A DNA stretch of 64,000 nucleotides, taken from the NCBI RefSeq assembly GCF_024832785.1, contig NZ_CP116615.1:3968001-4032000 (forward strand), read 5' to 3'. Shown piece by piece: positions 1 through 64,000 of the stretch. Position numbers and translations under genes: made by a program. The first letter of the stretch is position 1. Every line of letters begins with the position of its first letter. The DNA comes from Fontisphaera persica. Lineage in GTDB: Bacteria; Verrucomicrobiota; Verrucomicrobiia; Limisphaerales; Fontisphaeraceae. The notes under the pieces are model-generated. The model ran no database searches. It worked only from the letters and a program-made list of their open reading frames with translations, and had not been told where the DNA came from.

Positions 1-2446
1 CCAGAAAGGCCAGGGCTTCCTCGAGCGGCCGGATGGCCACGCCGCTGATTTTCACCGCGTTGAACTGCTGGAAACGGTTGAGCGAGCGCGGCCCGTTTTT
101 GGTTTTCAGCTCGGCCAGGGTGCTGAGCTGAATCAACTGCCCCTGCGGGCCGCGGATGTACACGCTTTCCAGTTGCTCGGCGGTGAGGCGCTCCACGCGC
201 CGGGCCTGGGGGATGACCTTGTAGCTGCGGCCGTCCAAGCTGAAGCGGTTGACATAATTGCCGCCCAGCAACGTGCCGAGGTCCGCCCCCACCTGGGCCA
301 GATTCAGCCCCAGCGCGGCCACCTTCTCGCGGTCCAACTGAATCTCCACCTCCGGCTGGTCAAACTTGGTGTCAATAATCGGCGGGAAGGCAAACATGCC
401 GCTCTGGGCCGCCTTGTCCCGCAGTTGCTCCGCAAATTGCAATATGACCTCCGGCTCCGCCGTGGAGGCGATGACCATTTCCACCGGAAACGTCCCCCCG
501 CCGGGGAGGGCCGGGGGCGTGACCGCCATGGCGCGAATGCCGGTCACCCGGTCAAAACTGGCCTGCACTTCCGGCAACACTTCAAAGACCGTGCGCTGGC
601 GCTGCTCCCATGGCTTGAGCACCAGCCCGGCAAAGCCGTTGTCCGGAAAGGTGACCTGAAAGGACTGCGCCGCCTCGGGGATTTTCATCATGTCCCGATT
701 CAAAGCCTCGGTGTAAAACACCGTCTGGTCAATGGTGGCATTGGCCGGGGCTTCAATGATGCCAAAAATCACGCTTTGGTCCTCCATGGGAGCCAGCTCC
801 TTGGGGGACATTTGGAACATGGGAATGGCCAGCAGGCTCAGGCCCCCCCACAGCAGGTACACCGCCGCCCGATTGGCCAGCGTGGCATCGAGCACCCGGC
901 CATAGGCCTGGCGGAGGCGGTCAAACAGATGATTGACCGTGCCGCACAAGCCCCGCTCCTCGCGGTCCGGCCGGAGCAGCTTGGAGGACATCACCGGCGA
1001 GAGCGTCAGCGCCACCACCCCCGAGATGAACACCGCCCCCGCCAGGGTGAAGGCAAACTCGCGAAAGAGCGAGCCGGTCAGCCCGCCTTGCAGGCCGATG
1101 GGCGCATAGACCGCCGCCAGGGTGATGGTCATGGCGATGATGGGACTGACCAGCTCCCGCGCCCCCAGCAGGGCCGCCTCCTTCGCGCTGCGGCCTTCGC
1201 GGACGTGGCGCTCCACGTTTTCCACCACCACAATGGCATCGTCCACCACCAGCCCCACCGACAACACAATGGCCAGCAGGGTCAGCAGGTTGAGCGTGAA
1301 GCCCATCACCTGCATGAGAAACGCCGCGCCAATGAGGGAAATCGGGATGGCCACCAGCGGCACCAGCACCGAGCGCACCGAGCCGAGAAACAAAAAGATG
1401 ACCACCGCCACAATGGCGAGAGTTTCGGTCAGTGTTTTGAGCACTTCCCGAATGGCCTGCTCGATATACTCGGTGGCGTCGTAAGCGATGTGCCCCTGCA
1501 AGCCGGTGGGCAAATCTTTTTGAATGGAGGCCATCTCCGCCCGCACCCGCCGGATGACCTCCAGGGAATTGGCGTTGGGCAGCACCCAGACCCCGATGAA
1601 CACCGCCTGCTGGCCCGTGAACCGCACCTCCGCCTCGTAGTCCTCCGCGCCCAGCACCACGTCGGCCACGTCCCGCAGCCGCACGAGCCGGTCGCCGCTT
1701 TGTTTGACGACGAGGTTCTTGAACTCCTCGACGGAGCGCAAATCGGTGTTGGCGGTCAGATTCACCTGCACCAGCGCGCCCTTGGTGCGGCCCACGGCGG
1801 AAAGGAAATTATTGGCCGCCAGCGCCTCGCGCACTTGATAGGGGGTCAGGCCATGGGCCGCCAGGCGGTCCGGCTTGAGCCAGATGCGCATGGCAAAGGT
1901 GCGCCCGCCCAGGATGTCGGCGCGCTGCACGCCGCTGATGGCGGAAAGGCGCGGCTGCACGACACGCACGAGGTAATCGGTGATTTGATTGGCGTCGAGC
2001 AGCTCGGAGGTGAAGCTCAGGTAGGCGGAGGCGATTTGCGAATCCGCCGGCTCAATGTTGATGATGGGCACCTCGGCCTCGGGCGGCAGGTTGTTGCGCA
2101 CCTGGTCCACCTTGCTGCTGATTTCCGCCAGCGCCTTGGTGGGGTCATAATTTAACTTCAGCCGCACTGTGATGGTGGAGATGCCCAGCCGGCTGCTCGA
2201 CTCGATGTAATCAATGCCGTCGGCGGCCGCGATGGCCCGCTCCAGCGGCGTGGTGATGAATCCGCGCACCAGGTCCGCGCTGGCCCCCACATAGACGGTG
2301 GTCACCGTCACGGCCGCGTTTTCGCTGCGCGGATACTGCCGCACGCTGAGCGTCTTGATGGCCTGAATGCCGGCAATCAAGATCACCAGGTTCACCACCG
2401 CCGCCAGCACCGGGCGCCGGATAAATAAATCAGTCAGCGTGCGCAT
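1..2446 (-). CDS. RND efflux pump inner-membrane subunit (HAE1/AcrB-like), 3' end cut by window edge
   Basis: This is the proton-driven inner-membrane pump of a tripartite RND exporter, working with the adaptor encoded just upstream. The visible 815 codons start MRTLTDLFIRRPVLAAVVN, the usual first cytoplasmic segment and TM1 of AcrB-type pumps. About halfway lies the TM4 signature GLVVDDAIVVVENVERH, whose paired Asp residues carry the proton relay of this family. Family members are near 1040 residues, so roughly the last 200 are missing. The ATG at 2446 lies 18 bp after the stop of the adaptor gene, so the two are surely cotranscribed. No outer-membrane TolC-like gene is visible; it may lie beyond position 1. 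Whether the substrate is a drug or something else cannot be read from the sequence. Confidence 0.93.
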   Translation of the reverse strand, partial: MRTLTDLFIRRPVLAAVVNLVILIAGIQAIKTLSVRQYPRSENAAVTVTTVYVGASADLVRGFITTPLERAIAAADGIDYIESSSRLGISTITVRLKLNYDPTKALAEISSKVDQVRNNLPPEAEVPIINIEPADSQIASAYLSFTSELLDANQITDYLVRVVQPRLSAISGVQRADILGGRTFAMRIWLKPDRLAAHGLTPYQVREALAANNFLSAVGRTKGALVQVNLTANTDLRSVEEFKNLVVKQSGDRLVRLRDVADVVLGAEDYEAEVRFTGQQAVFIGVWVLPNANSLEVIRRVRAEMASIQKDLPTGLQGHIAYDATEYIEQAIREVLKTLTETLAIVAVVIFLFLGSVRSVLVPLVAIPISLIGAAFLMQVMGFTLNLLTLLAIVLSVGLVVDDAIVVVENVERHVREGRSAKEAALLGARELVSPIIAMTITLAAVYAPIGLQGGLTGSLFREFAFTLAGAVFISGVVALTLSPVMSSKLLRPDREERGLCGTVNHLFDRLRQAYGRVLDATLANRAAVYLLWGGLSLLAIPMFQMSPKELAPMEDQSVIFGIIEAPANATIDQTVFYTEALNRDMMKIPEAAQSFQVTFPDNGFAGLVLKPWEQRQRTVFEVLPEVQASFDRVTGIRAMAVTPPALPGGGTFPVEMVIASTAEPEVILQFAEQLRDKAAQSGMFAFPPIIDTKFDQPEVEIQLDREKVAALGLNLAQVGADLGTLLGGNYVNRFSLDGRSYKVIPQARRVERLTAEQLESVYIRGPQGQLIQLSTLAELKTKNGPRSLNRFQQFNAVKISGVAIRPLEEALAFL

Positions 2447-2464
2447 GCCATCAAGCAGGGAGGG

Positions 2465-3595
2465 TTAGCTGTCGGGCGGCTGGGGGGACTTTTCCGGCTT
2501 GGGCGTCAGCTCGTTGTTCTCCACCACGGCTTCGCCGTTGCGCAGTTTGAAGAGGCCGCCGTTGACCACTTTGTCGCCGGCTTTCAAACCGGCCTCCACC
2601 ACCACCCAGTCCCCCTGGCTGCGGCCCAGCCGCACAAATTGCTGGCGCACGGCCAGGCCGGGCGGGCCGTTGGTGCCGGCGCGCGGCTCCACCACAAACA
2701 CCGAGGCGCCATAGGGCGCGCTGAGCACGCTGGTGGCGGGAATCACCAGCACCCGCTGTTCGCCGTTCAACGTCACCCACACGCGCACAAACATGCCCGG
2801 CCGCAAGGCCAGGTCGGTGTTGGGCAGCATGGCGCGCAAGGCCAGACTGCGGGTGTCGGCATGCACTTCGGGCGACAAGGCGATGAGCCGGCCCTCAAAG
2901 CGGCGCTGGGGAAAGGCGTCGCTCTGCACCTCCACCACCAGCCCCGTGCGCAGCACGCCCAGCGTTTGTTGCGGCAGCGAGAAATCCACATACACCGGGC
3001 GCAGCGCTTGCAACGTCACCAGCGCCCGTCCCGCCTCGACGTACTGCCCCAGATGCACCTGCCGCAACCCCAACTGGCCCGCAAACGGCGCGCGGAGGTT
3101 TTTCTTGGCGATGACCGCCCGGATGGCGTCCGCATTGGCCATGGTGGCTTTCAAGGTGGCCTCCGCCGTGTCCAATTCCGATTGCGACACGGTGTCGCCC
3201 TGCCGGAGATTGCGCAACCGCTGCACCTGCAGGCGCGCCAGCTCCACCTGCGCCTCCACCGCGCGTAATTGGGCCTCCTCGCTGGAGGTGTCCAGGCGCA
3301 CCAGCAAATCCCCCTCCTTGACCATGGCGCCGTCCGTGAAACAAATCTCCCGCACCATGCCCGGAATCTCGGCGCTGATGGCCACGCCCTGCACGGCCGA
3401 CACCGTCCCCACCGCTTCCAGCCGGCTGGGCCACGTCTCCTCCCGCGCCACCACTGTGGCCACGGCTATCGGCGGCGGCACAAACGCCTGCCCGGCGGCA
3501 ATCAGCCGTCCGATTTGCAGCGCCTTGATGCCGCCCAGCGCCCCGGCCACCAGCAGCAGCAACAACCCCGACAAAATCAAATTACGCTTTTTCAT
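2465..3595 (-). CDS. RND periplasmic adaptor (HlyD/AcrA membrane fusion protein)
   Basis: This 376-residue adaptor links the RND pump to an outer-membrane channel. Residues 1-25 form an N-terminal anchor or signal (MKKRNLILSGLLLLLVAGALG). They are followed by the first lipoyl half (about 60-105), a coiled-coil hairpin (about 108-165, QLRAVEAQVELARLQVQRL), the second lipoyl half with NLRAPFAGQLG, and the beta-barrel and membrane-proximal domains. There is no lipobox Cys. The ATG at 3595 has a good AAGGAAA ribosome-binding site. The gene overlaps the 3' end of the upstream tetR gene by 14 bp and is followed by the pump gene, giving the order regulator, adaptor, pump. Confidence 0.93.
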   Translation of the reverse strand: MKKRNLILSGLLLLLVAGALGGIKALQIGRLIAAGQAFVPPPIAVATVVAREETWPSRLEAVGTVSAVQGVAISAEIPGMVREICFTDGAMVKEGDLLVRLDTSSEEAQLRAVEAQVELARLQVQRLRNLRQGDTVSQSELDTAEATLKATMANADAIRAVIAKKNLRAPFAGQLGLRQVHLGQYVEAGRALVTLQALRPVYVDFSLPQQTLGVLRTGLVVEVQSDAFPQRRFEGRLIALSPEVHADTRSLALRAMLPNTDLALRPGMFVRVWVTLNGEQRVLVIPATSVLSAPYGASVFVVEPRAGTNGPPGLAVRQQFVRLGRSQGDWVVVEAGLKAGDKVVNGGLFKLRNGEAVVENNELTPKPEKSPQPPDS

Positions 3596-4295
3596 CCGCT
3601 TTCCTTTTCCGCTGGGAGGAGGACCCCGCCGCCACCGTCCGTCCCCGTGGCCGCGCCAGGCCGGCCGGTTCGCGCAGCATGCCGCGCAGCATCGTTTCCG
3701 CCATCAACTCCGCCGTCCGCCGCGTGGGCCGCCAGGAAAGCCAGCGGCTGTCCCGGCAGCTCAAATGCAGGGCCACCAGGCCGTGCATGGCCGCCCACAA
3801 CATCTGCGCCACCTGCTCGGCATCGCGGTATTGGGGGAGAAACCGGCCGGCCTGGATGGCCTCCTCCACCGCCTGGCGCAAAAAGGCGTAGCTGTCCTGG
3901 GACGGGTCCCCTTGCGCAATGTCCACCTCATGCGGGGCCGGCTCGGGATATGGCGTCATGAACATGAACCGATAATGCTGCGGATGCTCCAGCCCGAATC
4001 GCACATACGCCAGCCCCGCCTGCCGCAGCCGCTCCACCGGGTCCTTGACCTGCGCCAGCTTCTGAAAAAAGGACTGGAGCGCCAGAAAATCGCGGCGGCA
4101 CAATTCATGCAGCAACGAGGCCTTGTCGGGAAAATGGTAATACAGCGCCGTGGCGGTGTAGCCGATGCGGTCCGCCAGCTCGCGCATCGTCACCGCCTCA
4201 TAGCCGCGGCTCACAAACAGGTCACGGGCTGCTTCCAGGATTTGCTCCCGCAAGGCCACCCTCCGCCGTTCACGCTGTGGAGAAGACTTAACCAC
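3582..4295 (-). CDS. TetR/AcrR-family repressor of the adjacent efflux operon
   Basis: A 237-residue one-component regulator. Residues 15-62 form the TetR DNA-binding domain, with the typical ILEAARDLFVSRGY...TMRELADRIGYTATALYYHFPDKASLL. The C-terminal ligand domain resembles the TetR_C_13/WHG group but is too divergent to name the ligand. The start is GTG at 4295, with no Shine-Dalgarno sequence. That codon lies inside a perfect inverted repeat (TTAAC-N3-GTTAA), so the repressor probably controls its own operon. It is the first gene of a three-gene unit with the adaptor and pump. The last 20 residues are basic and low-complexity (SSSQRKRKADEKA), a feature shared with no core TetR element. 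Confidence 0.92.
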   Translation of the reverse strand: MVKSSPQRERRRVALREQILEAARDLFVSRGYEAVTMRELADRIGYTATALYYHFPDKASLLHELCRRDFLALQSFFQKLAQVKDPVERLRQAGLAYVRFGLEHPQHYRFMFMTPYPEPAPHEVDIAQGDPSQDSYAFLRQAVEEAIQAGRFLPQYRDAEQVAQMLWAAMHGLVALHLSCRDSRWLSWRPTRRTAELMAETMLRGMLREPAGLARPRGRTVAAGSSSQRKRKADEKA

Positions 4296-4318
4296 GTTAA
4301 AAAATATAACGATGTTAA
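4288..4318 (-). promoter_or_regulatory. Two tandem 13-bp inverted repeats, likely TetR operators
   Basis: TTAAC-CAC-GTTAA at 4288-4300 is a perfect 5-3-5 palindrome. ATAAC-GAT-GTTAA at 4306-4318 is the same motif with one outer mismatch. Their centres are 18 bp apart, close to two helical turns. The right copy abuts the proposed -10 and the left copy covers the GTG start codon of tetR. Binding there would block both transcription initiation and clearance, as in classical TetR autoregulation. That function is inferred from position and symmetry only. Confidence 0.6.
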
Positions 4319-4344
4319 ATAACCCCGAAGCGAAAGTCTGTCAA
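4316..4344 (-). promoter_or_regulatory. Sigma70-like promoter for the tetR-adaptor-pump operon
   Basis: Reading the minus strand, a consensus TTGACA (plus coordinates 4339-4344) is followed after 17 bp by TATTTA (4316-4321). The -35 is perfect and the -10 is weak. The predicted transcription start falls about 15-20 nt before the GTG of tetR, within the operator-like repeats, giving a very short leader without a ribosome-binding site. Confidence 0.5.
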
Positions 4345-4499
4345 GCATCCCCTGCCGGCCACCGGGTCACTCTTTCGGACCTCCCCGCGGTGGACCTGGC
4401 CAAGGAGGCGAATGCTTGGGTGGCACTCCGCGAAAGCGGTTAACTCTGGCAGGAAATGCAAACTACGCCTTGTGGGGGAATGGCCTGGCGGGGGGCGGG

Positions 4500-6083
4500 T
4501 TACTCGTCCTGCCCGCGATGGCGCGGCAGAGACATGACATACCGCTCCCAGAGCTTGTACTCCACGTACATTTCCAAAAAGGTGTCTGGCGGATTTCGCC
4601 GCGCCGGGGGGCGCAGGCCAAACAAGCCCACCATGAGATATTGCTTGTTGCTCTTCTCGTCCAGCTCCGCCCCCAGCGAGGCATTAATGAGCATCACGGG
4701 CGCGTAGGGGTCAGCCGGCATTTCCTCCCACCAGCCGATGCGGCCGAATTCCCGGAGGTACCACGGCAACGGCCATACGCTGGTGGGGGACACCACCTTG
4801 ATGAGCATGTTGGTGCCCTCGGGATGGACGGCGGCCACCGCCTTCACTTTTTGCACCAGCTCGAAGATGTTGGGAATGGTCTGGCTGTGGACGTAGGGAT
4901 TGGTTCGGTCGTAGGCCACGGGCACCGCGGCGCGCCACGCCTGCCACAGCAAATGCCCGGCCATGCCGGCGAGCAGGACAATCAAGACTGCTTTGGCCCA
5001 TCGCGCCCGCGCCCATTGCCAGAGAAAGGCCACGCCGATGCCGGCCAGCAGAATCAGCCCCTGGTGAAAAACCAGCAGGCACCAGGGGGTCTTGTAGGGG
5101 ATGGCGGTGTAAATGAAGAGCAGGACGGCGGTGTACACCACCAGGAACAGGCCCAGCGCCGGGCTGACCCCCGCCGGCAGGCGGCGCGCACACACGGCGC
5201 CCGTGCCCACCAGCGCCAGTAATACAATGCTGCCCTCCGTCCACACATGGCTGCGCGGCGGATGCCACCAACACAGATGCTCCAAATAGTAATACCACGG
5301 TTTGATGAGGGGCGAAGCGCCGCCGGCGCGGGAAATCCAGTGCTCATACGTCAGCACGGCGTCGAGCAAGCCGCGGGGATGGGTGAAAAAGGACGTAAAA
5401 AACAGGCCCGCCGCCAGCAGGCAGGCCCCCGCCGCCAGCAGCCCGTGGCGCGGATTCCACCAGGGACGCGGTGTGCCTTCAGCCGTCCCGGCGCGCCGCA
5501 GCCACCACCGGGCCATGGCCACGCCGGCCATGGCGGCGGCCACTTGAAACACAAACGTCTCCTTGGTGGCATACATCAAGCCGATGCCCGCGCCGCAAGC
5601 CATGGCCCAGGGCCAGCGTCTGGTCTGGACGTAGCGCCAGCCCGCGCCCAGGGCCAGGAAGGTGAAAAAAATCAGGAATATTTCGTGAATGAAATACCGG
5701 CTGTAGAACACAAAGGCCGGGCTGATGGCCAGCAACACGCCGGCGGTCACGGTGGCCACGCGCCCCAGACCATCGGCCAGCCAGGCGAGCAGCAGAATCA
5801 GCAGCGCGCCAAACACCACCGGCGCCACGCGCAAATTGGCATCGGACATCCGGGCTTCCGGAGAAGCCGCCAGGACGAAGGGGAGGGAGATATAATGCAG
5901 CGTGGGGCCGTGAAACTCCTCGGGGTTGTAGCGGTACTCGCCCTTTTCCACCAGCCCCCGCAGAATCCAGGCGTTGACCCCCTCGTCATTATGAAGCGGC
6001 CGCCGGTCCAGTTGGGGCAACCTCAGCCCCATGGCCCCGGCGGCCAGCAGCAATAATAAAGCGCGGGTCAGCCAGCCGTTCAT
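4500..6083 (-). CDS. TIGR03663-like polytopic membrane protein, GT39/PMT-type glycosyltransferase fold
   Basis: A 527-residue protein with about ten hydrophobic segments. An N-terminal anchor is followed by a short extracytoplasmic loop holding HNDEGVNAW. The Asp-Glu pair in that position matches the catalytic acidic motif of GT-C enzymes of the PMT/ArnT/GT39 group, which move sugars from polyprenyl phosphate carriers. Further conserved-looking loops are FVFYSRYFIHE and YATKETF. The C-terminal third is soluble. The overall pattern fits the TIGR03663 family, common in Verrucomicrobia and Planctomycetes, whose substrate is unknown. Its ATG overlaps the stop of the upstream gene (ATGA), so the two are translationally coupled. 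Confidence 0.8.
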   Translation of the reverse strand: MNGWLTRALLLLLAAGAMGLRLPQLDRRPLHNDEGVNAWILRGLVEKGEYRYNPEEFHGPTLHYISLPFVLAASPEARMSDANLRVAPVVFGALLILLLAWLADGLGRVATVTAGVLLAISPAFVFYSRYFIHEIFLIFFTFLALGAGWRYVQTRRWPWAMACGAGIGLMYATKETFVFQVAAAMAGVAMARWWLRRAGTAEGTPRPWWNPRHGLLAAGACLLAAGLFFTSFFTHPRGLLDAVLTYEHWISRAGGASPLIKPWYYYLEHLCWWHPPRSHVWTEGSIVLLALVGTGAVCARRLPAGVSPALGLFLVVYTAVLLFIYTAIPYKTPWCLLVFHQGLILLAGIGVAFLWQWARARWAKAVLIVLLAGMAGHLLWQAWRAAVPVAYDRTNPYVHSQTIPNIFELVQKVKAVAAVHPEGTNMLIKVVSPTSVWPLPWYLREFGRIGWWEEMPADPYAPVMLINASLGAELDEKSNKQYLMVGLFGLRPPARRNPPDTFLEMYVEYKLWERYVMSLPRHRGQDE

Positions 6084-6760
6084 TTGGCCGGCAGGGCGTA
6101 CACCTCAATCTCCGTGCGGTTGTTGAGGGCGCTCAAGTGACTGCCGTTGGAATACCAGCGCACGTAACGGGCCACCTCGCCCTTGCCGTCAATCACCCGG
6201 CCCCAGCGTGTCTCGAAATACTGGCGGTCCTTGCCGATGCCCAGGCCGGCCTTGTTTTCAAAATCATTGTTGAACAGCGTGCGGACGTTCTTGGTGAACT
6301 CGGCGTCGTCGGCAATCTGAATGATGACCCGCTGGTAGGTCTGGATGTAGCGATGGTCATGCCACAACACGATGGCATAAATCTTGTACATGTCCTGCAA
6401 GTCCACCTGCACCCACTGGATGCCCTTGCGCATCTCCACCACCTGGTCATCAAACGCCTCCTTGTCGCCGTCAGTAATCTGCTCCAGCGTGCCCGTGATG
6501 GGATTCTTGTCGCTGGCAGTCACGGGCTTTTTCAAAGCCACGTTTTTCACCCCCTGCGGGGCCATGAAAGGCGGCGGCTCCTTCTCCGGCACGGGCTCCA
6601 CGTTGGGGCCGCTGGGCAAATCCTCCGGTGTCCCTTTGAGCGTCGGTTGCGGAATCTTGAGCGGCAGGGGGGCCAGGTCGGCGGCCGCCACATTGACCGT
6701 CATCACCAGCGCCCACAGCGCGCCGGCCATCATCAAGGCAATTACATTTCTCATGACCAT
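6080..6760 (-). CDS. Secreted protein with discoidin/F5-8C-like domain
   Basis: The start is placed at ATG 6760; an in-frame ATG at 6850 would add a 30-residue extension without signal character, and ATG 6754 is also possible. The 226-residue product begins with a signal peptide (MVMRNVIALMMAGALWALVMTVNVAAA). After a Pro-rich linker comes NVALKKPVTASDKNPITGTLEQITDGDKEA, typical of carbohydrate-binding F5/8 type C domains, and later WVQVDLQDMYKIYAIVLWHDHRYIQ, the matching core strand. It probably binds a glycan or cell-surface ligand outside the cell. It lies directly upstream of, and coupled to, the GT39-like membrane protein, so the two may act on the same envelope polymer; that is an inference. 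Confidence 0.75.
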   Translation of the reverse strand: MVMRNVIALMMAGALWALVMTVNVAAADLAPLPLKIPQPTLKGTPEDLPSGPNVEPVPEKEPPPFMAPQGVKNVALKKPVTASDKNPITGTLEQITDGDKEAFDDQVVEMRKGIQWVQVDLQDMYKIYAIVLWHDHRYIQTYQRVIIQIADDAEFTKNVRTLFNNDFENKAGLGIGKDRQYFETRWGRVIDGKGEVARYVRWYSNGSHLSALNNRTEIEVYALPAK

Positions 6761-6996
6761 CAATTTCTTTTTGATTTGCTTTGCTTTTCCACCATCGGAA
6801 AGCCAGCAGTTTCCACAAATTAGACCGCCTTCCAAGCCAAAATTATTCATTTGCGCCGGGGCCGGACGCCTGCCCTGGCGGCGGTTCGGCGGTTTTCTTC
6901 CGCCTGCGGGGGGACGGGCAGGTCATGGCCGGGGAAAAGGAAATGCCCTGCGAGATGGAAGCGCGGAGCCTTCGTCTCCGGGAAAGGCGTGCGGCA

Positions 6997-8244
6997 TCAA
7001 CCCGCAAGCGCGGTGGAATCCGCGGGCTTGGGGGCAGTCGGAAGGGTGTACACCAGCAGGGCGCCCAGGATGAACAGCACGGCGCTGTAACCGAAGGCAA
7101 CCGAAGTGCCCAAGGCCGTCCATAACAGGCCCACGACCGCACTGGAAAGAAAGTCGCCCACGCCGTTGACGGTGGCCAGGACGCCAAAACCCATGCCGTG
7201 ATTTTCCTGTGTCACCAGTTCGGCGCAGAGGGAGTCCTCGAGGGTCTCTTCGATGGCCACGTAAATCCCGCCCAGGAGAAACACCAGGCCCAGGGTCCAC
7301 AAGTTCATGGGCGCCAGGATGATGAGCAGCGCCATGCCGGCCGCCAGGCCATAACCAGCGGCCAGCACTTTGGGTTTGGGAAAGCGGTCCGCCAGAACGC
7401 CGGCCACCATCGAGAAGCCGGCGTAGCAGACGTTGTGCGCCACGTACAGGCCGACGGCCAGACTGGCGGCGCGGGCTGTGCCCCATTCGGGCGCCAGTTT
7501 TTGGGCGGCCAGCAGGATCAGCAGGGTATGCGCAAAGTCGCCCGCCCCAAAGAGGCCGACGGCCACCAGGAATTTGCGAAACGGCCCGGGCAGGGCGCGC
7601 AGGCGCTGGCCAAAGGAAATATGGGGCACCGGTTTGCGCTCACGTTCACGGACCAGGAAGACAATGGCGCCCACTGCCAGCAAGCCGGGGATGAGGGTCA
7701 GCGCAAACAAGGTGGGATAGTGATGGCCGGTCCATTGCAGCAGCACCAGGGCGGTGGCGGGGCCGATGATGGCCCCCACGGTGTCCATCATGCGCTCGAA
7801 GCCAAAGGCGCGCCCGTAGGTTTCCCGCGTCACCGCCGCCGCCAGGAGGGCTTTGCGGACGGGAGTGCGCACGCCGCGGCCCAGCCACGCGGTGGCCCGG
7901 GCCAGCAGGACATGCCACGCGGCGGTGGCCAGACCAAAGGCGGCGGTGCCCAGGGCGGTGACGAGGTAGCCGGCCACGGCGATGGGTTTGCGGCGGGGGA
8001 GTTTGTCGGTGTAATAGCCGCTGGCCATTTTGGCGAAGCTGGAGAGGCCATCACTGACACCCTCAATGAGGCCGAGCCAGGCGGCCGCCACGCCCAGGCT
8101 GGCCAGAAAGGCCGGCATGACGGCTGTGGCGATTTCATGCGACCAGTCACTCAACAGCGAGGCCAGGCCAATGCCCAGGACCGTGCCATTCAACCAGCGG
8201 CGGCGGGGGGTGTTGCTGGGTGGAGTGGGGGTGTTCATTTCCAT
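6997..8244 (-). CDS. MFS transporter
   Basis: About 415 residues from ATG 8244 (or ATG 8238, which gives a 4-bp ATGA overlap with the methyltransferase stop). Twelve hydrophobic segments are apparent. The loop after TM2 reads YYTDKLPRRKPI, a form of the MFS GxxxDRxGRR signature, and the repeat in the second half is GVLADRFPKPKVLAAGYG. The segment LGRGVRTPVRKALLAAAVTRETYGRAFGFERMMDTVGAIIG is typical of a subgroup of multidrug-type MFS proteins of unknown substrate. It ends a three-gene run with a sugar transferase and a methyltransferase, but nothing ties it to export of their product. Confidence 0.85.
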   Translation of the reverse strand: MEMNTPTPPSNTPRRRWLNGTVLGIGLASLLSDWSHEIATAVMPAFLASLGVAAAWLGLIEGVSDGLSSFAKMASGYYTDKLPRRKPIAVAGYLVTALGTAAFGLATAAWHVLLARATAWLGRGVRTPVRKALLAAAVTRETYGRAFGFERMMDTVGAIIGPATALVLLQWTGHHYPTLFALTLIPGLLAVGAIVFLVRERERKPVPHISFGQRLRALPGPFRKFLVAVGLFGAGDFAHTLLILLAAQKLAPEWGTARAASLAVGLYVAHNVCYAGFSMVAGVLADRFPKPKVLAAGYGLAAGMALLIILAPMNLWTLGLVFLLGGIYVAIEETLEDSLCAELVTQENHGMGFGVLATVNGVGDFLSSAVVGLLWTALGTSVAFGYSAVLFILGALLVYTLPTAPKPADSTALAG

Positions 8245-9053
8245 GCGGCCACGGTCACGCTTTGGAAAAGACGGCGGCTCAGGCGGCGCTGCCAGCGGCG
8301 GGGAAAGCACGCCCAAATCCCTTCCAGCGTCCGTTCCAGGGTGTCCCACAGCGGATGGGCGTGCAGGCGGCCGGCGCGGTACGGACAGACCCGGCTGAAG
8401 CCGTGCTGCCGCAGCGCGGTGCGCAGCTCGCCATAGGTCCATTCCTGCAGATGAAACCCTTCCGGAGTGTCGCTGAAATGGGCGGAGATGTCATGCGGGC
8501 CGCTGAAACGGTGGGGCGTGGCCAGCACATACACCCCGCCGGGCCGAAGCAGCCGGTGAATGAGCTGCAAATGCCCGGGCACATCCTCGGGATGAAGGTG
8601 CTCCAGAAACTGGTAGCTGAAGGCCAGGTCCACCGAGGCGGGGGGGAGGTCCAGGTGATACCCATCGTACACCACGAGGCGGAAGTTGGGCGGGCGCTGC
8701 GCGGTGGGCGCGGTTTGGTCCGAAATATCCACGGCAATAACCTCGCGCGCGTGCTGGCACATGGCGAAGGCCAGGGCGCAGTCGCCGGGGGCGATTTCCA
8801 GGAAAGTTTGTGTCCGGCCCAGGAAAGGGCGCAGCAGCGCCAGGCGGGCTGCCACGGCGCGGCGGGTGCGTTCGGGGTCTTCGCGGCGCGTGAGGCGCGG
8901 ATGGTCCGGCACGCGCGCAAACAGTTCGGTGTAGAGGGTTTGGTACAGGGCCGCCCGCTCGGCGCGGCTCGAGTGGCGGAGACGCCGGGCCAGCTCGCGT
9001 TCCACTTCGTAATGGCGGCGCAGGGCCTCGGGTGAGCGTGGCGGTTCACACAT
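8235..9053 (-). CDS. SAM-dependent methyltransferase (Methyltransf_11-type)
   Basis: The start is placed at ATG 9053, with AAGGAAG upstream and 14 bp after the preceding stop; the reading frame stays open further upstream but is low-complexity there. The 272-residue product has an alpha-helical N-terminal part, then the Rossmann core: motif I as FLEIAPGDCALAFAM (the usual GxGxG is degenerate, E-I-A-P-G-D), motif II with VIAVDIS, and a late FSYQFLEHLHPEDV followed by LLRPGGVYVLATPH. These are standard class I methyltransferase signatures. The target is not deducible; genes beside it suggest a polyprenyl-linked saccharide or a related surface product. Confidence 0.85.
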   Translation of the reverse strand: MCEPPRSPEALRRHYEVERELARRLRHSSRAERAALYQTLYTELFARVPDHPRLTRREDPERTRRAVAARLALLRPFLGRTQTFLEIAPGDCALAFAMCQHAREVIAVDISDQTAPTAQRPPNFRLVVYDGYHLDLPPASVDLAFSYQFLEHLHPEDVPGHLQLIHRLLRPGGVYVLATPHRFSGPHDISAHFSDTPEGFHLQEWTYGELRTALRQHGFSRVCPYRAGRLHAHPLWDTLERTLEGIWACFPRRWQRRLSRRLFQSVTVAAWK

Positions 9054-9067
9054 GCCGGCGGGCTTCC

Positions 9068-10540
9068 TTACTGTGGGGGGCCGGTGGGGGCGGGGGCCGG
9101 CGCGGAGAGGCTGGCCGGGGCGCCGCGATTCACGCGATACTCGGGCACGGCTTGTTTGTGGGATTCGTCCAGGCCGCCGCGGAGGACGATGCGCACCGTG
9201 TCCAGCAGGATGAAGCAATCCAGAAACAGGCTCATGTGTTTCATGTAATACAGGTCATATTCGAGTTTGCGGCGGGCGTCTTCCACCGAGGCGCCATAGG
9301 GGTAGCGCACCTGGGCCCAGCCGGTGAGGCCGGGCTGAATCATCAACCGTTCCTTGTAGTAGGGCACCTGGCGGGCCAGCTCCTCAATGAATTCAGGCCG
9401 CTCGGGGCGTGGGCCGACGAAGGACATCTCGCCGCGCAGGACGTTGAGAAGCTGGGGGATTTCATCAATGCGGTAGCGGCGCAGGAAGCGGCCCACCGGC
9501 GTGACGCGGTCATCATTGGCGGCGGCCCAGCGCGGGCCGTCCGCCTCGGCATCCACGCGCATGGAGCGCAGCTTCAGCAGGGTGAAGGGGCGCCCAAAAC
9601 GGCCCGTCCGGACCTGGCGGTAAAAAATGGGGCCGGGCGAGGTCAGGCGCACGGCCAGCATGGCGAGCAGCAGCGGCAGGCCGAGGACGAGCAGGAGGGA
9701 CAGCGAAACCAGGATGTCAAAGCCGCGTTTGGCTTTTTTGATGTAAAGCAGGTGCGGGGCGGCGCTGGCACTGATGAGCCAGGCGGGCGACATCAGCTCC
9801 AGGGGCACCAGTTGATGGACTTCCTCGCACAAGGCCATGAGGGGCATCACCGTTTCGCCGGAGTAGCGCAGGCGGCAAAATTCCTGGCACAAAGCGGGGT
9901 GGTCCAGCGCGCGATTGGTGCACAGCACGCGGTCAATGCGGTGCTGTCGCACGAGGTCGGCGAGCTGGGCGGTGGTGCCCAGGGCCGCCACGCCGGCGCG
10001 CGGCGTGTAGCCCGGGGCGCACACCAGCCCCACCAATTCCAGGCGGCCCTGCCAGAAGCTGTCAAACCATTGGGTCTCCTTTTCGTCTTCGGCATCGGTG
10101 ACCACCAGGGCCACCCGCTCACGGTACGAGGCCAGTTGGCGCAAAATCAGGACGTGATGCAGCAGAATAAACAGGAAGGCAAAAATGGAGCTGTAAGCCA
10201 TCACGCCGCGGCCCACCCGCGAGGAATAATTCAAATAGAACATGGCCGTCATGAGCAGCACGGCCAGGCCGAGGTTGAGGAGGATGACCAGGGCGCGGGT
10301 GAAGAGACTTTGATGCTGGGTTTGGGGGGCGTAGAGGCCGAAAATGTAACTGGCCGAGGCAAACACCAGGGCGCCCCAAATCAGGCTCGGGTAGTAGGTC
10401 CATTGGGCGGTGTACACCAGGGTGCTGTCGCCCAAAAACCGCAGATAAATCCCGAGCATGAAGGCCAGAATGAACAGCACCATGTCCAGGGCAAAATGCC
10501 AGGACACATGCGCCAGCCGCTGTCGTGAACCGCCGTTCAT
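9068..10540 (-). CDS. Polyprenyl glycosylphosphotransferase (WbaP/EpsL-type, initiates exopolysaccharide assembly)
   Basis: A 490-residue protein if it starts at ATG 10540; a TTG at 10624 would add 28 unlikely residues. Four N-terminal membrane segments (about 15-150) are followed by a CoA-binding-like domain (about 160-290). The catalytic Bac_transf region then reads KRGFDILVSLSLLLVLGLPLL, FYRQVRTGRFGRPFTLLKLRSM, RRYRIDEIPQLLNVLRGEMSFVGPRPERPEF and PGLTGWAQVRYPYG. This enzyme places the first sugar-1-phosphate on undecaprenyl phosphate at the inner membrane. The following genes encode a methyltransferase and an MFS transporter. No polymerase, flippase or glycosyltransferases accompany it, so it may serve a locus elsewhere. 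The C-terminal 20 residues are Ala/Pro-rich. Confidence 0.92.
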   Translation of the reverse strand: MNGGSRQRLAHVSWHFALDMVLFILAFMLGIYLRFLGDSTLVYTAQWTYYPSLIWGALVFASASYIFGLYAPQTQHQSLFTRALVILLNLGLAVLLMTAMFYLNYSSRVGRGVMAYSSIFAFLFILLHHVLILRQLASYRERVALVVTDAEDEKETQWFDSFWQGRLELVGLVCAPGYTPRAGVAALGTTAQLADLVRQHRIDRVLCTNRALDHPALCQEFCRLRYSGETVMPLMALCEEVHQLVPLELMSPAWLISASAAPHLLYIKKAKRGFDILVSLSLLLVLGLPLLLAMLAVRLTSPGPIFYRQVRTGRFGRPFTLLKLRSMRVDAEADGPRWAAANDDRVTPVGRFLRRYRIDEIPQLLNVLRGEMSFVGPRPERPEFIEELARQVPYYKERLMIQPGLTGWAQVRYPYGASVEDARRKLEYDLYYMKHMSLFLDCFILLDTVRIVLRGGLDESHKQAVPEYRVNRGAPASLSAPAPAPTGPPQ

Positions 10541-10662
10541 GCTGTGCTGGGTGTGGTTGCCGGGACTCGCGACTGCGAGTAACGGGTCATGGGATGATAG
10601 TAGAGGATGGGCCGAAAAAGACAAGGATACATTAAGATTTTCCCCCTTGCGCCGGCTTCCGC

Positions 10663-10740
10663 CCGGAGAGGGAGGGGTGCTGGGGGTGGCGTTCCACCAA
10701 AATCCTCACCCTGCGCCTTTCTCCAAGGGAGAGAGGGGTG
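10663..10740. repeat. REP-like interspersed repeat (CTCACCCT...CTCTCCC family)
   Basis: The 240-bp gap between the sugar transferase start and the histidine kinase stop contains opposing blocks GGAGAGGGAGGGG and CCTCACCCTGCGCCTTTCTCC followed by GGGAGAGAGGGG. These are able to form a long hairpin. The same vocabulary recurs at 17780-17817 and, degraded, at 29041-29077. Such elements are common non-coding repeats in GC-rich bacteria. I see no gene in the gap. Confidence 0.55.
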
Positions 10741-10779
10741 GCGTGCTTTGGCTGCGGCCCGCGCAGGGGCGGGTGGCCG

Positions 10780-12870
<2,091 letters not shown>

Positions 12871-12924
12871 AACGGCGATTCTGCAGCGGGCTGCCGTGCC
12901 TCCCTGGCGGCGGCAACAGACAGC

Positions 12925-13410
12925 TTAGGTGGCGCCGCCCACCGGGGGAGTGGATGGCGGCAGCTCCACAATTTCAAACCAGTAGCGTCCCAGCACTTTC
13001 ATGACTTCCACCAGCCCCTCGAAGGTGACCGGCTTGGTGATGAACGAACTGACCCCCAAATCGTAACTGCGGAAAATGTCCTCTTCGGCCTTGGAGGTGG
13101 TCAGGACGACAATGGGAATCTGGCGCAGGTCAGCGTCGGCCTTGATTTCCGCCAGGGCCTCGCGCCCGTCTTTGCGGGGCATGTTCAAGTCCAGCAGAAT
13201 AAGGCCCGGGCGGGGGGCGGCCCCGGGGGCGGCATACGGTCCCTGCTGGCGGAGGTAGGCCATCAGCTCCTCGCCATTTTCCACGCAGCGCAAATCGTTG
13301 GCCAGGCGGCTTTCGGCCAGCGCTTCGCGGGTCAACAGGCGGTCGTCCGGGTCATCTTCTGCCAGCAAGATGACGATGGGTTCAGGATTAGCTTTCGTCG
13401 GTTCAACCAT
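12925..13410 (-). CDS. Single-domain response regulator (Rcp1/CheY-like)
   Basis: A 161-residue stand-alone receiver. The acidic pair is in LLAEDDPDDRLL, the phosphoacceptor is D74 in LILLDLNMPRKDG, the switch Thr is in VLTTSKAEEDI and the conserved Lys is in FITKPVTFEGL. The tail VMKVLGRYWFEIVELP is typical of the Rcp1 group that pairs with phytochrome-like or hybrid kinases. It has no output domain, so it must signal through protein contacts or pass phosphate on. It precedes the hybrid kinase on the same strand. A closely similar protein is encoded at 60375-60833 beside two other kinases. Confidence 0.92.
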   Translation of the reverse strand: MVEPTKANPEPIVILLAEDDPDDRLLTREALAESRLANDLRCVENGEELMAYLRQQGPYAAPGAAPRPGLILLDLNMPRKDGREALAEIKADADLRQIPIVVLTTSKAEEDIFRSYDLGVSSFITKPVTFEGLVEVMKVLGRYWFEIVELPPSTPPVGGAT

Positions 13411-13546
13411 TGGTGCGGCATCCTAATGCGGCAGCGTCGCAGGGCAAGAGAAAATCTCGGCGGGGGCTGTGGCACGCCGACGATGTCAGCACCATGGCTG
13501 ACCGGGGGCTGTTTCCCGGGGTTCAGGCCTGCCTGCCGCACCCTTG

Positions 13547-14047
13547 TCATTGAATGCGGCGGGCCAGCAGGAAACGCTCAAGGCTTTCGCGGGAGATGAG
13601 CGGCGTGCGGCAGGTGAGCGAGGCCTGGCCACTGGCCGGGCGCAAGGCGCCGGAGCGGAGATGCCGGAAGACCAGGTTGCGATCGCAATTCAGGAGGGCC
13701 TGCACTTCGCTGCCGCGCAGGAGGGGGCGATGATGGCCAATGATTCGCTCGACCACCTGCGCCGGTGTTGGCGAGGGGCTCAACAGCATTGCGGCGGCCC
13801 GGCAGCCCAGGTGGCGGCGCGCCCATTCGAGCGACTCAAACCAGATGCGGATTTCGCGGCGGCGGCGGCAGGGGCCGGCCGCGATGTCCCATGCCCATTC
13901 CAGGCGGCCGTCCTCAATCATGCGCAGGACATCATCCGGATGCCGCCGCAGCCAGGCGGTGGCCCCGCTGATGGTCCAGAGGGGGCGCACCGCACAGGCG
14001 GCGGACGGTGGGGCTGGCCGGGAGGTGGTGGCAGCGGCGGGTGTCAT
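13547..14047 (-). CDS. Small protein with MerR/excisionase-like helix-turn-helix, downstream of gam
   Basis: About 166 residues from ATG 14047; the frame is open further upstream but would overlap gam. The C-terminal 60 residues read LLRGSEVQALLNCDRNLVFRHLRSGALRP...ISRESLERFLLARRI, the layout of HTH_17/excisionase-type winged helices (a helix with EV-x-LL, then RHLRSG, then a final ISRESL helix). A central stretch, LRMIEDGRLEWAWDIAA...EIRIWFESLEWA, looks like a second, MerR- or Mor-like helical unit. It starts 4 nt after the gam stop and must be cotranscribed with it. It is the likely DNA-binding partner of a phage-derived early operon; the exact role is not known. Confidence 0.6.
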   Translation of the reverse strand: MTPAAATTSRPAPPSAACAVRPLWTISGATAWLRRHPDDVLRMIEDGRLEWAWDIAAGPCRRRREIRIWFESLEWARRHLGCRAAAMLLSPSPTPAQVVERIIGHHRPLLRGSEVQALLNCDRNLVFRHLRSGALRPASGQASLTCRTPLISRESLERFLLARRIQ

Positions 14048-14051
14048 GGCA

Positions 14052-14621
14052 TCAGGCGGCCAGGGACTCGCGCGCGGGGACCTGCGTGGCTTCCAGGCGC
14101 GGCTCAATGAAGAACAGCTCCTCCTGCTGCACACAAAGACCCACGGCGGCCAGGGCCGCCTCGCCCAGGGCCACGCGGTCCGCCAGCAGGCGGACTTTGT
14201 TAGGCTCTTCGCGCACGCGCAAATAAGCCTGCCATTGCGGCTGGTCCTTCAGGGTGGCCGTGACGCGCTCCCACGTCCAGCCCGCGCGCGGTTTGAGCGC
14301 CGGCGGCGAGGCGCGCCAGCCCAGCAGAGCCTGCGGCAGCTCCAGGCTGCGGCGCCCGCCAAAGGCCTCCGGATGCGATTCGGCCCAGGCGCGGACGGCG
14401 GCGGTTTTGGCGGCAATGTCCCCCCGCACCCGCTGGAGGGCCGGCTCCACCTGCTCGCGGGCCAGACGCAGCCGGGCGTCCAGTTCGGCGGTGAGGCGCA
14501 CTTCCTCGAGCTTGAGCGCGGCGACTTCGGCGGCCAGGGCCGCCAGGGCGCGGCGCGAGCGCGGGACGGCGTGGGCGGGAGGATTTTTGGGGGTGGAGTT
14601 TGAGCTTGTCATAGTTTGCAT
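14052..14621 (-). CDS. gam: Mu Gam-like host-nuclease inhibitor / DNA-end-binding protein
   Basis: A 189-residue protein (ATG 14621; ATG 14612 is an alternative). Its N-terminal half is a long coiled coil, LAALAAEVAALKLEEVRLTAELDARLRLAREQVEP. Its C-terminal half carries the Gam-like stretch AVRAWAESHPEAFGGRRSLELPQALLGWRASPPALKP, ending with LAAVGLCVQQEELFFIEP. Gam of phage Mu is a Ku-related dimer that coats double-strand DNA ends and blocks RecBCD-type nucleases. Homologues occur widely in bacterial chromosomes, often as relics of Mu-like elements. Here no transposase, head or tail gene is nearby. The gene is divergent from an XRE-type regulator and followed by an HTH gene, suggesting a reduced, possibly domesticated early region. 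Confidence 0.78.
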   Translation of the reverse strand: MQTMTSSNSTPKNPPAHAVPRSRRALAALAAEVAALKLEEVRLTAELDARLRLAREQVEPALQRVRGDIAAKTAAVRAWAESHPEAFGGRRSLELPQALLGWRASPPALKPRAGWTWERVTATLKDQPQWQAYLRVREEPNKVRLLADRVALGEAALAAVGLCVQQEELFFIEPRLEATQVPARESLAA

Positions 14622-14644
14622 AATTAAATAATTTACAGGGACGG

Positions 14645-14672
14645 GTTATAATTTATTTAATTGACAGGTCAA
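14645..14672 (-). promoter_or_regulatory. Promoter of the gam operon
   Basis: On the minus strand TTGACC (14667-14672) is followed after 16 bp by TATAAC (14645-14650), and the gam ATG lies 24 nt beyond the -10. No ribosome-binding site precedes the ATG. The -35 hexamer directly abuts the -35 of the opposite promoter, and together they form TTGACAGGTCAA, a nearly perfect palindrome. Confidence 0.5.
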
Positions 14673-14690
14673 GCCTGTTTTTAAATTATT
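14661..14690 (+). promoter_or_regulatory. Promoter of the XRE-type regulator gene
   Basis: TTGACA at 14661-14666 is consensus; after 17-18 bp the sequence AATTAT/ATTATT (14684-14690) can serve as -10. The regulator ATG at 14697 is only a few bases from the expected transcription start and has no Shine-Dalgarno sequence. The mRNA may therefore be leaderless, as is typical of phage repressors transcribed from a maintenance promoter. Confidence 0.4.
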
Positions 14691-14696
14691 TACAAC

Positions 14697-15071
14697 ATGA
14701 GTCCCGCAGCGCGTGAGTTCGTGGCCTGGATGCAACGGCTGGGCTGGAGCCAGTCCGAGACGGCCCGGCAGTTGCTGGTCACCCCCAGTCACATCAATCA
14801 GATTGTGCGCGGCAAGGCGGAGCCGAGCGCGGCGATGTTGCAGTTGCTGCGGTTGACGGCCTCCCGCCTGGGGGAGGGGGCCGAGGCGCTCGCGCCGGGG
14901 CGGGAAATGGATTTGGCGGACCAGTTCTGGCGGGAGCTGCGGCGGCAGCGGCTGGACCTCCTGCCGGCGGAGGAACAAAGGGAATTTCTGAAGGCGTGGG
15001 CGCGGGTGCTGGGCATCGAATGGCCGCGGCGGCGGACCAGGGAGGGGCAGCAGGACCAGGGCAGGCGATGA
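14697..15071 (+). CDS. XRE/Cro-CI-family transcriptional regulator, divergent from gam
   Basis: A 124-residue protein. Residues 6-55 form an HTH_3-type domain, FVAWMQRLGWSQSETARQLLVTPSHINQIVRGKAEPSAAMLQLLRL, with helix 2 SQSETARQLL and recognition helix PSHINQIVRG. The remaining part is helical and charged (DQFWRELRRQRLDLLPAEEQREFLKAWARVLG) with a basic tail, too short for a RecA-sensitive CI protease domain. Derepression by autocleavage is therefore unlikely. Its position opposite gam, with AT-rich repeated sites between, marks it as the cassette's repressor. Nothing else links it to the SGNH hydrolase gene downstream, which is on the opposite strand. Confidence 0.85.
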   Translation: MSPAAREFVAWMQRLGWSQSETARQLLVTPSHINQIVRGKAEPSAAMLQLLRLTASRLGEGAEALAPGREMDLADQFWRELRRQRLDLLPAEEQREFLKAWARVLGIEWPRRRTREGQQDQGRR

Positions 15072-15131
15072 GGCTTGGGCCGGGCCTGCGGCGGGCCCCA
15101 GCGTTCAGCGTTGGCTGAAGCAGGCCTTGAG

Positions 15132-16103
15132 TTAGGGTTGAGAGACGCCTGAATCAGGATGCGCCCGCACCACGCGCCAGGCGGTTTGTTGAATGGTCTG
15201 GGCCAGCTCGGGGGCGATGCGGCCGTAGGGCGCGGTGGGGAGGCCTTCCGGCGATTGTTTGAAGAGGGTGGCGAAATACGTGCAGGCCACCAGGTAGCTG
15301 CCCGGCTCGTTGAGGTGAATGCCGTCTTTGTAGAATTGGTAAATGCTGGTCCAGCCCGGCACCTTGCCGGCCTTCATTTGTTGATGCAAATCGGCCATGA
15401 CGTGGCCCACGGGCACCAGGCGCACGGGGCGTTTAAGTTCCGGCGTCAGGCGCCGCACTTCGCGCAGAAGGGTCTCGAAGTAGTCGCGCGTTTCATTGGT
15501 GGCGTCCCAGCCGCCGGTGTATTTGGCCTCCCAGCGGGTTAAAAAATCATCCACCTTGGACAAATCATTGCCGCTGCCGGGCTTGGTGGGGTCATAATCA
15601 TTTTTGTCAAAGGGGATGCTTTTGCCCTGGTGGGTGACGCGCGGCCAGCGGGCGTAGATATAGACCTGGACGTTGGGATTCTTCGCCGCGGCCATGCGCG
15701 CCCACTTCGCGATGAGGGCGGCATCGCCGGTGTCTTCGCCCTCCTTGTTTTTGCCGTGCAATTGGCGGTCAAAGGGCTGGAGAGAAATGGCGTCCCAGGC
15801 AAAATCGGAGAGGGCGGTTTGCCAGCCGCCGAAGGGCGGCTCGCGGAAACCATCGTTGGGATGGGTGTAGAGCCACTCGAGGGGCGCGCCGGGAATCATG
15901 TGGCGGCCCCAGGTGACGGTGATGCCGCGCGTGGCCGCCAGTTGGGCCAGTTGGGCATAGCGGATGGTATCGGTCACGCTATTGCCGATATAATAAACCC
16001 GCAGGTTTTTGGGCGTCTCAGCCGCGGGCAGCGACAGGGTCAAAATGATGGCGGACCACACCGCGGCACAGAGCCGGGTAAAAGAGGACTGGAGCATCAG
16101 CAT
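15132..16103 (-). CDS. Secreted SGNH/GDSL-type hydrolase-like protein
   Basis: Start chosen at ATG 16103 because the following residues form a signal peptide (MLMLQSSFTRLCAAVWSAIILTLSLPAAE); upstream GTG 16148 and ATG 16139 are in frame. The mature protein opens with LRVYYIGNSVTD, block I of SGNH esterases, where Gly-Asn-Ser replaces the usual Gly-Asp-Ser. It later has YKDGIHLNEPGSYLVACTYF, block V with the catalytic Asp and His (DGIHLN). Substrates of this group are often O-acetyl or other ester groups on polysaccharides. The gene lies 54 bp downstream of the WP-repeat protein and may share its transcript. Confidence 0.75.
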   Translation of the reverse strand: MLMLQSSFTRLCAAVWSAIILTLSLPAAETPKNLRVYYIGNSVTDTIRYAQLAQLAATRGITVTWGRHMIPGAPLEWLYTHPNDGFREPPFGGWQTALSDFAWDAISLQPFDRQLHGKNKEGEDTGDAALIAKWARMAAAKNPNVQVYIYARWPRVTHQGKSIPFDKNDYDPTKPGSGNDLSKVDDFLTRWEAKYTGGWDATNETRDYFETLLREVRRLTPELKRPVRLVPVGHVMADLHQQMKAGKVPGWTSIYQFYKDGIHLNEPGSYLVACTYFATLFKQSPEGLPTAPYGRIAPELAQTIQQTAWRVVRAHPDSGVSQP

Positions 16104-16157
16104 GTTGGTTGAAGGAGGGTTGGTTCCAGGTTGAAACATTGGATACACGGGAAAAAG

Positions 16158-17654
16158 CTAGCGTGCGGGCGAAGTGGCCGCGGCGGTGGTGTTGGTCGTG
16201 GCGCCGTGGCTTCTGGGTTTGCTTTTGAACTTGATTAAACCAAAAAAGAAGGAGGTTTTCTTTTCCTCCGGCGTGGCTTCCTGCCGGTAGAAATTCCAGA
16301 GAAACGACTGGGAGCTGGCGCGGGTGACGGCGTTGCTTTCGGCGCGCCACAGGCTCCAGACGGGGGAGTAATTGCGCTGGATGCTTTTGTTTTGCGGCAG
16401 GAAAGGCTCGAGCAGGGACAACACCTGCAAGCGCTCGCTGCCGTCCTGCTCCTTGCGATGGGTGAACAGCGGCCATAAGGAGGTGCGCCGCCGGTATTCT
16501 TGCGTGCTGGTGTTTTTCTCCACCGCATCCGAGTAAAGGAAATAGAAAATGCGCAGGCGCTCACGGTCGAGCGGCTCGGAGTGCACGCGCCGGTAACTGC
16601 GCAGCGGCCAGAGGACGGTTTCGCTTTCCAGGCTGGCAGTCTGGCCGTGGCTGTAAAGGGGCCAGACGCGGTTCATGGTTTTGCCTTCGCCGCGGGCAAA
16701 AGTGACGAACGGCCAGGGGGCGCTCCATTCGCGGTAGCCGCGCGCGCGGTCATCCGTGTAGGAGAAGCTGAAGGGCCAGAGGATGCCGGTGCTTTCGCGC
16801 TGCGGGCCGCGCTCGAAGCTGTAGAGGGGAATGAAGGCCTGGGCGTGGTGTTCATTGTCGGTGCCGATGCCGGTCACCTGGTCATGGAAGAAGGGCCAGA
16901 ATAAAAACCATTTTTCATGGCCCGGCACGGTCTCCAGCTCGTCAAAGCGGTTGGTGCGCTGATAGGGCTGGCGCACCTCATGCCCGACCAGCGGCCACAC
17001 CTGCCAGCCGCGCAGGCTCAATCCGCGCCGCACATGCCCAAACGGCAGGAGGTAGTTGTCCGTGACGATGTCCCGTTTGCGGGTTTGCACGTAGGCTGGA
17101 AAGAGGACCCAGCGCACTTCGTCCCGCATCAGACGGTGGTAGAGATGCCCATAGAATGGCATCACGCCCCAATAGCTGTTGGTGGGCTGGTCGGCGGACT
17201 GATAAAAAACCAGGGGAAACAGGGTAAATCGGCGGCGTTGCTCGTCCTCGCCGGTTTTGCCGCCCGCCCAGGAGAGGAGTTGAAAAAATTGCCAGCGCCA
17301 CTCCGAGCCAAAGCGGTCATAGGTCAGCACGGGGTAGAGGAAATCGTACTCCACGGCATCCACTTCAGGGTCGCTGTTGCGTTGATAGGAAAAGAGCGGG
17401 GGAAACGCCAGGAGTTGCGAGGTTTCCCATTCGCGGCGCAGGTACAGCGGGCCCAGGATTTCCCATTCCAGCCCGGAGTCCAGCGTCAGGCGGTGTTTAT
17501 CGTAGAGGAAACCGTGGTGGACGGCATTGGTCTCCGCGGCGTGGCAGGCGGGCGACAGCAAAACCGTCACGGCTGCGAAGAGCGCCAGTCCACACGCCCG
17601 CTGGCGGCGCCACGCGCCCTGAAGACTCGCGAACAATGTTTTTGGGATTGGCAT
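16158..17654 (-). CDS. Secreted protein of unknown family built from WP-aromatic repeats
   Basis: The ATG at 17654 opens a signal peptide ending near TVLLSPACHAAE, so the product is 498 residues; the open frame upstream runs through a REP-like repeat and is not coding. The mature chain is a chain of short repeats, each ending in a hydrophobic-Pro-aromatic core. Examples are LFPLVFY, VMPFYGH, LFPAYVQ, LLPFGHV, VWPLVGH, LFWPFFH, FIPLYSF, LWPFSFSY, PWPFVTF, VWPLYSH, LWPLRSY and LWPLFTH, separated by about 20-50 polar residues. The alternation of aromatic strands and charged turns suggests a beta-rich envelope or outer-membrane structure. I do not recognise a named family. The C-terminus is Ser/Thr/Ala-rich. 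Confidence 0.7.
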   Translation of the reverse strand: MPIPKTLFASLQGAWRRQRACGLALFAAVTVLLSPACHAAETNAVHHGFLYDKHRLTLDSGLEWEILGPLYLRREWETSQLLAFPPLFSYQRNSDPEVDAVEYDFLYPVLTYDRFGSEWRWQFFQLLSWAGGKTGEDEQRRRFTLFPLVFYQSADQPTNSYWGVMPFYGHLYHRLMRDEVRWVLFPAYVQTRKRDIVTDNYLLPFGHVRRGLSLRGWQVWPLVGHEVRQPYQRTNRFDELETVPGHEKWFLFWPFFHDQVTGIGTDNEHHAQAFIPLYSFERGPQRESTGILWPFSFSYTDDRARGYREWSAPWPFVTFARGEGKTMNRVWPLYSHGQTASLESETVLWPLRSYRRVHSEPLDRERLRIFYFLYSDAVEKNTSTQEYRRRTSLWPLFTHRKEQDGSERLQVLSLLEPFLPQNKSIQRNYSPVWSLWRAESNAVTRASSQSFLWNFYRQEATPEEKKTSFFFGLIKFKSKPRSHGATTNTTAAATSPAR

Positions 17655-17779
17655 GTCCCGGAGCCGATACTTTCCCAGCCGGCGCCTTACCGTCAAGCCA
17701 ATCAACCCACGGGCTGTGATGGCGTGGGCGGAAAAAGCCGGACCAGCTCTGGAGGATTTTTCCAGGGCTTGGATTTTTT

Positions 17780-17817
17780 CCCTCACCCCGGCCCTCTCCC
17801 AGAGGGAGAGGGGGGGC
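17780..17817. repeat. REP-like interspersed repeat
   Basis: The block CCCTCACCCCGGCCCTCTCCC followed immediately by GAGGGAGAGGGGGG can fold into a hairpin. It belongs to the same repeat family as 10663-10740. It sits in the roughly 430-bp divergent gap between the WP-repeat gene (minus) and the NfnA-type gene (plus). The adjacent stretch to about 17880 (AGCCCTCTTGCGGCGAGAGAGG) continues the theme. No gene is seen in the gap. Confidence 0.6.
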
Positions 17818-17995
17818 AGGGTGATGCGTTTAGCGAGGGCCGAGCGCCCCCAGCCCTCTTGCGGCGAGAGAGGAAGGCTTTTGTTGGTGGGACGCCGTGG
17901 AGAGCCCCCCTCCAAGGCATTGCTGCTGGCATTGGGTGGGTTTTGCCCTGGCGGGAGTTCTGCAAAAAACAGTGACATTTTAACAAATTAGGCAT

Positions 17996-18024
17996 TTGAC
18001 CACTTGGGCAACTTGTCGTTTAGT
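17996..18024 (+). promoter_or_regulatory. Possible promoter of the NfnAB-type operon
   Basis: TTGACC at 17996-18001, a 17-bp spacer, then TTTAGT at 18019-18024. The expected start site is about 50 nt upstream of the ATG at 18082. The region just before it (TTTTAACAAATTAGG) is AT-rich compared with the flanking repeat, which supports promoter function. The -10 match is moderate. Confidence 0.35.
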
Positions 18025-18081
18025 CTCCGTCTGTTTGGGGTGCCGTCCCGGAACCACAGGGGGCGCCCGGAGTTTGAGATT

Positions 18082-18918
18082 ATGCATCGGATTGTACGGC
18101 GAACACCCCTCAGCCCGAATGTCACGCGGCTGGAGGTCGAGGCCCGGCGCATTGCTGAGACGCGCGCGCCCGGCCAATTTGTCATTGTGCAGCGCACGCT
18201 GGAGTCGGAGCGGATTCCGCTGACGATTGCGGATGCGGAGCCGGCGGCGGGCGTGATCACGCTGGTGGTGCAGGCGGTGGGCAAGAGCACGCGGGAGCTG
18301 GTGGCCATGCAGGAAGGGGAAGCTATTGCCACGGTGTGCGGCCCGTTGGGGCGGCCCACGGAGTTGATTGAGCGCGGCCATGCGCTGTGTGTGGGTGGCG
18401 GCGTGGGGACGGCGGTGGTGCATCCGATTGCCCAGGGATTGCATCGGCGGGGGGTGCGGGTCACCAGCGTGATTGGGGGCCGCTCGCGGGAATGGGTGAT
18501 TTATGAGGCGGAATTGCGGCGCCTGGGCGAGGTGGTGGTGTGCACGGATGACGGCTCGTACGGGCGCAAGGGGTTTGTGACTGACGCCACGCGGGAGCTG
18601 CTGGCCCGGGGCGAGGTGGATATCGTGTACGCCGTTGGGCCGGTGCCGATGATGCGCGCCGTGGCGGAGTTGACCCGGCCGCTGAAGGTGCACACCATTG
18701 TTTCCCTGAACCCCATCATGGTGGACGGCACCGGCATGTGCGGCGGCTGCCGGGTGGACGTGGGGGGCAAAACGATGTTTGCCTGCGTGGACGGACCGGA
18801 ATTTGACGGGCACCTGGTGGACTTTGATTTGCTGGCCGACCGCCTGCAAACCTACCGCGCTCACGAGCAAAATCTGATGCAGGGCCATGCCTGCCACATT
18901 GGCCTGCCCACGAGTTAA
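18082..18918 (+). CDS. NfnA/SudB-type flavoprotein: NAD(P)-linked ferredoxin reductase subunit with [2Fe-2S]
   Basis: A 278-residue FAD/NAD-binding reductase starting at ATG 18082, with a GGAG 12 nt upstream. The FAD part is residues 1-95, with APGQFVIVQ and IPLTIAD. The NAD(P)-binding part opens with ALCVGGGVGTAVVHPIAQ. The C-terminal iron-sulfur motif is DGTGMCGGCR...FACVDGPEFDGH, with C220, C223 and C235. This is the family of the small NfnAB subunit (NADH-dependent reduced ferredoxin:NADP oxidoreductase) and of sulfide dehydrogenase beta. The large partner follows 13 bp downstream, so the two form one complex in the cytoplasm. NfnA/NfnB-type pairs can bifurcate electrons between NADH, ferredoxin and NADPH. 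Whether this one does so cannot be settled from sequence alone. Confidence 0.88.
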   Translation: MHRIVRRTPLSPNVTRLEVEARRIAETRAPGQFVIVQRTLESERIPLTIADAEPAAGVITLVVQAVGKSTRELVAMQEGEAIATVCGPLGRPTELIERGHALCVGGGVGTAVVHPIAQGLHRRGVRVTSVIGGRSREWVIYEAELRRLGEVVVCTDDGSYGRKGFVTDATRELLARGEVDIVYAVGPVPMMRAVAELTRPLKVHTIVSLNPIMVDGTGMCGGCRVDVGGKTMFACVDGPEFDGHLVDFDLLADRLQTYRAHEQNLMQGHACHIGLPTS

Positions 18919-18931
18919 TCACCTTTCAGCC

Positions 18932-20341
18932 ATGAAACAACCCCTGCCCATGAAGGAGCGCCTGCAGTTGCCCCGGCAAAAGATGCCGGAGCAACCGCCC
19001 GAAGCGCGCACCGCCAATTTTACCGAGGTGAACCTCGGTTTTTCCGAGCAACTGGCCCTGCTGGAGGCGCACCGTTGCATCCAGTGCAAGGAAGCCCGCT
19101 GCATCCAGGGCTGCCCGGTGCGGGTGAACATTCCCCAGTTCATCAAGCTGGTGGCGGAAGGCGACCTGGCCGGCGCGGCGCGGAGCTTGCTGCGCGACAA
19201 CGCGCTGCCGGCCATTACCGGCCGCGTGTGCCCGCAGGAGACGCAATGCGAAGTGGAATGCGTGCGCGGCATCAAGGGCGCGCCGGTGGCCATTGGGCAT
19301 CTGGAGCGTTTTGTGGCCGATTGGGCCTACCGCAACGCGCATCACCTGGAGCTGCCCAAGGCCGCGCCCACCGGCCGCCGCGTGGCGGTGGTGGGGTCCG
19401 GCCCCGCCGGCCTCACGGCGGCGGGCGAGCTGGCGGCGATGGGGCACGAGGTCACGGTGTACGAGGCGTTGCACAAACCCGGCGGCGTGCTGGTCTATGG
19501 CATTCCGGAGTTTCGCCTGCCCAAGCAGATTGTGAAGCAGGAGGTGGAGCGCCTGCAAAAGGCGGGGGTGAAAATCGAGTGCAACGTGGTCATTGGCCGC
19601 ACTTACACCCTGCCGGAGCTGCGCCAGCGGTTTGACGCCGTGTTTCTGGCCAACGGCGCGGGCCTGCCGGTGTTCATGCAGGTGCCCGGGGAAAATTCCA
19701 AGGGCGTCTATTCGGCCAACGAATACCTGACGCGCGTCAACTTGATGGCGGCGTTTGCCAAATCCGACACCCCGGTGTTGAAAGGCCGGCACGTGGCGGT
19801 GGTGGGCGGCGGCAATGTGGCCATGGACGCTGCCCGCACGGCCAAACGCCTGGGGGCCGATGCCTCGATGATTGTTTATCGGCGCACCAAGGCCGAGATG
19901 CCCGCCCGGGTGGAAGAAGTGCATCACGCCGAGGAGGAGGGCATTCAGTTTGAATTTCTGGCCGCGCCGCTGGAGGTGTTGCACGATGAAAAGCGGTGGG
20001 TCACCGGCCTGCGCTGCCAGCGCATGGCGTTAGGCGAGCCGGACGCTAAGGGCCGCCGCCGCCCCGTGCCGGTGCCCGGGTCGGAGTTCACCCTGCCTTG
20101 CGATGTGGTGGTGGTGGCGATTGGTTCACGGGCCAATCCGCTGCTGACCTCCACCTGCCCCGAGCTGGCGCTGGATGAACGCGGCCACATCAAAACGGAC
20201 GAGCGCGGCATGACGAATCTGCCGGGGGTGTTTGCCGGGGGCGACATCGTCCGCGGCGCCGCCACGGTCATTCTGGCAATGGGTGACGGCAAAAATGCGG
20301 CGCGGGCCATTGATGACTACCTGAAGGGCCTGCCACGCTAA
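18932..20341 (+). CDS. NfnB/SudA/GltA-type NADPH oxidoreductase large subunit
   Basis: A 469-residue protein (ATG 18932; ATG 18950 possible). The N-terminal helical domain has two Cys clusters, HRCIQCKEARCIQGCPV and RVCPQETQCEVECVRG, which hold two [4Fe-4S] clusters. Two Rossmann folds follow: FAD-binding RVAVVGSGPAGLTAAGELAAMGHEVTVYEA and NADPH-binding HVAVVGGGNVAMDAARTAKRLGA. The C-terminal FAD motif is GVFAGGDIVRGAATVILAMGDGKNAA. Glutamate synthase small chains share this plan, but the adjacent NfnA-type subunit and the absence of a GltB large chain favour an NfnAB or sulfide-dehydrogenase/NADPH transhydrogenase complex. Confidence 0.92.
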   Translation: MKQPLPMKERLQLPRQKMPEQPPEARTANFTEVNLGFSEQLALLEAHRCIQCKEARCIQGCPVRVNIPQFIKLVAEGDLAGAARSLLRDNALPAITGRVCPQETQCEVECVRGIKGAPVAIGHLERFVADWAYRNAHHLELPKAAPTGRRVAVVGSGPAGLTAAGELAAMGHEVTVYEALHKPGGVLVYGIPEFRLPKQIVKQEVERLQKAGVKIECNVVIGRTYTLPELRQRFDAVFLANGAGLPVFMQVPGENSKGVYSANEYLTRVNLMAAFAKSDTPVLKGRHVAVVGGGNVAMDAARTAKRLGADASMIVYRRTKAEMPARVEEVHHAEEEGIQFEFLAAPLEVLHDEKRWVTGLRCQRMALGEPDAKGRRRPVPVPGSEFTLPCDVVVVAIGSRANPLLTSTCPELALDERGHIKTDERGMTNLPGVFAGGDIVRGAATVILAMGDGKNAARAIDDYLKGLPR

Positions 20342-20436
20342 GCGGGTGGCTTGCCGCCGATAAGCAGGCCGCAGGCAAGGCGGCGATGAGAGTATATTAG
20401 TGAGCAACCTGAAATGGAGCTTTTGCCTTCTTCAGT

Positions 20437-21933
20437 TCAGCGGATGCTGGCCTCGGGGAGCTCGGTTTTGACTCCTTCATCCACCGGCATGCGGTCGGGC
20501 AGCGCGCCCGCCAGCCGCATCAAGCGCTCCAATTCCCGGCGCAGCTCGCGCACGCGCGCGGCGTGAGCGGGGTCGTTGATGAGGTTGTGCCGCTCCTCGG
20601 GGTCGCGGCGGAGATGGTATAACTCGGCCAGATGCCGGTCCGGGCTGCCGTCGCCATGGGGGTAGTGGATGTATTTCCATTCGGTGGTGCGGATGCCGCG
20701 CACATTGGGGGTGTAAGGAAATTGTTTTTCGTAATTGTAGGCGTAGAAGAAAGATGACCGCCACGGGCCGCCGCCGGTGCGGGCGAGGGATTTGAAGGAG
20801 CGGCCGTGGATGTTGGGCAGGGGGGGCAGGCCGCACAAATCCAGAATGGTGGGGGCCACGTCCACGGTGAGCACCAGTTGCTCCAGCACGCGGGGGCGCG
20901 GGAAGAGGGGCGGGTACCGCACGATGAGGGGGATGCGGATGCTGGCCTCGTGCATGGTGCGCTTGTCCACCATGCCATGCTCGCCGTTGAGCAGGCCGTT
21001 GTCGCCCATGAAGATGAAAATGGTGTTGTCGAGCTGGCCCACGGCCTTGAGCGCCTCGTAAAGGCGGCCCACGCTGTCATCCAGGCTCAGGATGGTGCCC
21101 CAGTAGGCGCGCGTCATGGCGGCAAAATCCTTGACCGCTTCGGGGCGGCGGTCGGGGAACTGTTTGCGCCATTCAAAGAGCGGGCCGTAGATGCCATGCC
21201 AGGTGTCCAGCCTTTGCCTGACCCACTCCGGTTTGTTGTCCAGTTGAAAGGCGGTGTCCGGATAGCGAATGTCCACGTGCGCAAAGACGTTGGAATATTT
21301 GGGTTCAGGCACATAAAAACTATGGGGTGCCTTGTGGCCGAGAAAAAGCAGGAAGGGATGGCCGGGGGTCTGGCGCAGCACAAAATCCAGAGCATAATCC
21401 GTGACCACCTTGGTGTAATAGCCGGGCGGGGTTTCGCGCACGCCGTTGACGTTGAACTCGGTGCCGTAATATTTGCCCTGGCCCTTGTGCGAAATCCAAT
21501 AATCGAAACCCGGCCGCGGCGCGTCATTGTCTTCGCCCATGTGCCACTTGCCGATGTAGGCCGTGCGCCACCCGGCCGCCTGGAGGCGGGCAGGGAAGCT
21601 GGGCAAATGCGCCGGGAACTCGGTAAAATTGTTCAGCACGCCGTGGGCATGGGCGTAAAGGCCGCTCAAGATGGAGGCCCGGCTGGGCGAGCAAAGAGAC
21701 GTGGTGCAAAAGGCATTCGCGAAGCGCACGCCCTCGGCGGCCAGGCGGTCAATGTTGGGCGTTTTAAGGTGGGGATGCCCGGCACAGCTCAAGGCATCCC
21801 AGCGCAAATCATCGCACAAAACCACCACCACATTGGGACGCGGAGCAGCCGCCCCCAGCGCGGCGGCCAGGGACAGCAGCAGAGCGGCGGACCACCGGGC
21901 CCAAGAGCCACGGCGCGAGAAACTGGATTGCAT
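20437..21933 (-). CDS. Secreted type I sulfatase (formylglycine-dependent)
   Basis: A 498-residue arylsulfatase-family enzyme with a signal peptide (about 1-30, ending LAAALGAAA). Metal ligands are expected in [12 protein letters not shown] (D41, D42). The activation motif is [11 protein letters not shown] with C81, the Cys that must become formylglycine by an FGE/SUMF1-type enzyme. Other active-site parts are IGKWHMG and [13 protein letters not shown], and [27 protein letters not shown]. It belongs to the iduronate-2-sulfatase or choline-sulfatase-like group common in Verrucomicrobia that remove sulfate from glycans such as marine or mucin polysaccharides. No FGE gene is in the window. The gene is monocistronic as far as can be seen. 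Confidence 0.93.
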
Positions 21934-22045
21934 AAATACTTCTTAACACCGCCTGCCCTTCGCGGCAAGCGTGGAGAGGGGGACATGAGTGAGAATTGTC
22001 TCCAATTCTAAAGGGGGTGACGCCGTCTGCTTTATTACCAGGCAT

Positions 22046-23539
22046 TTACCTTGCCTGCCCCGGGAAAAGCACTGTGAGTGGCGGCCGGGGAGCAATTTGC
22101 AAGATGGCGGCGGGGCGGGGCGGGGGCGGGCGCTGGAGGAGTTTGATGAGGCCGATGGCGAAGACGGCGCCGCCGATGACGATGCCGGCCAGGGCCACCC
22201 ATTTGAGCGGGGAATTGTAGTTCTGGAGCTGCACCCATCCGATGACCCCACAGATGACGGCCAGCAGTCCAAACCAGTGCAAGGTGGGGATGATGGAAAA
22301 GATGGCCACCGCGATGGCCGCCAGCGCAAAGTAATTCAACGGCGGCGCTTCTTCGGGCATTTTGACCGGCGCCTTGGGGGCGGCCGGGCTTACGGCCACG
22401 CTGGTGTGCAGGGGTTGGGTGGCGGCTTCGCGCGCGGCCGTGCTGTAATCCTGGGCAGTCGCGGGGGCGGCAGCCGCCGCCGCCGGCGCAACGGCGGGCG
22501 CGGGCGCGCGGCGCGGCTGGGCGGGCGCGGGCGGCGGCGAGGGGCGCGTGCCGGTTTGGCGGGTGGGCAATTCGTTGGCGGCCAGCCATTCGGGCACGGC
22601 TGAGACGGGCGCGGGCTGGGGTGCGGGTTCGGGCAGGGTGCCGCTGGCCAGGGCCTCGATGGTGGCCTCGAAGGTGGGGACCTGGGCGATGGGCCAGATG
22701 CAGGCGCGCTCCAGCACCGAAGCCAGTTTTTGCACGCGGGAATCGGCATGCTGCTTGAGCCGCTGGAAGATTTTGGAATTGCGCGGGTCTTTGAAATCGT
22801 TGGCCAGGAAGAGCAGGTTGTCGCCGGTGTGGAATTGCTGCCAGAGGGACGGTTCGCCGGCCAGCGCCAGGAAGCTGGTGTAAATGACCAGCGCGGCAAA
22901 ATTATCGAGGTTGATGTCGTAGTAATCCGGGGTGCGGCGGGGGTGCTGGTAATTGGCGTGGCCCAGCTCGGGGCTGCGGCCCTGGCCAAAGGCGGGCACG
23001 TACATGCCATCGTAGTCCACCAGGCGGAACTGGCCATCGGGCAGACACATCACGTTGCCGTGCTGCAGGTCGCCGTGGGCGATTTGATTGGCGCGCAAAT
23101 CCTTCATCAGGGCGCACCATTGCTCGGCCAGGCGCAGCATGGTCTCCGGCTCGTGGACGTGGTCCTCGATGTACATGTGCATGGGGGTGCCGGCCACCCA
23201 GTCCATTTTAACAATGGGATACCATTCATTGCGGAGCCGGATGCCCCGCAATTGAAACTCGAAGCCCACCAGCCAGGGGACGGCGACGGCCTGCAAATGG
23301 CGGGTCAGCAGGTTGTAGCGCACCTGCTGGTTGGCCACCTGGCGCACGAAACAACGGATGGCATAGTGCTTGCCGTTCACCGTGGTCAGCTCATAGACGC
23401 TGGCAAAGTTGCCCGACATGACCTTGGGCATGCCGAGCATGTCGGTGGCCACGGTGGCGGTTTTCAGTTCTTCCTCCTGAAAACACACCTGGGGATTTTG
23501 AATCGCGTCCTGATAATCGGTGTGGGAGGGCCAGTTCAT
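22046..23539 (-). CDS. Atypical protein kinase with C-terminal membrane segments (TerY-P-triad kinase)
   Basis: A 497-residue protein. Residues 35-290 are a kinase-like fold: a short glycine loop SGNFASVYE (42-50), then HYAIRCFVR where the usual ATP-binding Lys is Arg (R62), catalytic loop HGDLQHGN (155-162; D157, N162) and DYDGMY (175-180) in place of DFG. Residues about 290-400 are a Pro/Ala-rich linker, and about 400-470 hold two or three membrane helices with an IPTLHWFGLLAVICGVIGWVQ core. This kinase type is the third member of the vWA/PP2C/kinase triad described by Aravind and colleagues with tellurite-resistance and stress loci. It follows the phosphatase by 19 bp and ends the operon. 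Confidence 0.85.
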   Translation of the reverse strand: MNWPSHTDYQDAIQNPQVCFQEEELKTATVATDMLGMPKVMSGNFASVYELTTVNGKHYAIRCFVRQVANQQVRYNLLTRHLQAVAVPWLVGFEFQLRGIRLRNEWYPIVKMDWVAGTPMHMYIEDHVHEPETMLRLAEQWCALMKDLRANQIAHGDLQHGNVMCLPDGQFRLVDYDGMYVPAFGQGRSPELGHANYQHPRRTPDYYDINLDNFAALVIYTSFLALAGEPSLWQQFHTGDNLLFLANDFKDPRNSKIFQRLKQHADSRVQKLASVLERACIWPIAQVPTFEATIEALASGTLPEPAPQPAPVSAVPEWLAANELPTRQTGTRPSPPPAPAQPRRAPAPAVAPAAAAAAPATAQDYSTAAREAATQPLHTSVAVSPAAPKAPVKMPEEAPPLNYFALAAIAVAIFSIIPTLHWFGLLAVICGVIGWVQLQNYNSPLKWVALAGIVIGGAVFAIGLIKLLQRPPPPRPAAILQIAPRPPLTVLFPGQAR

Positions 23540-23558
23540 GGAGACATGCGGTTTGCGG

Positions 23559-24338
23559 TTAACCTTCCCAACGGATGACCACCAGGGTCATATCATCATT
23601 GCGCACCCCTTCCTGCTTGCGCAGGCGCTCAGACAACGCCGCAAATTCCTCCTCGCTTTTCAGCGCCAGCAGTTGCTGCCACGGCTTTTCGCCGGCCTCG
23701 TGCCGCTCCAGAAACCACTTGGCCAGGGCGTCGGTGGCCAGGAAAAACTGGTCCCCCGGCTTGACGCCGCCGGAGGCGGACTTGATGTCGCGCAAGGCGG
23801 AGTAATTGTGGTTTTCATTGCTGGCCAGCAGGATGGGGCGGCTGCTGAATTCATCGCTGCGGGCCACGGGAAAGGTGGCAATCAACTGGTCCTCGCGGAC
23901 TTGAAAGAGGTTGCTGTCCCCCACGGCAAAAGCATTCCATTTCAGTTCCTCGCCCTGCAACGTGCGGCTCACAATTTTTTCCCAAACCGTGCCGTGCGCG
24001 GAAAACTCCAGGGCCAGAAAGGTGGCAAAGGCGCCGTTCTCGGCCTTTTCCTGGCAATACCAGGGCAGGCTGGCCCAATCAATGCTCTGGCGCCACTCGT
24101 GCTGCAGGGGGAGCATCCAGAGCATCATGGCATCTTCGGCAGGGGGCATGCCGAAGGGGGGCTCGGTGATGTAGGCCTTGACGAGGCTCTGGGCCCACCG
24201 GTCGCTGAAGGCCGACTCGGTGGCGCCGTCGGCAATGGCGAAGCGCAGGCAGTTCACCTCATACGCAAATGCGTCATCGCATTCGTCCAGAGAGTATCCC
24301 TGCTTGGGCAGGCGAAAAGCGGTGACGATGGGAACCAC
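23559..24338 (-). CDS. PP2C-like serine/threonine phosphatase (TerY-P triad)
   Basis: A 259-residue phosphatase of the PPM fold. Visible PP2C elements are CDDAF (D21-D22) with FAIADGATES (D37-G38, metal binding), FAVGDSNLFQVRE, FFLATDALAKWF and the final RNDDMTLVVI with its metal-binding Asp pair. The region GATESAFSDRWAQSLVKAY replaces the usual GMGG after the Asp, typical of the triad subgroup. It lies between the vWA gene (14 bp upstream) and the kinase gene (19 bp downstream), so it probably reverses phosphorylation carried out by that kinase, with the vWA protein as target or scaffold. Confidence 0.85.
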   Translation of the reverse strand: MVPIVTAFRLPKQGYSLDECDDAFAYEVNCLRFAIADGATESAFSDRWAQSLVKAYITEPPFGMPPAEDAMMLWMLPLQHEWRQSIDWASLPWYCQEKAENGAFATFLALEFSAHGTVWEKIVSRTLQGEELKWNAFAVGDSNLFQVREDQLIATFPVARSDEFSSRPILLASNENHNYSALRDIKSASGGVKPGDQFFLATDALAKWFLERHEAGEKPWQQLLALKSEEEFAALSERLRKQEGVRNDDMTLVVIRWEG

Positions 24339-24352
24339 GAGCCGGCAAAAGT

Positions 24353-25189
24353 TTAGCGCAGGTTGCTGCCGCGGGTGCCGATGTCCAGGAAGCGGATGAG
24401 TTCCACCAGGTCGGCGTTGAAGGCAAACCCGCGGGCTTCCGGCCCCAGGTTGAATCCCTCGGCGCGGGCCAGCTCGCGCATGCTGGCGGGCAGCACGCTG
24501 GAGATGGAGAAGAGCGTCTTGGCAAATTCATCCGGCAAATCCGCATCGCTTTCCGGGAAGATGATGGGCTGCACCGGCTGGCTGGAAATGTGGCAGTTGA
24601 GCAGCAGCACATTGCCGTCCTCGGTGGCCAGGCTGGTCAGCTCCTGCGCCTGCGGCACGGGGCCGCTGTCGGTGGCCTCGCCGTCGCTGATGTTGATGAC
24701 AATGGGGGGATACGAGGCCATGTGGCGCTGCACCCATTCCCGCAAAATCTTGCAGGCCATGTTCAGGGCGGTGCCCATGGGCGTGATGCCCTTGGCCACC
24801 GGCTCGAACCAGATGGGGAACTTCACCTTTTGCTCGATGACGCCCCCGCTGCCGTCGTCCACTTTGCGAATGCGCTCCTCGATGCGCGCCGGCGAGCTGG
24901 CCACCTCACTCAACGGCACCAGGTCCCGGCCGGCCAGCGGCCCGCTGAAGGCGGGCGCCACGGTGGCGCCGTAGCCGATGACGCACACTTCATAAAAGTT
25001 GCGCACCCCGTCGCCGCGGGCGCATTTGATGATGAGATTGTGCAGCAGGCGGTTGATGGCGTCGGCCACACTGTCGCACTTGCGTTTGTTCTCACTGCCG
25101 GCAATGGGTTCCACCATGGAGCCGGACTGGTCAATGAGAAACATGAACACACTGGGGTTGGCACGACTGATTTCGGCTGAATAAGGCAT
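24353..25189 (-). CDS. vWA-domain protein of TerY type, first gene of kinase/phosphatase triad
   Basis: A 278-residue cytoplasmic von Willebrand A domain without signal peptide. The MIDAS metal site is seen as FLIDQSGSM (D20, S22, S24), a Thr in ITPMGTALN and an Asp in IVINISDGEATD. The linker after it, LLLNCHISSQPVQPIIFPESDADLPDEFAKTLF, matches the TerY-like pattern. The C-terminus ends GFAFNADLVELIRFLDIGTRGSNL, a stretch I associate with this protein type. Its partners downstream are a PP2C phosphatase and an atypical kinase. No terB, terC or terD gene is present nearby, so the triad stands alone here. Confidence 0.88.
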   Translation of the reverse strand: MPYSAEISRANPSVFMFLIDQSGSMVEPIAGSENKRKCDSVADAINRLLHNLIIKCARGDGVRNFYEVCVIGYGATVAPAFSGPLAGRDLVPLSEVASSPARIEERIRKVDDGSGGVIEQKVKFPIWFEPVAKGITPMGTALNMACKILREWVQRHMASYPPIVINISDGEATDSGPVPQAQELTSLATEDGNVLLLNCHISSQPVQPIIFPESDADLPDEFAKTLFSISSVLPASMRELARAEGFNLGPEARGFAFNADLVELIRFLDIGTRGSNLR

Positions 25190-25573
25190 ACCGTTTGGCT
25201 CGTGTTATGGCTTCGGCTTGCTTGCTCGCTCCGCGCCAGGACGCTGCTGCGTCAACCGCCACATCGCCTGGATGTCCATTAAATAGCAGCCTCACCGGCA
25301 AAAAGCAATCAGAGTTTTGGCCTGAAAAAGGGCCGGGGCTTCCGTTTTGGGTGAAGTTTTTGTGCCGCCCCGGGCGCTGCCGCCGGGCGGGAATGCCCGG
25401 AAACAGCCCGATGGCCGCGCGCGGGAACCCCATCGGGAGGGTGCCGGGGAGTCCGGGATTGCCAGCCGGCGGGAGGTTTGGCATTCTGCGGTGGTTGATG
25501 CCACGGGCGAGCAATCCTTTAACCACACCCCGACGCTGGCGGCCGGCCGGTCAAGCCCAGCCATTTCCTGCCC
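25190..25573. other. Divergent intergenic gap without recognised gene
   Basis: The 384 bp between the vWA gene (minus) and the rhomboid gene (plus) are GC-rich with several short inverted repeats, for example GCCCCGGGCGCTGCCGCCGGGCGGG near 25370. They must hold the promoters of both units, but I could not identify convincing -35/-10 pairs. No open frame in it has coding character. Confidence 0.5.
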
Positions 25574-26665
25574 ATGCCCACCTGCCCAGCATGTGAGCAG
25601 CCCTTGCGCGTCCAGCGGATGGCGGATGGGGTTTTATACGTGTGCGACGGCTGCACTGGCAGGTCCGTCACGCTGCCGCAGTTGCGGGCGCTGGGCGGGG
25701 ACCGGCTGGTCAACAACCTCCTGCGCCAATTGAACCGGAATACCGCACCCAGCCCGCGCCGCTGTCCCTTCTGCGAGCAATCCATGAAGGCTCTGGCGCT
25801 GCCGGAGGCCGGCCTGGAGCTGGACGGCTGCCGCCGCTGCGGCATCATCTGGTTTGACACCCAGGAGCTCGAAAGTGTGCCCCCCGCGCCGCCGCCCAGC
25901 CTTGAAGAGCTGCATCTGCGGGCCGCCGAGGCCATGGCGATGGAAAAAATCCAGCGCCAGCAGGACGCTCAACCGGAGCCGGACAGGGAGTGGAAAACCC
26001 TGCCGGCCCTGCTGGGTTTGCCGGTGGAATCGGACACGTCCCCCCTGCGCCGCCGCCCGTGGCTGACGTGGAGCCTCGCGCTGCTCATCCTGGTCATCAG
26101 CGTGGCCGCCTTTTTCAACCTGGAACAAGTCATCGCCCAATGGGGCCTGGTGCCCGCCCAATGGTGGCGCCACGGCGGCCTGACCCTGCTGGCGGCTTTC
26201 TTCCTGCACGGCGGCGTCTGGCACCTTGCCAGCAACCTCTATTTTCTGCTCATTTTTGGCGACAACGTGGAGGATGACCTGGGCCACACCGCCTATGGCT
26301 TGCTCCTGCTCCTGGCCACCCTGGGCGGCCAGCTCGTGCATATCCTCGGCGGCCCCGGCTCCCTCACCCCGGCCATTGGCGCCAGCGGCGGCATCTCCGG
26401 CGTGCTGGCCTATTATGCCATGCAATTTCCCCATGCCAAAATCAGCCTGATGGCCCGCCTGGCCTGGCGCTTCTGGTGGTTGAAATTATCGGCTCGCACG
26501 CTCTTTATTTGCTGGCTGCTGCTGCAATTCTGGATTGCGTGGCAGCAAATCCAGGGCTTTGGCAACATTTCCGGCCTGGCGCATTTGGGCGGCGCCGCGG
26601 TGGGTGGGCTGTTTTGGTGGGCGCAGCGATTCCGTGCCCGCCTGCCCAAGACCGTCCCCGCGTAA
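25574..26665 (+). CDS. Rhomboid-family intramembrane protease with two N-terminal zinc ribbons
   Basis: A 363-residue protein. Residues 1-100 contain four CxxC knuckles, C4/C7, C24/C27, C64/C67 and C86/C89, forming two zf-TFIIB-like ribbons. A charged linker leads to a six- or seven-helix rhomboid domain starting about 163. Catalytic features are the HGGVWHLASN segment in TM2 (H212, H217, N221), the nucleophile S271 in IGASGGISG and H337 in GLAHLGGAAVGG. Rhomboid proteases cleave transmembrane substrates within the membrane. The zinc ribbons, presumably cytoplasmic, may recruit substrates or partners. The gene is divergent from the vWA triad, which does not by itself show a link. Confidence 0.9.
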   Translation: MPTCPACEQPLRVQRMADGVLYVCDGCTGRSVTLPQLRALGGDRLVNNLLRQLNRNTAPSPRRCPFCEQSMKALALPEAGLELDGCRRCGIIWFDTQELESVPPAPPPSLEELHLRAAEAMAMEKIQRQQDAQPEPDREWKTLPALLGLPVESDTSPLRRRPWLTWSLALLILVISVAAFFNLEQVIAQWGLVPAQWWRHGGLTLLAAFFLHGGVWHLASNLYFLLIFGDNVEDDLGHTAYGLLLLLATLGGQLVHILGGPGSLTPAIGASGGISGVLAYYAMQFPHAKISLMARLAWRFWWLKLSARTLFICWLLLQFWIAWQQIQGFGNISGLAHLGGAAVGGLFWWAQRFRARLPKTVPA

Positions 26666-26733
26666 CAAGCCCGCCGTTCTTATCACCTTCATCCCCTGCC
26701 TGCGCAGTTTCACCCCACGCGCGTGGGGAAAAC

Positions 26734-28374
26734 TCAGTCCAGCTCGGTGACCCGCAGGCTGGCGGCAAACGCGGCATCGGGCGACAGCCGGAGTTTCTGG
26801 CCGCTGGTGGTGGTCAGTTTGCGGAGGGTCACCCGCTCGGTCAACCGATAGGGAAAGGGGCGGGCGGCCGTGGGCGGGGCGCTGCCGTCGGGGTCGGTGA
26901 ACAGGTAGGGGCCAGCATAGTCTTTCGGGTGCTGGCGGTCGTCAATGATAAGGCCGTCAATGAGGATTTCCCGTGGCATGAAGCAGGGATAGCCGAAGTC
27001 GTGCTGTCCGTCGTTGCTGGCGTTAATCACGTAAGGCTGAATGGGTGCGCCGCAGGCGGGAATCCACCGGCAGTTGCGGATGACAATGGTGCCTTCCCAC
27101 GTGCTGCCATAGTCGCCGCGCAGGGTGAGCAGGGAATGCCCGTTGAGCGTGGAGTTTTCCACGGTCAAGGTGCCCCGCCCAATGGCATTCAGCCCGGCGT
27201 GGCCCAGGGTGGAGTTGCGGATGGTATAGGCGCCGGAAACGCCCTGGTGGACGTCCATGCGGGACAAGGTGCAGTTTTCCAGGAGGATATTTTTGCAGAA
27301 GTTGGCCCCGATGACGCCCCAACGGGTGGTGTCGCAGATGTTGTCCATGCGGCAGCCAATCAGGGTGAAGTTGACCACCTCGTTCGCGCTCAAATCATAG
27401 GAGCCCATGCTCACGGGTTTGCCGGCGGCGCCGATGGTGGTGTAGGTCTTGTGCCCGGTGACAAAGCAGTTGCGCAGGGTGACGTTGGCGCAACTGTTCA
27501 CCGCCAGGAATCCGCTGTAGGGGTGGCCGACGTCCGTCTCTCCCACCACGTGATGAGTCAGGCCCGTGACGGTGGTGTTCGAGCGGTTGATGACGATGTT
27601 GCGCGCCCAGTAGTTGTAGCCCTTCTCCTGCTTCATCCGGTTGGCGGTGGTGGTGAAGATGCCGCCTTTGAGCACCAGGGTGCGCTCGTCCATCGGGCGG
27701 GCCTCCACGCGGGTGATGGTGTCGTAATTCCAGTCAATATCGCCCTCGATGGTGCCGTCCCGGCGCAGAATGAAGCAATCGCGTTGGGTGGTGCCGTCGT
27801 TCTGATTGAGGCCGCGGCGAATATAAACCCGCTGGCGGTTGTTCTCCACGCGCACCCAGCAATCGCGGGGCGGCCGCACGTCCAGGCGGCGTTGGTCGCG
27901 GGTGAGGCGCGTTATCGAAAACTTCACGGGCTCGAGCAGCGAGCGGACGACAAACAGCGGCAGGCGGTGGTTTTCGACGTCGGTGTCGTCAATGAGGAAG
28001 TGCGCCGTGCCCCAGTCCGTGTCGGTGGCGATGATGGCGGTGAGCGCCCGGCGGCCAAGATGGTAAGTGGCGCCGGGCCGGGCCTGAACCGGCAAGTTGT
28101 GGGCGTTGGCAAAGGCGTGCGCCTCGACAATGGCCGGCAAATCGTCGGCCACGCCGTTGCCGACCGCACCAAAGGCCTCATAAGTGACCGGACCATTGGT
28201 AGGAACGGCGCGTTTCGGCGCCGCCGCCAGGACGGCGACTACGCCCGCCTGCAAGCCGAGAAGGACGACTATTAGAGTGCAACGCAGCGCCCAGCCACGC
28301 CGCGACCCCGTGGGCAGAGCCGCGAGCCGGTGGTGAAAGTTCGCAAATAACATAGGCTTTTCGGGTGTCATCAT
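26734..28374 (-). CDS. Secreted right-handed beta-helix protein (pectate-lyase/glycosidase-like fold)
   Basis: A 546-residue protein (ATG 28374; ATG 28371 or 28353 possible). A hydrophobic export signal lies at about 29-52 (LRCTLIVVLLGLQAGVVAVLAAA), preceded by an Arg-rich stretch. The start of the mature region, VTYEAFGAVGNGVADDLPAIVEAHAFAN, is the canonical Pectate_lyase_3/GH28-like opening. Then come irregular parallel beta-helix rungs rich in Asn (NIVINRSNTTVTGLTHHVVG, NVTLRNCFVTGHKT, NILLENCTLSRMD, TIRNSTLG, LTVENSTLN). Catalytic residues of a defined family are not obvious, so it may be a lyase, hydrolase or binding protein for plant or algal polysaccharides. Confidence 0.82.
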   Translation of the reverse strand: MMTPEKPMLFANFHHRLAALPTGSRRGWALRCTLIVVLLGLQAGVVAVLAAAPKRAVPTNGPVTYEAFGAVGNGVADDLPAIVEAHAFANAHNLPVQARPGATYHLGRRALTAIIATDTDWGTAHFLIDDTDVENHRLPLFVVRSLLEPVKFSITRLTRDQRRLDVRPPRDCWVRVENNRQRVYIRRGLNQNDGTTQRDCFILRRDGTIEGDIDWNYDTITRVEARPMDERTLVLKGGIFTTTANRMKQEKGYNYWARNIVINRSNTTVTGLTHHVVGETDVGHPYSGFLAVNSCANVTLRNCFVTGHKTYTTIGAAGKPVSMGSYDLSANEVVNFTLIGCRMDNICDTTRWGVIGANFCKNILLENCTLSRMDVHQGVSGAYTIRNSTLGHAGLNAIGRGTLTVENSTLNGHSLLTLRGDYGSTWEGTIVIRNCRWIPACGAPIQPYVINASNDGQHDFGYPCFMPREILIDGLIIDDRQHPKDYAGPYLFTDPDGSAPPTAARPFPYRLTERVTLRKLTTTSGQKLRLSPDAAFAASLRVTELD

Positions 28375-28531
28375 GGCTTATCCCTGCGAGCGCGTCAGGT
28401 CTTAAATTGTCATCCGATTCAAGATAACAGGAAACCTCTGCACAATGGGTTTTGAAAGTTGATGGGTGTGGGTGGTTTTTCACCCCGTTTGATGGACATG
28501 GGGGAAGCGACACAATATGACGTAAAAAACC

Positions 28532-28627
28532 ATGCACCACGATGAGCCATTGAAGCGGCGGGCTTTGAGGGGGGTGTGCCTGAAGGTGTGGTTATGGCTG
28601 TGTTTGGGCCTCGTTTTTTTGTGGTAG
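28532..28627 (+). CDS. Possible 31-residue membrane peptide
   Basis: The frame reads MHHDEPLKRRALRGVCLKVW and then LWLCLGLVFLW before TAG: a basic amphipathic start followed by a short hydrophobic helix. That is the plan of small membrane peptides, including type I toxins. No Shine-Dalgarno site is seen, and the surroundings are repeat-rich non-coding DNA. It may be chance. Confidence 0.25.
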   Translation: MHHDEPLKRRALRGVCLKVWLWLCLGLVFLW

Positions 28628-28768
28628 CGAGGTGGTTTTGGCGCCTGTACCGCGGAAGGGAGCGGATTAAGTATTGAGGGGTTTTTTAAGCAGGTTTGGC
28701 CCAGGCTGTCGGTCTCGGGGAACACACGTCCCACTGCAGCGGGATAAGGCTTGCGTCCCGCATGCTTT

Positions 28769-28801
28769 ATCCCGCTTCGCGGGACGAGGCGCCTGCGCTA
28801 C
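28769..28801. repeat. 33-bp interspersed repeat, copy 1
   Basis: A hairpin-forming element (TCCCGCTTCGCGGGA at its left end) followed by GAGGCGCCTGCGCTAC. It recurs at 29140-29172 with one mismatch. The shared tail GCCTGCGCTAC also ends the 90-bp repeat below, so both belong to one repeat family. Confidence 0.75.
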
Positions 28802-28830
28802 GAGAAATGAAAATTTGACGGGCGGAGTGG

Positions 28831-28920
28831 TGCTTATAGGGGCGTCTGTTTGACGACAGCAGTTCTGCAATCACGGAGCCGGGAGGCTCCGTGAACCCGC
28901 AGGCGGGACGCCTGCGCTAC
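28831..28920. repeat. 90-bp interspersed repeat, copy 1
   Basis: A 90-bp unit that recurs at 29220-29309 with three mismatches. It contains two nested hairpins, GGAGCC-GGGA-GGCTCC and GCAGGCG-GGA-CGCCTGC, and ends with CGCCTGCGCTAC. The stretch 28375-28830 upstream holds no recognised gene apart from a doubtful 31-codon frame. Confidence 0.85.
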
Positions 28921-29040
28921 ATGAGGCCGACGACCGCGCTACACACCCTCACACTAGTTGTTTCCCACGATGGGGTAAAGGAACACGGATGGACAAGAAT
29001 TTTGAACAGAAGGGAACGAAGGAAACGAAGGGGGAAAACG

Positions 29041-29077
29041 CCTCCTCGCCCTGACTCTCTCCTTCAGGGAGTGGGAG
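29041..29077. repeat. Degraded REP-like element
   Basis: CTCGCCCTGACTCTCTCCTTCAGGGAGTGGGAG resembles the repeat class of 10663-10740 and 17780-17817 and can form a short hairpin around TTCA. It sits between the two 90-bp repeats, so different repeat families cluster in this gene-free stretch. Confidence 0.4.
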
Positions 29078-29139
29078 AAATTGTAGCTGCGCGGATTATC
29101 CTGCTCTTGGCCCCCCTTGGCCTGCGGGACGGAGGCTGA

Positions 29140-29172
29140 ATCCCGCTTTGCGGGACGAGGCGCCTGCGCTAC
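29140..29172. repeat. 33-bp interspersed repeat, copy 2
   Basis: The same unit as 28769-28801 with one substitution (CTTTGC for CTTCGC in the hairpin loop region). It is followed by two further partial GCCTGCGC(T/C)AC tails. Confidence 0.75.
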
Positions 29173-29219
29173 AGAAGGGAAGCCTGCGCCACGACATCTG
29201 CTGTATCATTGCAGCTTGG

Positions 29220-29309
29220 TGCTTACTGGGGCGTCTGTTTGACGACGGCAGTTCTGCAATCACGGAGCCGGGAGGCTCCGTGAACCCGCAGGCGGGACGC
29301 CTGCGCTAC
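29220..29309. repeat. 90-bp interspersed repeat, copy 2
   Basis: The direct repeat of 28831-28920, 87 of 90 positions identical, 389 bp downstream. With the 33-bp units it gives the order 33-90-33-90, a two-fold composite array. The stretch 29310-29596 behind it shows no gene; its open frames lack coding character. Confidence 0.85.
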
Positions 29310-29596
29310 AAGGACGGGAAGCCTGCGCTACGACAAAGTTTTCACGCGGCCGGGGTTGATGCCATGATGCGTTTGGAGAAAGTCCTGTGTTCTGCCGTGA
29401 AACGATTCACAGGCATGTCCAGGCGAAGGGCATGGGAGGAGGCGGCGAAGGGGGAGGGAATTTTGTAGCCATCGTTTGGCATAAGGTGGTGGCGAACCGG
29501 GGATTGTGGCGGCGTAAAGGCGGGGAGAGCCGGCCCGGCAATCAAGGTGGGATGGTGGGTTTTCGCCAAGAAAATTTGGGTTGTTCGTGAAAAAAG

Positions 29597-29671
29597 TGGT
29601 GCGCGATAGAGGATTTGAACCTCTGACCCCTTCCGTGTCAAGGAAGTGCTCTTCCCCTGAGCTAACCGCGC
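29597..29671 (-). tRNA. tRNA-Val (anticodon GAC)
   Basis: The minus strand folds into a complete cloverleaf. The acceptor stem is GCGCGGT paired with ATCGCGC, including one G-T pair. The D arm is GCTC-AGGGGAA-GAGC, the anticodon stem CTTCC/GGAAG has loop TTGACAC (anticodon GAC), and the T arm is AGAGG-TTCAAAT-CCTCT. The 3' ACCA is encoded in the DNA. It lies between the repeat-rich stretch and ftsK. Confidence 0.96.
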
Positions 29672-29859
29672 AATGGACAGGCTGGCGCTTGGCCGCGCCT
29701 GTGCAGAGAATGTGCGGCGGGCGGGGCACGGTGGCAAGCTTAAAAAACGGGGGTTTGGGCGGGGGAGCGGGTGCCTGCTTGCTGCCGTTGTGAGTGGCGG
29801 GTGCGGCGCGTTGGCGGGGGCAAAATTTTCCTGTTTTATCAGGGGCGGAGGTGCATACA

Positions 29860-32715
29860 ATGGGCTGGCAATTACATTACATGGCACGCAATGATCAGGG
29901 CGAGCCGGCCCCCAACCGCGGTTTCAATGACATTATTGGGATTGCGTTGCTGGCGGCCGCATTGCTGTTGATGGCGGCTCAGTGGTCGTTTGACCGCGGA
30001 GACGTGCGGTATTTGCGCGTGCCGCCGCATGATCCGGCGCATAATTGGATCGGGCCGGCGGGGGCGTATGTGGCGTGGGGCACGTTTTTGATCATGGGAG
30101 GGGCGGCTTACATTCTGCCGATGCTGCTGATGTTTTTCGGGCTGGGTTATTTGTGGGACTTCATGGCGTATTTGCGGCGCAAGTGGTACACGTGGGCGGC
30201 GGCGGGAGTGGTGTTGTTGTGCTGCACGGGGCTGTTGAATTTGTACACTGATGGGGAAACGGTGCGGCAGATGGCCACGCACCGGTATGCGTATGATCAG
30301 GCCGGTTTTCTGGAGAAGATTGCGTTCAACATTGGCGCGGACACGGCGGGGGGGCTGCTGGGGTTGTGGTTGAATCAGTATGCGTTTGGCCATTTCGGGC
30401 GGGCGGGCGCCACGATCATTTACTGCACGCTGTACTGCATCAGCCTGTATTTCCTGACGAATTTTGAGCTGGGCAACTGGGTGCGCGAGTGGCTGCAGAA
30501 ACGGCGCGAGGCGGATTTGTTTGCGGGGTTGTCCGAGCCGGAGAAGGAGCTGAAGCGCAAGGCGATGGAGCTGGAGCGGCGCGCGCGCGAGCTGGAGGAG
30601 GAGGTGGAGCGCACGGCCAAAGGCAAAGCCCCCGCCGCCCATGGCAAAGCGGGGCCGGAGTTGGGCGCCGATTTGCAACCGGTGCCCGAGCCGACGGTGC
30701 GCGATTTAAGTGTGCCGCAAATCAAAACCGCCCCCAAGAAAACCAAAGAGCCCGCCGAGGCCGCCGCCCCCGCTGCCAAAGAGGAGGGCGAGGCCGAGAC
30801 CGCCGCCGCGCCCAAGGTGGTGCCCGCGGCCAGCACGGCCGACATCCTGGGCAAGGCTGCCGCGCCCTCGGCCAAAGGCAAGGCAGAGCCGGCGGCAGTC
30901 GCCAAGACCGCCGCGCCCGCCGACAAGGTCACGCCCGAGGAATCGTGGGAGCCGGTGGAGAACACTCCCGCCAAGGCCCCGGACCAGGAGAATCCCTTTG
31001 CCGCTCCGGCCACGCCCGCGCCCGCGCCCGCCGTGGCGCCTGCGCCTGCCGCCAAGCCGAAGGCGGCCGTGCGGAAGCCCAAGCCCATCACGGTGGCGGA
31101 GGGGCCGCACATTGGCAACTATCGCCTGCCGTCGCTGGATTTGCTGCAGTTGCCTGATTTGTCGGTGAAGCCGTCCGAGACGAAGGAAGAGCTGATGGCC
31201 AACGCGCAGTTGATGAAGAACACGCTGGCGCAGTTTGACATCGAGGTGGCCATTGGGGACATCACCAAAGGCCCCACCATTACGCGCTACGAGCTGCATC
31301 CGGCCCCGGGCGTGAAGCTCGAAAAAATCACGGCGCTGACCAACAACATTGCGGCGGCGCTCAAGGCCGAGCGCATCCACATCCTCGCGCCGGTGCCCGG
31401 CAAAAGCTCGGTGGGGGTGGAGGTGCCCAACACGGTGAAGACCAAGGTCACGATGCGCGAGCTGCTGGAATCGGAGGAGTGGCTCAACACGAAGGCGCGG
31501 ATTCCGCTGGCGCTGGGCAAGGATGTGTATGGGCATCCCATCATTGCGGATTTGGCGGACATGCCGCACCTGCTGATTGCCGGGAGCACGGGGTCGGGCA
31601 AGTCGGTGTGCATCAACGCCATTGTGGCGTCGCTGTTGTACCGGTTCAGTCCGGACCAGCTCCGTTTTGTGATGATTGACCCGAAGGTGGTGGAGCTGCA
31701 GCACTACAACGCGCTGCCGCATCTGGTGGTGCCGGTGGTGAATGATCCCAAGAAGGTGATCCTCGCCCTGCGGTGGGTCATCCATGAAATGGAAAAGCGT
31801 TACAAGATTTTTGCCAAGGTGGGCGTGCGCAACATCAAGTCCTTCAACGAGCGCCCGCGCCACAAGCCGCCTCCGCCGCCGCCTGAGCCGGAGCTGCCCC
31901 TCACCACGCGGAAGGAAAAAATTGAGGCCGGCGCCGACGGATTTGCGGTGGAGGTGGACGAGCAGATTGTGGTGCCGCGGGAGGACGACATAGTCATCCC
32001 GGACAAGCTCAGTTACATCGTGGTCATCATTGATGAGCTGGCGGATTTGATGCTGGTGGCGCCGGCGGATGTGGAGATGGCGATTGCGCGGATTACCCAG
32101 ATGGCGCGGGCGGCGGGCATTCATTGCATTGTGGCCACGCAGCGGCCCAGTGTGGACGTCATCACCGGTGTCATCAAGGCCAACATCCCCGCGCGCATCG
32201 CCTTCCAGGTGGCGGCCAAGGTGGACTCGCGGACGATTCTGGACGCGATGGGCGCCGACAAACTGCTGGGCAAGGGCGACATGCTCTACCTGCCGCCCGG
32301 CTCGGCCAAGCTCATCCGGGCCCAGGGCGCGCTGATTACGGACCAGGAAATCCAGAGCATTGTGGACTTCATCAGCGCCCAAGGCAAGCCGAGCTACGAC
32401 CTGGAAATCACGCAGCAGCTCAGCAAGCCTGCCAGCAGCATGGATGAGGAGGAGGAGGCCAGCGATGAGGACGAGGAGTTGATTCAGCAATGCATCGAGG
32501 TCATCCGCAGCGAGCAAAAGGCCAGTGTGTCGCTGCTGCAACGTCGGCTCAAACTGGGTTACGGCCGCGCGGCGCGGCTCATGGATGAGCTGGAGCGCCG
32601 GGGAATTGTTGGCCCCAGCAAAGGCGCCGAGCCACGGGACATCCTGATTGATTTGGACGGCACGGGCATGGACGGGGCCAAGTCCGCCGGCGGGCCGGGA
32701 TTGACGCCGGCCTAG
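29860..32715 (+). CDS. ftsK: DNA translocase FtsK
   Basis: The start is ATG 29860, with a strong GGAGG 8 nt upstream, giving 951 residues. Four membrane helices lie in about 20-200. They are followed by a charged helical stretch and a linker of about 170 residues made almost only of Ala, Pro, Lys and Glu. The motor follows: PKVVELQHYNALPHLV and Walker A GSTGSGKS, then IIDELADLMLVA (Walker B) and IHCIVATQRPSVDVITGVIKANIP. The C-terminal gamma winged helix (CIEVIRSEQKASVSLLQRRLKLGYGRAARLMDELERRGI) reads KOPS sites and activates XerCD. FtsK pumps chromosome ends apart at the septum. A proline-rich insert (RHKPPPPPPEPELPLTTRKEK) sits inside the motor. Confidence 0.96.
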   Translation: MGWQLHYMARNDQGEPAPNRGFNDIIGIALLAAALLLMAAQWSFDRGDVRYLRVPPHDPAHNWIGPAGAYVAWGTFLIMGGAAYILPMLLMFFGLGYLWDFMAYLRRKWYTWAAAGVVLLCCTGLLNLYTDGETVRQMATHRYAYDQAGFLEKIAFNIGADTAGGLLGLWLNQYAFGHFGRAGATIIYCTLYCISLYFLTNFELGNWVREWLQKRREADLFAGLSEPEKELKRKAMELERRARELEEEVERTAKGKAPAAHGKAGPELGADLQPVPEPTVRDLSVPQIKTAPKKTKEPAEAAAPAAKEEGEAETAAAPKVVPAASTADILGKAAAPSAKGKAEPAAVAKTAAPADKVTPEESWEPVENTPAKAPDQENPFAAPATPAPAPAVAPAPAAKPKAAVRKPKPITVAEGPHIGNYRLPSLDLLQLPDLSVKPSETKEELMANAQLMKNTLAQFDIEVAIGDITKGPTITRYELHPAPGVKLEKITALTNNIAAALKAERIHILAPVPGKSSVGVEVPNTVKTKVTMRELLESEEWLNTKARIPLALGKDVYGHPIIADLADMPHLLIAGSTGSGKSVCINAIVASLLYRFSPDQLRFVMIDPKVVELQHYNALPHLVVPVVNDPKKVILALRWVIHEMEKRYKIFAKVGVRNIKSFNERPRHKPPPPPPEPELPLTTRKEKIEAGADGFAVEVDEQIVVPREDDIVIPDKLSYIVVIIDELADLMLVAPADVEMAIARITQMARAAGIHCIVATQRPSVDVITGVIKANIPARIAFQVAAKVDSRTILDAMGADKLLGKGDMLYLPPGSAKLIRAQGALITDQEIQSIVDFISAQGKPSYDLEITQQLSKPASSMDEEEEASDEDEELIQQCIEVIRSEQKASVSLLQRRLKLGYGRAARLMDELERRGIVGPSKGAEPRDILIDLDGTGMDGAKSAGGPGLTPA

Positions 32716-32729
32716 GGCCGCTGCTGGTT

Positions 32730-33278
32730 ATGGCGCAAGCCGCTGTTTTTCTGGATCGCGACGGCACGGTGATTGCCGAGCGGCACTATTTGAAAGACCC
32801 GGCGCAGGTGGAGCTGTTGCCCGGGGCGGTGGAGGCCCTGAAGCGGCTGCAGGACGCCGGCTTCTGGCTGTTTTTTGTCACCAATCAGTCGGGCATCGGA
32901 CGCGGATACTTCACGCTGGAGGAGGCGCTCCGGGTGCAGGCGCGGGTGGAGGAGCTGCTGGGGCGGGGCGGGGTGCGCCTTGCCAAGACTTACCTGGCCC
33001 CCGAGGCGCCGGACCAGCCCAGCCGCGGGCGCAAGCCTTCGCCCGCTTTTTTGTGGGATGCGCGAGATGAATTTGGGTTGGACTTGGCGCGGTCTTACAT
33101 GATTGGGGACAAACTGATTGATTTGGAATGCGGCTGGAATGCCGGTGTCCGCCGCAGCCTGCTCGTGTGCACTGGTTATGGCCGTGAAACTGCCGAGCGG
33201 GAGGCGGGCCGGTTGCGTGACGCCGTGGTGGTGCCGGACCTGGCCGCCGCCGCCGAATGGATATTGCTGCAATCATGA
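32730..33278 (+). CDS. HAD-family phosphatase, GmhB-like
   Basis: A 182-residue member of the histidinol-phosphatase/GmhB group. Catalytic residues are D9 and D11 in FLDRDGTV, the Thr/Asn in FVTNQSGIGRGYF, the Lys in RGRKPSP and the acidic site in MIGDKLIDLECGWNAG. GmhB removes the 7-phosphate of heptose bisphosphate on the way to ADP-heptose. The usual zinc loop of GmhB (Cys-x-His ... Cys-x-Cys) is replaced by APEAPDQPSRGRKP without any Cys, so substrate assignment stays open. It begins 14 bp after ftsK and overlaps the next gene by 4 bp. Confidence 0.8.
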   Translation: MAQAAVFLDRDGTVIAERHYLKDPAQVELLPGAVEALKRLQDAGFWLFFVTNQSGIGRGYFTLEEALRVQARVEELLGRGGVRLAKTYLAPEAPDQPSRGRKPSPAFLWDARDEFGLDLARSYMIGDKLIDLECGWNAGVRRSLLVCTGYGRETAEREAGRLRDAVVVPDLAAAAEWILLQS

Positions 33279-33931
33279 AAGGTGGCTTCTTACTGTTTGC
33301 CCTTGCGTGCGCCCTGGTGGCGGCTCGCCTGAGCGCCGCCGAGGACTTCCAGACCAATCCCACCAACCAGCCGCCGCGGGGCTGGGAGGTCACCATCACC
33401 GGCGCCGGACAGCCGGTTTGGACCGTGCAGGAGGAATCGTCCGCCGCCGCCACCAATCGCGTGCTGGTACAGTCCGGCATCACGCCGCGCCCGTCGTTTC
33501 CGTTGTGCGTGCGGCAGGAGCCGGTGTTGCGGGACGGCTGGGTGAGCGTGCGCTTCAAAACGGTGAGCGGCGAGCTAGACCAGGCGGCCGGCGTGGTGTG
33601 GCGTTATCAAAGCGCCACGAATTATTATATTTGCCGCGCCAACGCACGCGAAGACAACGTGGTGCTCTACAAAGTCCAGCAGGGCAAGCGCACCGCGCTG
33701 CCGCTGGTGGGGCGCAAGGACGGCTACGGGGTGGAGCAGAAGGTCACGCCCGGGCAATGGCACACGTTGCGGGTGGAGTTTCGCGGCCCGCGGAGCACGG
33801 TGTTTTTTGACGGGCAGAAATTGTTGGAGGTGGAGGACGAAACCTTCACGCAGGCCGGGCGCATCGGCCTGTGGACCAAGGCCGACAGCGTGACGATGTT
33901 TGATGATTTCGACTGGGGCGCCGCGCCCTGA
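33275..33931 (+). CDS. Secreted jelly-roll (LamG/DUF1080-like) protein
   Basis: The ATG at 33275 overlaps the phosphatase stop (ATGA). The 218-residue product has a signal peptide (MKGGFLLFALACALVAARLSAAE) and one concanavalin-like sandwich. This is seen in VSVRFKTVSGELDQAAGVVWRY, YYICRANAREDNVVLYKV, WHTLRVEFRGPRSTVFFDGQKLLEVEDETF and GRIGLWTKADSVTMFDDF. This pattern belongs to the family_16/DUF1080-type modules abundant in Verrucomicrobia and Planctomycetes; binding of a glycan is the likely role. Translational coupling to the HAD gene does not have an obvious functional reason. Confidence 0.8.
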   Translation: MKGGFLLFALACALVAARLSAAEDFQTNPTNQPPRGWEVTITGAGQPVWTVQEESSAAATNRVLVQSGITPRPSFPLCVRQEPVLRDGWVSVRFKTVSGELDQAAGVVWRYQSATNYYICRANAREDNVVLYKVQQGKRTALPLVGRKDGYGVEQKVTPGQWHTLRVEFRGPRSTVFFDGQKLLEVEDETFTQAGRIGLWTKADSVTMFDDFDWGAAP

Positions 33932-33948
33932 AGTGAGGGGGCCGCCCC

Positions 33949-36051
<2,103 letters not shown>

Positions 36052-36208
36052 TTATTAAAACGGTCTCCCGCCGCAGTGTCGAGGGCGCAGCGCAGTTTGT
36101 TTGGCCGGGAGAAGGGCAGGGCGCGTGGTCTCACGGCGGGGAGTGAGGGGGGGTGAATAGTTCTGGCTTTGATGGCGTCTTTGTCCTAGAATGTCGTGAC
36201 ACATAATT

Positions 36209-37123
36209 ATGAAAAAGTCCATCCTCTTGACCGCAGTGTTGGCGGTGGGCATTGCCTTGCCTGCTGCTGCCCAGGGCAAAAAAGTCCTCGTCGTCACCAC
36301 CACCACCGGTTTCCGGCACAGCTCGATTCCGGTGGCTGAGAAAATCATCGGCCAACTGGCCAAGGAAAGCGGCGCTTTCACTGTGGAATACGTGAGCCAG
36401 CCTCCCAACGAGCCGCGCGCGCCCAAGCGGCCCGGCAACAATGCCACCGAGGCCGAAAAAGAGAAATTCCAGCAGGAGCAGGCGGCATACGAGGCGGCGC
36501 GCAAGGCTTGGAATGAAGAGATGCGCAAGGTGTTGACCAAGCTCAGCCCGGCCAATCTGAAGAATTATGACGCGGTGATTTTTGCCAACACCACCGGCGA
36601 CCTGCCCATACCCGACCGCCAGGGATTTTTGGACTGGATTGCGGCGGGCGGCGGCTTTGTGGGGATGCACAGCGCCACGGACACCTTCCACGGTTTCCGG
36701 CCGTTCATTGAGATGATTGGCGGCGAATTTTTGTCGCACGGCGCGCAAGTCAGCGTGGACGCCAATGTGGAAGACCGCGAGTGCTCGGCCTGCCGGCATT
36801 TCAAGGCGGGGCAGTTCACGGTGTTTGATGAAATCTATCTGTTCAAGAGCTATGACCGTACCAAAGTGCACAATCTGCTTTCCTTGAACAACCATCCCAA
36901 TGACAAAACGCCGGGCTATTACCCGATTTCCTGGAACAAGACCTACGGCAAAGGGCGGGTGTTCTACACCTCGCTGGGGCATCGCGAAGACGTGTGGGAC
37001 CCGGAATGGAAGGACCGCAAGAATCCGCCTGAAGTGGCGCGAGATTACCAGAAGCACATTCTGGGCGGCATCAAGTGGGCGCTGGGTCTGGAAACTTGCG
37101 AACCCAAAACGCAACAGAAATAA
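36209..37123 (+). CDS. Secreted ThuA-domain protein
   Basis: A 304-residue protein with signal peptide (MKKSILLTAVLAVGIALPAAAQ). The ThuA-like fold is seen as KKVLVVTTTTGFRHSSIPVAEKIIGQLAKES at the start, FANTTGDLPIPDRQGFLDWIAAGGGFVGMHSATDTF in the centre and PISWNKTYGKGRVFYTSLGHREDVWDPEW near the end. ThuA proteins are glutamine-amidotransferase-like folds tied to disaccharide metabolism. In Verrucomicrobia they usually stand beside DUF1080 (3-keto-disaccharide hydrolase) genes, as here, 29 bp upstream. An insert with Pro/Lys/Glu-rich sequence (about 55-100) separates the first two core strands. Confidence 0.92.
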   Translation: MKKSILLTAVLAVGIALPAAAQGKKVLVVTTTTGFRHSSIPVAEKIIGQLAKESGAFTVEYVSQPPNEPRAPKRPGNNATEAEKEKFQQEQAAYEAARKAWNEEMRKVLTKLSPANLKNYDAVIFANTTGDLPIPDRQGFLDWIAAGGGFVGMHSATDTFHGFRPFIEMIGGEFLSHGAQVSVDANVEDRECSACRHFKAGQFTVFDEIYLFKSYDRTKVHNLLSLNNHPNDKTPGYYPISWNKTYGKGRVFYTSLGHREDVWDPEWKDRKNPPEVARDYQKHILGGIKWALGLETCEPKTQQK

Positions 37124-37152
37124 CCGCGCTGGCCGCCAAGCAAAGGCACATT

Positions 37153-37770
37153 ATGAAAACCATCTGGACCTTGATTTTAGGGCTGGCGCTTGCCGGCCAG
37201 GTTTGGGCTGCTGACAACGAACAGGGTTTCGTGCCGCTGTTTAACGGCAAGGACCTGAGCGGCTGGAAACTGCGCAATCCCAACGCCAAGAGCTATTGGA
37301 CGGTGGAAGATGGCATCCTCAAAAACACCATCAAACAAGGCGACCACGGGGTGGATTTGCTGACGGAAAAGAAGTTCTGGAACTTCACCGTGCGCTTCGA
37401 GTACCTCGTGCCTGACGGCTCCAACAGTGGTTTTTACCTCCGGGGCCGCCATGAGATACAAATCTTGGGTGATTACAAGAGCGGCAAACCGGCGCCGGGC
37501 GGCAATGGCGCCTTGTATGCGTTCAAAGCGCCGGATGTGTTTGCCAGCAAGCCCGGCAATGAATGGCAGACCTGTGAGGCCACCATCATCGGCAACAAAA
37601 TCACGGTGATCCTCAACGGCAAGAAGATCCACGACAATGTCGTGTGCGATCGTCCCACTGGCGGGGAGGTGGACAACAAGGTGAAGGAGCCGGGCCCCAT
37701 CCTCTTGCAGGGGGATCATGGCACCGTGTGGTTCCGCAACATTCGCATCAAGGAATTGCCGGCGGAATAA
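37153..37770 (+). CDS. Secreted DUF1080 (3-keto-disaccharide hydrolase-type) protein
   Basis: ATG 37153 gives a 205-residue protein with signal peptide (MKTIWTLILGLALAGQVWAAD). The DUF1080 hallmarks are FVPLFNGKDLSGWKLRN at the start, DGILKNTIKQGDHGVDLLTEKKFWNFTVRFEYLVPDGSNSGFYLRGRHEIQILGDY in the centre and GPILLQGDHGTVWFRNIRIKEL at the end. Members of this family cleave 3-keto-glycosides or bind glycans in the periplasm. It follows the ThuA gene in the same operon, and a strong terminator follows it. Confidence 0.93.
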   Translation: MKTIWTLILGLALAGQVWAADNEQGFVPLFNGKDLSGWKLRNPNAKSYWTVEDGILKNTIKQGDHGVDLLTEKKFWNFTVRFEYLVPDGSNSGFYLRGRHEIQILGDYKSGKPAPGGNGALYAFKAPDVFASKPGNEWQTCEATIIGNKITVILNGKKIHDNVVCDRPTGGEVDNKVKEPGPILLQGDHGTVWFRNIRIKELPAE

Positions 37771-37800
37771 CTCCTTCGCCCGCAATTAAACAAGCGCTGC

Positions 37801-37832
37801 GCCCGGCCCCTTGGGCCGGGCGTTGCCTTTTT
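37801..37832 (+). terminator. Rho-independent terminator after the ThuA-DUF1080 operon
   Basis: The stem GCCCGGCCC / GGGCCGGGC with a four-base loop is followed by GTTGCCTTTTT. It ends the plus-strand operon just at the 3' end of the convergent TPR gene. Confidence 0.85.
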
Positions 37833-40800
37833 CAGCGGCGCAAAGCGGTGTAGCATCGCCGCACCCAGCGCCGGCCGGCTGGGCTTGGAGGGTACACCAC
37901 CGCAAACGCCAGCGGCAGCACCGGCAACAAAAACCACCCCCAGCGGAATTGCCGCCACCAGCGCCACAGGCCCAAGCCGGGCCATTTTCCGCTCTGCCGC
38001 CAGCGGCGGATGGACTCCAGGTACAACTGTCTGACCGGCGCTGGATGCCAGAAGAAAATGCTGCCCAGCAGACCCTTGTCGAGCTTGCGCACCAGTGCGC
38101 GGGTGGCTGCCCAGGTGCCGGGCGTGCCCAGGGTGTCCAACTCCACCCAGATTTGCGCCAGCCCTTGCAGGCAGTGGACAGAGTCATCCAGGGGCTGTCC
38201 GTGAATTTGAGCCAGAAAATGGCGGGCATTCTCCAACTGCCCGTTCATGGCGCAAAGGCAGGCGGCCGCCGCGCAAAAGCAGATATGGGCCGCCTGGGAC
38301 TGGCGCATGGCCAGCGCCTTTTCCAGGCAGGTCTCGGCGGCTTGCCATTGACCCCCGGCCAGGAGGGCTTCCAGCCAGTCCGAGTACATGTCGGCGGGCA
38401 TTTCGCCTTGCTGGTGGAGGCTGGCAAACCACTCCCGGGCGGCCTGGTATTTGCCGATGTACAGCAAAGCCCGCCCGTATTTGGCGGCCAACCGCGCATC
38501 GGTGCGCAGCCATTGCTGATGTTGCTTCCCCAGCCGCTGCACCTGCCGGTGCAGGAGCCAGGGAAAAGGCAGGTCGTCATATTTCATCGCACGATGATAA
38601 GCATCGGCGGCCGATTTCAGGTATTGCGCGAGGCTGTTCTTGAAAAATGCGCTGTGCCGGGACACTCGGTCCAGATAGGCGGGCAAAGTGAAGCGCCCCT
38701 CCAGGAAACGCAGATGAATGTCCATCGCCCCCAAATACGCATGGCAGGGCGGGGATTCAACGGCAGCGGGCTGCGTCTCCAAAGGCTCCAGGGCCTGGCG
38801 TACCAGTTGCGTCACTGTGCTCACCGGCACCCGGTCAACCAGATTGTCCAGGGCGTTGAACATGGCCCATTCATCTTCGCCTTCCTTCATGCGGCAAAGC
38901 GCGGCAAAGCGGCCTTGGGCGGCATCTACCTCTCCCTGCAACAACAAGAGGCGAATCTCGAACGCCAGCAGCAGGTCCGAAATTCGGCGCGCGCGCTCCT
39001 GCTCCAGGAAGCGCCAGGCTTCGGTCCCGTCGCCGGTCTCCTCCGCCAGGCCAATCAGCAGCCCCATGAGGAGATGGCGGTTTTCCTCCTGGCTGGGGTT
39101 CAATTCAACGGCGCGCCGGAGGGTGGCGACTGCCGCGGACTTGTTGCCCTTGTGGTAATGCAGCTCGGCCAGCACCCGGAGCGGTTCGGCTTCATGGGGG
39201 GCCATCGCCACCATTTTTTCCGCCGTCGCCAGGGCCTGATCATATTGCCCCATTTCTTTCTGCCACGCGCACAACAGATTCAGGGCACCGTAGTGAGCCG
39301 GGGATTCGGCCAGCACGCTTTCCATGAGCTGGATGGCTGCGGGCAAATGGCCGCGCTGGCTCTCAATCCATGCCGCGCGCAGGCGCAAACGGAAGGGTGG
39401 CGGCTGCAGGGGACCTTCCAGACACACCGCCAGCGCTTCATCGCACCGGTCCAGCAAGGTCAGAAAACGGGCTTTTTCCTCGTGCGCTTTTTCCAGGCGG
39501 GGATTCAAGGCAATGGCCCGGTCCACCGCTTCCAGACAGCCCGCGCTCCCCTGTTGGGCCAGACAATCAGCCAGCATCAGCCACGCCTCGGGATCGCCCG
39601 GACGCGCTTGCGTCAGTGCTTCGGCCATTTCGACGGCCAGGCGGGGCATCTGTCTTTCCCGGGCCAGGTATTGAAGAATTTCCCAGGCCGTGCCACAGGC
39701 GGGGTCCATTTGCAGGGCTACCCGGGCTTCTTGAATTGCGGTTGAGTCATCATTTTCCCGCAGGGCGATTTCGGCCAGGGCCACATGCAGTGGCGCTTCC
39801 AACGGGGCATGGGCCAGGCCGCGCAACAATGTTTGCCGTGCTTTTTCCAGTTGGCCATTTTTGGCGTGCAAGTTGGCCAAAAAATAGACGGCCCGCCCAA
39901 AGCGGGGATTGATGGTCAACGCCTGTTCCACCGCGGCCACGGCCGCATCGCCACGGCCTTGGACGCGCAACACATCGGCTTGTTCCAGCCACAATTGCGG
40001 GACCAGCGGAAACCGTTGGCAGGCTTGTTGGGCCAGGGCCAGGGCCTCCTCCAACTGATGCATGTTTTTCAGTTGCAGGACCACCACCCACCACGCGGCC
40101 CACAGGTCCGGCCGGGCGGCCAGAGCTTCGCGCAGCCGGGCCAGCACTTTTTCGGGGGGCAACAAGCCATGGGCCGCATCGCGGAAAGCCGGCAGGGCTT
40201 CCTCAAAAACCACCTGCCGCACCAGCTCGGCTTGGATGAAATCCAGCGCCGCCGCGCGCTCCTCCTCGGTGGCTGAGAGCTCCACCAACTGCATCATGGC
40301 GTGGCCGTTGTTCACATCCAGCCGCAGGGCCTGCTCATAATCGGCGCGCGCCTCGGCCCGGCGGCCAAGCTGCCTTAAAATGTCACCCCGCACCGTGTAG
40401 ATTTTGGGGGAGCGGGGGGTGAGAGTAATGGCCCGCTCGGCTTCGGCCAGCGCCTCGGCGTGGCGGCCGGCGGCGGCATACCGCAGCGCCAGGTCGCATC
40501 GCGCCTCAGTGTCCACTGGGTTCGCCGCCAACAAGGCTTGCAGGGCTGGCTCGGCTACCGCGAGCGGTTCTTGCGCCATTTTTTCCGCGCGCAACCGCAG
40601 CAGGCCGCAGTGGCCGGGAAAGCGGCGGCACATTTCCTCGAGGTGCGCGCGGGCGGTGGCCAGGTCATGCGTTTCCGCCAGCAGTTGATACACCTGAGCC
40701 TGAGCGTCCATCGCCAGCGGCTCGACTTGCAGCACCTCCTGCCAGCAGGCCAGGGCCTGGCGCAAATCCGCGCGATAGACCGCCAGTTGCGCGGCGACGC

Positions 40801-43033
40801 GCAGCCAATGGCTGTGCCGCGCATGGCCGCGCGCCTGCTCCAGCAGTTGTTGCGCGGGCGCCGCCCGGCCATGCCGCGCGAGGGCATCGGCGTAAAACAG
40901 CATCAGTTCGCCATCCTCGGGGCGGCGGTTGCGGGCTTCTTCCAAAACGGCGAAACCTTCCTCGGTGCGCCCCAGGTAGGCCAGGCACTTGAACAGCGTC
41001 ATGGCCGGAACGGAGGATAAATGGCCCAGCTCGTCAAAGCGCCTCCGCAAAAACGCCAGCCCCGCCTCGCTTTGGCGCAGGTGGAGCAGCGAGGAAAAGT
41101 AGCTTTCGGCCAGGTGCTCGTTATGTTGCGCGGCGCAGGCGGCCAGCCGGTAATGCATGGCCGCTTCGGCCAGGCGGCCTGCTTTCCACAGCACATCCCC
41201 CAGAATGCCCAACAGGTCCGGGTCGGTGGGAGCGGTTTTCAGGGCGCGCTGCACAAGCCGCTGGGCGCGGGACAATTCGCGGTCGTCCTCCTTCAGGGCG
41301 GCGGCCAGCCGGGCCAGAAAAAAAGGTTCTTTGGGGTGAAGCGCCAGCAGGTGATCCAGAAACTCCAGGACTTCCTGGCGGGTGGCGGTGGCTTCCAGTA
41401 AATCCAGTTTGACGCGCAGCAACCGGGGATTTTTGGGGAATTGGGCCAGCCAACGCTCGACGTATTGCAGGCTGGCGGCGGGGTTTACATCGTACGCGCT
41501 TAAGGCCCAGCCGGCCGAGCAGGTAATCCAATGGTTCGGATGGCTTTGACTCAAGGCGGCAAGCGCCGCCGCTGCCTGGTCCCGTTGATGCTTCTCCAGG
41601 GCGCACTGCACGGCATGCAACTGGTCAAACAGGGCGGCGTCGGGAAGCTCCAGTCCCTCCAGACGATGAGCTTCCGTCGGTGGCAGCATGACCAGCCCGC
41701 GGGGGCCAAAAGGAGCATAACTTTGCTGGAATCTTGGCCAGATGGCTTCGGAAAGATAGTAATGATAGGGGTCGCGCAACAGAAGGGATTGGCGCAGTTC
41801 ATCGTAGCCCACCAACGCCTGCAAATGGCCGCTGTTGACTTCCACCGTGGTCAGCGCAAAAGGCACGCCCCGGTCAATTAGCGCCAGAGCCGCCTCCCAC
41901 GTCACGCTAAACTCCCGCGTGACCAGCCCCTGGCTTTCAGCCCAACGCCGCTGGCTGTGGGAAGGCGTGCCGTCGTAGCAAATTTGTTCCGCGATTTCCA
42001 GGTGGTTGATAGGCTGCTGCCAATACTGCGCCAGAGCCGCCAGGGTGGCCGGCGCGCAGGTTTTGTGATGCTGGCGGACAAAGTTCACCGCCAGACAACG
42101 CCGGCGCCGGGGCGGGTCTGGCAGGTCCAGGCGCCGGGCCAGCTCGCGATGCCAGACATCCCGGTGACGGCTTAGCTCCAAAACCCGCGCACAATGCTGC
42201 CGTGCTCCGTCCAGGTCCCCCGCCCGGCAGGCCAGAGTGGTGCGGCTGCGCGCCACCCAGTGATGCACGGAGCGGTCCGCCAGCGGCGCGACCTGCACAA
42301 AATGTTCCAGGGTGGCCAGGGCTTCAGCTTGCAACCCCAAATCCAGTTCCAGACAGGTGAGGGCCGCGGCAATGGGCGCGCATGCGGCACGTTGGACGGC
42401 GGCGCGTAAAAAAGCCAGGGCCTCCTCATCGCGGTCGAGCACCTGCAAGAAGTGAGCGGTGCTCAGGATGGCAGGGCGATACAAGGGGCTGGCTTCCACC
42501 GCGGCGCGGGCCAGGGCCAGCGCTTCTTCATACCGGTCCTGCCTTTCCAGAATACTGGCCTGGCATACCTTCCCCCAGGGAAGCTCCACGGCATACGCCT
42601 CCGCCCGGCGCATATAATCCGCGGCCGTTTCAAAATCCCGGAAATCCGCCTCCACCATGGCGCGCAAGGTCCAAAAGTAATGGCAGGTTTCCGCGTCCAC
42701 GGTTTCGCCGGGTTCTGGCATGGCCTGTAAAAATTGGCGGGCTTGCCAGCATCCCTGCTGCCGCGCGAGGTTGTGCGCATAAAACACCCCCGCGGACAAA
42801 TCTCGGGGATGTCGCTGGTAATTGCGCCGGTGCAGAACTTGGGACAGCCGTTCGCTGCCGAGCGAGGCCGCCAGGCGCCCGGCCCAGGTGCGTGACCGGC
42901 AGCCGGTCCAGGTCCACAAGGGTGGGTGTGCGCGCAAAAGCTCCCACAGCCGCAGCATCTGGCTTTGATGATACCAAGGCTCAATTTGCGCGATGAAAGC
43001 CTCCGACAATGTTTCTGCTTCGGGTCCCTGCAT
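37832..43033 (-). CDS. Giant TPR protein with an embedded C39-like (papain-fold) peptidase domain
   Basis: A 1733-residue protein. Residues about 1-305 are helical with TPR units (EEALALARAAVEASP, DEEALAFLRAAVQ). Residues 312-425 are a C39-type cysteine peptidase domain: oxyanion Gln Q321 and nucleophile C326 in FVRQHHKTCAPATLAALAQYW, His H403 in VNSGHLQALVGYDE and Asp D421 in LLLRDPYHYY. From about 440 to 1690 runs a long array of TPR repeats (for example RRAEARADYEQALRLDVNNGHAM, DAAVAAVEQALTINPRFGRA, SAAVATLRRAVELNP). The C-terminus has a single membrane helix (WGWFLLPVLPLAFAVVYP) and a basic end. No signal peptide is evident. The peptidase may cut a leader peptide or a protein held by the TPR arms; this is an inference. 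Confidence 0.88.
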   Translation of the reverse strand: MQGPEAETLSEAFIAQIEPWYHQSQMLRLWELLRAHPPLWTWTGCRSRTWAGRLAASLGSERLSQVLHRRNYQRHPRDLSAGVFYAHNLARQQGCWQARQFLQAMPEPGETVDAETCHYFWTLRAMVEADFRDFETAADYMRRAEAYAVELPWGKVCQASILERQDRYEEALALARAAVEASPLYRPAILSTAHFLQVLDRDEEALAFLRAAVQRAACAPIAAALTCLELDLGLQAEALATLEHFVQVAPLADRSVHHWVARSRTTLACRAGDLDGARQHCARVLELSRHRDVWHRELARRLDLPDPPRRRRCLAVNFVRQHHKTCAPATLAALAQYWQQPINHLEIAEQICYDGTPSHSQRRWAESQGLVTREFSVTWEAALALIDRGVPFALTTVEVNSGHLQALVGYDELRQSLLLRDPYHYYLSEAIWPRFQQSYAPFGPRGLVMLPPTEAHRLEGLELPDAALFDQLHAVQCALEKHQRDQAAAALAALSQSHPNHWITCSAGWALSAYDVNPAASLQYVERWLAQFPKNPRLLRVKLDLLEATATRQEVLEFLDHLLALHPKEPFFLARLAAALKEDDRELSRAQRLVQRALKTAPTDPDLLGILGDVLWKAGRLAEAAMHYRLAACAAQHNEHLAESYFSSLLHLRQSEAGLAFLRRRFDELGHLSSVPAMTLFKCLAYLGRTEEGFAVLEEARNRRPEDGELMLFYADALARHGRAAPAQQLLEQARGHARHSHWLRVAAQLAVYRADLRQALACWQEVLQVEPLAMDAQAQVYQLLAETHDLATARAHLEEMCRRFPGHCGLLRLRAEKMAQEPLAVAEPALQALLAANPVDTEARCDLALRYAAAGRHAEALAEAERAITLTPRSPKIYTVRGDILRQLGRRAEARADYEQALRLDVNNGHAMMQLVELSATEEERAAALDFIQAELVRQVVFEEALPAFRDAAHGLLPPEKVLARLREALAARPDLWAAWWVVVLQLKNMHQLEEALALAQQACQRFPLVPQLWLEQADVLRVQGRGDAAVAAVEQALTINPRFGRAVYFLANLHAKNGQLEKARQTLLRGLAHAPLEAPLHVALAEIALRENDDSTAIQEARVALQMDPACGTAWEILQYLARERQMPRLAVEMAEALTQARPGDPEAWLMLADCLAQQGSAGCLEAVDRAIALNPRLEKAHEEKARFLTLLDRCDEALAVCLEGPLQPPPFRLRLRAAWIESQRGHLPAAIQLMESVLAESPAHYGALNLLCAWQKEMGQYDQALATAEKMVAMAPHEAEPLRVLAELHYHKGNKSAAVATLRRAVELNPSQEENRHLLMGLLIGLAEETGDGTEAWRFLEQERARRISDLLLAFEIRLLLLQGEVDAAQGRFAALCRMKEGEDEWAMFNALDNLVDRVPVSTVTQLVRQALEPLETQPAAVESPPCHAYLGAMDIHLRFLEGRFTLPAYLDRVSRHSAFFKNSLAQYLKSAADAYHRAMKYDDLPFPWLLHRQVQRLGKQHQQWLRTDARLAAKYGRALLYIGKYQAAREWFASLHQQGEMPADMYSDWLEALLAGGQWQAAETCLEKALAMRQSQAAHICFCAAAACLCAMNGQLENARHFLAQIHGQPLDDSVHCLQGLAQIWVELDTLGTPGTWAATRALVRKLDKGLLGSIFFWHPAPVRQLYLESIRRWRQSGKWPGLGLWRWWRQFRWGWFLLPVLPLAFAVVYPPSPAGRRWVRRCYTALRR

Positions 43034-43350
43034 GATGCTTGGCGCTCCGCCATTCCCTGGGCCGTTGCCGGTCCATGCCGCGGCAACGGCATAACAGATA
43101 TTTGCTGCGGAGATGCCGGCTGGAGATGATGGAGGCAGCCTGGCCGAATCACAAGTTCTTAATCACCTCCCCTCAGCAAGGGCGTTTCCGCCAGGAAACA
43201 CCTCGCAAAAAATGCCTCGCAGGTATTGCTGGGCAGGAGGGGGCAATCCCTGCAGGCTGGCCCGGGCGGAAGCATTCCTTGCCGGACGGGGCAACCCAGC
43301 GCACTTTTAGCTTCTGAAGCTGCCGCGCTCCGGCTTTACTGAAAGGACCT
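43034..43350. other. Divergent intergenic gap without recognised gene
   Basis: These 317 bp separate the divergent TPR and Mrp genes and must hold both promoters. I found no convincing promoter hexamers and no coding frame. Just before the Mrp start the sequence GAAAGGACCTATG gives a good ribosome-binding site. Confidence 0.5.
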
Positions 43351-44412
43351 ATGTTGACGCAAGATGACGTACTCAAGGCGCTGAAAGCGGTGAAGTATCC
43401 CGGCTATTCGCGGGACATCGTCTCATTCGGGCTGGTCAAGCAAGTGCAGGTGGCCGCCGAAGCAGTAGCCGTGCACTTGGAGCTGACTTCGGCCCGCCCG
43501 GAAGTAGCGGCCCAGCTCAAGGTGGAGTGTGAGCGCGTCTTGCAGCAACTGCCCGGCATCCGCACCGCGGCGGTGGATGTGCGCATGACCGGCGGAGGCG
43601 GGGCGGGGGCGCCGCCGAATCCCTGGGCGGGGCAGGCGCGCGTGCCGGGGATTGAGCGCATTGTGGCCGTGGCCAGCGGCAAGGGCGGCGTGGGCAAGTC
43701 CACCTGCTCGGCCAATCTGGCCTGTGCGCTGCAACGCGAGGGGTTGCGCGTGGGCTTGCTGGACTGCGACATTTACGGTCCCACGATTCCGTTGATGATG
43801 GGCACCCGCCAGCGGCCCACCATTACGCCCGATGAAAAACTGCTGCCGCCCTGCGCGCACGGGGTGAAATTGATGTCCATCGGATTTTTATTGGAGGATG
43901 ACCAGCCGGTCATCTGGCGCGGGCCGATGATTGTCAAAACCATCCAGCAATTTTTGGTGCAGGTGGAGTGGGGCACGCTGGATTATTTGATTGTGGATTT
44001 GCCTCCCGGCACCGGCGATGCCCAGCTTACGCTTTGCCAAACCGTGCCGCTCGACGGCGGCGTGGTGGTGACCACCCCGCAGGAGGCCTCGCTGGGAGTG
44101 GTGCGCAAAGGTATTGCCATGTTTGAAAAGGTTAACGTGCCTGTCCTGGGCCTCATCGAAAACATGAGTTATTTCACCACGCCAGACGGGCAGCGCCTGG
44201 AAATCTTTGGCCACGGCGGCGGACGCCACGAAGCCGCCCGCAAAGGCCTGCCCTTCCTGGGAGAAATCCCCATCTTCGTGGAAATCCGCGAGGGCGGGGA
44301 CCAGGGAGTGCCCGTGGTGGTGGGACGGCCCGACAGTGCGGCGGCGGCAGCCTTTCGGGCGGTGGCCCGGGCCATGCGCGCGCAGGTGGAGCAACCGCGG
44401 CAGGCTGGTTAA
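43351..44412 (+). CDS. Mrp/ApbC/NBP35-type iron-sulfur cluster carrier ATPase
   Basis: A 353-residue P-loop protein. Residues 1-85 are a MIP18/DUF59 domain (VLKALKAVKYPGYSRDIVSFGLVKQVQ). The ATPase follows with deviant Walker A ASGKGGVGKSTCSANLACAL, VGLLDCDIYGPTIPLMMG, DYLIVDLPPGTGDAQLTLCQ and TTPQEASLGVVRKGIAMFEKVNVPVLGLIENMSYF. Mrp proteins carry and hand over [4Fe-4S] clusters to target enzymes. The usual C-terminal CxxC after ENMSYF is absent (TTPDGQRLEIFGHGGG), as in several bacterial Mrp proteins. It is preceded by AAAGGA seven bases before the ATG. Confidence 0.94.
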   Translation: MLTQDDVLKALKAVKYPGYSRDIVSFGLVKQVQVAAEAVAVHLELTSARPEVAAQLKVECERVLQQLPGIRTAAVDVRMTGGGGAGAPPNPWAGQARVPGIERIVAVASGKGGVGKSTCSANLACALQREGLRVGLLDCDIYGPTIPLMMGTRQRPTITPDEKLLPPCAHGVKLMSIGFLLEDDQPVIWRGPMIVKTIQQFLVQVEWGTLDYLIVDLPPGTGDAQLTLCQTVPLDGGVVVTTPQEASLGVVRKGIAMFEKVNVPVLGLIENMSYFTTPDGQRLEIFGHGGGRHEAARKGLPFLGEIPIFVEIREGGDQGVPVVVGRPDSAAAAAFRAVARAMRAQVEQPRQAG

Positions 44413-44413
44413 G

Positions 44414-45076
44414 TCAGCGCGCCGCCCACCATTTCTGCAACGCCGTTTGCAGCACGTCCGCCAGCCGGTGGCTGGCGAAGGCCGTCTGCCGCTGCAAGCG
44501 CAACAGCCCGGCCATGGCGCCGGGTTTTTTCAGCACGGCGCCCGCCAGTTTGAGCGGCGAGAGCTGCTGCTCCGCATCCGCGAGCTGATTGAAGTCCAGG
44601 GGCAAATCCTCCTCCGCGGCATCCGAAATGACCCGCACCGTCGCTGAAACCACGCCCGCCCGCCGGCAGTGCTCGCGAATCCATCCGGACTCCATCTCCA
44701 CGGCGTCCGCGCCGGTTTGGTGATGGCAGGCGGCCTTTTCGCGGGCGGTGATGAGCATGCGCTCAGCGCAATGAAAACGGCCGGGCGTGGCGCCGGCCTG
44801 CTGCAAAAACGCGGCCAGCGGCAGCGCGGCGTCTGCCTCGAATAACACCGTGCCCACGGGCAGGCCGGGACGCAGGCCGCCGGCAAAACCGGCGGTGATG
44901 ACGAGCGCCGGCGGGGCCTGGCCCAAGATTTCTTCAATGGCCTGCTCGGCACGGGCGCGGCCAACCCCCGTCACGCGCAGCAGGAGGCGCGGCTCGGCCC
45001 GCGCATACGCCAGCAGCGGCGCTGCTTCGCGCGGCAGGGCCATCAGGACCACCACGGGCTGGGGGGAGGGGGACAT
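44414..45076 (-). CDS. Nucleoside phosphorylase-like protein (MTA/SAH nucleosidase superfamily)
   Basis: Start placed at ATG 45076; the frame is open for another 140 codons upstream through the exonuclease gene but is not coding there. The 220-residue protein shows VVVLMALPREAAPLLAY, LLLRVTGVGRARAEQAIEEIL and LVITAGFAGGLRPGLPVGTVLF. It also has AVEMESGWIREHCRRAGVVSATVRVISDAAEEDLP, where the conserved VEME and ISD motifs contact the ribose and the purine. This is the PNP_UDP_1 fold, close to MTA/SAH nucleosidases and to the HpnG-like adenosylhopane phosphorylases. No hopanoid genes flank it. It starts 20 bp after the DEDD exonuclease gene on the same strand. Confidence 0.8.
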   Translation of the reverse strand: MSPSPQPVVVLMALPREAAPLLAYARAEPRLLLRVTGVGRARAEQAIEEILGQAPPALVITAGFAGGLRPGLPVGTVLFEADAALPLAAFLQQAGATPGRFHCAERMLITAREKAACHHQTGADAVEMESGWIREHCRRAGVVSATVRVISDAAEEDLPLDFNQLADAEQQLSPLKLAGAVLKKPGAMAGLLRLQRQTAFASHRLADVLQTALQKWWAAR

Positions 45077-45096
45077 GGCGTGTCGCGGACGCCGCG

Positions 45097-45816
45097 TTAT
45101 TTGATGCCCGCCAGCCGCTGTTTCCAGAGGTGATAAAGCTGCACGGTGGCTTTGACGTCGCGCAGGCAATACTCGGCCACCTCGCGTTGTTTGCCTTCCG
45201 CCATGAGCTGGGGCACGTCCATGCCGGTGACGCCCTGCATTTTGGGGCTTTCGATGCCAAAGGCCTTGCAATAGAAATCCAGGTTGAACTTGCGCGCCGC
45301 GCCGTCGCGGCCGCTGACGCCGTAGAAGGTGAGCTGCTCGGCCAGGTCGCAATGCGGCTCGGCCGTGAAACGATACCCCAGCCAGTCCTTGCGGCTGATG
45401 GGCACATTGAGCAGCGCGGAACGCAGGTATAAAAAGGGAATGTCGAAGGAACGCCCGTTGAAGGTCACAATTTGGTCGTAGTGTTTGGCCACGTCCCAAA
45501 AGGCGTTCAGCATTTCCGCCTCGTCGGGGAAGGGCACAAATTCCACCGGCCCCGCCTCCTCGGCGTCATCCTCATAATCCTCGGCAACAAACAGGACCTG
45601 GCCGCGGAGGCTCTCGGCATTGAGCATGGCGATGCACACCACCTGCGCCGTGAGCGGGTAGAGACTCATGAGATGCTCCAGCTCGGCCCGTTTTTGGGCG
45701 CGCGCGGCTTCATCCTCCAGTTTGTCGGCTTCGCGGAAGAGGTATTCGCGCTGGACTTCGTCAAAGTTTTCCACCGGCAAAGCCGTGGTTTCGATGTCAA
45801 AAACCAGAGTGGCCAT
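45097..45816 (-). CDS. Predicted 3'-5' exonuclease, DEDD superfamily (PolB-exonuclease-like)
   Basis: A 239-residue RNase H-like fold. Exo I is LVFDIETTALP (D and E metal ligands), Exo II is VTFNGRSFDIPFLYLR and Exo III is VAEYCLRDVKATVQLYHLW with the final Asp. This matches the DNA_pol_B_exo2 family, stand-alone relatives of the proofreading domain of B-family polymerases. An acidic insert (VAEDYEDDAEEAGPVEF) follows Exo I at about 78-94. Substrate and role in repair or RNA turnover are unknown. It is followed by the nucleosidase-like gene in the same direction. Confidence 0.88.
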   Translation of the reverse strand: MATLVFDIETTALPVENFDEVQREYLFREADKLEDEAARAQKRAELEHLMSLYPLTAQVVCIAMLNAESLRGQVLFVAEDYEDDAEEAGPVEFVPFPDEAEMLNAFWDVAKHYDQIVTFNGRSFDIPFLYLRSALLNVPISRKDWLGYRFTAEPHCDLAEQLTFYGVSGRDGAARKFNLDFYCKAFGIESPKMQGVTGMDVPQLMAEGKQREVAEYCLRDVKATVQLYHLWKQRLAGIK

Positions 45817-45931
45817 GGCTTGAATGCAACACGTGATGGTTTGCGGGTGGCGTTGCCACGGCGCTCAACCTATCGTGGCCTTCCTCCGGCGACAAGCCGC
45901 AAAACGATGGCGCGCACGGGCGCCGGCGGTC

Positions 45932-46525
45932 TCACGGTACAATGATGGCCACCGCCTCAATCTCAATCAGCAAATCACTGCGGCAGATGCCCGCCTGAAT
46001 GCCGGTGCTGGCAGGGTAGGGGTCCAGTCCCAGGGCATCGTAGAACTCGGTGCGGATGCGGTTGAACTCGGCGTAATCACGGTCAATGTCGCGCAAGTAA
46101 CAGGTGGTGCGCACCACGTCGTGCCACGTGGCGCCCTCGCTTTCGAGCAGCTCGGTGATGTTGTGGTAGGTGCGCCAGAGCTGCGCCCGGAAATCGCCCG
46201 GGTACAGGGTCTCGCCATGGGGTCCCACGCTGGAGGTGCCGCTGATGAGCAACTGGATGTAATGGCTGGGCAGTTCGAGCCGCAAACCGCGGGTGAACGC
46301 GCTGCCATAAACCGGCGCCTCGTTCAACACGCCGGGGGCACAGATGGCCTTTTTCAGAATGGGCACGCGGCCTTTGGGCAGTTTCTTGATTAACCCGCGC
46401 GGAGCGGGAGAACAGGGCGGCAGCCCCAGGGCGGCGCGCTCTTTTTGTTCTCCCGGACTATAATAAATGCCTGAAGCGGGGAGTTTGGCTCGAACGTTTT
46501 TTTTCTTCATGTCATCAAGGTCCAT
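45932..46525 (-). CDS. RidA/YjgF-YER057c-UK114-like protein with N-terminal extension
   Basis: A 197-residue protein (ATG 46525; ATG 46510 also fits). Residues about 65-197 resemble RidA: HYIQLLISGTSSVGPHGETLYPGDFRAQLWRTYHNITELLESEGATWHDVVRTTCYLRDIDRDYAEFNRIRTEFY and finally ICRSDLLIEIEAVAII. The Arg that binds the carboxylate of the enamine/imine in deaminating RidA (usually in SxxQG...R) is replaced in part: ICRSDLLIEIE keeps an Arg near the end. The first 60 residues are basic and Pro-rich, absent from standard RidA (about 125 residues). A role in imine hydrolysis is possible but not certain. Confidence 0.72.
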   Translation of the reverse strand: MDLDDMKKKNVRAKLPASGIYYSPGEQKERAALGLPPCSPAPRGLIKKLPKGRVPILKKAICAPGVLNEAPVYGSAFTRGLRLELPSHYIQLLISGTSSVGPHGETLYPGDFRAQLWRTYHNITELLESEGATWHDVVRTTCYLRDIDRDYAEFNRIRTEFYDALGLDPYPASTGIQAGICRSDLLIEIEAVAIIVP

Positions 46526-46552
46526 CCGGCAGTGACTGCATTAATTTAGGTA

Positions 46553-46580
46553 ATTATCTTAAGGTTGAGACGCTTGTAAA
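46553..46580 (-). promoter_or_regulatory. Likely promoter of the RidA-like gene
   Basis: Minus-strand TTTACA (46575-46580), 16-bp spacer and GATAAT (46553-46558), in an AT-rich island. The predicted start site is about 20-25 nt upstream of ATG 46525. The remaining bases to 46687 contain nothing recognised. Confidence 0.5.
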
Positions 46581-46687
46581 TTATTACTTATTCAGCGTGC
46601 CACCACCAGCACCGCGGAAATGCGGCCTCAGCGCGGAAAACTGGAGAGCAGCGCAGGCATGGGCTGCGGCTGGGGGCGGAGGGGTCC

Positions 46688-47872
46688 CTAGGACCAGAGG
46701 GCCTGAAAAAGCGCCTCCACCACCCGGTTCTGTTGCTGCTCGGTCATGCCGTAATAAAGGGGCAGCGTCATGGCCTCGGCATAATACCGCGTGGCTTCCT
46801 TGTAAGATTCCTCCTCCTTGATGGCGGGGTTGCGATAGTAAGGATGCAAAAACAGGGGAATGTAATGCAACTGCACGCCAATGCCCTGCCAGCGCATGTC
46901 CTTGAAAACTTGCAAGTGCGTCTTTTTGATTTCCTTCAGATTCAGCCGGATGATGTACAGGTGCCAGGAGCTTTCGGCGTGCGGCGAGCGGGCCAGGGGG
47001 GTCACGGGATAACCTTTGAGTAATTGGTCGTAGCGGTCGGCCAGCTCGCGGCGGCGGCGCACAAACTGGTCGAGCTTGTCCATTTGGCTGGCGCCCAGGG
47101 CCGCCTGGATGTCGGTCATGCGATAGTTGTAGCCCAGCTCGATTTGCTCGTAGTACCACGGCCCATGCGCCGGATTTTTCAGGTAAAGGGGGTCGCGGGT
47201 GATGCCATGATTGCGCAGGCGGAGGAGCCGCTGGTAGAGGTCATCGCGGTTGGTGGTGATGACCCCGCCCTCGCCGGTGGTGACGATTTTGACGGGGTGA
47301 AAACTGAACACGGTGAGGTCAGAGTATTGGCAGCAGCCCACGGGACGGCCACGATACCGCGCCCCCAGGGCGTGGGCGGCGTCCTCCATGACGGAAAGGT
47401 TAAATCGCTGCGCCAGGGCGTGGATGGCCTGCATGTCGCACGGCTGGCCGGCCAGGTGCACGGGGATGATGAGACGCATGGGGACCTCCGCCATGTCGCC
47501 CAGGGTGAGCCGGCCTTCGAGGTTCTGCGCGCTCATGTTGGCGGTGGCGGGGTCAATATCCACCCAGTACGGCTCGCCGCCGCAATAACGCGCGCAATTG
47601 GCCGTGGCCACAAAGGTGATGGGGCTGGTGTAAACCTGGTCGCCCGGCTTGACCCCCAGCGCAAGGGCCCCCAGATGCAGGGCGGCCGTGGCGCTGGACA
47701 CGGCCACGGCGTAGCGCGCCTCGCAATACTCGGCCACCTTGCGCTCGAAGCGTTCAATGGCCGGCCCCTGGGTCAGGTAGTCTGAGCGCAACACCGCTTC
47801 CACGGCCGCAATGTCGGCCTCGTCAATGAATTGATGGCCGTAGGGGATTTGGATGGGAGGATGATTGCTCAT
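46688..47872 (-). CDS. pseC: UDP-4-amino-4,6-dideoxy-N-acetyl-beta-L-altrosamine transaminase (PseC-type)
   Basis: A 394-residue DegT/DnrJ/EryC1 aminotransferase using pyridoxal phosphate. The PLP-binding Lys is in VFSFHPVKIVTTGEGG, and the Asp pairing with the pyridine nitrogen is in VMEDAAHALGARY. Substrate-site features are YVSSATAALH-type AVSSATAALHLGALALG and ELGYNYRMTDIQAALG. The start IPYGHQFIDEADIAAVEAVLRSDYLTQGPAIERFE matches PseC better than other members. It performs the second step of pseudaminic acid (or a related nonulosonate) synthesis, after PseB, whose gene lies 14 bp upstream. Confidence 0.9.
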   Translation of the reverse strand: MSNHPPIQIPYGHQFIDEADIAAVEAVLRSDYLTQGPAIERFERKVAEYCEARYAVAVSSATAALHLGALALGVKPGDQVYTSPITFVATANCARYCGGEPYWVDIDPATANMSAQNLEGRLTLGDMAEVPMRLIIPVHLAGQPCDMQAIHALAQRFNLSVMEDAAHALGARYRGRPVGCCQYSDLTVFSFHPVKIVTTGEGGVITTNRDDLYQRLLRLRNHGITRDPLYLKNPAHGPWYYEQIELGYNYRMTDIQAALGASQMDKLDQFVRRRRELADRYDQLLKGYPVTPLARSPHAESSWHLYIIRLNLKEIKKTHLQVFKDMRWQGIGVQLHYIPLFLHPYYRNPAIKEEESYKEATRYYAEAMTLPLYYGMTEQQQNRVVEALFQALWS

Positions 47873-47886
47873 GGGGGCCTGTGCTT

Positions 47887-48867
47887 CTATTCAACGGCCA
47901 GTCGCTGCAGGTCCGGCACGCTCAACCATTGGGCGTTGGTGTCGCTGGCGTATCGGAAGCCGTCCGGCAAAGCGGCGCCGTGCTGCCAGTGGCGCGGCTC
48001 AAAGCCCGGCACGTAGGGCTGCAGCACCACGTATTTGTCCGGCAGCTCCACCGCATGGCGCGCCTCATCCTCGCTGAGGAGCACCTCGTGCAATTTTTCG
48101 CCGGGACGGATGCCAATCGTGTCCACGGCGCAGCCGGGGGCGATGGCCGCCGCCAGGTCAGTAATTCTCATGCTGGGTATTTTTGGGATGAACACCTCGC
48201 CGCCGTGCATTTCCTCCACGCAGCGGATGACGAAGCGCACACCCTGTTCGAGAGTAATCCAAAAGCGGGTCATGCGGGGGTCGGTAAGGGTAATCCGGCC
48301 CCGGGCGCGCTGCTGGCGAAACAGGGGGATGACACTCCCGCGGCTGCCCACCACGTTGCCGTAGCGCACACAACTGAATCGCACCGGCGACTCCCCGGCG
48401 TAGGCATTGCCGTGGATGAACAATTTTTCCGCGCACAATTTGGTGGCGCCGTAGAGGTTGACCGGATTCACCGCCTTGTCGGTGCTGAGGGCGAGCACTT
48501 TTTTGACCCCCTGGTCAATGGCGGCGTCAATGATGTTCTTGGCGCCCATCACGTTGGTCAAAATGGCCTCAAACGGGTTGTACTCGCACGCGGGCACCTG
48601 CTTCAGCGCCGCCGCATGCACCACCACGTCCACCCCGTGAAACGCCCGCTCCAGCCGCTCGCGGTCCCGCACATCTCCCAGGAAAAACCGCAGGGGCGAA
48701 TCCTCGCCGTGGGGATAAAGCTGCTGCATCTCGTGCTGCTTCAACTCGTCACGGCTGAAGACGATTAACTTTTTGGGCCGATGCTCCCGCAGCAGAATCT
48801 CAACGAACTTGCGGCCAAAGGAACCCGTGCCCCCGGTGATTAAAACGACGCTATCGTGCCAATTCAT
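47887..48867 (-). CDS. pseB: UDP-N-acetylglucosamine 4,6-dehydratase (inverting), PseB-type
   Basis: A 326-residue short-chain dehydrogenase-like enzyme. The NADP site is LITGGTGSFGRKFVEILL, and the catalytic region is LSTDKAVNPVNLYGATKLCAEKLF with Asp-Lys and Tyr-x-x-x-Lys. It also has VVHAAALKQVPACEYNPFEAILTNVMGAKNII, typical of the PseB/FlaA1/CapD group of soluble dehydratases, and RYGNVVGSRGSVIPLF. It converts UDP-GlcNAc to UDP-2-acetamido-2,6-dideoxy-L-arabino-hexos-4-ulose, the first step to pseudaminic acid. pseC follows. Later pse genes (F, G, H, I) are not in the window. Confidence 0.92.
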   Translation of the reverse strand: MNWHDSVVLITGGTGSFGRKFVEILLREHRPKKLIVFSRDELKQHEMQQLYPHGEDSPLRFFLGDVRDRERLERAFHGVDVVVHAAALKQVPACEYNPFEAILTNVMGAKNIIDAAIDQGVKKVLALSTDKAVNPVNLYGATKLCAEKLFIHGNAYAGESPVRFSCVRYGNVVGSRGSVIPLFRQQRARGRITLTDPRMTRFWITLEQGVRFVIRCVEEMHGGEVFIPKIPSMRITDLAAAIAPGCAVDTIGIRPGEKLHEVLLSEDEARHAVELPDKYVVLQPYVPGFEPRHWQHGAALPDGFRYASDTNAQWLSVPDLQRLAVE

Positions 48868-49082
48868 GTTGCCGGGGGCACTCTAATAACATGCTTAAGA
48901 TAAAGCAACCTTCCGGCGGGGCCACCTTGGCGCCGGGACAGGGACGACGACAAGGCAGCCGCCAAAGGCATGGCACGATGCACTCTAGCAACTCCGCTGA
49001 CTTTTCCGGTTGCCAAAAGGGGCGGGTGGGATTATTCATCAACATGATGCCACGGCCATGCTGTGGCGGGCATACACCATAT

Positions 49083-51260
49083 ATGGCGGAATCAAAGAAG
49101 CGCGACCCCAACCAGTTGGATTTAGGCATTCCAGTGCCCGCAGCACCGGACCCGCAAGGGCATATTGTACCGGCCGGAGTTTCGCCGACCCCGCCGGCGA
49201 CCAACGGCAGCCCTGGCCAGAATAAGACCCAGGGCAACGGCAATGGCAATGGCGCCGCCCATGTGCAGGCGGAGATTGAGGCCGCCGCCGTGGCGCATCG
49301 GCCCTTTGACCCCAAACGCGTGGAGTTGCCGCTGCACCGGCGGGTGGATAACAACTTTCTGCAATATGCCTCCTACGTCATCCGGGACCGCGCCATTCCG
49401 CACCTGGCCGATGGATTGAAGCCCGTGCAGCGGCGCATCCTCTGGGCCATGCACCTGGGCGATGACGGCCGCTTCACCAAGGTGGCCAATGTGGTGGGCG
49501 ACACCATGAAGTTTCACCCGCACGGGGATGCAGCCATTGGGGAGGCGCTGGTGGTGCTGGCCAACAAGCGCTACCTCATCGAAGGCCAGGGGAACTTTGG
49601 CAATCTCTTCACTGGCGACCCCGCCGCCGCGCCGCGGTACATCGAATGCCGGCTGACCGAGCTGGCGCGCACGGAGTTGTTCAATGATGACCTCACCGAA
49701 TTTGTGCCCAGTTACGATGGACGCAACCAGGAGCCGGTGACGCTGCCGTCCAAGCTGCCCCTGACCCTGATGTTGGGCACCGAAGGCATTGCGGTGGGGC
49801 TGTCGGCCCGCATTTTGCCGCACAATTTTCCCGAGTTGCTGCAGGCGCAAATTGCCATTCTGAAAAAGCAGCCGTTCAAGTTGCTGCCCGATTTTCCGAC
49901 GGGCGGCTTGATGGATGCGCGGGATTATCAAGACGGCAAAGGCAGCGTCAAGGTGCGCGCCAAAATCAAAGTCAAAGATGAGTCCACCGTCGTCATCAAG
50001 GAAATCCCGCCCACCACCACCACGGAATCCCTGATAGCCTCAATTGAAGACGCCACCCGCAAGGGCAAGCTCAAAGTCAAGTCGGTGACGGATTTCACCT
50101 CCGAGGAGGTGGAAATCGAGGTGAAATGCCCGCCCGGCGTGACCGCGGAAAAATTGGTGGACGCCCTTTATGCCTTTACCGATTGCGAGGTGACGATTGC
50201 CAGCCGCATCATCGTCATCAAGGACAACCGCCCCGTGGAAATGACCGCCAGCGAGGTGTTGCGCGAGAACACCGCGCAACTGGTGGATATTTTGCGCCGC
50301 GAGCTGGAGCTGAAGCGGGGGCGGTTGGAGGAGGAGCTGCATTTTCGCACCCTCGAGCGCATTTTCATCGAGGAGCGCATCTACAAGAAAATTGAAAAAT
50401 GCCGCACCAACGAGGCGGTCTTTGCGGCCGTGCGGGAGGGCTTTGAGCCGTTCCAGGCCGAGCTGGCGCGGCCCTTGAGCGAGGCCGACATCGAGCGCCT
50501 GCTGGGGGTGCGCATCCGGCGCATTTCACTCTTTGACATCGAACAACACCGGCAGGAAATGGCCCGCCTGAAGGGCGAACTCAAGGAGACCGAAAAGCAC
50601 CTGAAAAATGTGGTCAAATACACCATCGCCCACCTGGAAGGGCTGCTGGAAAAATATGGCCCGCAGTATCCCCGCCTGACGCGCAGCAGCCGTTTTGATG
50701 AGGTGGACACGCGCGAGGCGGCCTTCAAGGCGTTCAAGGTGGCCTATGACCGCGAGTCCGGCTACCTGGGTTACAAGGTCGCCGGCGAGGAATACAAAAC
50801 CGAGTGCACCCGCTTTGACCGCATCCTCATGGTCTTCAAGGACGGCCATTACAAGCTCATTGAACTGCCCGAGAAATTATTTGTGGGGCCGGATTTGGTC
50901 TATGCGGGCCTGCCGGAGCGGGACCGGGTCTTTACCCTGGCCTACACCACGCGCGATGCCACCTATCTCAAGCGTTTCACCTTTGGCGGCATGATACTGA
51001 ACAAGGATTACCAATGCCTGCCGGAGAAGGGAAAAATCCTGTTCTTTGAGCCGGACACGCCGCCGGAATTGTACATTCGCTACAAACCGGCGCCGTATCA
51101 GAAGGTGAATCAACAAACCTGCAACCCTGCTGAGGTGGACGTCAAAGGGCCAAAGACGCGCGGGCGCCAGATTAGCATCAAGGAAGTCAGCTCCATCACC
51201 AGCAAGCCCACCCGCGGATGGGACCCTGAAGCGCCCACCACCAAAGTGGTGTTTGCCTGA
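49083..51260 (+). CDS. Type II topoisomerase subunit A (ParC/GyrA-like)
   Basis: ATG 49083 is chosen because the next 65 residues are a low-complexity tail and the canonical fold starts at RVELPLHRRVDNNFLQYASYVIRDRAIPHLADGLKPVQRRILWAM. Quinolone-region and active-site features are DTMKFHPHGDAAIGEALV and the catalytic Tyr in AAAPRYIECRLTELART. EGIAVGLSARILPHNFPE is the GyrA/ParC box. The coiled-coil tower follows, but no six-bladed GyrA C-terminal domain with GyrA-box QRRGGKG is seen. The C-terminal part ends in a basic, Thr/Lys-rich stretch. The product is therefore ParC-like and of about 726 residues, and would need a ParE/GyrB partner encoded elsewhere. Confidence 0.92.
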   Translation: MAESKKRDPNQLDLGIPVPAAPDPQGHIVPAGVSPTPPATNGSPGQNKTQGNGNGNGAAHVQAEIEAAAVAHRPFDPKRVELPLHRRVDNNFLQYASYVIRDRAIPHLADGLKPVQRRILWAMHLGDDGRFTKVANVVGDTMKFHPHGDAAIGEALVVLANKRYLIEGQGNFGNLFTGDPAAAPRYIECRLTELARTELFNDDLTEFVPSYDGRNQEPVTLPSKLPLTLMLGTEGIAVGLSARILPHNFPELLQAQIAILKKQPFKLLPDFPTGGLMDARDYQDGKGSVKVRAKIKVKDESTVVIKEIPPTTTTESLIASIEDATRKGKLKVKSVTDFTSEEVEIEVKCPPGVTAEKLVDALYAFTDCEVTIASRIIVIKDNRPVEMTASEVLRENTAQLVDILRRELELKRGRLEEELHFRTLERIFIEERIYKKIEKCRTNEAVFAAVREGFEPFQAELARPLSEADIERLLGVRIRRISLFDIEQHRQEMARLKGELKETEKHLKNVVKYTIAHLEGLLEKYGPQYPRLTRSSRFDEVDTREAAFKAFKVAYDRESGYLGYKVAGEEYKTECTRFDRILMVFKDGHYKLIELPEKLFVGPDLVYAGLPERDRVFTLAYTTRDATYLKRFTFGGMILNKDYQCLPEKGKILFFEPDTPPELYIRYKPAPYQKVNQQTCNPAEVDVKGPKTRGRQISIKEVSSITSKPTRGWDPEAPTTKVVFA

Positions 51261-51266
51261 AGTCCG

Positions 51267-52058
51267 ATGCAAGATTCACTCGACCAGCACTGCCGGGAAA
51301 TCAACCGCTGCAACCAGCGCGGCGGGCGAATGCTGTCCATCGTGGACCTCCTGGAGGCGGGGACGTTTACGGCGGATTTGGCCGCGTATTGTTTGGCGGC
51401 CATCAGCCGCGGCGCTTCCTTCATGGTGGGCGCCCTGCCCGGCGGCGCGGGCAAGACCACCGTCATGGGCGCGCTGCTTAATTTTGTGCCGCCGGGGGTC
51501 AGCCTGCACGCTGCCGACAGTCTTCCCACCATCGAATGGGCGGCCAAGTTCAACCGCCGGCGCGGGTGTTATATTTGCCATGAAATCGGCACTGGCCATT
51601 ATTTTGCCTATTTATGGGGCGAACCTTTGCGGGCCTACTTCGATCTGCTGCGCAACGGCCACATGCTGGCCACCAATTTGCATGCCGATTCGCTGGAAGA
51701 TGCCCGCCGGCAGATTTGTGACCAGAACCAGGTGCCGCCGCTCCTTTTCCGCAAAATGAACCTTGTGCTGTTCGTTGAGTTCTCCGGTGGCTGGCACGGC
51801 CGCCGCATCATCAGCCAGCTCTGGGAAAGTGACGGCCGCCAGGAACACCAGTTGCTTTACGATGGGGATAAATTGCGCCTGCGCGACAGCCGCCTGGTAT
51901 CCATCGAGGCCATGACCGCCGCCCATGCCCTCCTGCAATCCGTATTGGATGCGGGTGTGCGGGAAATTCGCGACGTGCGGCAGACTTTGCTCAGACCCAT
52001 TGAAATCCCCTCCGTCCCCACCCCCGGCCATGCTTCCCCCGGAGAATCCCCAAGCTGA
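51267..52058 (+). CDS. CpaF/VirB11-like P-loop ATPase, stand-alone
   Basis: A 263-residue protein starting 7 nt after the topoisomerase gene. The nucleotide-binding loop is GALPGGAGKTTVMGALLNFVPPG; the usual first Gly of the P-loop is not in the standard spacing (LPGGAGKT). Later RRRGCYICHEIG stands where CpaF-type proteins have a Walker B or Asp box, and AYFDLLRNGHMLATNLHADSLEDARRQI has the conserved His motif of type II/IV secretion ATPases. No N-terminal domain, pilin, or TadB/TadC gene is adjacent. It may have been co-opted for another use. Confidence 0.7.
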   Translation: MQDSLDQHCREINRCNQRGGRMLSIVDLLEAGTFTADLAAYCLAAISRGASFMVGALPGGAGKTTVMGALLNFVPPGVSLHAADSLPTIEWAAKFNRRRGCYICHEIGTGHYFAYLWGEPLRAYFDLLRNGHMLATNLHADSLEDARRQICDQNQVPPLLFRKMNLVLFVEFSGGWHGRRIISQLWESDGRQEHQLLYDGDKLRLRDSRLVSIEAMTAAHALLQSVLDAGVREIRDVRQTLLRPIEIPSVPTPGHASPGESPS

Positions 52059-52155
52059 AGAAGCCCGCCGCGCCCGCCGCTTGTTACGCTGGGTGATTGG
52101 TGCCGTCATTGCTTTCAACCTCGGCCTCCTCCTCTATCTTTTCCTGCCGCGGTAA
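52030..52155 (+). CDS. Small 41-residue single-pass membrane protein
   Basis: ATG 52030 opens the frame MLPPENPQAEEARRARRLLR then WVIGAVIAFNLGLLLYLFLPR and a TAA. An acidic start, a basic anchor and one hydrophobic helix of about 18 residues give a typical N-in bitopic peptide. It overlaps the last 29 bp of the CpaF-like gene in another frame, so it is likely coupled to it. Family unknown. Confidence 0.55.
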   Translation: MLPPENPQAEEARRARRLLRWVIGAVIAFNLGLLLYLFLPR

Positions 52156-52242
52156 TTGTTCAGATTTAACAACGCCTCTTCCCCCGGTGGAGCTTGGAGT
52201 GAGAACTGAATTGTGGGTTTGTTTTGTCCCCGTAGGGAAATA

Positions 52243-52274
52243 AAAAAAGAGCCGCTCTTTCCGAGCGGCTCTTT
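52243..52274 (-). terminator. Rho-independent terminator after the PEP-CTERM gene
   Basis: On the minus strand AGAGCCGCTC-GGAA-AGAGCGGCTCT is followed by seven T residues. It lies 26 bp after the stop of the PEP-CTERM gene. The hairpin is symmetric, but the T tract points to minus-strand use. Confidence 0.9.
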
Positions 52275-52299
52275 GGTTGAGAACTTTCCTTTTGGTGGA

Positions 52300-52863
52300 T
52301 TAGGCCTTGCGGCGGCGCAGATACAGCAAACCGCCCAGCCCGGCCAGACCCAACAGAATGGTCGAAGGCTCAGGCACCACAATCAGCCGGTGAGAGGTCA
52401 ACCCCACCAGAGCAGCCGGAGCATTCGGCGGGCCAGTCACGGTCACGCGCACCACAGGGTTTTGGGCAGCGGCAATCGGGCTGGCAACGCCTTGGGCATT
52501 ATAAGCCGCCTGCCACGTGGTGCCATCAGAGGCGCGCCAAGCACGGATTTGGAACAATGCTTCCTGCCCAGGAGCCACCCCCGGTACGGAAACTACGGTA
52601 GTAGGCAGGTAGCCCGCTGCAGCTCCCGTACGGAATGCAATAGCCAATCCCAAACTTGTGAAAGTAGAGGGGTCAGAGCCAACCGGACCATAATACAGGT
52701 CCGCCAAATAGGCGGAACCAGCAAGCTTGGTCGTCCCATCAACGTCAAAAATCGGGGCATCAATGCCATTGGCAATGTCCCGGTTGATAAACGTCAACTG
52801 CCCTTGGGCCCATACGCTAACACACGTCAGTGCCACCATTCCCATTACGATTAGCTTTTTCAT
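52300..52863 (-). CDS. PEP-CTERM sorted secreted protein
   Basis: A 187-residue protein. Residues 1-20 are a signal peptide (MKKLIVMGMVALTCVSVWAQ). The mature part is a small beta-rich domain (GQLTFINRDIANGIDAPIFDVDG, YLADLYYGPVGSD, LFQIRAWRASDGTTWQAAYNAQG). The C-terminus is VPEPSTILLGLAGLGGLLYLRRRKA: the PEP motif, a hydrophobic helix and an Arg-rich end, which together are the substrate tag of an exosortase. No exosortase gene is in the window. It lies 40 bp downstream of a secreted two-repeat protein. Both are probably surface proteins of the extracellular matrix. Confidence 0.93.
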   Translation of the reverse strand: MKKLIVMGMVALTCVSVWAQGQLTFINRDIANGIDAPIFDVDGTTKLAGSAYLADLYYGPVGSDPSTFTSLGLAIAFRTGAAAGYLPTTVVSVPGVAPGQEALFQIRAWRASDGTTWQAAYNAQGVASPIAAAQNPVVRVTVTGPPNAPAALVGLTSHRLIVVPEPSTILLGLAGLGGLLYLRRRKA

Positions 52864-52903
52864 AACTTTGTGTTTACTGGTTTGTTTAGAATTCTCTAAA
52901 TGT

Positions 52904-53521
52904 TTACTGATTCACCGTAAAATTACGCACCCACTGACCAGGTGTCGGAGCGCTCACCCAAAATGCCTCACCCACTTTGAAGCTGGGTACTACGTCCCAC
53001 TCGCCAAAGGAGTAGGAAAAACCTTCAAACCGGCTTTGAGCGTTATTGTATTTATAAACAATGGTATCTTCAGGAGGGGTGAAACCCAGTTGTGGAGCCG
53101 TTCCTTCCTGAGGCACCATGGAAGCCTTCATGCTGAAACCCACAGGTATGGCATTCGTCAAGCTACCTTGCATCACCTCCCCCACAAAAGTGTTGGTAAA
53201 TGCAGTCAAAGCTTTGATGAAGCAGCCTTCCCCCGGATTGAGGGTCAAATTGGGGTTATCCCATTCCCCGAAGCTGAAGGTGGCTCCCACGAAAGTCGTC
53301 CCCGTCCATTTGAAAATGGCGGTATCTTCCGGCGGATTGGGGATCAGGGAAGCGATCGTGTTGTTGGTGGTGTTCAGCGGGTTGGCGATCATGGAAAACC
53401 CGACCGGGATGGTCATGTTCACATAACCCACTGTGTTGATGGAGTAAACCGTTTGGGCGGCTGCGGTGGCAAGACCCCCCGCCGCGACGGCGGCCGCGAG
53501 TAACAGTGCTTTTGTTCTCAT
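52904..53521 (-). CDS. Secreted protein with two tandem IPVGFSM...FGEWD repeats (Verrucomicrobia-type)
   Basis: The start is ATG 53521, opening a signal peptide (MRTKALLLAAAVAAGGLATAAAQ). The 205-residue product then has SINTVGYVNMT and two units. Unit 1 is IPVGFSMIANPLNTTNN...PPEDTAIFKW...FSFGEWDNPNLTLNPGEGCFIKA. Unit 2 is IPVGFSMKASMVPQEG...PPEDTIVYKY...YSFGEWDVVPSFKVGEAFWVSA. The unit is about 85 residues. Similar proteins are, as far as I know, characteristic of Verrucomicrobia, and their function is not established. It is the first gene of a unit with the PEP-CTERM protein. Confidence 0.85.
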   Translation of the reverse strand: MRTKALLLAAAVAAGGLATAAAQTVYSINTVGYVNMTIPVGFSMIANPLNTTNNTIASLIPNPPEDTAIFKWTGTTFVGATFSFGEWDNPNLTLNPGEGCFIKALTAFTNTFVGEVMQGSLTNAIPVGFSMKASMVPQEGTAPQLGFTPPEDTIVYKYNNAQSRFEGFSYSFGEWDVVPSFKVGEAFWVSAPTPGQWVRNFTVNQ

Positions 53522-53557
53522 GTTGCTACGTTGTTGTTGTTGACTGTGTGCGCGATA

Positions 53558-53586
53558 AAAATCGCAAACTTTCCGCAGGGTGTCAA
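53558..53586 (-). promoter_or_regulatory. Promoter of the two secreted-protein genes
   Basis: Minus-strand TTGACA (53581-53586), 17 bp, then GATTTT (53558-53563). The -10 is embedded in the palindrome GCGAT-AAAA-ATCGC (53552-53565), which could be an operator. The ATG of the downstream gene is about 35 nt beyond. Confidence 0.5.
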
Positions 53587-53759
53587 CAGCTTTTTTATTT
53601 TTTTTGAACATTTTTTCGCGTCATGTTTCCCATATTTTCAGGCCGTGACATCGCCTGACTTATTCCTGCAAACCCCTGCCAGACAACAGGTTTTATTTGC
53701 CGGTGCGAACCCCGCTTTTCCTGTCTCTTCCATCCATGTCCGCCGGCTGCACCGGTTTC

Positions 53760-54359
53760 TCAGCGCTGCTCATGGGAGCCCGCCGCCAGCAGCGATTCCA
53801 GCCGCGCCTTGCTCTCGGCAAACACCGCCTCGTGGAGGGATTGCCCCCGGGCGTCCATCGTCACCACACAGGGGAAATCGCGCACCTCAATCTCCCAAAT
53901 GGCCTCGGGCGAGCCAAATTTTTCCATGAAATACACGTTGCGCACGGCCACGATGCGCTCGGCCAGCACCTGCGCCGCGCCGCCCACGGCATGCAAATAC
54001 ACGCAGCCATATTCCTTGCATCCCGCCTGCGTGCGCGGCCCCATGCCGCCCTTGCCAATAACGCCGCGAATCCCGTGGTCGCGCATGATTTGCCATTGGT
54101 ACGGCTCCTCCCGCGCGCTGGTGGTCGGCCCCGCCGCCACCACCTTCCAGCGTCCCGCCTCGTCCTTAATCACCACCGGCCCACAATGGTAAATGATGCC
54201 CCCGCGCAGGCTCAGCCCCGGCGGCAAAGCCCCGCCTTCATGCAGGTATTTGTGCACCGCATCGCGCCCGGTAAAGAGCACGCCGTTGATGGCCACTTCA
54301 TCGCCCACCTTCAAGGCGCGCACCGCTTTTTCATCCAGAGGAGTCGTCAAAGAAATCAT
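53760..54359 (-). CDS. Class I fumarate hydratase, beta subunit
   Basis: Start at ATG 54359, 199 residues. It contains the C-terminal fumarase fold: LTTPLDEKAVRALKVGDEVAINGVLFTGRDAVHKYLHEGG, GIIYHCGPVVI, AAGPTTSAREEPYQ and GVIGKGGMGPRT. The central VYLHAVGGAAQVLAERI is followed by a final MEKFGSPEAIWEIEVRDFPCVVTMDARGQSLHE. Together with the alpha subunit it forms the oxygen-sensitive [4Fe-4S] two-subunit fumarase, converting fumarate to malate in the TCA cycle. It starts 19 bp after the alpha stop codon, with AAAGG as ribosome-binding site. Confidence 0.93.
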   Translation of the reverse strand: MISLTTPLDEKAVRALKVGDEVAINGVLFTGRDAVHKYLHEGGALPPGLSLRGGIIYHCGPVVIKDEAGRWKVVAAGPTTSAREEPYQWQIMRDHGIRGVIGKGGMGPRTQAGCKEYGCVYLHAVGGAAQVLAERIVAVRNVYFMEKFGSPEAIWEIEVRDFPCVVTMDARGQSLHEAVFAESKARLESLLAAGSHEQR

Positions 54360-54378
54360 AAAATCGTCCGCCTTTCTT

Positions 54379-55257
54379 TTAATACAGCCATTGCTCAATT
54401 CGCCCGTCTTCCGCCAGTTTCACGCCCTGCCGGCGGAAGGCCCAGCACATGTAGCTCACGCTGACAAAATAGGAGGCCGGCACGCGGTTGATGGCGCAGG
54501 CCTTGACGCCCAGCAGGGTGGTTTTGCCCCCAAAACCCATCGGGCCGATGCCCAGCTCGTTGGCGATGCGCAGGATGTCCTGCTCAAACTTGTCCAGCAC
54601 GGGGTCCGGGTTGCGGTCGTCCAGCTTGCGTAAAAACTGCAATTTGGAATACTCATAGCCGGTGGCGCGGTCCCCCCCAATGCAAACCCCCAGCACGCCC
54701 GGGCCGCAGCCCTTGCCCTGCGCCTGCAGCACGGCGTCCAGCACCGCCCGTTTGCAGCCCTCCAAATCGCGGTTGGCCTGGATGCCCTCATCGGGCAGCG
54801 AGTATTGCGCGCCCACATTCTCGCAGCCGCCACCCTTGAGCACCAGCCGCACCTCCACTTCGGGGCGGCGATGTTGATGAAAATGCAGCGTGGGCGCGCC
54901 CGGCCCGAGATTGGTGCCATCGTTCTTGCCGGTGATGGCGTCCACCGAATTCTGCCGCAAATAGCCCTTTTTGGTCGCCTCCTTCACCGCCTCCCGCGCC
55001 GCCTCGCCAAAGGCCAACTGGTCATAGCCCACCGGGCAATCCACGTAAAACAACACGCTGCCGGTATCCTGGCAGAGGGGCTGCGATTTGCGCTGGGCCA
55101 GCTCGATGTTTTGCTCGATGATGCGCATGGCCGAGGCGGCAATGGTGCCCTGTTTCTCGCGTTCCAGCGCCGCCAGGATGGCCCGGTGCACATCGTCCGG
55201 CACTTCGGCGGAGGTGCGCCGAATCAATTCCAACAAGGACTCTTGCAATACATTCAT
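54379..55257 (-). CDS. Class I fumarate hydratase, alpha subunit
   Basis: A 292-residue protein from ATG 55257. It has LCQDTGSVLFYVDCPVG, with the first cluster Cys, and KNDGTNLGPGAPTLHFHQ. It also shows LVLKGGGCENVGAQYSLPDEG and GKGCGPGVLGVCIGGDRATGYEYSK, with further Cys ligands, and ends GIGPMGFGGKTTLLGVKACAINRVPASYFVSVSYMCWAFRRQ. These match the N-terminal domain of class I fumarases. Two-subunit versions occur in many anaerobes and thermophiles. The alpha and beta genes are adjacent on the minus strand, and the alpha gene is first. Confidence 0.94.
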   Translation of the reverse strand: MNVLQESLLELIRRTSAEVPDDVHRAILAALEREKQGTIAASAMRIIEQNIELAQRKSQPLCQDTGSVLFYVDCPVGYDQLAFGEAAREAVKEATKKGYLRQNSVDAITGKNDGTNLGPGAPTLHFHQHRRPEVEVRLVLKGGGCENVGAQYSLPDEGIQANRDLEGCKRAVLDAVLQAQGKGCGPGVLGVCIGGDRATGYEYSKLQFLRKLDDRNPDPVLDKFEQDILRIANELGIGPMGFGGKTTLLGVKACAINRVPASYFVSVSYMCWAFRRQGVKLAEDGRIEQWLY

Positions 55258-55320
55258 CACCTCACGCTAAAGGGCTTCTGCCCCCCTGTCAACCGGACGC
55301 TTCCCCCGCCGGACCAGCGC

Positions 55321-56250
55321 CTAAAACACCTCTGGCACGCCTTCTTCCAGGAATTTGATATGGCGGCTCAGGCCGTTATCGCGGGCCAGCTCCTTGAGCC
55401 AGCGGGGCGGTTCGTCCATGCTTTCAAAGGAAAGTTTGAAGGTGCCATAATGCATGGGGATCATCAGTTTGGCCCGCAAATCCTTGAACACCCGCACCGC
55501 GTCATCCGGCCCCATGTGCACATGGCGGAAAGACTCGGGGTAATACGCGCCGATGGGCAACAGCGCGATTTCCGGGTGACAACGCCGCCCAATTTCCGTG
55601 AAACCCTCGAAATAGGCGCTGTCCCCCGCGTGGTAAATGGAGCGCCCCTGATGCTCAATGACAAAGCCGCCGTAACCGCGGTGGTCATCGCCCAACATCC
55701 GCGCCCCCCAATGCCGGGCCGGCACGAACGTGATTTTCAGCTCGTTTTTGCTGAAGGATTCCCACCATTCCAGCTCCAGAATCCGGGCAAAACGCAGCCC
55801 CTCCGCCAGGCGCCCCACCCCCCACGGCATGATGCCCACCTTGGTGGCCGGCAGTTTGCGCAGGCTGGGCTTGTGAAAATGGTCAAAATGAGCGTGCGTA
55901 ATCAGCACAAAATCCACCCGCGGCAAATCCCGAATTTTCAACCCGGCCCGCTTCAAGCGCTTGAGCAGAAAGAGCCAGTTGGCAAAATTCGGGTCAATGA
56001 GCAGGTTCACATCCGTAAACTGCACCAGGAAACTCGCATGCCCAATCCACGTCAGTGCCACCTGCCCGGGCTGCAGTTTGGGAAAAACCGGCGGTTTGTG
56101 ATGCCCCACCCGCCGCGTCAGCCACCCTTTCCATACCATCTCATGGAAAAATTTATGCGGGCTGAAGTGTTGGGCGGGTGTCAGGTCCTTGAAGGACCGG
56201 GGCAGCCGCCGCCGCTTGGGCTCGCCGGGCTTGGAAGCCGGTTTGGTCAT
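55321..56250 (-). CDS. Metallo-beta-lactamase-fold hydrolase, NAPE-PLD/UlaG-like
   Basis: A 309-residue protein without signal peptide. Zinc ligands: the HxHxDH motif as THAHFDHFH, then VPARHWGARML and IYHAGDSAYF (Asp), and a final His in PMHYGTFKLSF. The opening WIGHASFLVQFTDVNLLIDPNF is characteristic of the NAPE-PLD-like/UlaG-like subgroup, as is PIGAYYPESFRHVHMGPDDAV. Substrates in bacteria are not established and could be phosphodiester lipids or lactones. The start is ATG 56250, with a basic, Pro-rich tail of 20 residues. It lies upstream of the fumarase genes on the same strand, with a 63-bp gap. Confidence 0.9.
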   Translation of the reverse strand: MTKPASKPGEPKRRRLPRSFKDLTPAQHFSPHKFFHEMVWKGWLTRRVGHHKPPVFPKLQPGQVALTWIGHASFLVQFTDVNLLIDPNFANWLFLLKRLKRAGLKIRDLPRVDFVLITHAHFDHFHKPSLRKLPATKVGIMPWGVGRLAEGLRFARILELEWWESFSKNELKITFVPARHWGARMLGDDHRGYGGFVIEHQGRSIYHAGDSAYFEGFTEIGRRCHPEIALLPIGAYYPESFRHVHMGPDDAVRVFKDLRAKLMIPMHYGTFKLSFESMDEPPRWLKELARDNGLSRHIKFLEEGVPEVF

Positions 56251-56433
56251 GTCACGAGTAATGACCCGCCGCGAAATTCGCCGTTCAATCTAACGCCCGC
56301 CGCCGCCGGCGGCAATGAGGCTTTTTCCATTCCCCCGAGACCCCGCCAGCCCCCCCGCGGCCATGGCAGGCAACCTGCCCGCCGCCAGCGTCTTCCCCTT
56401 GCTCTGCCTGAGGAAAAGGGCGCCACCTCGCCC

Positions 56434-58215
56434 TCAGCGGGCGTTTTTCTTCAACTCTTTGCTCCAGGTATCCTTGAGCGTGATAATGCGATTGAACACC
56501 AGCCGCCCGGGGGCGCTGTCCGGGTCCAGGCAGAAGTAAGCCAGACGTTCAAGCTGGTACCGTTCCTCCGGTTTGGCTTCGGCCAGCGATGGCTCCAATT
56601 GCGCCTGCACCACCTGCAATGAATCGGGGTTCAAGTATTGTTTGAAGTCCCCCTCGGCCGCATCCGGCTCCGGCACGGTGAAAAGCCGGTCATAAAGGCG
56701 CATCTCAGCGGGTACGGCATGGGGCGCGCTCACCCAGTGAATGGCCGCCTTGACTTTGCGGCCGGCTGTGGGTCCGCCCGCTTTGCTGCCCAAATCCGCC
56801 GTGCACCGCAACTCCACCACGCGCCCTTGTGCGTCCTTGATGACTTCCTCGCACTTGATGATATAGGCATACTTCAGCCGCACCTCGCCGCCCGGCTGCA
56901 GGCGGTAATACTTGGGCGGCGGATTTTCCATGAAATCGTCCTGCTCAATGTACAACTCCCGGCTGAACGGCACCTGCCGCGTGCCAGCCGCCGGGTCCTC
57001 GGGATTGTTCACCGCCTCCACCAGCTCGGTTTGCCCCGCCGGATAATTTGTCAGCACCACTTTGAGCGGGCGCAACACCCCCAGCCGCCGCAGCGCCACG
57101 CGGTTCAAGTCCTCCCGTATGGCATGTTCCAAAACCGCCACATCTGTCAGCCCATTGTACTTGGTCACACCAATCATCTGGCAGAAGCTGCGGATGGCTG
57201 CCGGCGTGATGCCCCGCCGCCGCAGGCCGGCCAGGGTGGGCAGGCGCGGGTCATCCCAGCCCTGCACCAGCCGGTCACGCACCAGGAGCAGCAATTTGCG
57301 CTTGCTCATCACCGTGTAACTGAGATTCAGCCGCGCGAACTCGTATTGTTTGGGCCGCGGCTGAGGCACCGGCAAGTGCTCCAAAATCCAGTCGTACAAG
57401 GGCCGATGCACCTCAAACTCGAGCGTGCAAATCGAATGCGTCACGCCCTCAATGCTGTCGCTCAGGCAGTGCGCATAATCATACATGGGGTAAATGCACC
57501 ATTGGTCCCCCGTATGATGATGCTCGGCGTGGCGGATGCGGTAAAGCACCGGGTCGCGCAGCCAGATGTTGGGCGAGCTCATGTCAATTTTGGCGCGCAG
57601 CGTGCGGCTGCCATCCGGAAACTCCCCCGCCTTCATGCGTTGGAAGAGGTCCAGATTTTCCTCCACAGAACGATTGCGGTAGGGACTTTCCCGCCCGGGC
57701 CGGTCAGGGGCGCCCCGGTAGGCATCCACCTCTTCCGGCGTCAAATCGCAGACATACGCCAATCCTTTCTGAATCAGAATCAACGCATATTCGTAAAGCT
57801 GCTGGAAATAGTCCGAGGCATAAAATGGCTCCAGCGTCTGCGGCTCCGCCGCCGTTTGCTTCAGCACCACGCGGCCGGAAGTGTCCCCCTTGCGCTTGTA
57901 ACCCAGCACGTGGTCCGCCCAGCCTGCAATCAACCAGTCCACATCCGCCTGGATGGACTCCACGTACTCCACATCCTCCTTGGTGGGGTTGGTATCATCC
58001 ATGCGCAGATGGCACACCCCGCCAAACTCACGCGCGATGCCAAAGTTCAGGCAGATGGACTTGGCATGGCCGATGTGCAAATAACCATTAGGCTCCGGCG
58101 GAAAGCGGGTGACAATCCGCTGGTGCCGCCCTGCCGCCAGGTCTTCCGCCACAATGTCCCGGATAAAATCGCCTGGGCCGCGCTCCGCCCCGGCCTCTGC
58201 ATGACTCTCATTCAT
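56434..58215 (-). CDS. glnS: Glutaminyl-tRNA synthetase GlnS
   Basis: Start placed at ATG 58215 by alignment of the opening [30 protein letters not shown] to known GlnS; a TTG at 58257 would add 14 residues. The 593-residue class I synthetase has the HIGH motif in [23 protein letters not shown] and the KMSKS-like [10 protein letters not shown]. It also has [54 protein letters not shown], which is diagnostic of GlnS versus GluRS. The C-terminal anticodon-binding beta barrels follow. It charges tRNA-Gln with glutamine directly, so amidation of Glu-tRNA-Gln is not needed for glutamine here. Confidence 0.97.
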
Positions 58216-58404
58216 CATAAACCCGTACAGCTTCCTCAAGGTGGGCTGGAATTTCAAGCTTGCAAGGAGGGGATGCCTGCCTTAGTCATTCACCTGAACC
58301 CCGGGGTCATTTAAGCATTTATTCCAGCGCCAGCGGTTATTGGCTTTGCCCAATGACTCAAGGTTGTGGGTAAAAAATGACAGCCACGGCCAGATATGGG
58401 AGCA

Positions 58405-58428
58405 CAAAAAACAAGGCCACCGGCCTTG
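58405..58428 (-). terminator. Terminator-like hairpin in the divergent glnS-kinase gap
   Basis: Minus-strand CAAGGCC-GGT-GGCCTTG followed by TTTTTTG. It lies 190 bp upstream of the glnS start, with no minus-strand gene feeding into it. It may stop antisense transcripts from the kinase operon or act as an attenuator in a long glnS leader. The rest of 58258-58525 holds nothing recognised. Confidence 0.55.
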
Positions 58429-58525
58429 CCAAACCGCGGTTCTCCGGCGGTAAAAAGCTGGGAGTCAGGCCGTTAAATGCAATAAACGACCGGCCAGGGC
58501 GTATTCCTTATTAAGGGCTGTTGAG

Positions 58526-60415
58526 ATGAAGCGGACGTTGACCATCAGCCGCAAGCTCACGCTGGTGCTTTGGAGCGCCAGCTTAATCATGCTTTTGGCC
58601 GGCGGCGCCACCTGGTGGTGGCATCACCATACCGGCCCGCGCCGCATGGAGGCCGCTCTGGAGCCTTACGCCCAGTTGCTCGGCGCGAGCCTTCCCGCCC
58701 TGGTCTCCCTCCGCGCCACCAATCAAATCACTGAGCTGTTGGGAGCCTTGCGGGCCGCCCCGCCCATCCGCGAGGCCGCTGTCACCGATTTGGATGGCCA
58801 ACTGCTTTCCCTTTACCGTCAAAGCCTATCAGACCCCCCACGGCCTTTGCAGGCCCAGACGGAAGGCGTTTATTTTATGGAAGGCGAAGTCGAGCTGGTG
58901 CGTTTCATTCGAGTGGACGGCCAGACCGTGGGCCGCCTGCACCTGTGGTCGCATCCCCGACTGCTGGACCGGGAAGCGAGAAGCCACGCCCTCCATCTGG
59001 TGGCCATGGGCATTCTCCTGTTGGGGTTGACCTTTTGGCAAACCCGGCTTGTCCGCCACACCGTTGCCCGCCCCGTGGAGGCCCTCACTGCCAAAGTGGA
59101 CCATGTCATCGCCCAGCAAGGCCTCCAGCCGGAAGCCGAGGCCACCCCCAGGGATGAAGTGGAACGCCTGGACGCCCATTTTGAACAAATGCGCCACGTC
59201 TTGCGCCGGCATGAGAGTGAATTGCGCGAAACCAACGAATTTCTCCAGGCCCTGCTCAACTACGCCACCCACGCCATCATCAGCGTGGATAACCACGGCA
59301 CGATTACCACCTTCAACCCCGCTGCCGAACGCCTCTTGGGTTACACCGCGGAAGAGGTGATAGGCCGCCGCACGCCGCTTTTGTTCCATGACGCGGCAGA
59401 AATCCGGCAACGCGCCGAGGAGCTCAGCCGCCTCACCGGTCAGCCGGTGCCCGAAAACATGGAAGTCTTCTGGTGCCTGCCCCGGCGCGGCCAGACGGAC
59501 GAGCGGGAATGGACTTACATCCGCTGCGACGGCCATCGCCTGCCGGTCTGGCTTTCGGTGGCCGCCTTGCGGGACGCCAAAGGGCAGTTGCGCGGCTATG
59601 TGGGTATCGCCGAAGACCTGACCCAGCGCAAGGCTCAGGAACAGGAATTGCGGCGTAAAAACGAGGAAATGGAACGCTTCATCTACACCGTGTCCCATGA
59701 CCTTAAAAGCCCGCTGGTCACCATCAAAGGCTTCGCCGGCGAGCTGTTGCGCGCCCTGCAGGAAAAACGTTACGAACACCTGGCCGAGGATTTGCAGCGC
59801 GTAATTGCCGCCACCGATAAAATGAGCGAGCTGCTGAATGATTTGCTGGAGCTTTCCCGGGTGGGCCGCGTCATGTATCCTCCCAGCGAAGTTGCTTTGG
59901 CCCAGGTGGTTCAGGAAGCACTGACCCTCCTGGAAGGCACTTTTCGCGAGCGGCGCGTGGAAGTGGTCCTTCAGCCTGACCTGCCTACAGTGTGCGGAGA
60001 CCGCCGCCGCCTGTTTGAAGTTTATCTGAACCTCCTGGAAAACGCTGCCAAGTTCATGGGGCCACAACCCACCCCGCGCGTGGAAATTGGCTGGGATAAA
60101 ACCGGGCCTGAACCGGTCTTTTTCGTGCAAGACAATGGCATCGGCGTGCCGCCGGCCTATCAGGAAACCATCTTTGGCCTGTTCAACAAACTGGACCACG
60201 ACAGCCCCGGCACCGGCCTGGGGCTGGCCATTGTCCGCCGCATTATCGAGGTTCACGGGGGCCGCATCTGGGTGCAAAGCGAGGGCCGCGGACGGGGCAG
60301 CCGCTTTTGCTTTACATTAGGCCAAAAAGCTTTAACGTCCACTTTACAGCCTGCAAACAAGACAGAGATGTGTGATGAAAGTGCCAGCGCTCCTCATCCT
60401 GTTGGTGGAGGATAA
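58526..60415 (+). CDS. Membrane sensor histidine kinase: CHASE-like, HAMP, PAS, HisKA, HATPase
   Basis: A 629-residue protein. TM1 is about 13-31, a periplasmic domain spans 32-155 and TM2 is about 156-175. The periplasmic part, RRMEAALEPYAQLLGASLPALVSLRATNQITELLGALRAAPPI, resembles CHASE8. A HAMP linker (176-230) and a PAS domain (about 240-365, AIISVDNHGTITTFNPAAERLLGY) follow. The HisKA H-box is YTVSHDLKSPLVTIKGF (H391), then NLLENAAKFMG, FVQDNGIGV and GTGLGLAIVRRIIEVHGG. Its last 41 bp overlap the next gene. With the response regulator and second kinase it forms one operon, and the PAS plus CHASE suggest paired internal and external sensing. Confidence 0.94.
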   Translation: MKRTLTISRKLTLVLWSASLIMLLAGGATWWWHHHTGPRRMEAALEPYAQLLGASLPALVSLRATNQITELLGALRAAPPIREAAVTDLDGQLLSLYRQSLSDPPRPLQAQTEGVYFMEGEVELVRFIRVDGQTVGRLHLWSHPRLLDREARSHALHLVAMGILLLGLTFWQTRLVRHTVARPVEALTAKVDHVIAQQGLQPEAEATPRDEVERLDAHFEQMRHVLRRHESELRETNEFLQALLNYATHAIISVDNHGTITTFNPAAERLLGYTAEEVIGRRTPLLFHDAAEIRQRAEELSRLTGQPVPENMEVFWCLPRRGQTDEREWTYIRCDGHRLPVWLSVAALRDAKGQLRGYVGIAEDLTQRKAQEQELRRKNEEMERFIYTVSHDLKSPLVTIKGFAGELLRALQEKRYEHLAEDLQRVIAATDKMSELLNDLLELSRVGRVMYPPSEVALAQVVQEALTLLEGTFRERRVEVVLQPDLPTVCGDRRRLFEVYLNLLENAAKFMGPQPTPRVEIGWDKTGPEPVFFVQDNGIGVPPAYQETIFGLFNKLDHDSPGTGLGLAIVRRIIEVHGGRIWVQSEGRGRGSRFCFTLGQKALTSTLQPANKTEMCDESASAPHPVGGG

Positions 60416-60833
60416 CGCCGACCACGCCGAGCTGGTCCGCCGCAACCTCGCCCGACACAACCCCGCCCACCGGCTGGTGCATCTCCGCGACGGTGAGAGC
60501 GCTCTGGACTACCTCTTCCACCGCGGCATGTTTGCCCCCCCCAAAGCTCCGCCGCGCCCCCATCTCATCCTGCTGGATTTGCGCCTGCCCAAACTGGATG
60601 GCTTGGAAGTCCTCCGCCAGGTCAAGCAAGACCCTGAATTACACCTCATCCCCACCGTGGTGCTGACCACCTCCGACGCTGAACGTGACCTGTTCAAGGC
60701 TTACGACAGCCACGCCAACAGTTACCTGGCCAAACCTTTGGATTACGGCGCTTTTACCGGTTTGCTGGAAACTTTCGGGCGGTATTGGATCGGCTGCAAC
60801 CGCTACCCCTGGCCGGAGACGCGTCTCCACTGA
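60375..60833 (+). CDS. Single-domain response regulator (Rcp1/CheY-like)
   Basis: A 152-residue receiver starting at ATG 60375, inside the 3' end of the kinase gene, so translation is probably coupled. Acidic site ILLVEDNADHAELV, phosphoacceptor D68 in LILLDLRLPKLDG, switch Thr in VLTTSDAERDLF, Lys in SYLAKPLDYG. The C-terminal LLETFGRYWIGCNRYPW is nearly the same type as in the regulator at 12925-13410 (VLGRYWFEIVELP). It has no output domain. Confidence 0.93.
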   Translation: MKVPALLILLVEDNADHAELVRRNLARHNPAHRLVHLRDGESALDYLFHRGMFAPPKAPPRPHLILLDLRLPKLDGLEVLRQVKQDPELHLIPTVVLTTSDAERDLFKAYDSHANSYLAKPLDYGAFTGLLETFGRYWIGCNRYPWPETRLH

Positions 60834-60854
60834 ATTTTGCCTGTTTTCTCTCAC

Positions 60855-63758
60855 ATGCCGCGCCGAATCCTCATTGTGGAAGATGATGCCGCCCATGCGG
60901 AGCTGATGCGCCGGTCCTTGCGGGTGCAGGAGGCTGAATTTGAATTAGTCTTTGCAGCCACCCTCGGCGAGGCTTTGAGCAAGACCAAAACTCACTCCCC
61001 TGACCTCATCATCGCCGACCGCCGCCTCCCCGACGGCCTGGGGGATGAGCTCCTGGGCCACTTGGGCTTTCAAGTCCCCGTCATCATTCTCACCACCTTT
61101 GGCAATGAGCGCGAGGCCGTGGAAGCCTTGCGCGCCGGCGCCATGGATTACGTGGCCAAATCCCCTGAAGCCTTTGCCAGGCTGCCCCATCTGGCACACC
61201 GCGCTTTGCGCGAATGGGGCTATTTGCAGGACAAACGGCGGGCTGAAGACCAGATGCGCCGCGCCCTCGAACGCATGCAGCGCCAGCAGCAGGCCCTCAG
61301 CCGCCTGGCCGTGTCGCCTGCCGTGGCGGAGGGCGACCTGGATACCCTGGCCCGCCTCGTCACCGAAACCGGCGCCGAGGTCCTCGAAGTCGAGCGCGTC
61401 AGCCTTTGGTTGCTGGATGAGGCCCGCGGGGAGCTCCGCTGCCATGACCTCTTTGAATGCAGCCTGAATCGCCACAGCAGCGGCATGGCGCTTACCCAAA
61501 AGGAATATGCGCGCGAGATCGAAGCCTTGACCGCGGACCCTTGCGTGTGCGCTGCCGAGGTGTTAACCGACCCCCGCCTGGCCGGTTATGTGGAGAATTA
61601 TTTCAAGCCCCTGGGCATTGTCTCGCTGCTGGATGCCGCCATTCGATGGCAAGGCCGGGTGACCGGCATCCTGTGCTGCGAAACCGTCGGCGAAAAACGC
61701 GCCTGGGAGGCGGATGAAAAAACTTTTGCCGTCCAACTGGCAGACCAGGTCGCCCTCACCCTGGCCAACCAATCCCGTGTCACCACTGAGCTGGCCCTCC
61801 GCCAGAGCGAAGAACGCTTCCGCCGGATGGTGGAGACGGCCCACGAGGGCATCTGGGTGGTGGATGCCGATGAACGGACCGTTTTCGTCAACCGCCACAT
61901 GGCCGAGATGCTGGGCTATGCCCCTGAGCAAATGCTGGGCCGCCCGGTCAAATCCTTCCTGCGCGCCCCTGATCACGATTTCCCCAACCGCCAGATGGAA
62001 TTGCGGCGCCAGGGCCGCTCCAGCCATTATGAATGCTGGGTGCGCCACGCCAACGGCGAGTGGCGCTGGATGGATGTCTCCGCCAGCCCCATCTTTGACG
62101 GCCAGGGCCGCTTCGCCGGCGCGCTGGCCATGATGCAGGACGCCACCGAGCGGCGCCAGGCCAATGAACGCCTGCGGGAATCCGAATCCTTCTTCCGCGC
62201 CGTGTGGGAAAGCGCCCGCGAAGGCCTCCGCCTCACGGATGCCCAGGGGCGCATCCTGCTGGTCAACGAGGCCTTCTGCCAGATGTTTGGCAAATCCCGC
62301 GCCGAATGGATCAACCACTCGCTGGCCGAAATGTATGCTTCGGACGAGGGCCAACGCATCCTGGAAAAGTACCAGCAACGCTACCAGGAGCGCACCCTCG
62401 AAGGCATCAATGAAAAAGAGCTAACCCTCTGGGACGGCCGCAAGGTTTGGCTGGCCGTGGCCCATACCTGGCTGGACCTCGAAAGCACTTCCCCTCGGGT
62501 CTTAAGCTCTTTCCGCGATGTCACCGCCAACAAACGCGCCGAGCAGGAGCGCCTGGAAATGGAGCGCAAGCTGTTGTTCAGTCAAAAACTTGAGAGCTTG
62601 GGCGTGCTGGCTGGCGGCATCGCCCACGATTTCAACAACCTCCTCACCGCCATCCTCGGCAACCTCGGCATGGCCATGGAGGAAGTGCCCGCCGACTCGG
62701 TGGCCCAGTCCTGTCTCAAGGCGGCCGAGGAGGCCGCCCTGCGCGCCGCCAACCTCTCCCGCCAGATGCTGGCCTACACCGGCCGCGCGCCGCTGGAAAT
62801 GACAGAAGTGCACCTCAGCCATCTAATGCGGGAAATGGCCATGTTCCTGCGCTCCTCCATCAACCGCAACATTGAGCTGGACCTGCAATTGGAGGAAGAC
62901 CTGCCGCTGGTCCGCGCCGATGCCGCCCAGGTGCAGCAAATCACCGTCAACCTGGTCACCAATGCCGCCGAGGCCATTGGGGAGCGCAACGGAAAAATTG
63001 TCGTGCGCACCGGCTTCGCCCATTGTGACGCGGCCCGGTTGTCACGCAGCCGTTTGCTGGAGCGCCCGCCGCCGGGACCTTACGTGTTCCTGGAAGTCCA
63101 GGATAACGGCTGCGGCATGACGCCCGAAGTGCTGGAGCGGCTTTTTGACCCTTTTTTCACCACCAAATTCCACGGCCGCGGCCTGGGCATGGCCTTCGTG
63201 CTGGGGGTGGTGCGCAGTCTCAAAGGCGCCATCCTGGTGGAAAGCCAGCCGGGTGCCGGCACCACCATTCAGGTTTATTTCCCCGTCAGCCGCGGCAGCC
63301 GGCCGTCTCCCGCTGAAGTGAAGACCGACACCCCGGCCACCCCGCCTCCGGCTTCGCCGCCTCCGCCCGAACGCCAGATTACCGTGTTGATTGTGGACGA
63401 CGAACCTGGCGTGCTTGCCACCGCTGCGCGTCTGGTTCAACGGGGCGGTTACAAAGTCATCATGGCGGCGGACGGTCCAACGGCCATCGCGCAAATGAGC
63501 CAGCATCGTCAGGACATTCAATGTGCGATTGTGGACCTTACCATGCCCCTGATGGACGGACTCACCACCAGCCAGGAGCTGCGCAAGCTCAACCCCCACC
63601 TCACCATTCTCCTCTCCAGCGGCTACGACGCCCAGGAAATCCGAAAAAAGGCGGCCGGCTTTCCCGTCCACGGTTTTCTCCACAAACCTTATCAGATGCG
63701 GGACATCATGCAGAAACTCGAGGAAGTCTGCCGCCCCGCCGCTTCGCCCCAGCCCTGA
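60855..63758 (+). CDS. Hybrid histidine kinase: REC-GAF-PAS-PAS-HisKA-HATPase-REC
   Basis: A 967-residue soluble kinase from ATG 60855. Receiver 1-120 with D55 (LIIADRRLPDG). GAF about 150-310 (LARLVTETGAEVLEVERVSLWLLDE...GILCCETVGEKRAW). Two PAS domains about 315-435 and 440-565. The HisKA H-box is LAGGIAHDFNNLLTAI (H591), with the catalytic core NLVTNAAEAIG, VQDNGCGM and FHGRGLGMAFVLGVVRSL. A Pro-rich linker leads to the C-terminal receiver from about 845 (CAIVDLTMPLMDG). The overall plan matches the kinase at 10780-12870, with two PAS domains added, and both stand beside an Rcp1-like regulator. It probably receives phosphate from the regulator or the membrane kinase. Confidence 0.94.
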   Translation: MPRRILIVEDDAAHAELMRRSLRVQEAEFELVFAATLGEALSKTKTHSPDLIIADRRLPDGLGDELLGHLGFQVPVIILTTFGNEREAVEALRAGAMDYVAKSPEAFARLPHLAHRALREWGYLQDKRRAEDQMRRALERMQRQQQALSRLAVSPAVAEGDLDTLARLVTETGAEVLEVERVSLWLLDEARGELRCHDLFECSLNRHSSGMALTQKEYAREIEALTADPCVCAAEVLTDPRLAGYVENYFKPLGIVSLLDAAIRWQGRVTGILCCETVGEKRAWEADEKTFAVQLADQVALTLANQSRVTTELALRQSEERFRRMVETAHEGIWVVDADERTVFVNRHMAEMLGYAPEQMLGRPVKSFLRAPDHDFPNRQMELRRQGRSSHYECWVRHANGEWRWMDVSASPIFDGQGRFAGALAMMQDATERRQANERLRESESFFRAVWESAREGLRLTDAQGRILLVNEAFCQMFGKSRAEWINHSLAEMYASDEGQRILEKYQQRYQERTLEGINEKELTLWDGRKVWLAVAHTWLDLESTSPRVLSSFRDVTANKRAEQERLEMERKLLFSQKLESLGVLAGGIAHDFNNLLTAILGNLGMAMEEVPADSVAQSCLKAAEEAALRAANLSRQMLAYTGRAPLEMTEVHLSHLMREMAMFLRSSINRNIELDLQLEEDLPLVRADAAQVQQITVNLVTNAAEAIGERNGKIVVRTGFAHCDAARLSRSRLLERPPPGPYVFLEVQDNGCGMTPEVLERLFDPFFTTKFHGRGLGMAFVLGVVRSLKGAILVESQPGAGTTIQVYFPVSRGSRPSPAEVKTDTPATPPPASPPPPERQITVLIVDDEPGVLATAARLVQRGGYKVIMAADGPTAIAQMSQHRQDIQCAIVDLTMPLMDGLTTSQELRKLNPHLTILLSSGYDAQEIRKKAAGFPVHGFLHKPYQMRDIMQKLEEVCRPAASPQP

Positions 63759-63804
63759 GCTTGGTTCAGGCTCAGCTCCGGCTTGCGCTCGCGAGTTCGG
63801 GCGG

Positions 63805-64000
63805 TCAGCGGCTTAATTGGGTCAAGCGGCGCAACGACTGGATTTCCAATGAATTGAGCACCTCCACAAAGAAGGGATGTTTTTGCGTGAGGCTGGCCGT
63901 CGTGGTCATGGTCACTTCCAAATGACACTCCGGCAGGGTCACCCACAACACGCGCCCCTGATACCGGCGCGTGCCCTGCGCAAAATTGAAATCGCAGCTT
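63805..64000 (-). CDS. 3' fragment of an unrecognised gene, cut by window edge
   Basis: The minus strand has an open frame running into the window edge that ends in TGA at 63805. The last residues include RRYQGRVLWVTLPECHLEVT and, further on, HPFFVEVLNSLEIQSLRRL. Its start is beyond 64000. Codon use fits the neighbours. The family is not recognised. It is convergent with the hybrid kinase gene. Confidence 0.55.
   Translation of the reverse strand, partial: SCDFNFAQGTRRYQGRVLWVTLPECHLEVTMTTTASLTQKHPFFVEVLNSLEIQSLRRLTQLSR

Follow-up and report, generated by a model that had tools for sequence, protein, structure and literature searches.

The window, a stretch of 64,000 nucleotides of Fontisphaera persica DNA, encodes a 1733-residue protein (ATG start) in which a confidently predicted papain-fold, C39-like domain with conserved catalytic residues is set between two TPR arms. 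With a little better than even confidence, we favor the reading that this is a soluble, self-contained, accessory cysteine peptidase guided by its TPRs. Judged by sequence, it belongs to a family of giant cysteine peptidases that is widespread in bacteria and conserved in size, and whose genetic unit is apparently one gene. The positions of its features are collected in Table 1.

Table 1. Features of the gene and its product, in window coordinates
Feature	Position	Strand	Basis
Whole ORF, 1733 aa, TPR - C39-like - TPR protein	37832..43033	-	ORF and full-length homologues
TPR arm at the N terminus (residues 1-305), without visible signal peptide	42119..43033	-	AlphaFold helix pairs; low N-terminal hydropathy
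C39-like (PF13529) papain-fold domain, residues 310-460	41654..42106	-	Pfam E 3e-12; model; ComA 3k8u match
Q321, presumed oxyanion-hole glutamine	42071..42073	-	94/94 homologues
C326, presumed nucleophile	42056..42058	-	94/94; aligns with ComA C17
H403, presumed general base	41825..41827	-	94/94; the search pattern selects for this column in 77 rows and leaves it free in 17
D421, presumed third triad residue (D or E)	41771..41773	-	D in 89, E in 5 of 94; aligns with ComA D112
Long C-terminal TPR superhelix, residues ~461-1360	38954..41653	-	Pfam TPR matches; modelled up to residue 1190
Poorly conserved C-terminal region, residues ~1361-1733	37835..38953	-	1334-1733 without Pfam match; low conservation
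Hydrophobic stretch of borderline strength (residues 1698-1714), a possible tail anchor	37892..37942	-	Hydropathy 1.78
Segment absent from same-genus genome G001: gene plus ~265 bp upstream	37832..43298	.	Flank alignment to L146

Homologues, layout and predicted structure

We assembled an alignment of 94 rows from the window protein, 16 members of the same class, and 77 further relatives, these being the best 80 of 142 less three duplicates of same-class loci. Four ORFs among the 80 relatives (L050, L076, L082 and L114) stop early, short of the locus end; they were kept in the alignment and left out of the set of 81 complete homologues, which comprises the window protein and 80 others. Full-length homologues occur in at least five phyla. 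Leaving aside the window protein, 72 of the 80 complete ones have lengths of 1,600-1,800 residues, counted from the window protein's first residue. The same-class scan matched 35 of 384 genomes at E 1e-3, 17 of them with E values no higher than 1e-42; the remaining 18 matches, shorter or TPR-only, were not counted. Because the wide genome scans scored four candidates per genome, both this count (at least 17/384) and that of the second scan (at least 9/387 at E 1e-30) are lower bounds. Phyla interleave in a quick tree made without bootstrap, which hints at transfer. The layout was new to the author of a first-pass annotation of this DNA, and no description of it was found in the literature that we searched, which covers few subscription papers.

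Pfam matched many TPRs in the protein on both sides of the C39-like domain, and the AlphaFold model placed them there as well, just as the first-pass annotation had proposed. The long TPR stretch that it saw after the domain is present, with about 900 residues, but Pfam recognizes it only to about residue 1360 and not to the end of the protein. Residues 1334-1733, searched alone, matched no Pfam family at E 0.01, and per-column conservation across the C-terminal region of the 94-homologue alignment runs at about 0.17-0.37 up to residue 1700.

Structure prediction gave a confident papain-like domain inside a TPR superhelix: the AlphaFold2 models of the domain and of residues 1-1190 each had a pLDDT of 93.8 and a pTM of 0.90. 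Among the top matches of the domain model were the pseudomurein endoisopeptidase PeiR (8z4n, Z 15.9), ComA (3k8u, Z 15.8, with 132 residues superposed at an rmsd of 2.2), PCAT (6mpz, Z 15.7), and mature staphopains (Z 14.7-14.9). The 1190-residue model retrieved other TPR proteins together with ComA, and from a viral structure library mostly TPR and Sel1-type repeat proteins. A single-sequence search of the PDB with residues 262-478 gave one chance-level match (E 0.15), and a profile search did better.

Not every papain-fold enzyme is a peptidase: the fold is shared by transferases and others, among them phytochelatin synthase Alr0975, which the domain model matches at Z 13.9. We consider it unlikely that the protein is a non-proteolytic papain-fold enzyme (an isopeptidase, amidase, transglutaminase-like enzyme or peptidyl transferase) whose TPRs hold the protein to be modified. 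The matches to phytochelatin synthase and to the endoisopeptidase speak for this, as does a triad that does not fix the type of reaction, whereas most of the structural matches listed are named peptidases or peptidase domains and PF13529 is itself named for peptidases.

The first-pass annotation had further described a C-terminal membrane helix and, from it, a membrane-tethered platform. A hydrophobic segment is indeed present near the C terminus, but it is borderline (best 17-residue mean hydropathy 1.78, under the threshold of 1.9) and no feature of the family. The hydropathy test was passed by 19 of the 81 complete homologues, 11 of which come from the window's own class set, where 11 of the 16 other members exceed 1.9. 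At the N terminus the best 17-residue mean is 0.33, with no hydrophobic stretch by hydropathy. Since the helix is a borderline case in this protein and only 19/81 homologues pass the test, the common form of the family looks soluble and probably cytosolic, and we rejected the platform as a general property.

Active site and peptidase family

Q321, C326, and H403 are invariant in all 94 homologues, with the qualification that the H403, Q405, A406, G409, and D411 columns were selected for in 77 of the rows because the pattern used to find relatives spanned them; Q321, C326, and D421 lay outside the pattern. The position of D421 holds D in 89 homologues and E in five. All 17 members from the same class likewise keep Q, C, and H, and the fourth position is D in 13 and E in four. 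In an alignment of the domain profile with Streptococcus ComA, the Cys falls on C17, the His on a His, and the Asp on D112, the catalytic residues of that protein. All four residues named by the first-pass annotation are in place, and the loss of Cys or His among homologues that would have refuted it was not seen. The C39-like region is the most conserved part of the protein across the 94 homologues. That conservation, along with the invariant Q, C, and H, makes it barely credible that the protein is a scaffold with a relic active site in which the TPR superhelix alone matters, even though most of its length is TPR.

The family that fits is PF13529 (Peptidase_C39_2). It matches residues 315-423 of the whole protein at E 3.3e-12, with 47.6 bits where the cut-off is 24, and the isolated domain at 53.2 bits; all 81 complete homologues match at E 0.01, and the catalytic Cys and His, and D or E at the third position, are kept in 94/94. 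Membership in the bacteriocin-leader family, to which the first-pass annotation had assigned the domain, did not hold up: PF03412 (Peptidase_C39) scores 16.9 bits in the window protein's domain, under its cut-off of 22, and matches 8 of 81 homologous domains at E 0.01. A double-glycine leader peptidase working with an unlinked exporter is therefore a very unlikely identity, although the peptidase domains of ComA and PCAT are among the best structural matches. The protein's own genome contains no PF03412 match, two of five other carrier genomes lack one as well (three have it), and the flanking ORFs show no recurring ABC exporter or precursor gene, in line with what had been noted for this DNA.

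Distribution, neighborhood and rates of evolution

The gene is patchy within genera, present in one of two genomes in the window's genus, 4 of 18 from the Pseudomonas otitidis group, and 6 of 27 around Myxococcus. Eight Pseudomonas genomes keep the flanks and lack the gene alone. The sister species (G001) shows the same over a shorter stretch: positions 36154-37831 and 43299-44405 of the window align to 12305-10635 and 10526-9420 of its locus L146, and about 110 unmatched bases stand where the window has the gene and some 265 bp upstream. Presence or absence of a single gene was thus seen at two loci, of which the one in pseudomonads is apparently old and fixed.

All-against-all clustering of flanking ORFs at 17 and 80 loci found no neighbor kept across the family, and we rejected an operon or partner gene. 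The largest cluster covers 6 of 80 loci, at varying distances, and is a gene type common to several Planctomycetota and Verrucomicrobiota; the next largest cover four loci each, largely from near relatives. Neighbors were called by a longest-ORF rule that missed the homologue itself at 6 of 80 loci, and because of this rule the calls include some spurious ORFs on the antisense strand, which betray themselves by dN/dS above 1.

We compared substitution rates in eight usable pairs, some of which share a species. dN was lowest in the C39-like region in seven and highest in the C-terminal region in all eight. Between P. otitidis and P. alcaligenes, dN/dS for the gene was 0.55, compared with 0.13-0.46 in seven neighboring ORF pairs (three further pairs at that locus, with ratios above 1, were taken as antisense), and windows in the distal arm reached 0.96. 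In the Myxococcus and L121/L123 pairs the gene's ratios were 0.34 and 0.16, not above all neighbors.

Such a pattern could suggest a partner-free protease of immunity, stress or conflict, a previously undescribed class encoded by a one-gene accessory locus in at least five phyla. The TPR arms would respond to stress or to a protein of an invader and thereby free the C39-like site, which would then cut a host protein or a foreign or stress-altered one, much as TPR-CHAT does in Craspase, although without RNA guide or partners. The patchiness, the one-gene presence and absence, the lack of a conserved partner, and the raised ratio in the P. otitidis/P. alcaligenes pair all point this way. We nevertheless think it rather unlikely, given that the ratios in the other two pairs are unremarkable beside their neighbors and the pseudomonad locus looks old and fixed. 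PADLOC did not match the protein, and there is no sign of a defense island because no PADLOC model matched more than two of the 150 (of 156) nearest flanking ORFs searched, trimmed to 400 residues. Nothing recurred in the PADLOC families listed for flanking ORFs (25 of 37, and 25 of 122 for Pfam), and we rejected such an island. Mobile carriage was rejected too, residues 1-480 having no match in plasmid and phage records at E 1e-5.

Proposed mechanism and comparison with known systems

Under the reading that we favor, a TPR-guided peptidase, the arms would hold a substrate and the peptidase would cleave it, which is consistent with the 1190-residue model, the constrained core, and the faster-evolving outer parts. 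C326 would act as nucleophile and H403 as base, with D421 (or E) orienting the histidine and Q321 forming the oxyanion hole. The C39-like domain would be fixed in the wall of the long superhelix, which may bind a particular protein and place a stretch of that protein before the active site, so giving the cut its specificity. Lacking a visible signal peptide, the enzyme would work in the cytosol, and in some members, chiefly those of the window's class, the C-terminal helix may anchor it in the inner membrane. No partner encoded nearby would be required. The function would be dispensable: purifying selection would keep the gene, yet it is cleanly lost or gained between close relatives. The family should be easy to test, because it offers one gene, one active-site residue, and natural relatives with an empty site.

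TPR superhelices also act as assembly scaffolds with no role in substrate presentation. The pair L061/L063 also runs against the favored reading, since there the catalytic domain is under less constraint than the long TPR part.

Among known systems, FapD, from the fap amyloid operon of Pseudomonas, resembles the protein in being a C39-like protease outside any ABC transporter; it differs in being operon-encoded, and the cited passages make no mention of TPR arms and report signal peptides in 104 of 108 Fap proteins (PMC3684753). The PA2778-family cysteine peptidases (NF033920) share a C39-like domain followed by TPR but are about 320-340 aa long, apparently carry a signal peptide, and lack a TPR arm at the N terminus. 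Against that model the window protein scored 68.5 bits at full length and 20.2 for residues 1-480, under the cut-off of 150, while three same-class positive controls exceeded it (L021 and L023, 183; L026, 168).

For the AvrRpt2-like C70 peptidases (PF12385), the isolated domain lies above the cut-off (21.4 bits against 19), 58 of 81 homologous domains match at E 0.01, and the AvrRpt2 structure 6hqz is among the Foldseek matches. However, the whole protein falls under that cut-off (16.7), PF13529 scores far higher, and TPR arms stand on both sides. The C39 domains of ABC exporters (ComA, PCAT1) share the fold and the order of active-site residues; unlike them, the window protein has no transporter domain among the Pfam matches listed (25 of 32), its peptidase is embedded in TPRs, and it is under the PF03412 cut-off.

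Separase, in eukaryotes, joins a helical-repeat arm to a cysteine protease, and the proteases of separase and TPR-CHAT are caspase-like and work with partners, TPR-CHAT being encoded beside cas7-11. The same kind of joining is described, in the cited passages, for TPR-CHAT (Csx29) of the type III-E CRISPR Craspase (PMC9729208, PMC9935389, PMC10028731). The protease of the window protein differs from both in being papain-like, with no CHAT (caspase-like) domain by fold or PADLOC match, in lying inside the repeats, and in having no recurring partner gene. By layout only, the family is a bacterial counterpart to helical-repeat proteases such as these, and it would be a natural modular protease if its arms choose the substrate.

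Domain, active site, and predicted fold

Our preferred reading, held with modest confidence, is that the window protein is a TPR-guided cytosolic cysteine peptidase. The genome of the window is a single 4.73-Mb contig, and the protein combines many TPR units with one PF13529 (Peptidase_C39_2) domain at residues 315 to 423 (Pfam, E = 3.3e-12).

Features discussed in this part, in window coordinates
Feature	Positions	Strand	Basis
TPR/C39-like ORF, 1733 residues	37832-43033	minus	ORF translation
ThuA-like and 3-keto-disaccharide hydrolase ORFs, mutually overlapping	36209-37767	plus	
187-aa protein with a C-terminal PEP-CTERM sorting signal	52303-52863	minus	

The four presumed active-site residues singled out by the first-pass annotation (Q321, C326, H403, and D421) are all there. 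The first three are invariant in the 17 same-class members, of which 13 carry D and 4 carry E at the D421 position. They are also without variation in 94 of 94 nonduplicate homologues (D421 being D in 89 and E in 5), although the pattern used in the wide scan required residues at and around H403, so that this column is preselected in 77 rows; the pattern placed no such demand on the Cys, Gln, or Asp column. The Cys/His pair, on whose conservation the peptidase assignment had been staked, is thus kept throughout. Across the 94 homologues, conservation peaks in the C39-like stretch: the three 50-residue blocks that cover it average 0.61 to 0.67 per column, and no other block exceeds 0.55.

The earlier assignment to the bacteriocin-leader C39 family did not survive. 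The window domain alone scored 16.9 against PF03412 (cut-off 22) but 53.2 against PF13529, which makes the exporter family a wrong name for it; PF12385 (AvrRpt2-like C70) scored 21.4 (cut-off 19). Among 81 domain sequences at E 0.01, PF13529 matched all 81, PF12385 58, and PF03412 8. The domain's Cys, His, and Asp do align with those of ComA in a sequence profile, at weak significance (E 0.0064). A leader peptidase of the C39 exporter kind is unlikely, because PF03412 is without any match in the genome and nothing suitable recurs among nearby genes.

Modeled alone from 81 sequences, the C39-like domain is predicted with a pLDDT of 93.8 and a pTM of 0.90. Counting structural matches within 1 Z of each other as tied, we found that the model best resembles the PeiR pseudomurein endoisopeptidase (Z 15.9, rmsd 2.3, 138 residues), the peptidase domain of ComA (Z 15.8, rmsd 2.2, 132 residues), an AMS/PCAT transporter double-glycine protease in complex with a leader peptide (Z 15.7, rmsd 2.3, 132 residues), staphopains in their mature form (Z 14.7 to 14.9, rmsd 2.7 to 3.6, 138 to 143 residues), and the phytochelatin synthase Alr0975 (Z 13.9, rmsd 2.8, 144 residues). 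A papain-fold enzyme that is not proteolytic is a serious rival to the peptidase reading, if an improbable one. Residues 1 to 1190 were also predicted in one model (56 sequences; pLDDT 93.8, pTM 0.90), and since helix pairs precede and follow the domain there, the enzyme probably sits within one unbroken superhelix instead of hanging from a flexible linker.

Distribution and genomic surroundings

Of 384 same-class genomes, 35 had any match at E 1e-3, and at least 17, the window's included, matched at 1e-42 or better, with open frames of 1,691 to 2,394 aa. A profile scan with the alignment of residues 1 to 480 against genome_contigs (84,980 species genomes) detected 142 relatives; by submitters' titles, the best 80 of these, which we examined, come from Planctomycetota, Verrucomicrobiota, Acidobacteriota, Myxococcota, and Pseudomonadota, with one record each from Gemmatimonadota and Nitrospira. 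One homologue (L072) lies in a MAG titled Bordetella parapertussis, a title that may be a misassignment. Counted from the position of the window protein's first residue, 72 of the 80 other complete homologues span 1,600 to 1,800 residues (median, 1,671) and the remaining 8 are longer. The 2394-aa L036 homologue (G026 C307) has several additional hydrophobic stretches at its C terminus, and its last 690 aa matched no Pfam family at E 0.01. Four homologue ORFs (L050, L076, L082, and L114) end early, at 538 to 980 aa, inside their loci, and may be pseudogenes, frameshifts, or assembly errors.

Clustering of flanking ORFs yielded no neighbor common to more than 2 of 17 loci, the largest cluster reached 6 of 80 loci in the wider set, and no Pfam family occurred more than three times among the matches listed for the 150 nearest flanking ORFs. 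A same-genus genome, G001, is without the gene and keeps flanks of 1.7 and 1.1 kb side by side (85% and 81% DNA identity), with about 110 unmatched bases in place of the window's gene plus about 265 bp; this collinear block is short (2.8 kb), and the rest of the 19.5 kb of G001 sequence compared does not align. The hydrolase pair, convergent with the TPR/C39-like gene and just past its 3' end, is retained in G001. The gene's G+C (0.643; third positions, 0.747) matches its surroundings, and composition therefore gives no mark of recent arrival.

In the Pseudomonas otitidis genus-level group, 4 of 18 genomes carry the gene, all at one locus, adjoining a gene that we take to be yejK-like. In each of the 8 gene-less genomes examined (of 14), the blocks flanking carrier locus L134 (~2.3 and ~2.6 kb) are collinear and lie 92 to 113 bp apart, versus ~5.2 kb in the carrier, with other, smaller differences elsewhere in the locus. 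Because the same neighbor stays beside the gene in more distant species (L112, L113, L121, L123, and L125), these results suggest that the pseudomonad gene is an old resident, lost repeatedly. Around Myxococcus, 6 of 27 genomes hold a full homologue (E < 1e-200), and weaker matches cover the TPR part only.

Selection and cellular location

Whole-gene dN/dS was 0.07 to 0.55 in eight usable species pairs, some with a species in common (a ninth, saturated, was left out); these are simple pairwise counts whose values do not amount to positive selection. The lowest dN fell in the C39-like region in 7 of 8 pairs, and the highest in the C-terminal region in all 8. Between P. otitidis and P. alcaligenes the gene reached 0.55 (distal-arm windows, up to 0.96), and seven neighboring ORF pairs gave 0.13 to 0.46, three further pairs with ratios above 1 being taken as antisense. 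In the Myxococcus (0.34) and L121/L123 (0.16) pairs the gene was not distinct from its neighbors. An immune or stress protease, which would share the peptidase mechanism and add a named role, is a serious rival that we regard as doubtful.

A simple hydropathy scan found no strong N-terminal hydrophobic signal in any of the 81 complete homologues, the window protein among them; the 17-residue mean peaks at 1.74 in L087 and is 0.33 in the window protein. The membrane tether proposed in the first-pass annotation holds in part: a C-terminal hydrophobic segment exceeds the threshold in 19 of the 81, including 11 of 17 same-class members, and the window protein's own is borderline (1.78), so the tether is a trait of some lineages and not of the whole family. 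Right after the C-terminal helix, a Cys placed shortly behind a basic residue, often as R-x-C, recurs in many of these proteins: it occurs in L034, L037, L039 to L044, L046, L055, and L069, and also in L085, though its helix is under threshold.

Comparison with known systems

The fold and the repeat are individually known. For the TPR/C39-like combination, with its near-constant size across phyla and one-gene genetics, we found no description in the literature searched, which included PMC3482391, PMC3684753, PMC9729208, PMC9935389, and PMC10028731. PA2778-type proteins (NF033920) also combine a C39-like domain with TPR, as the window protein does. However, whereas their same-class examples (L021, L023, and L026) pass the NF033920 cut-off and are short, with an apparent N-terminal signal peptide, the window protein scores far under that cut-off.
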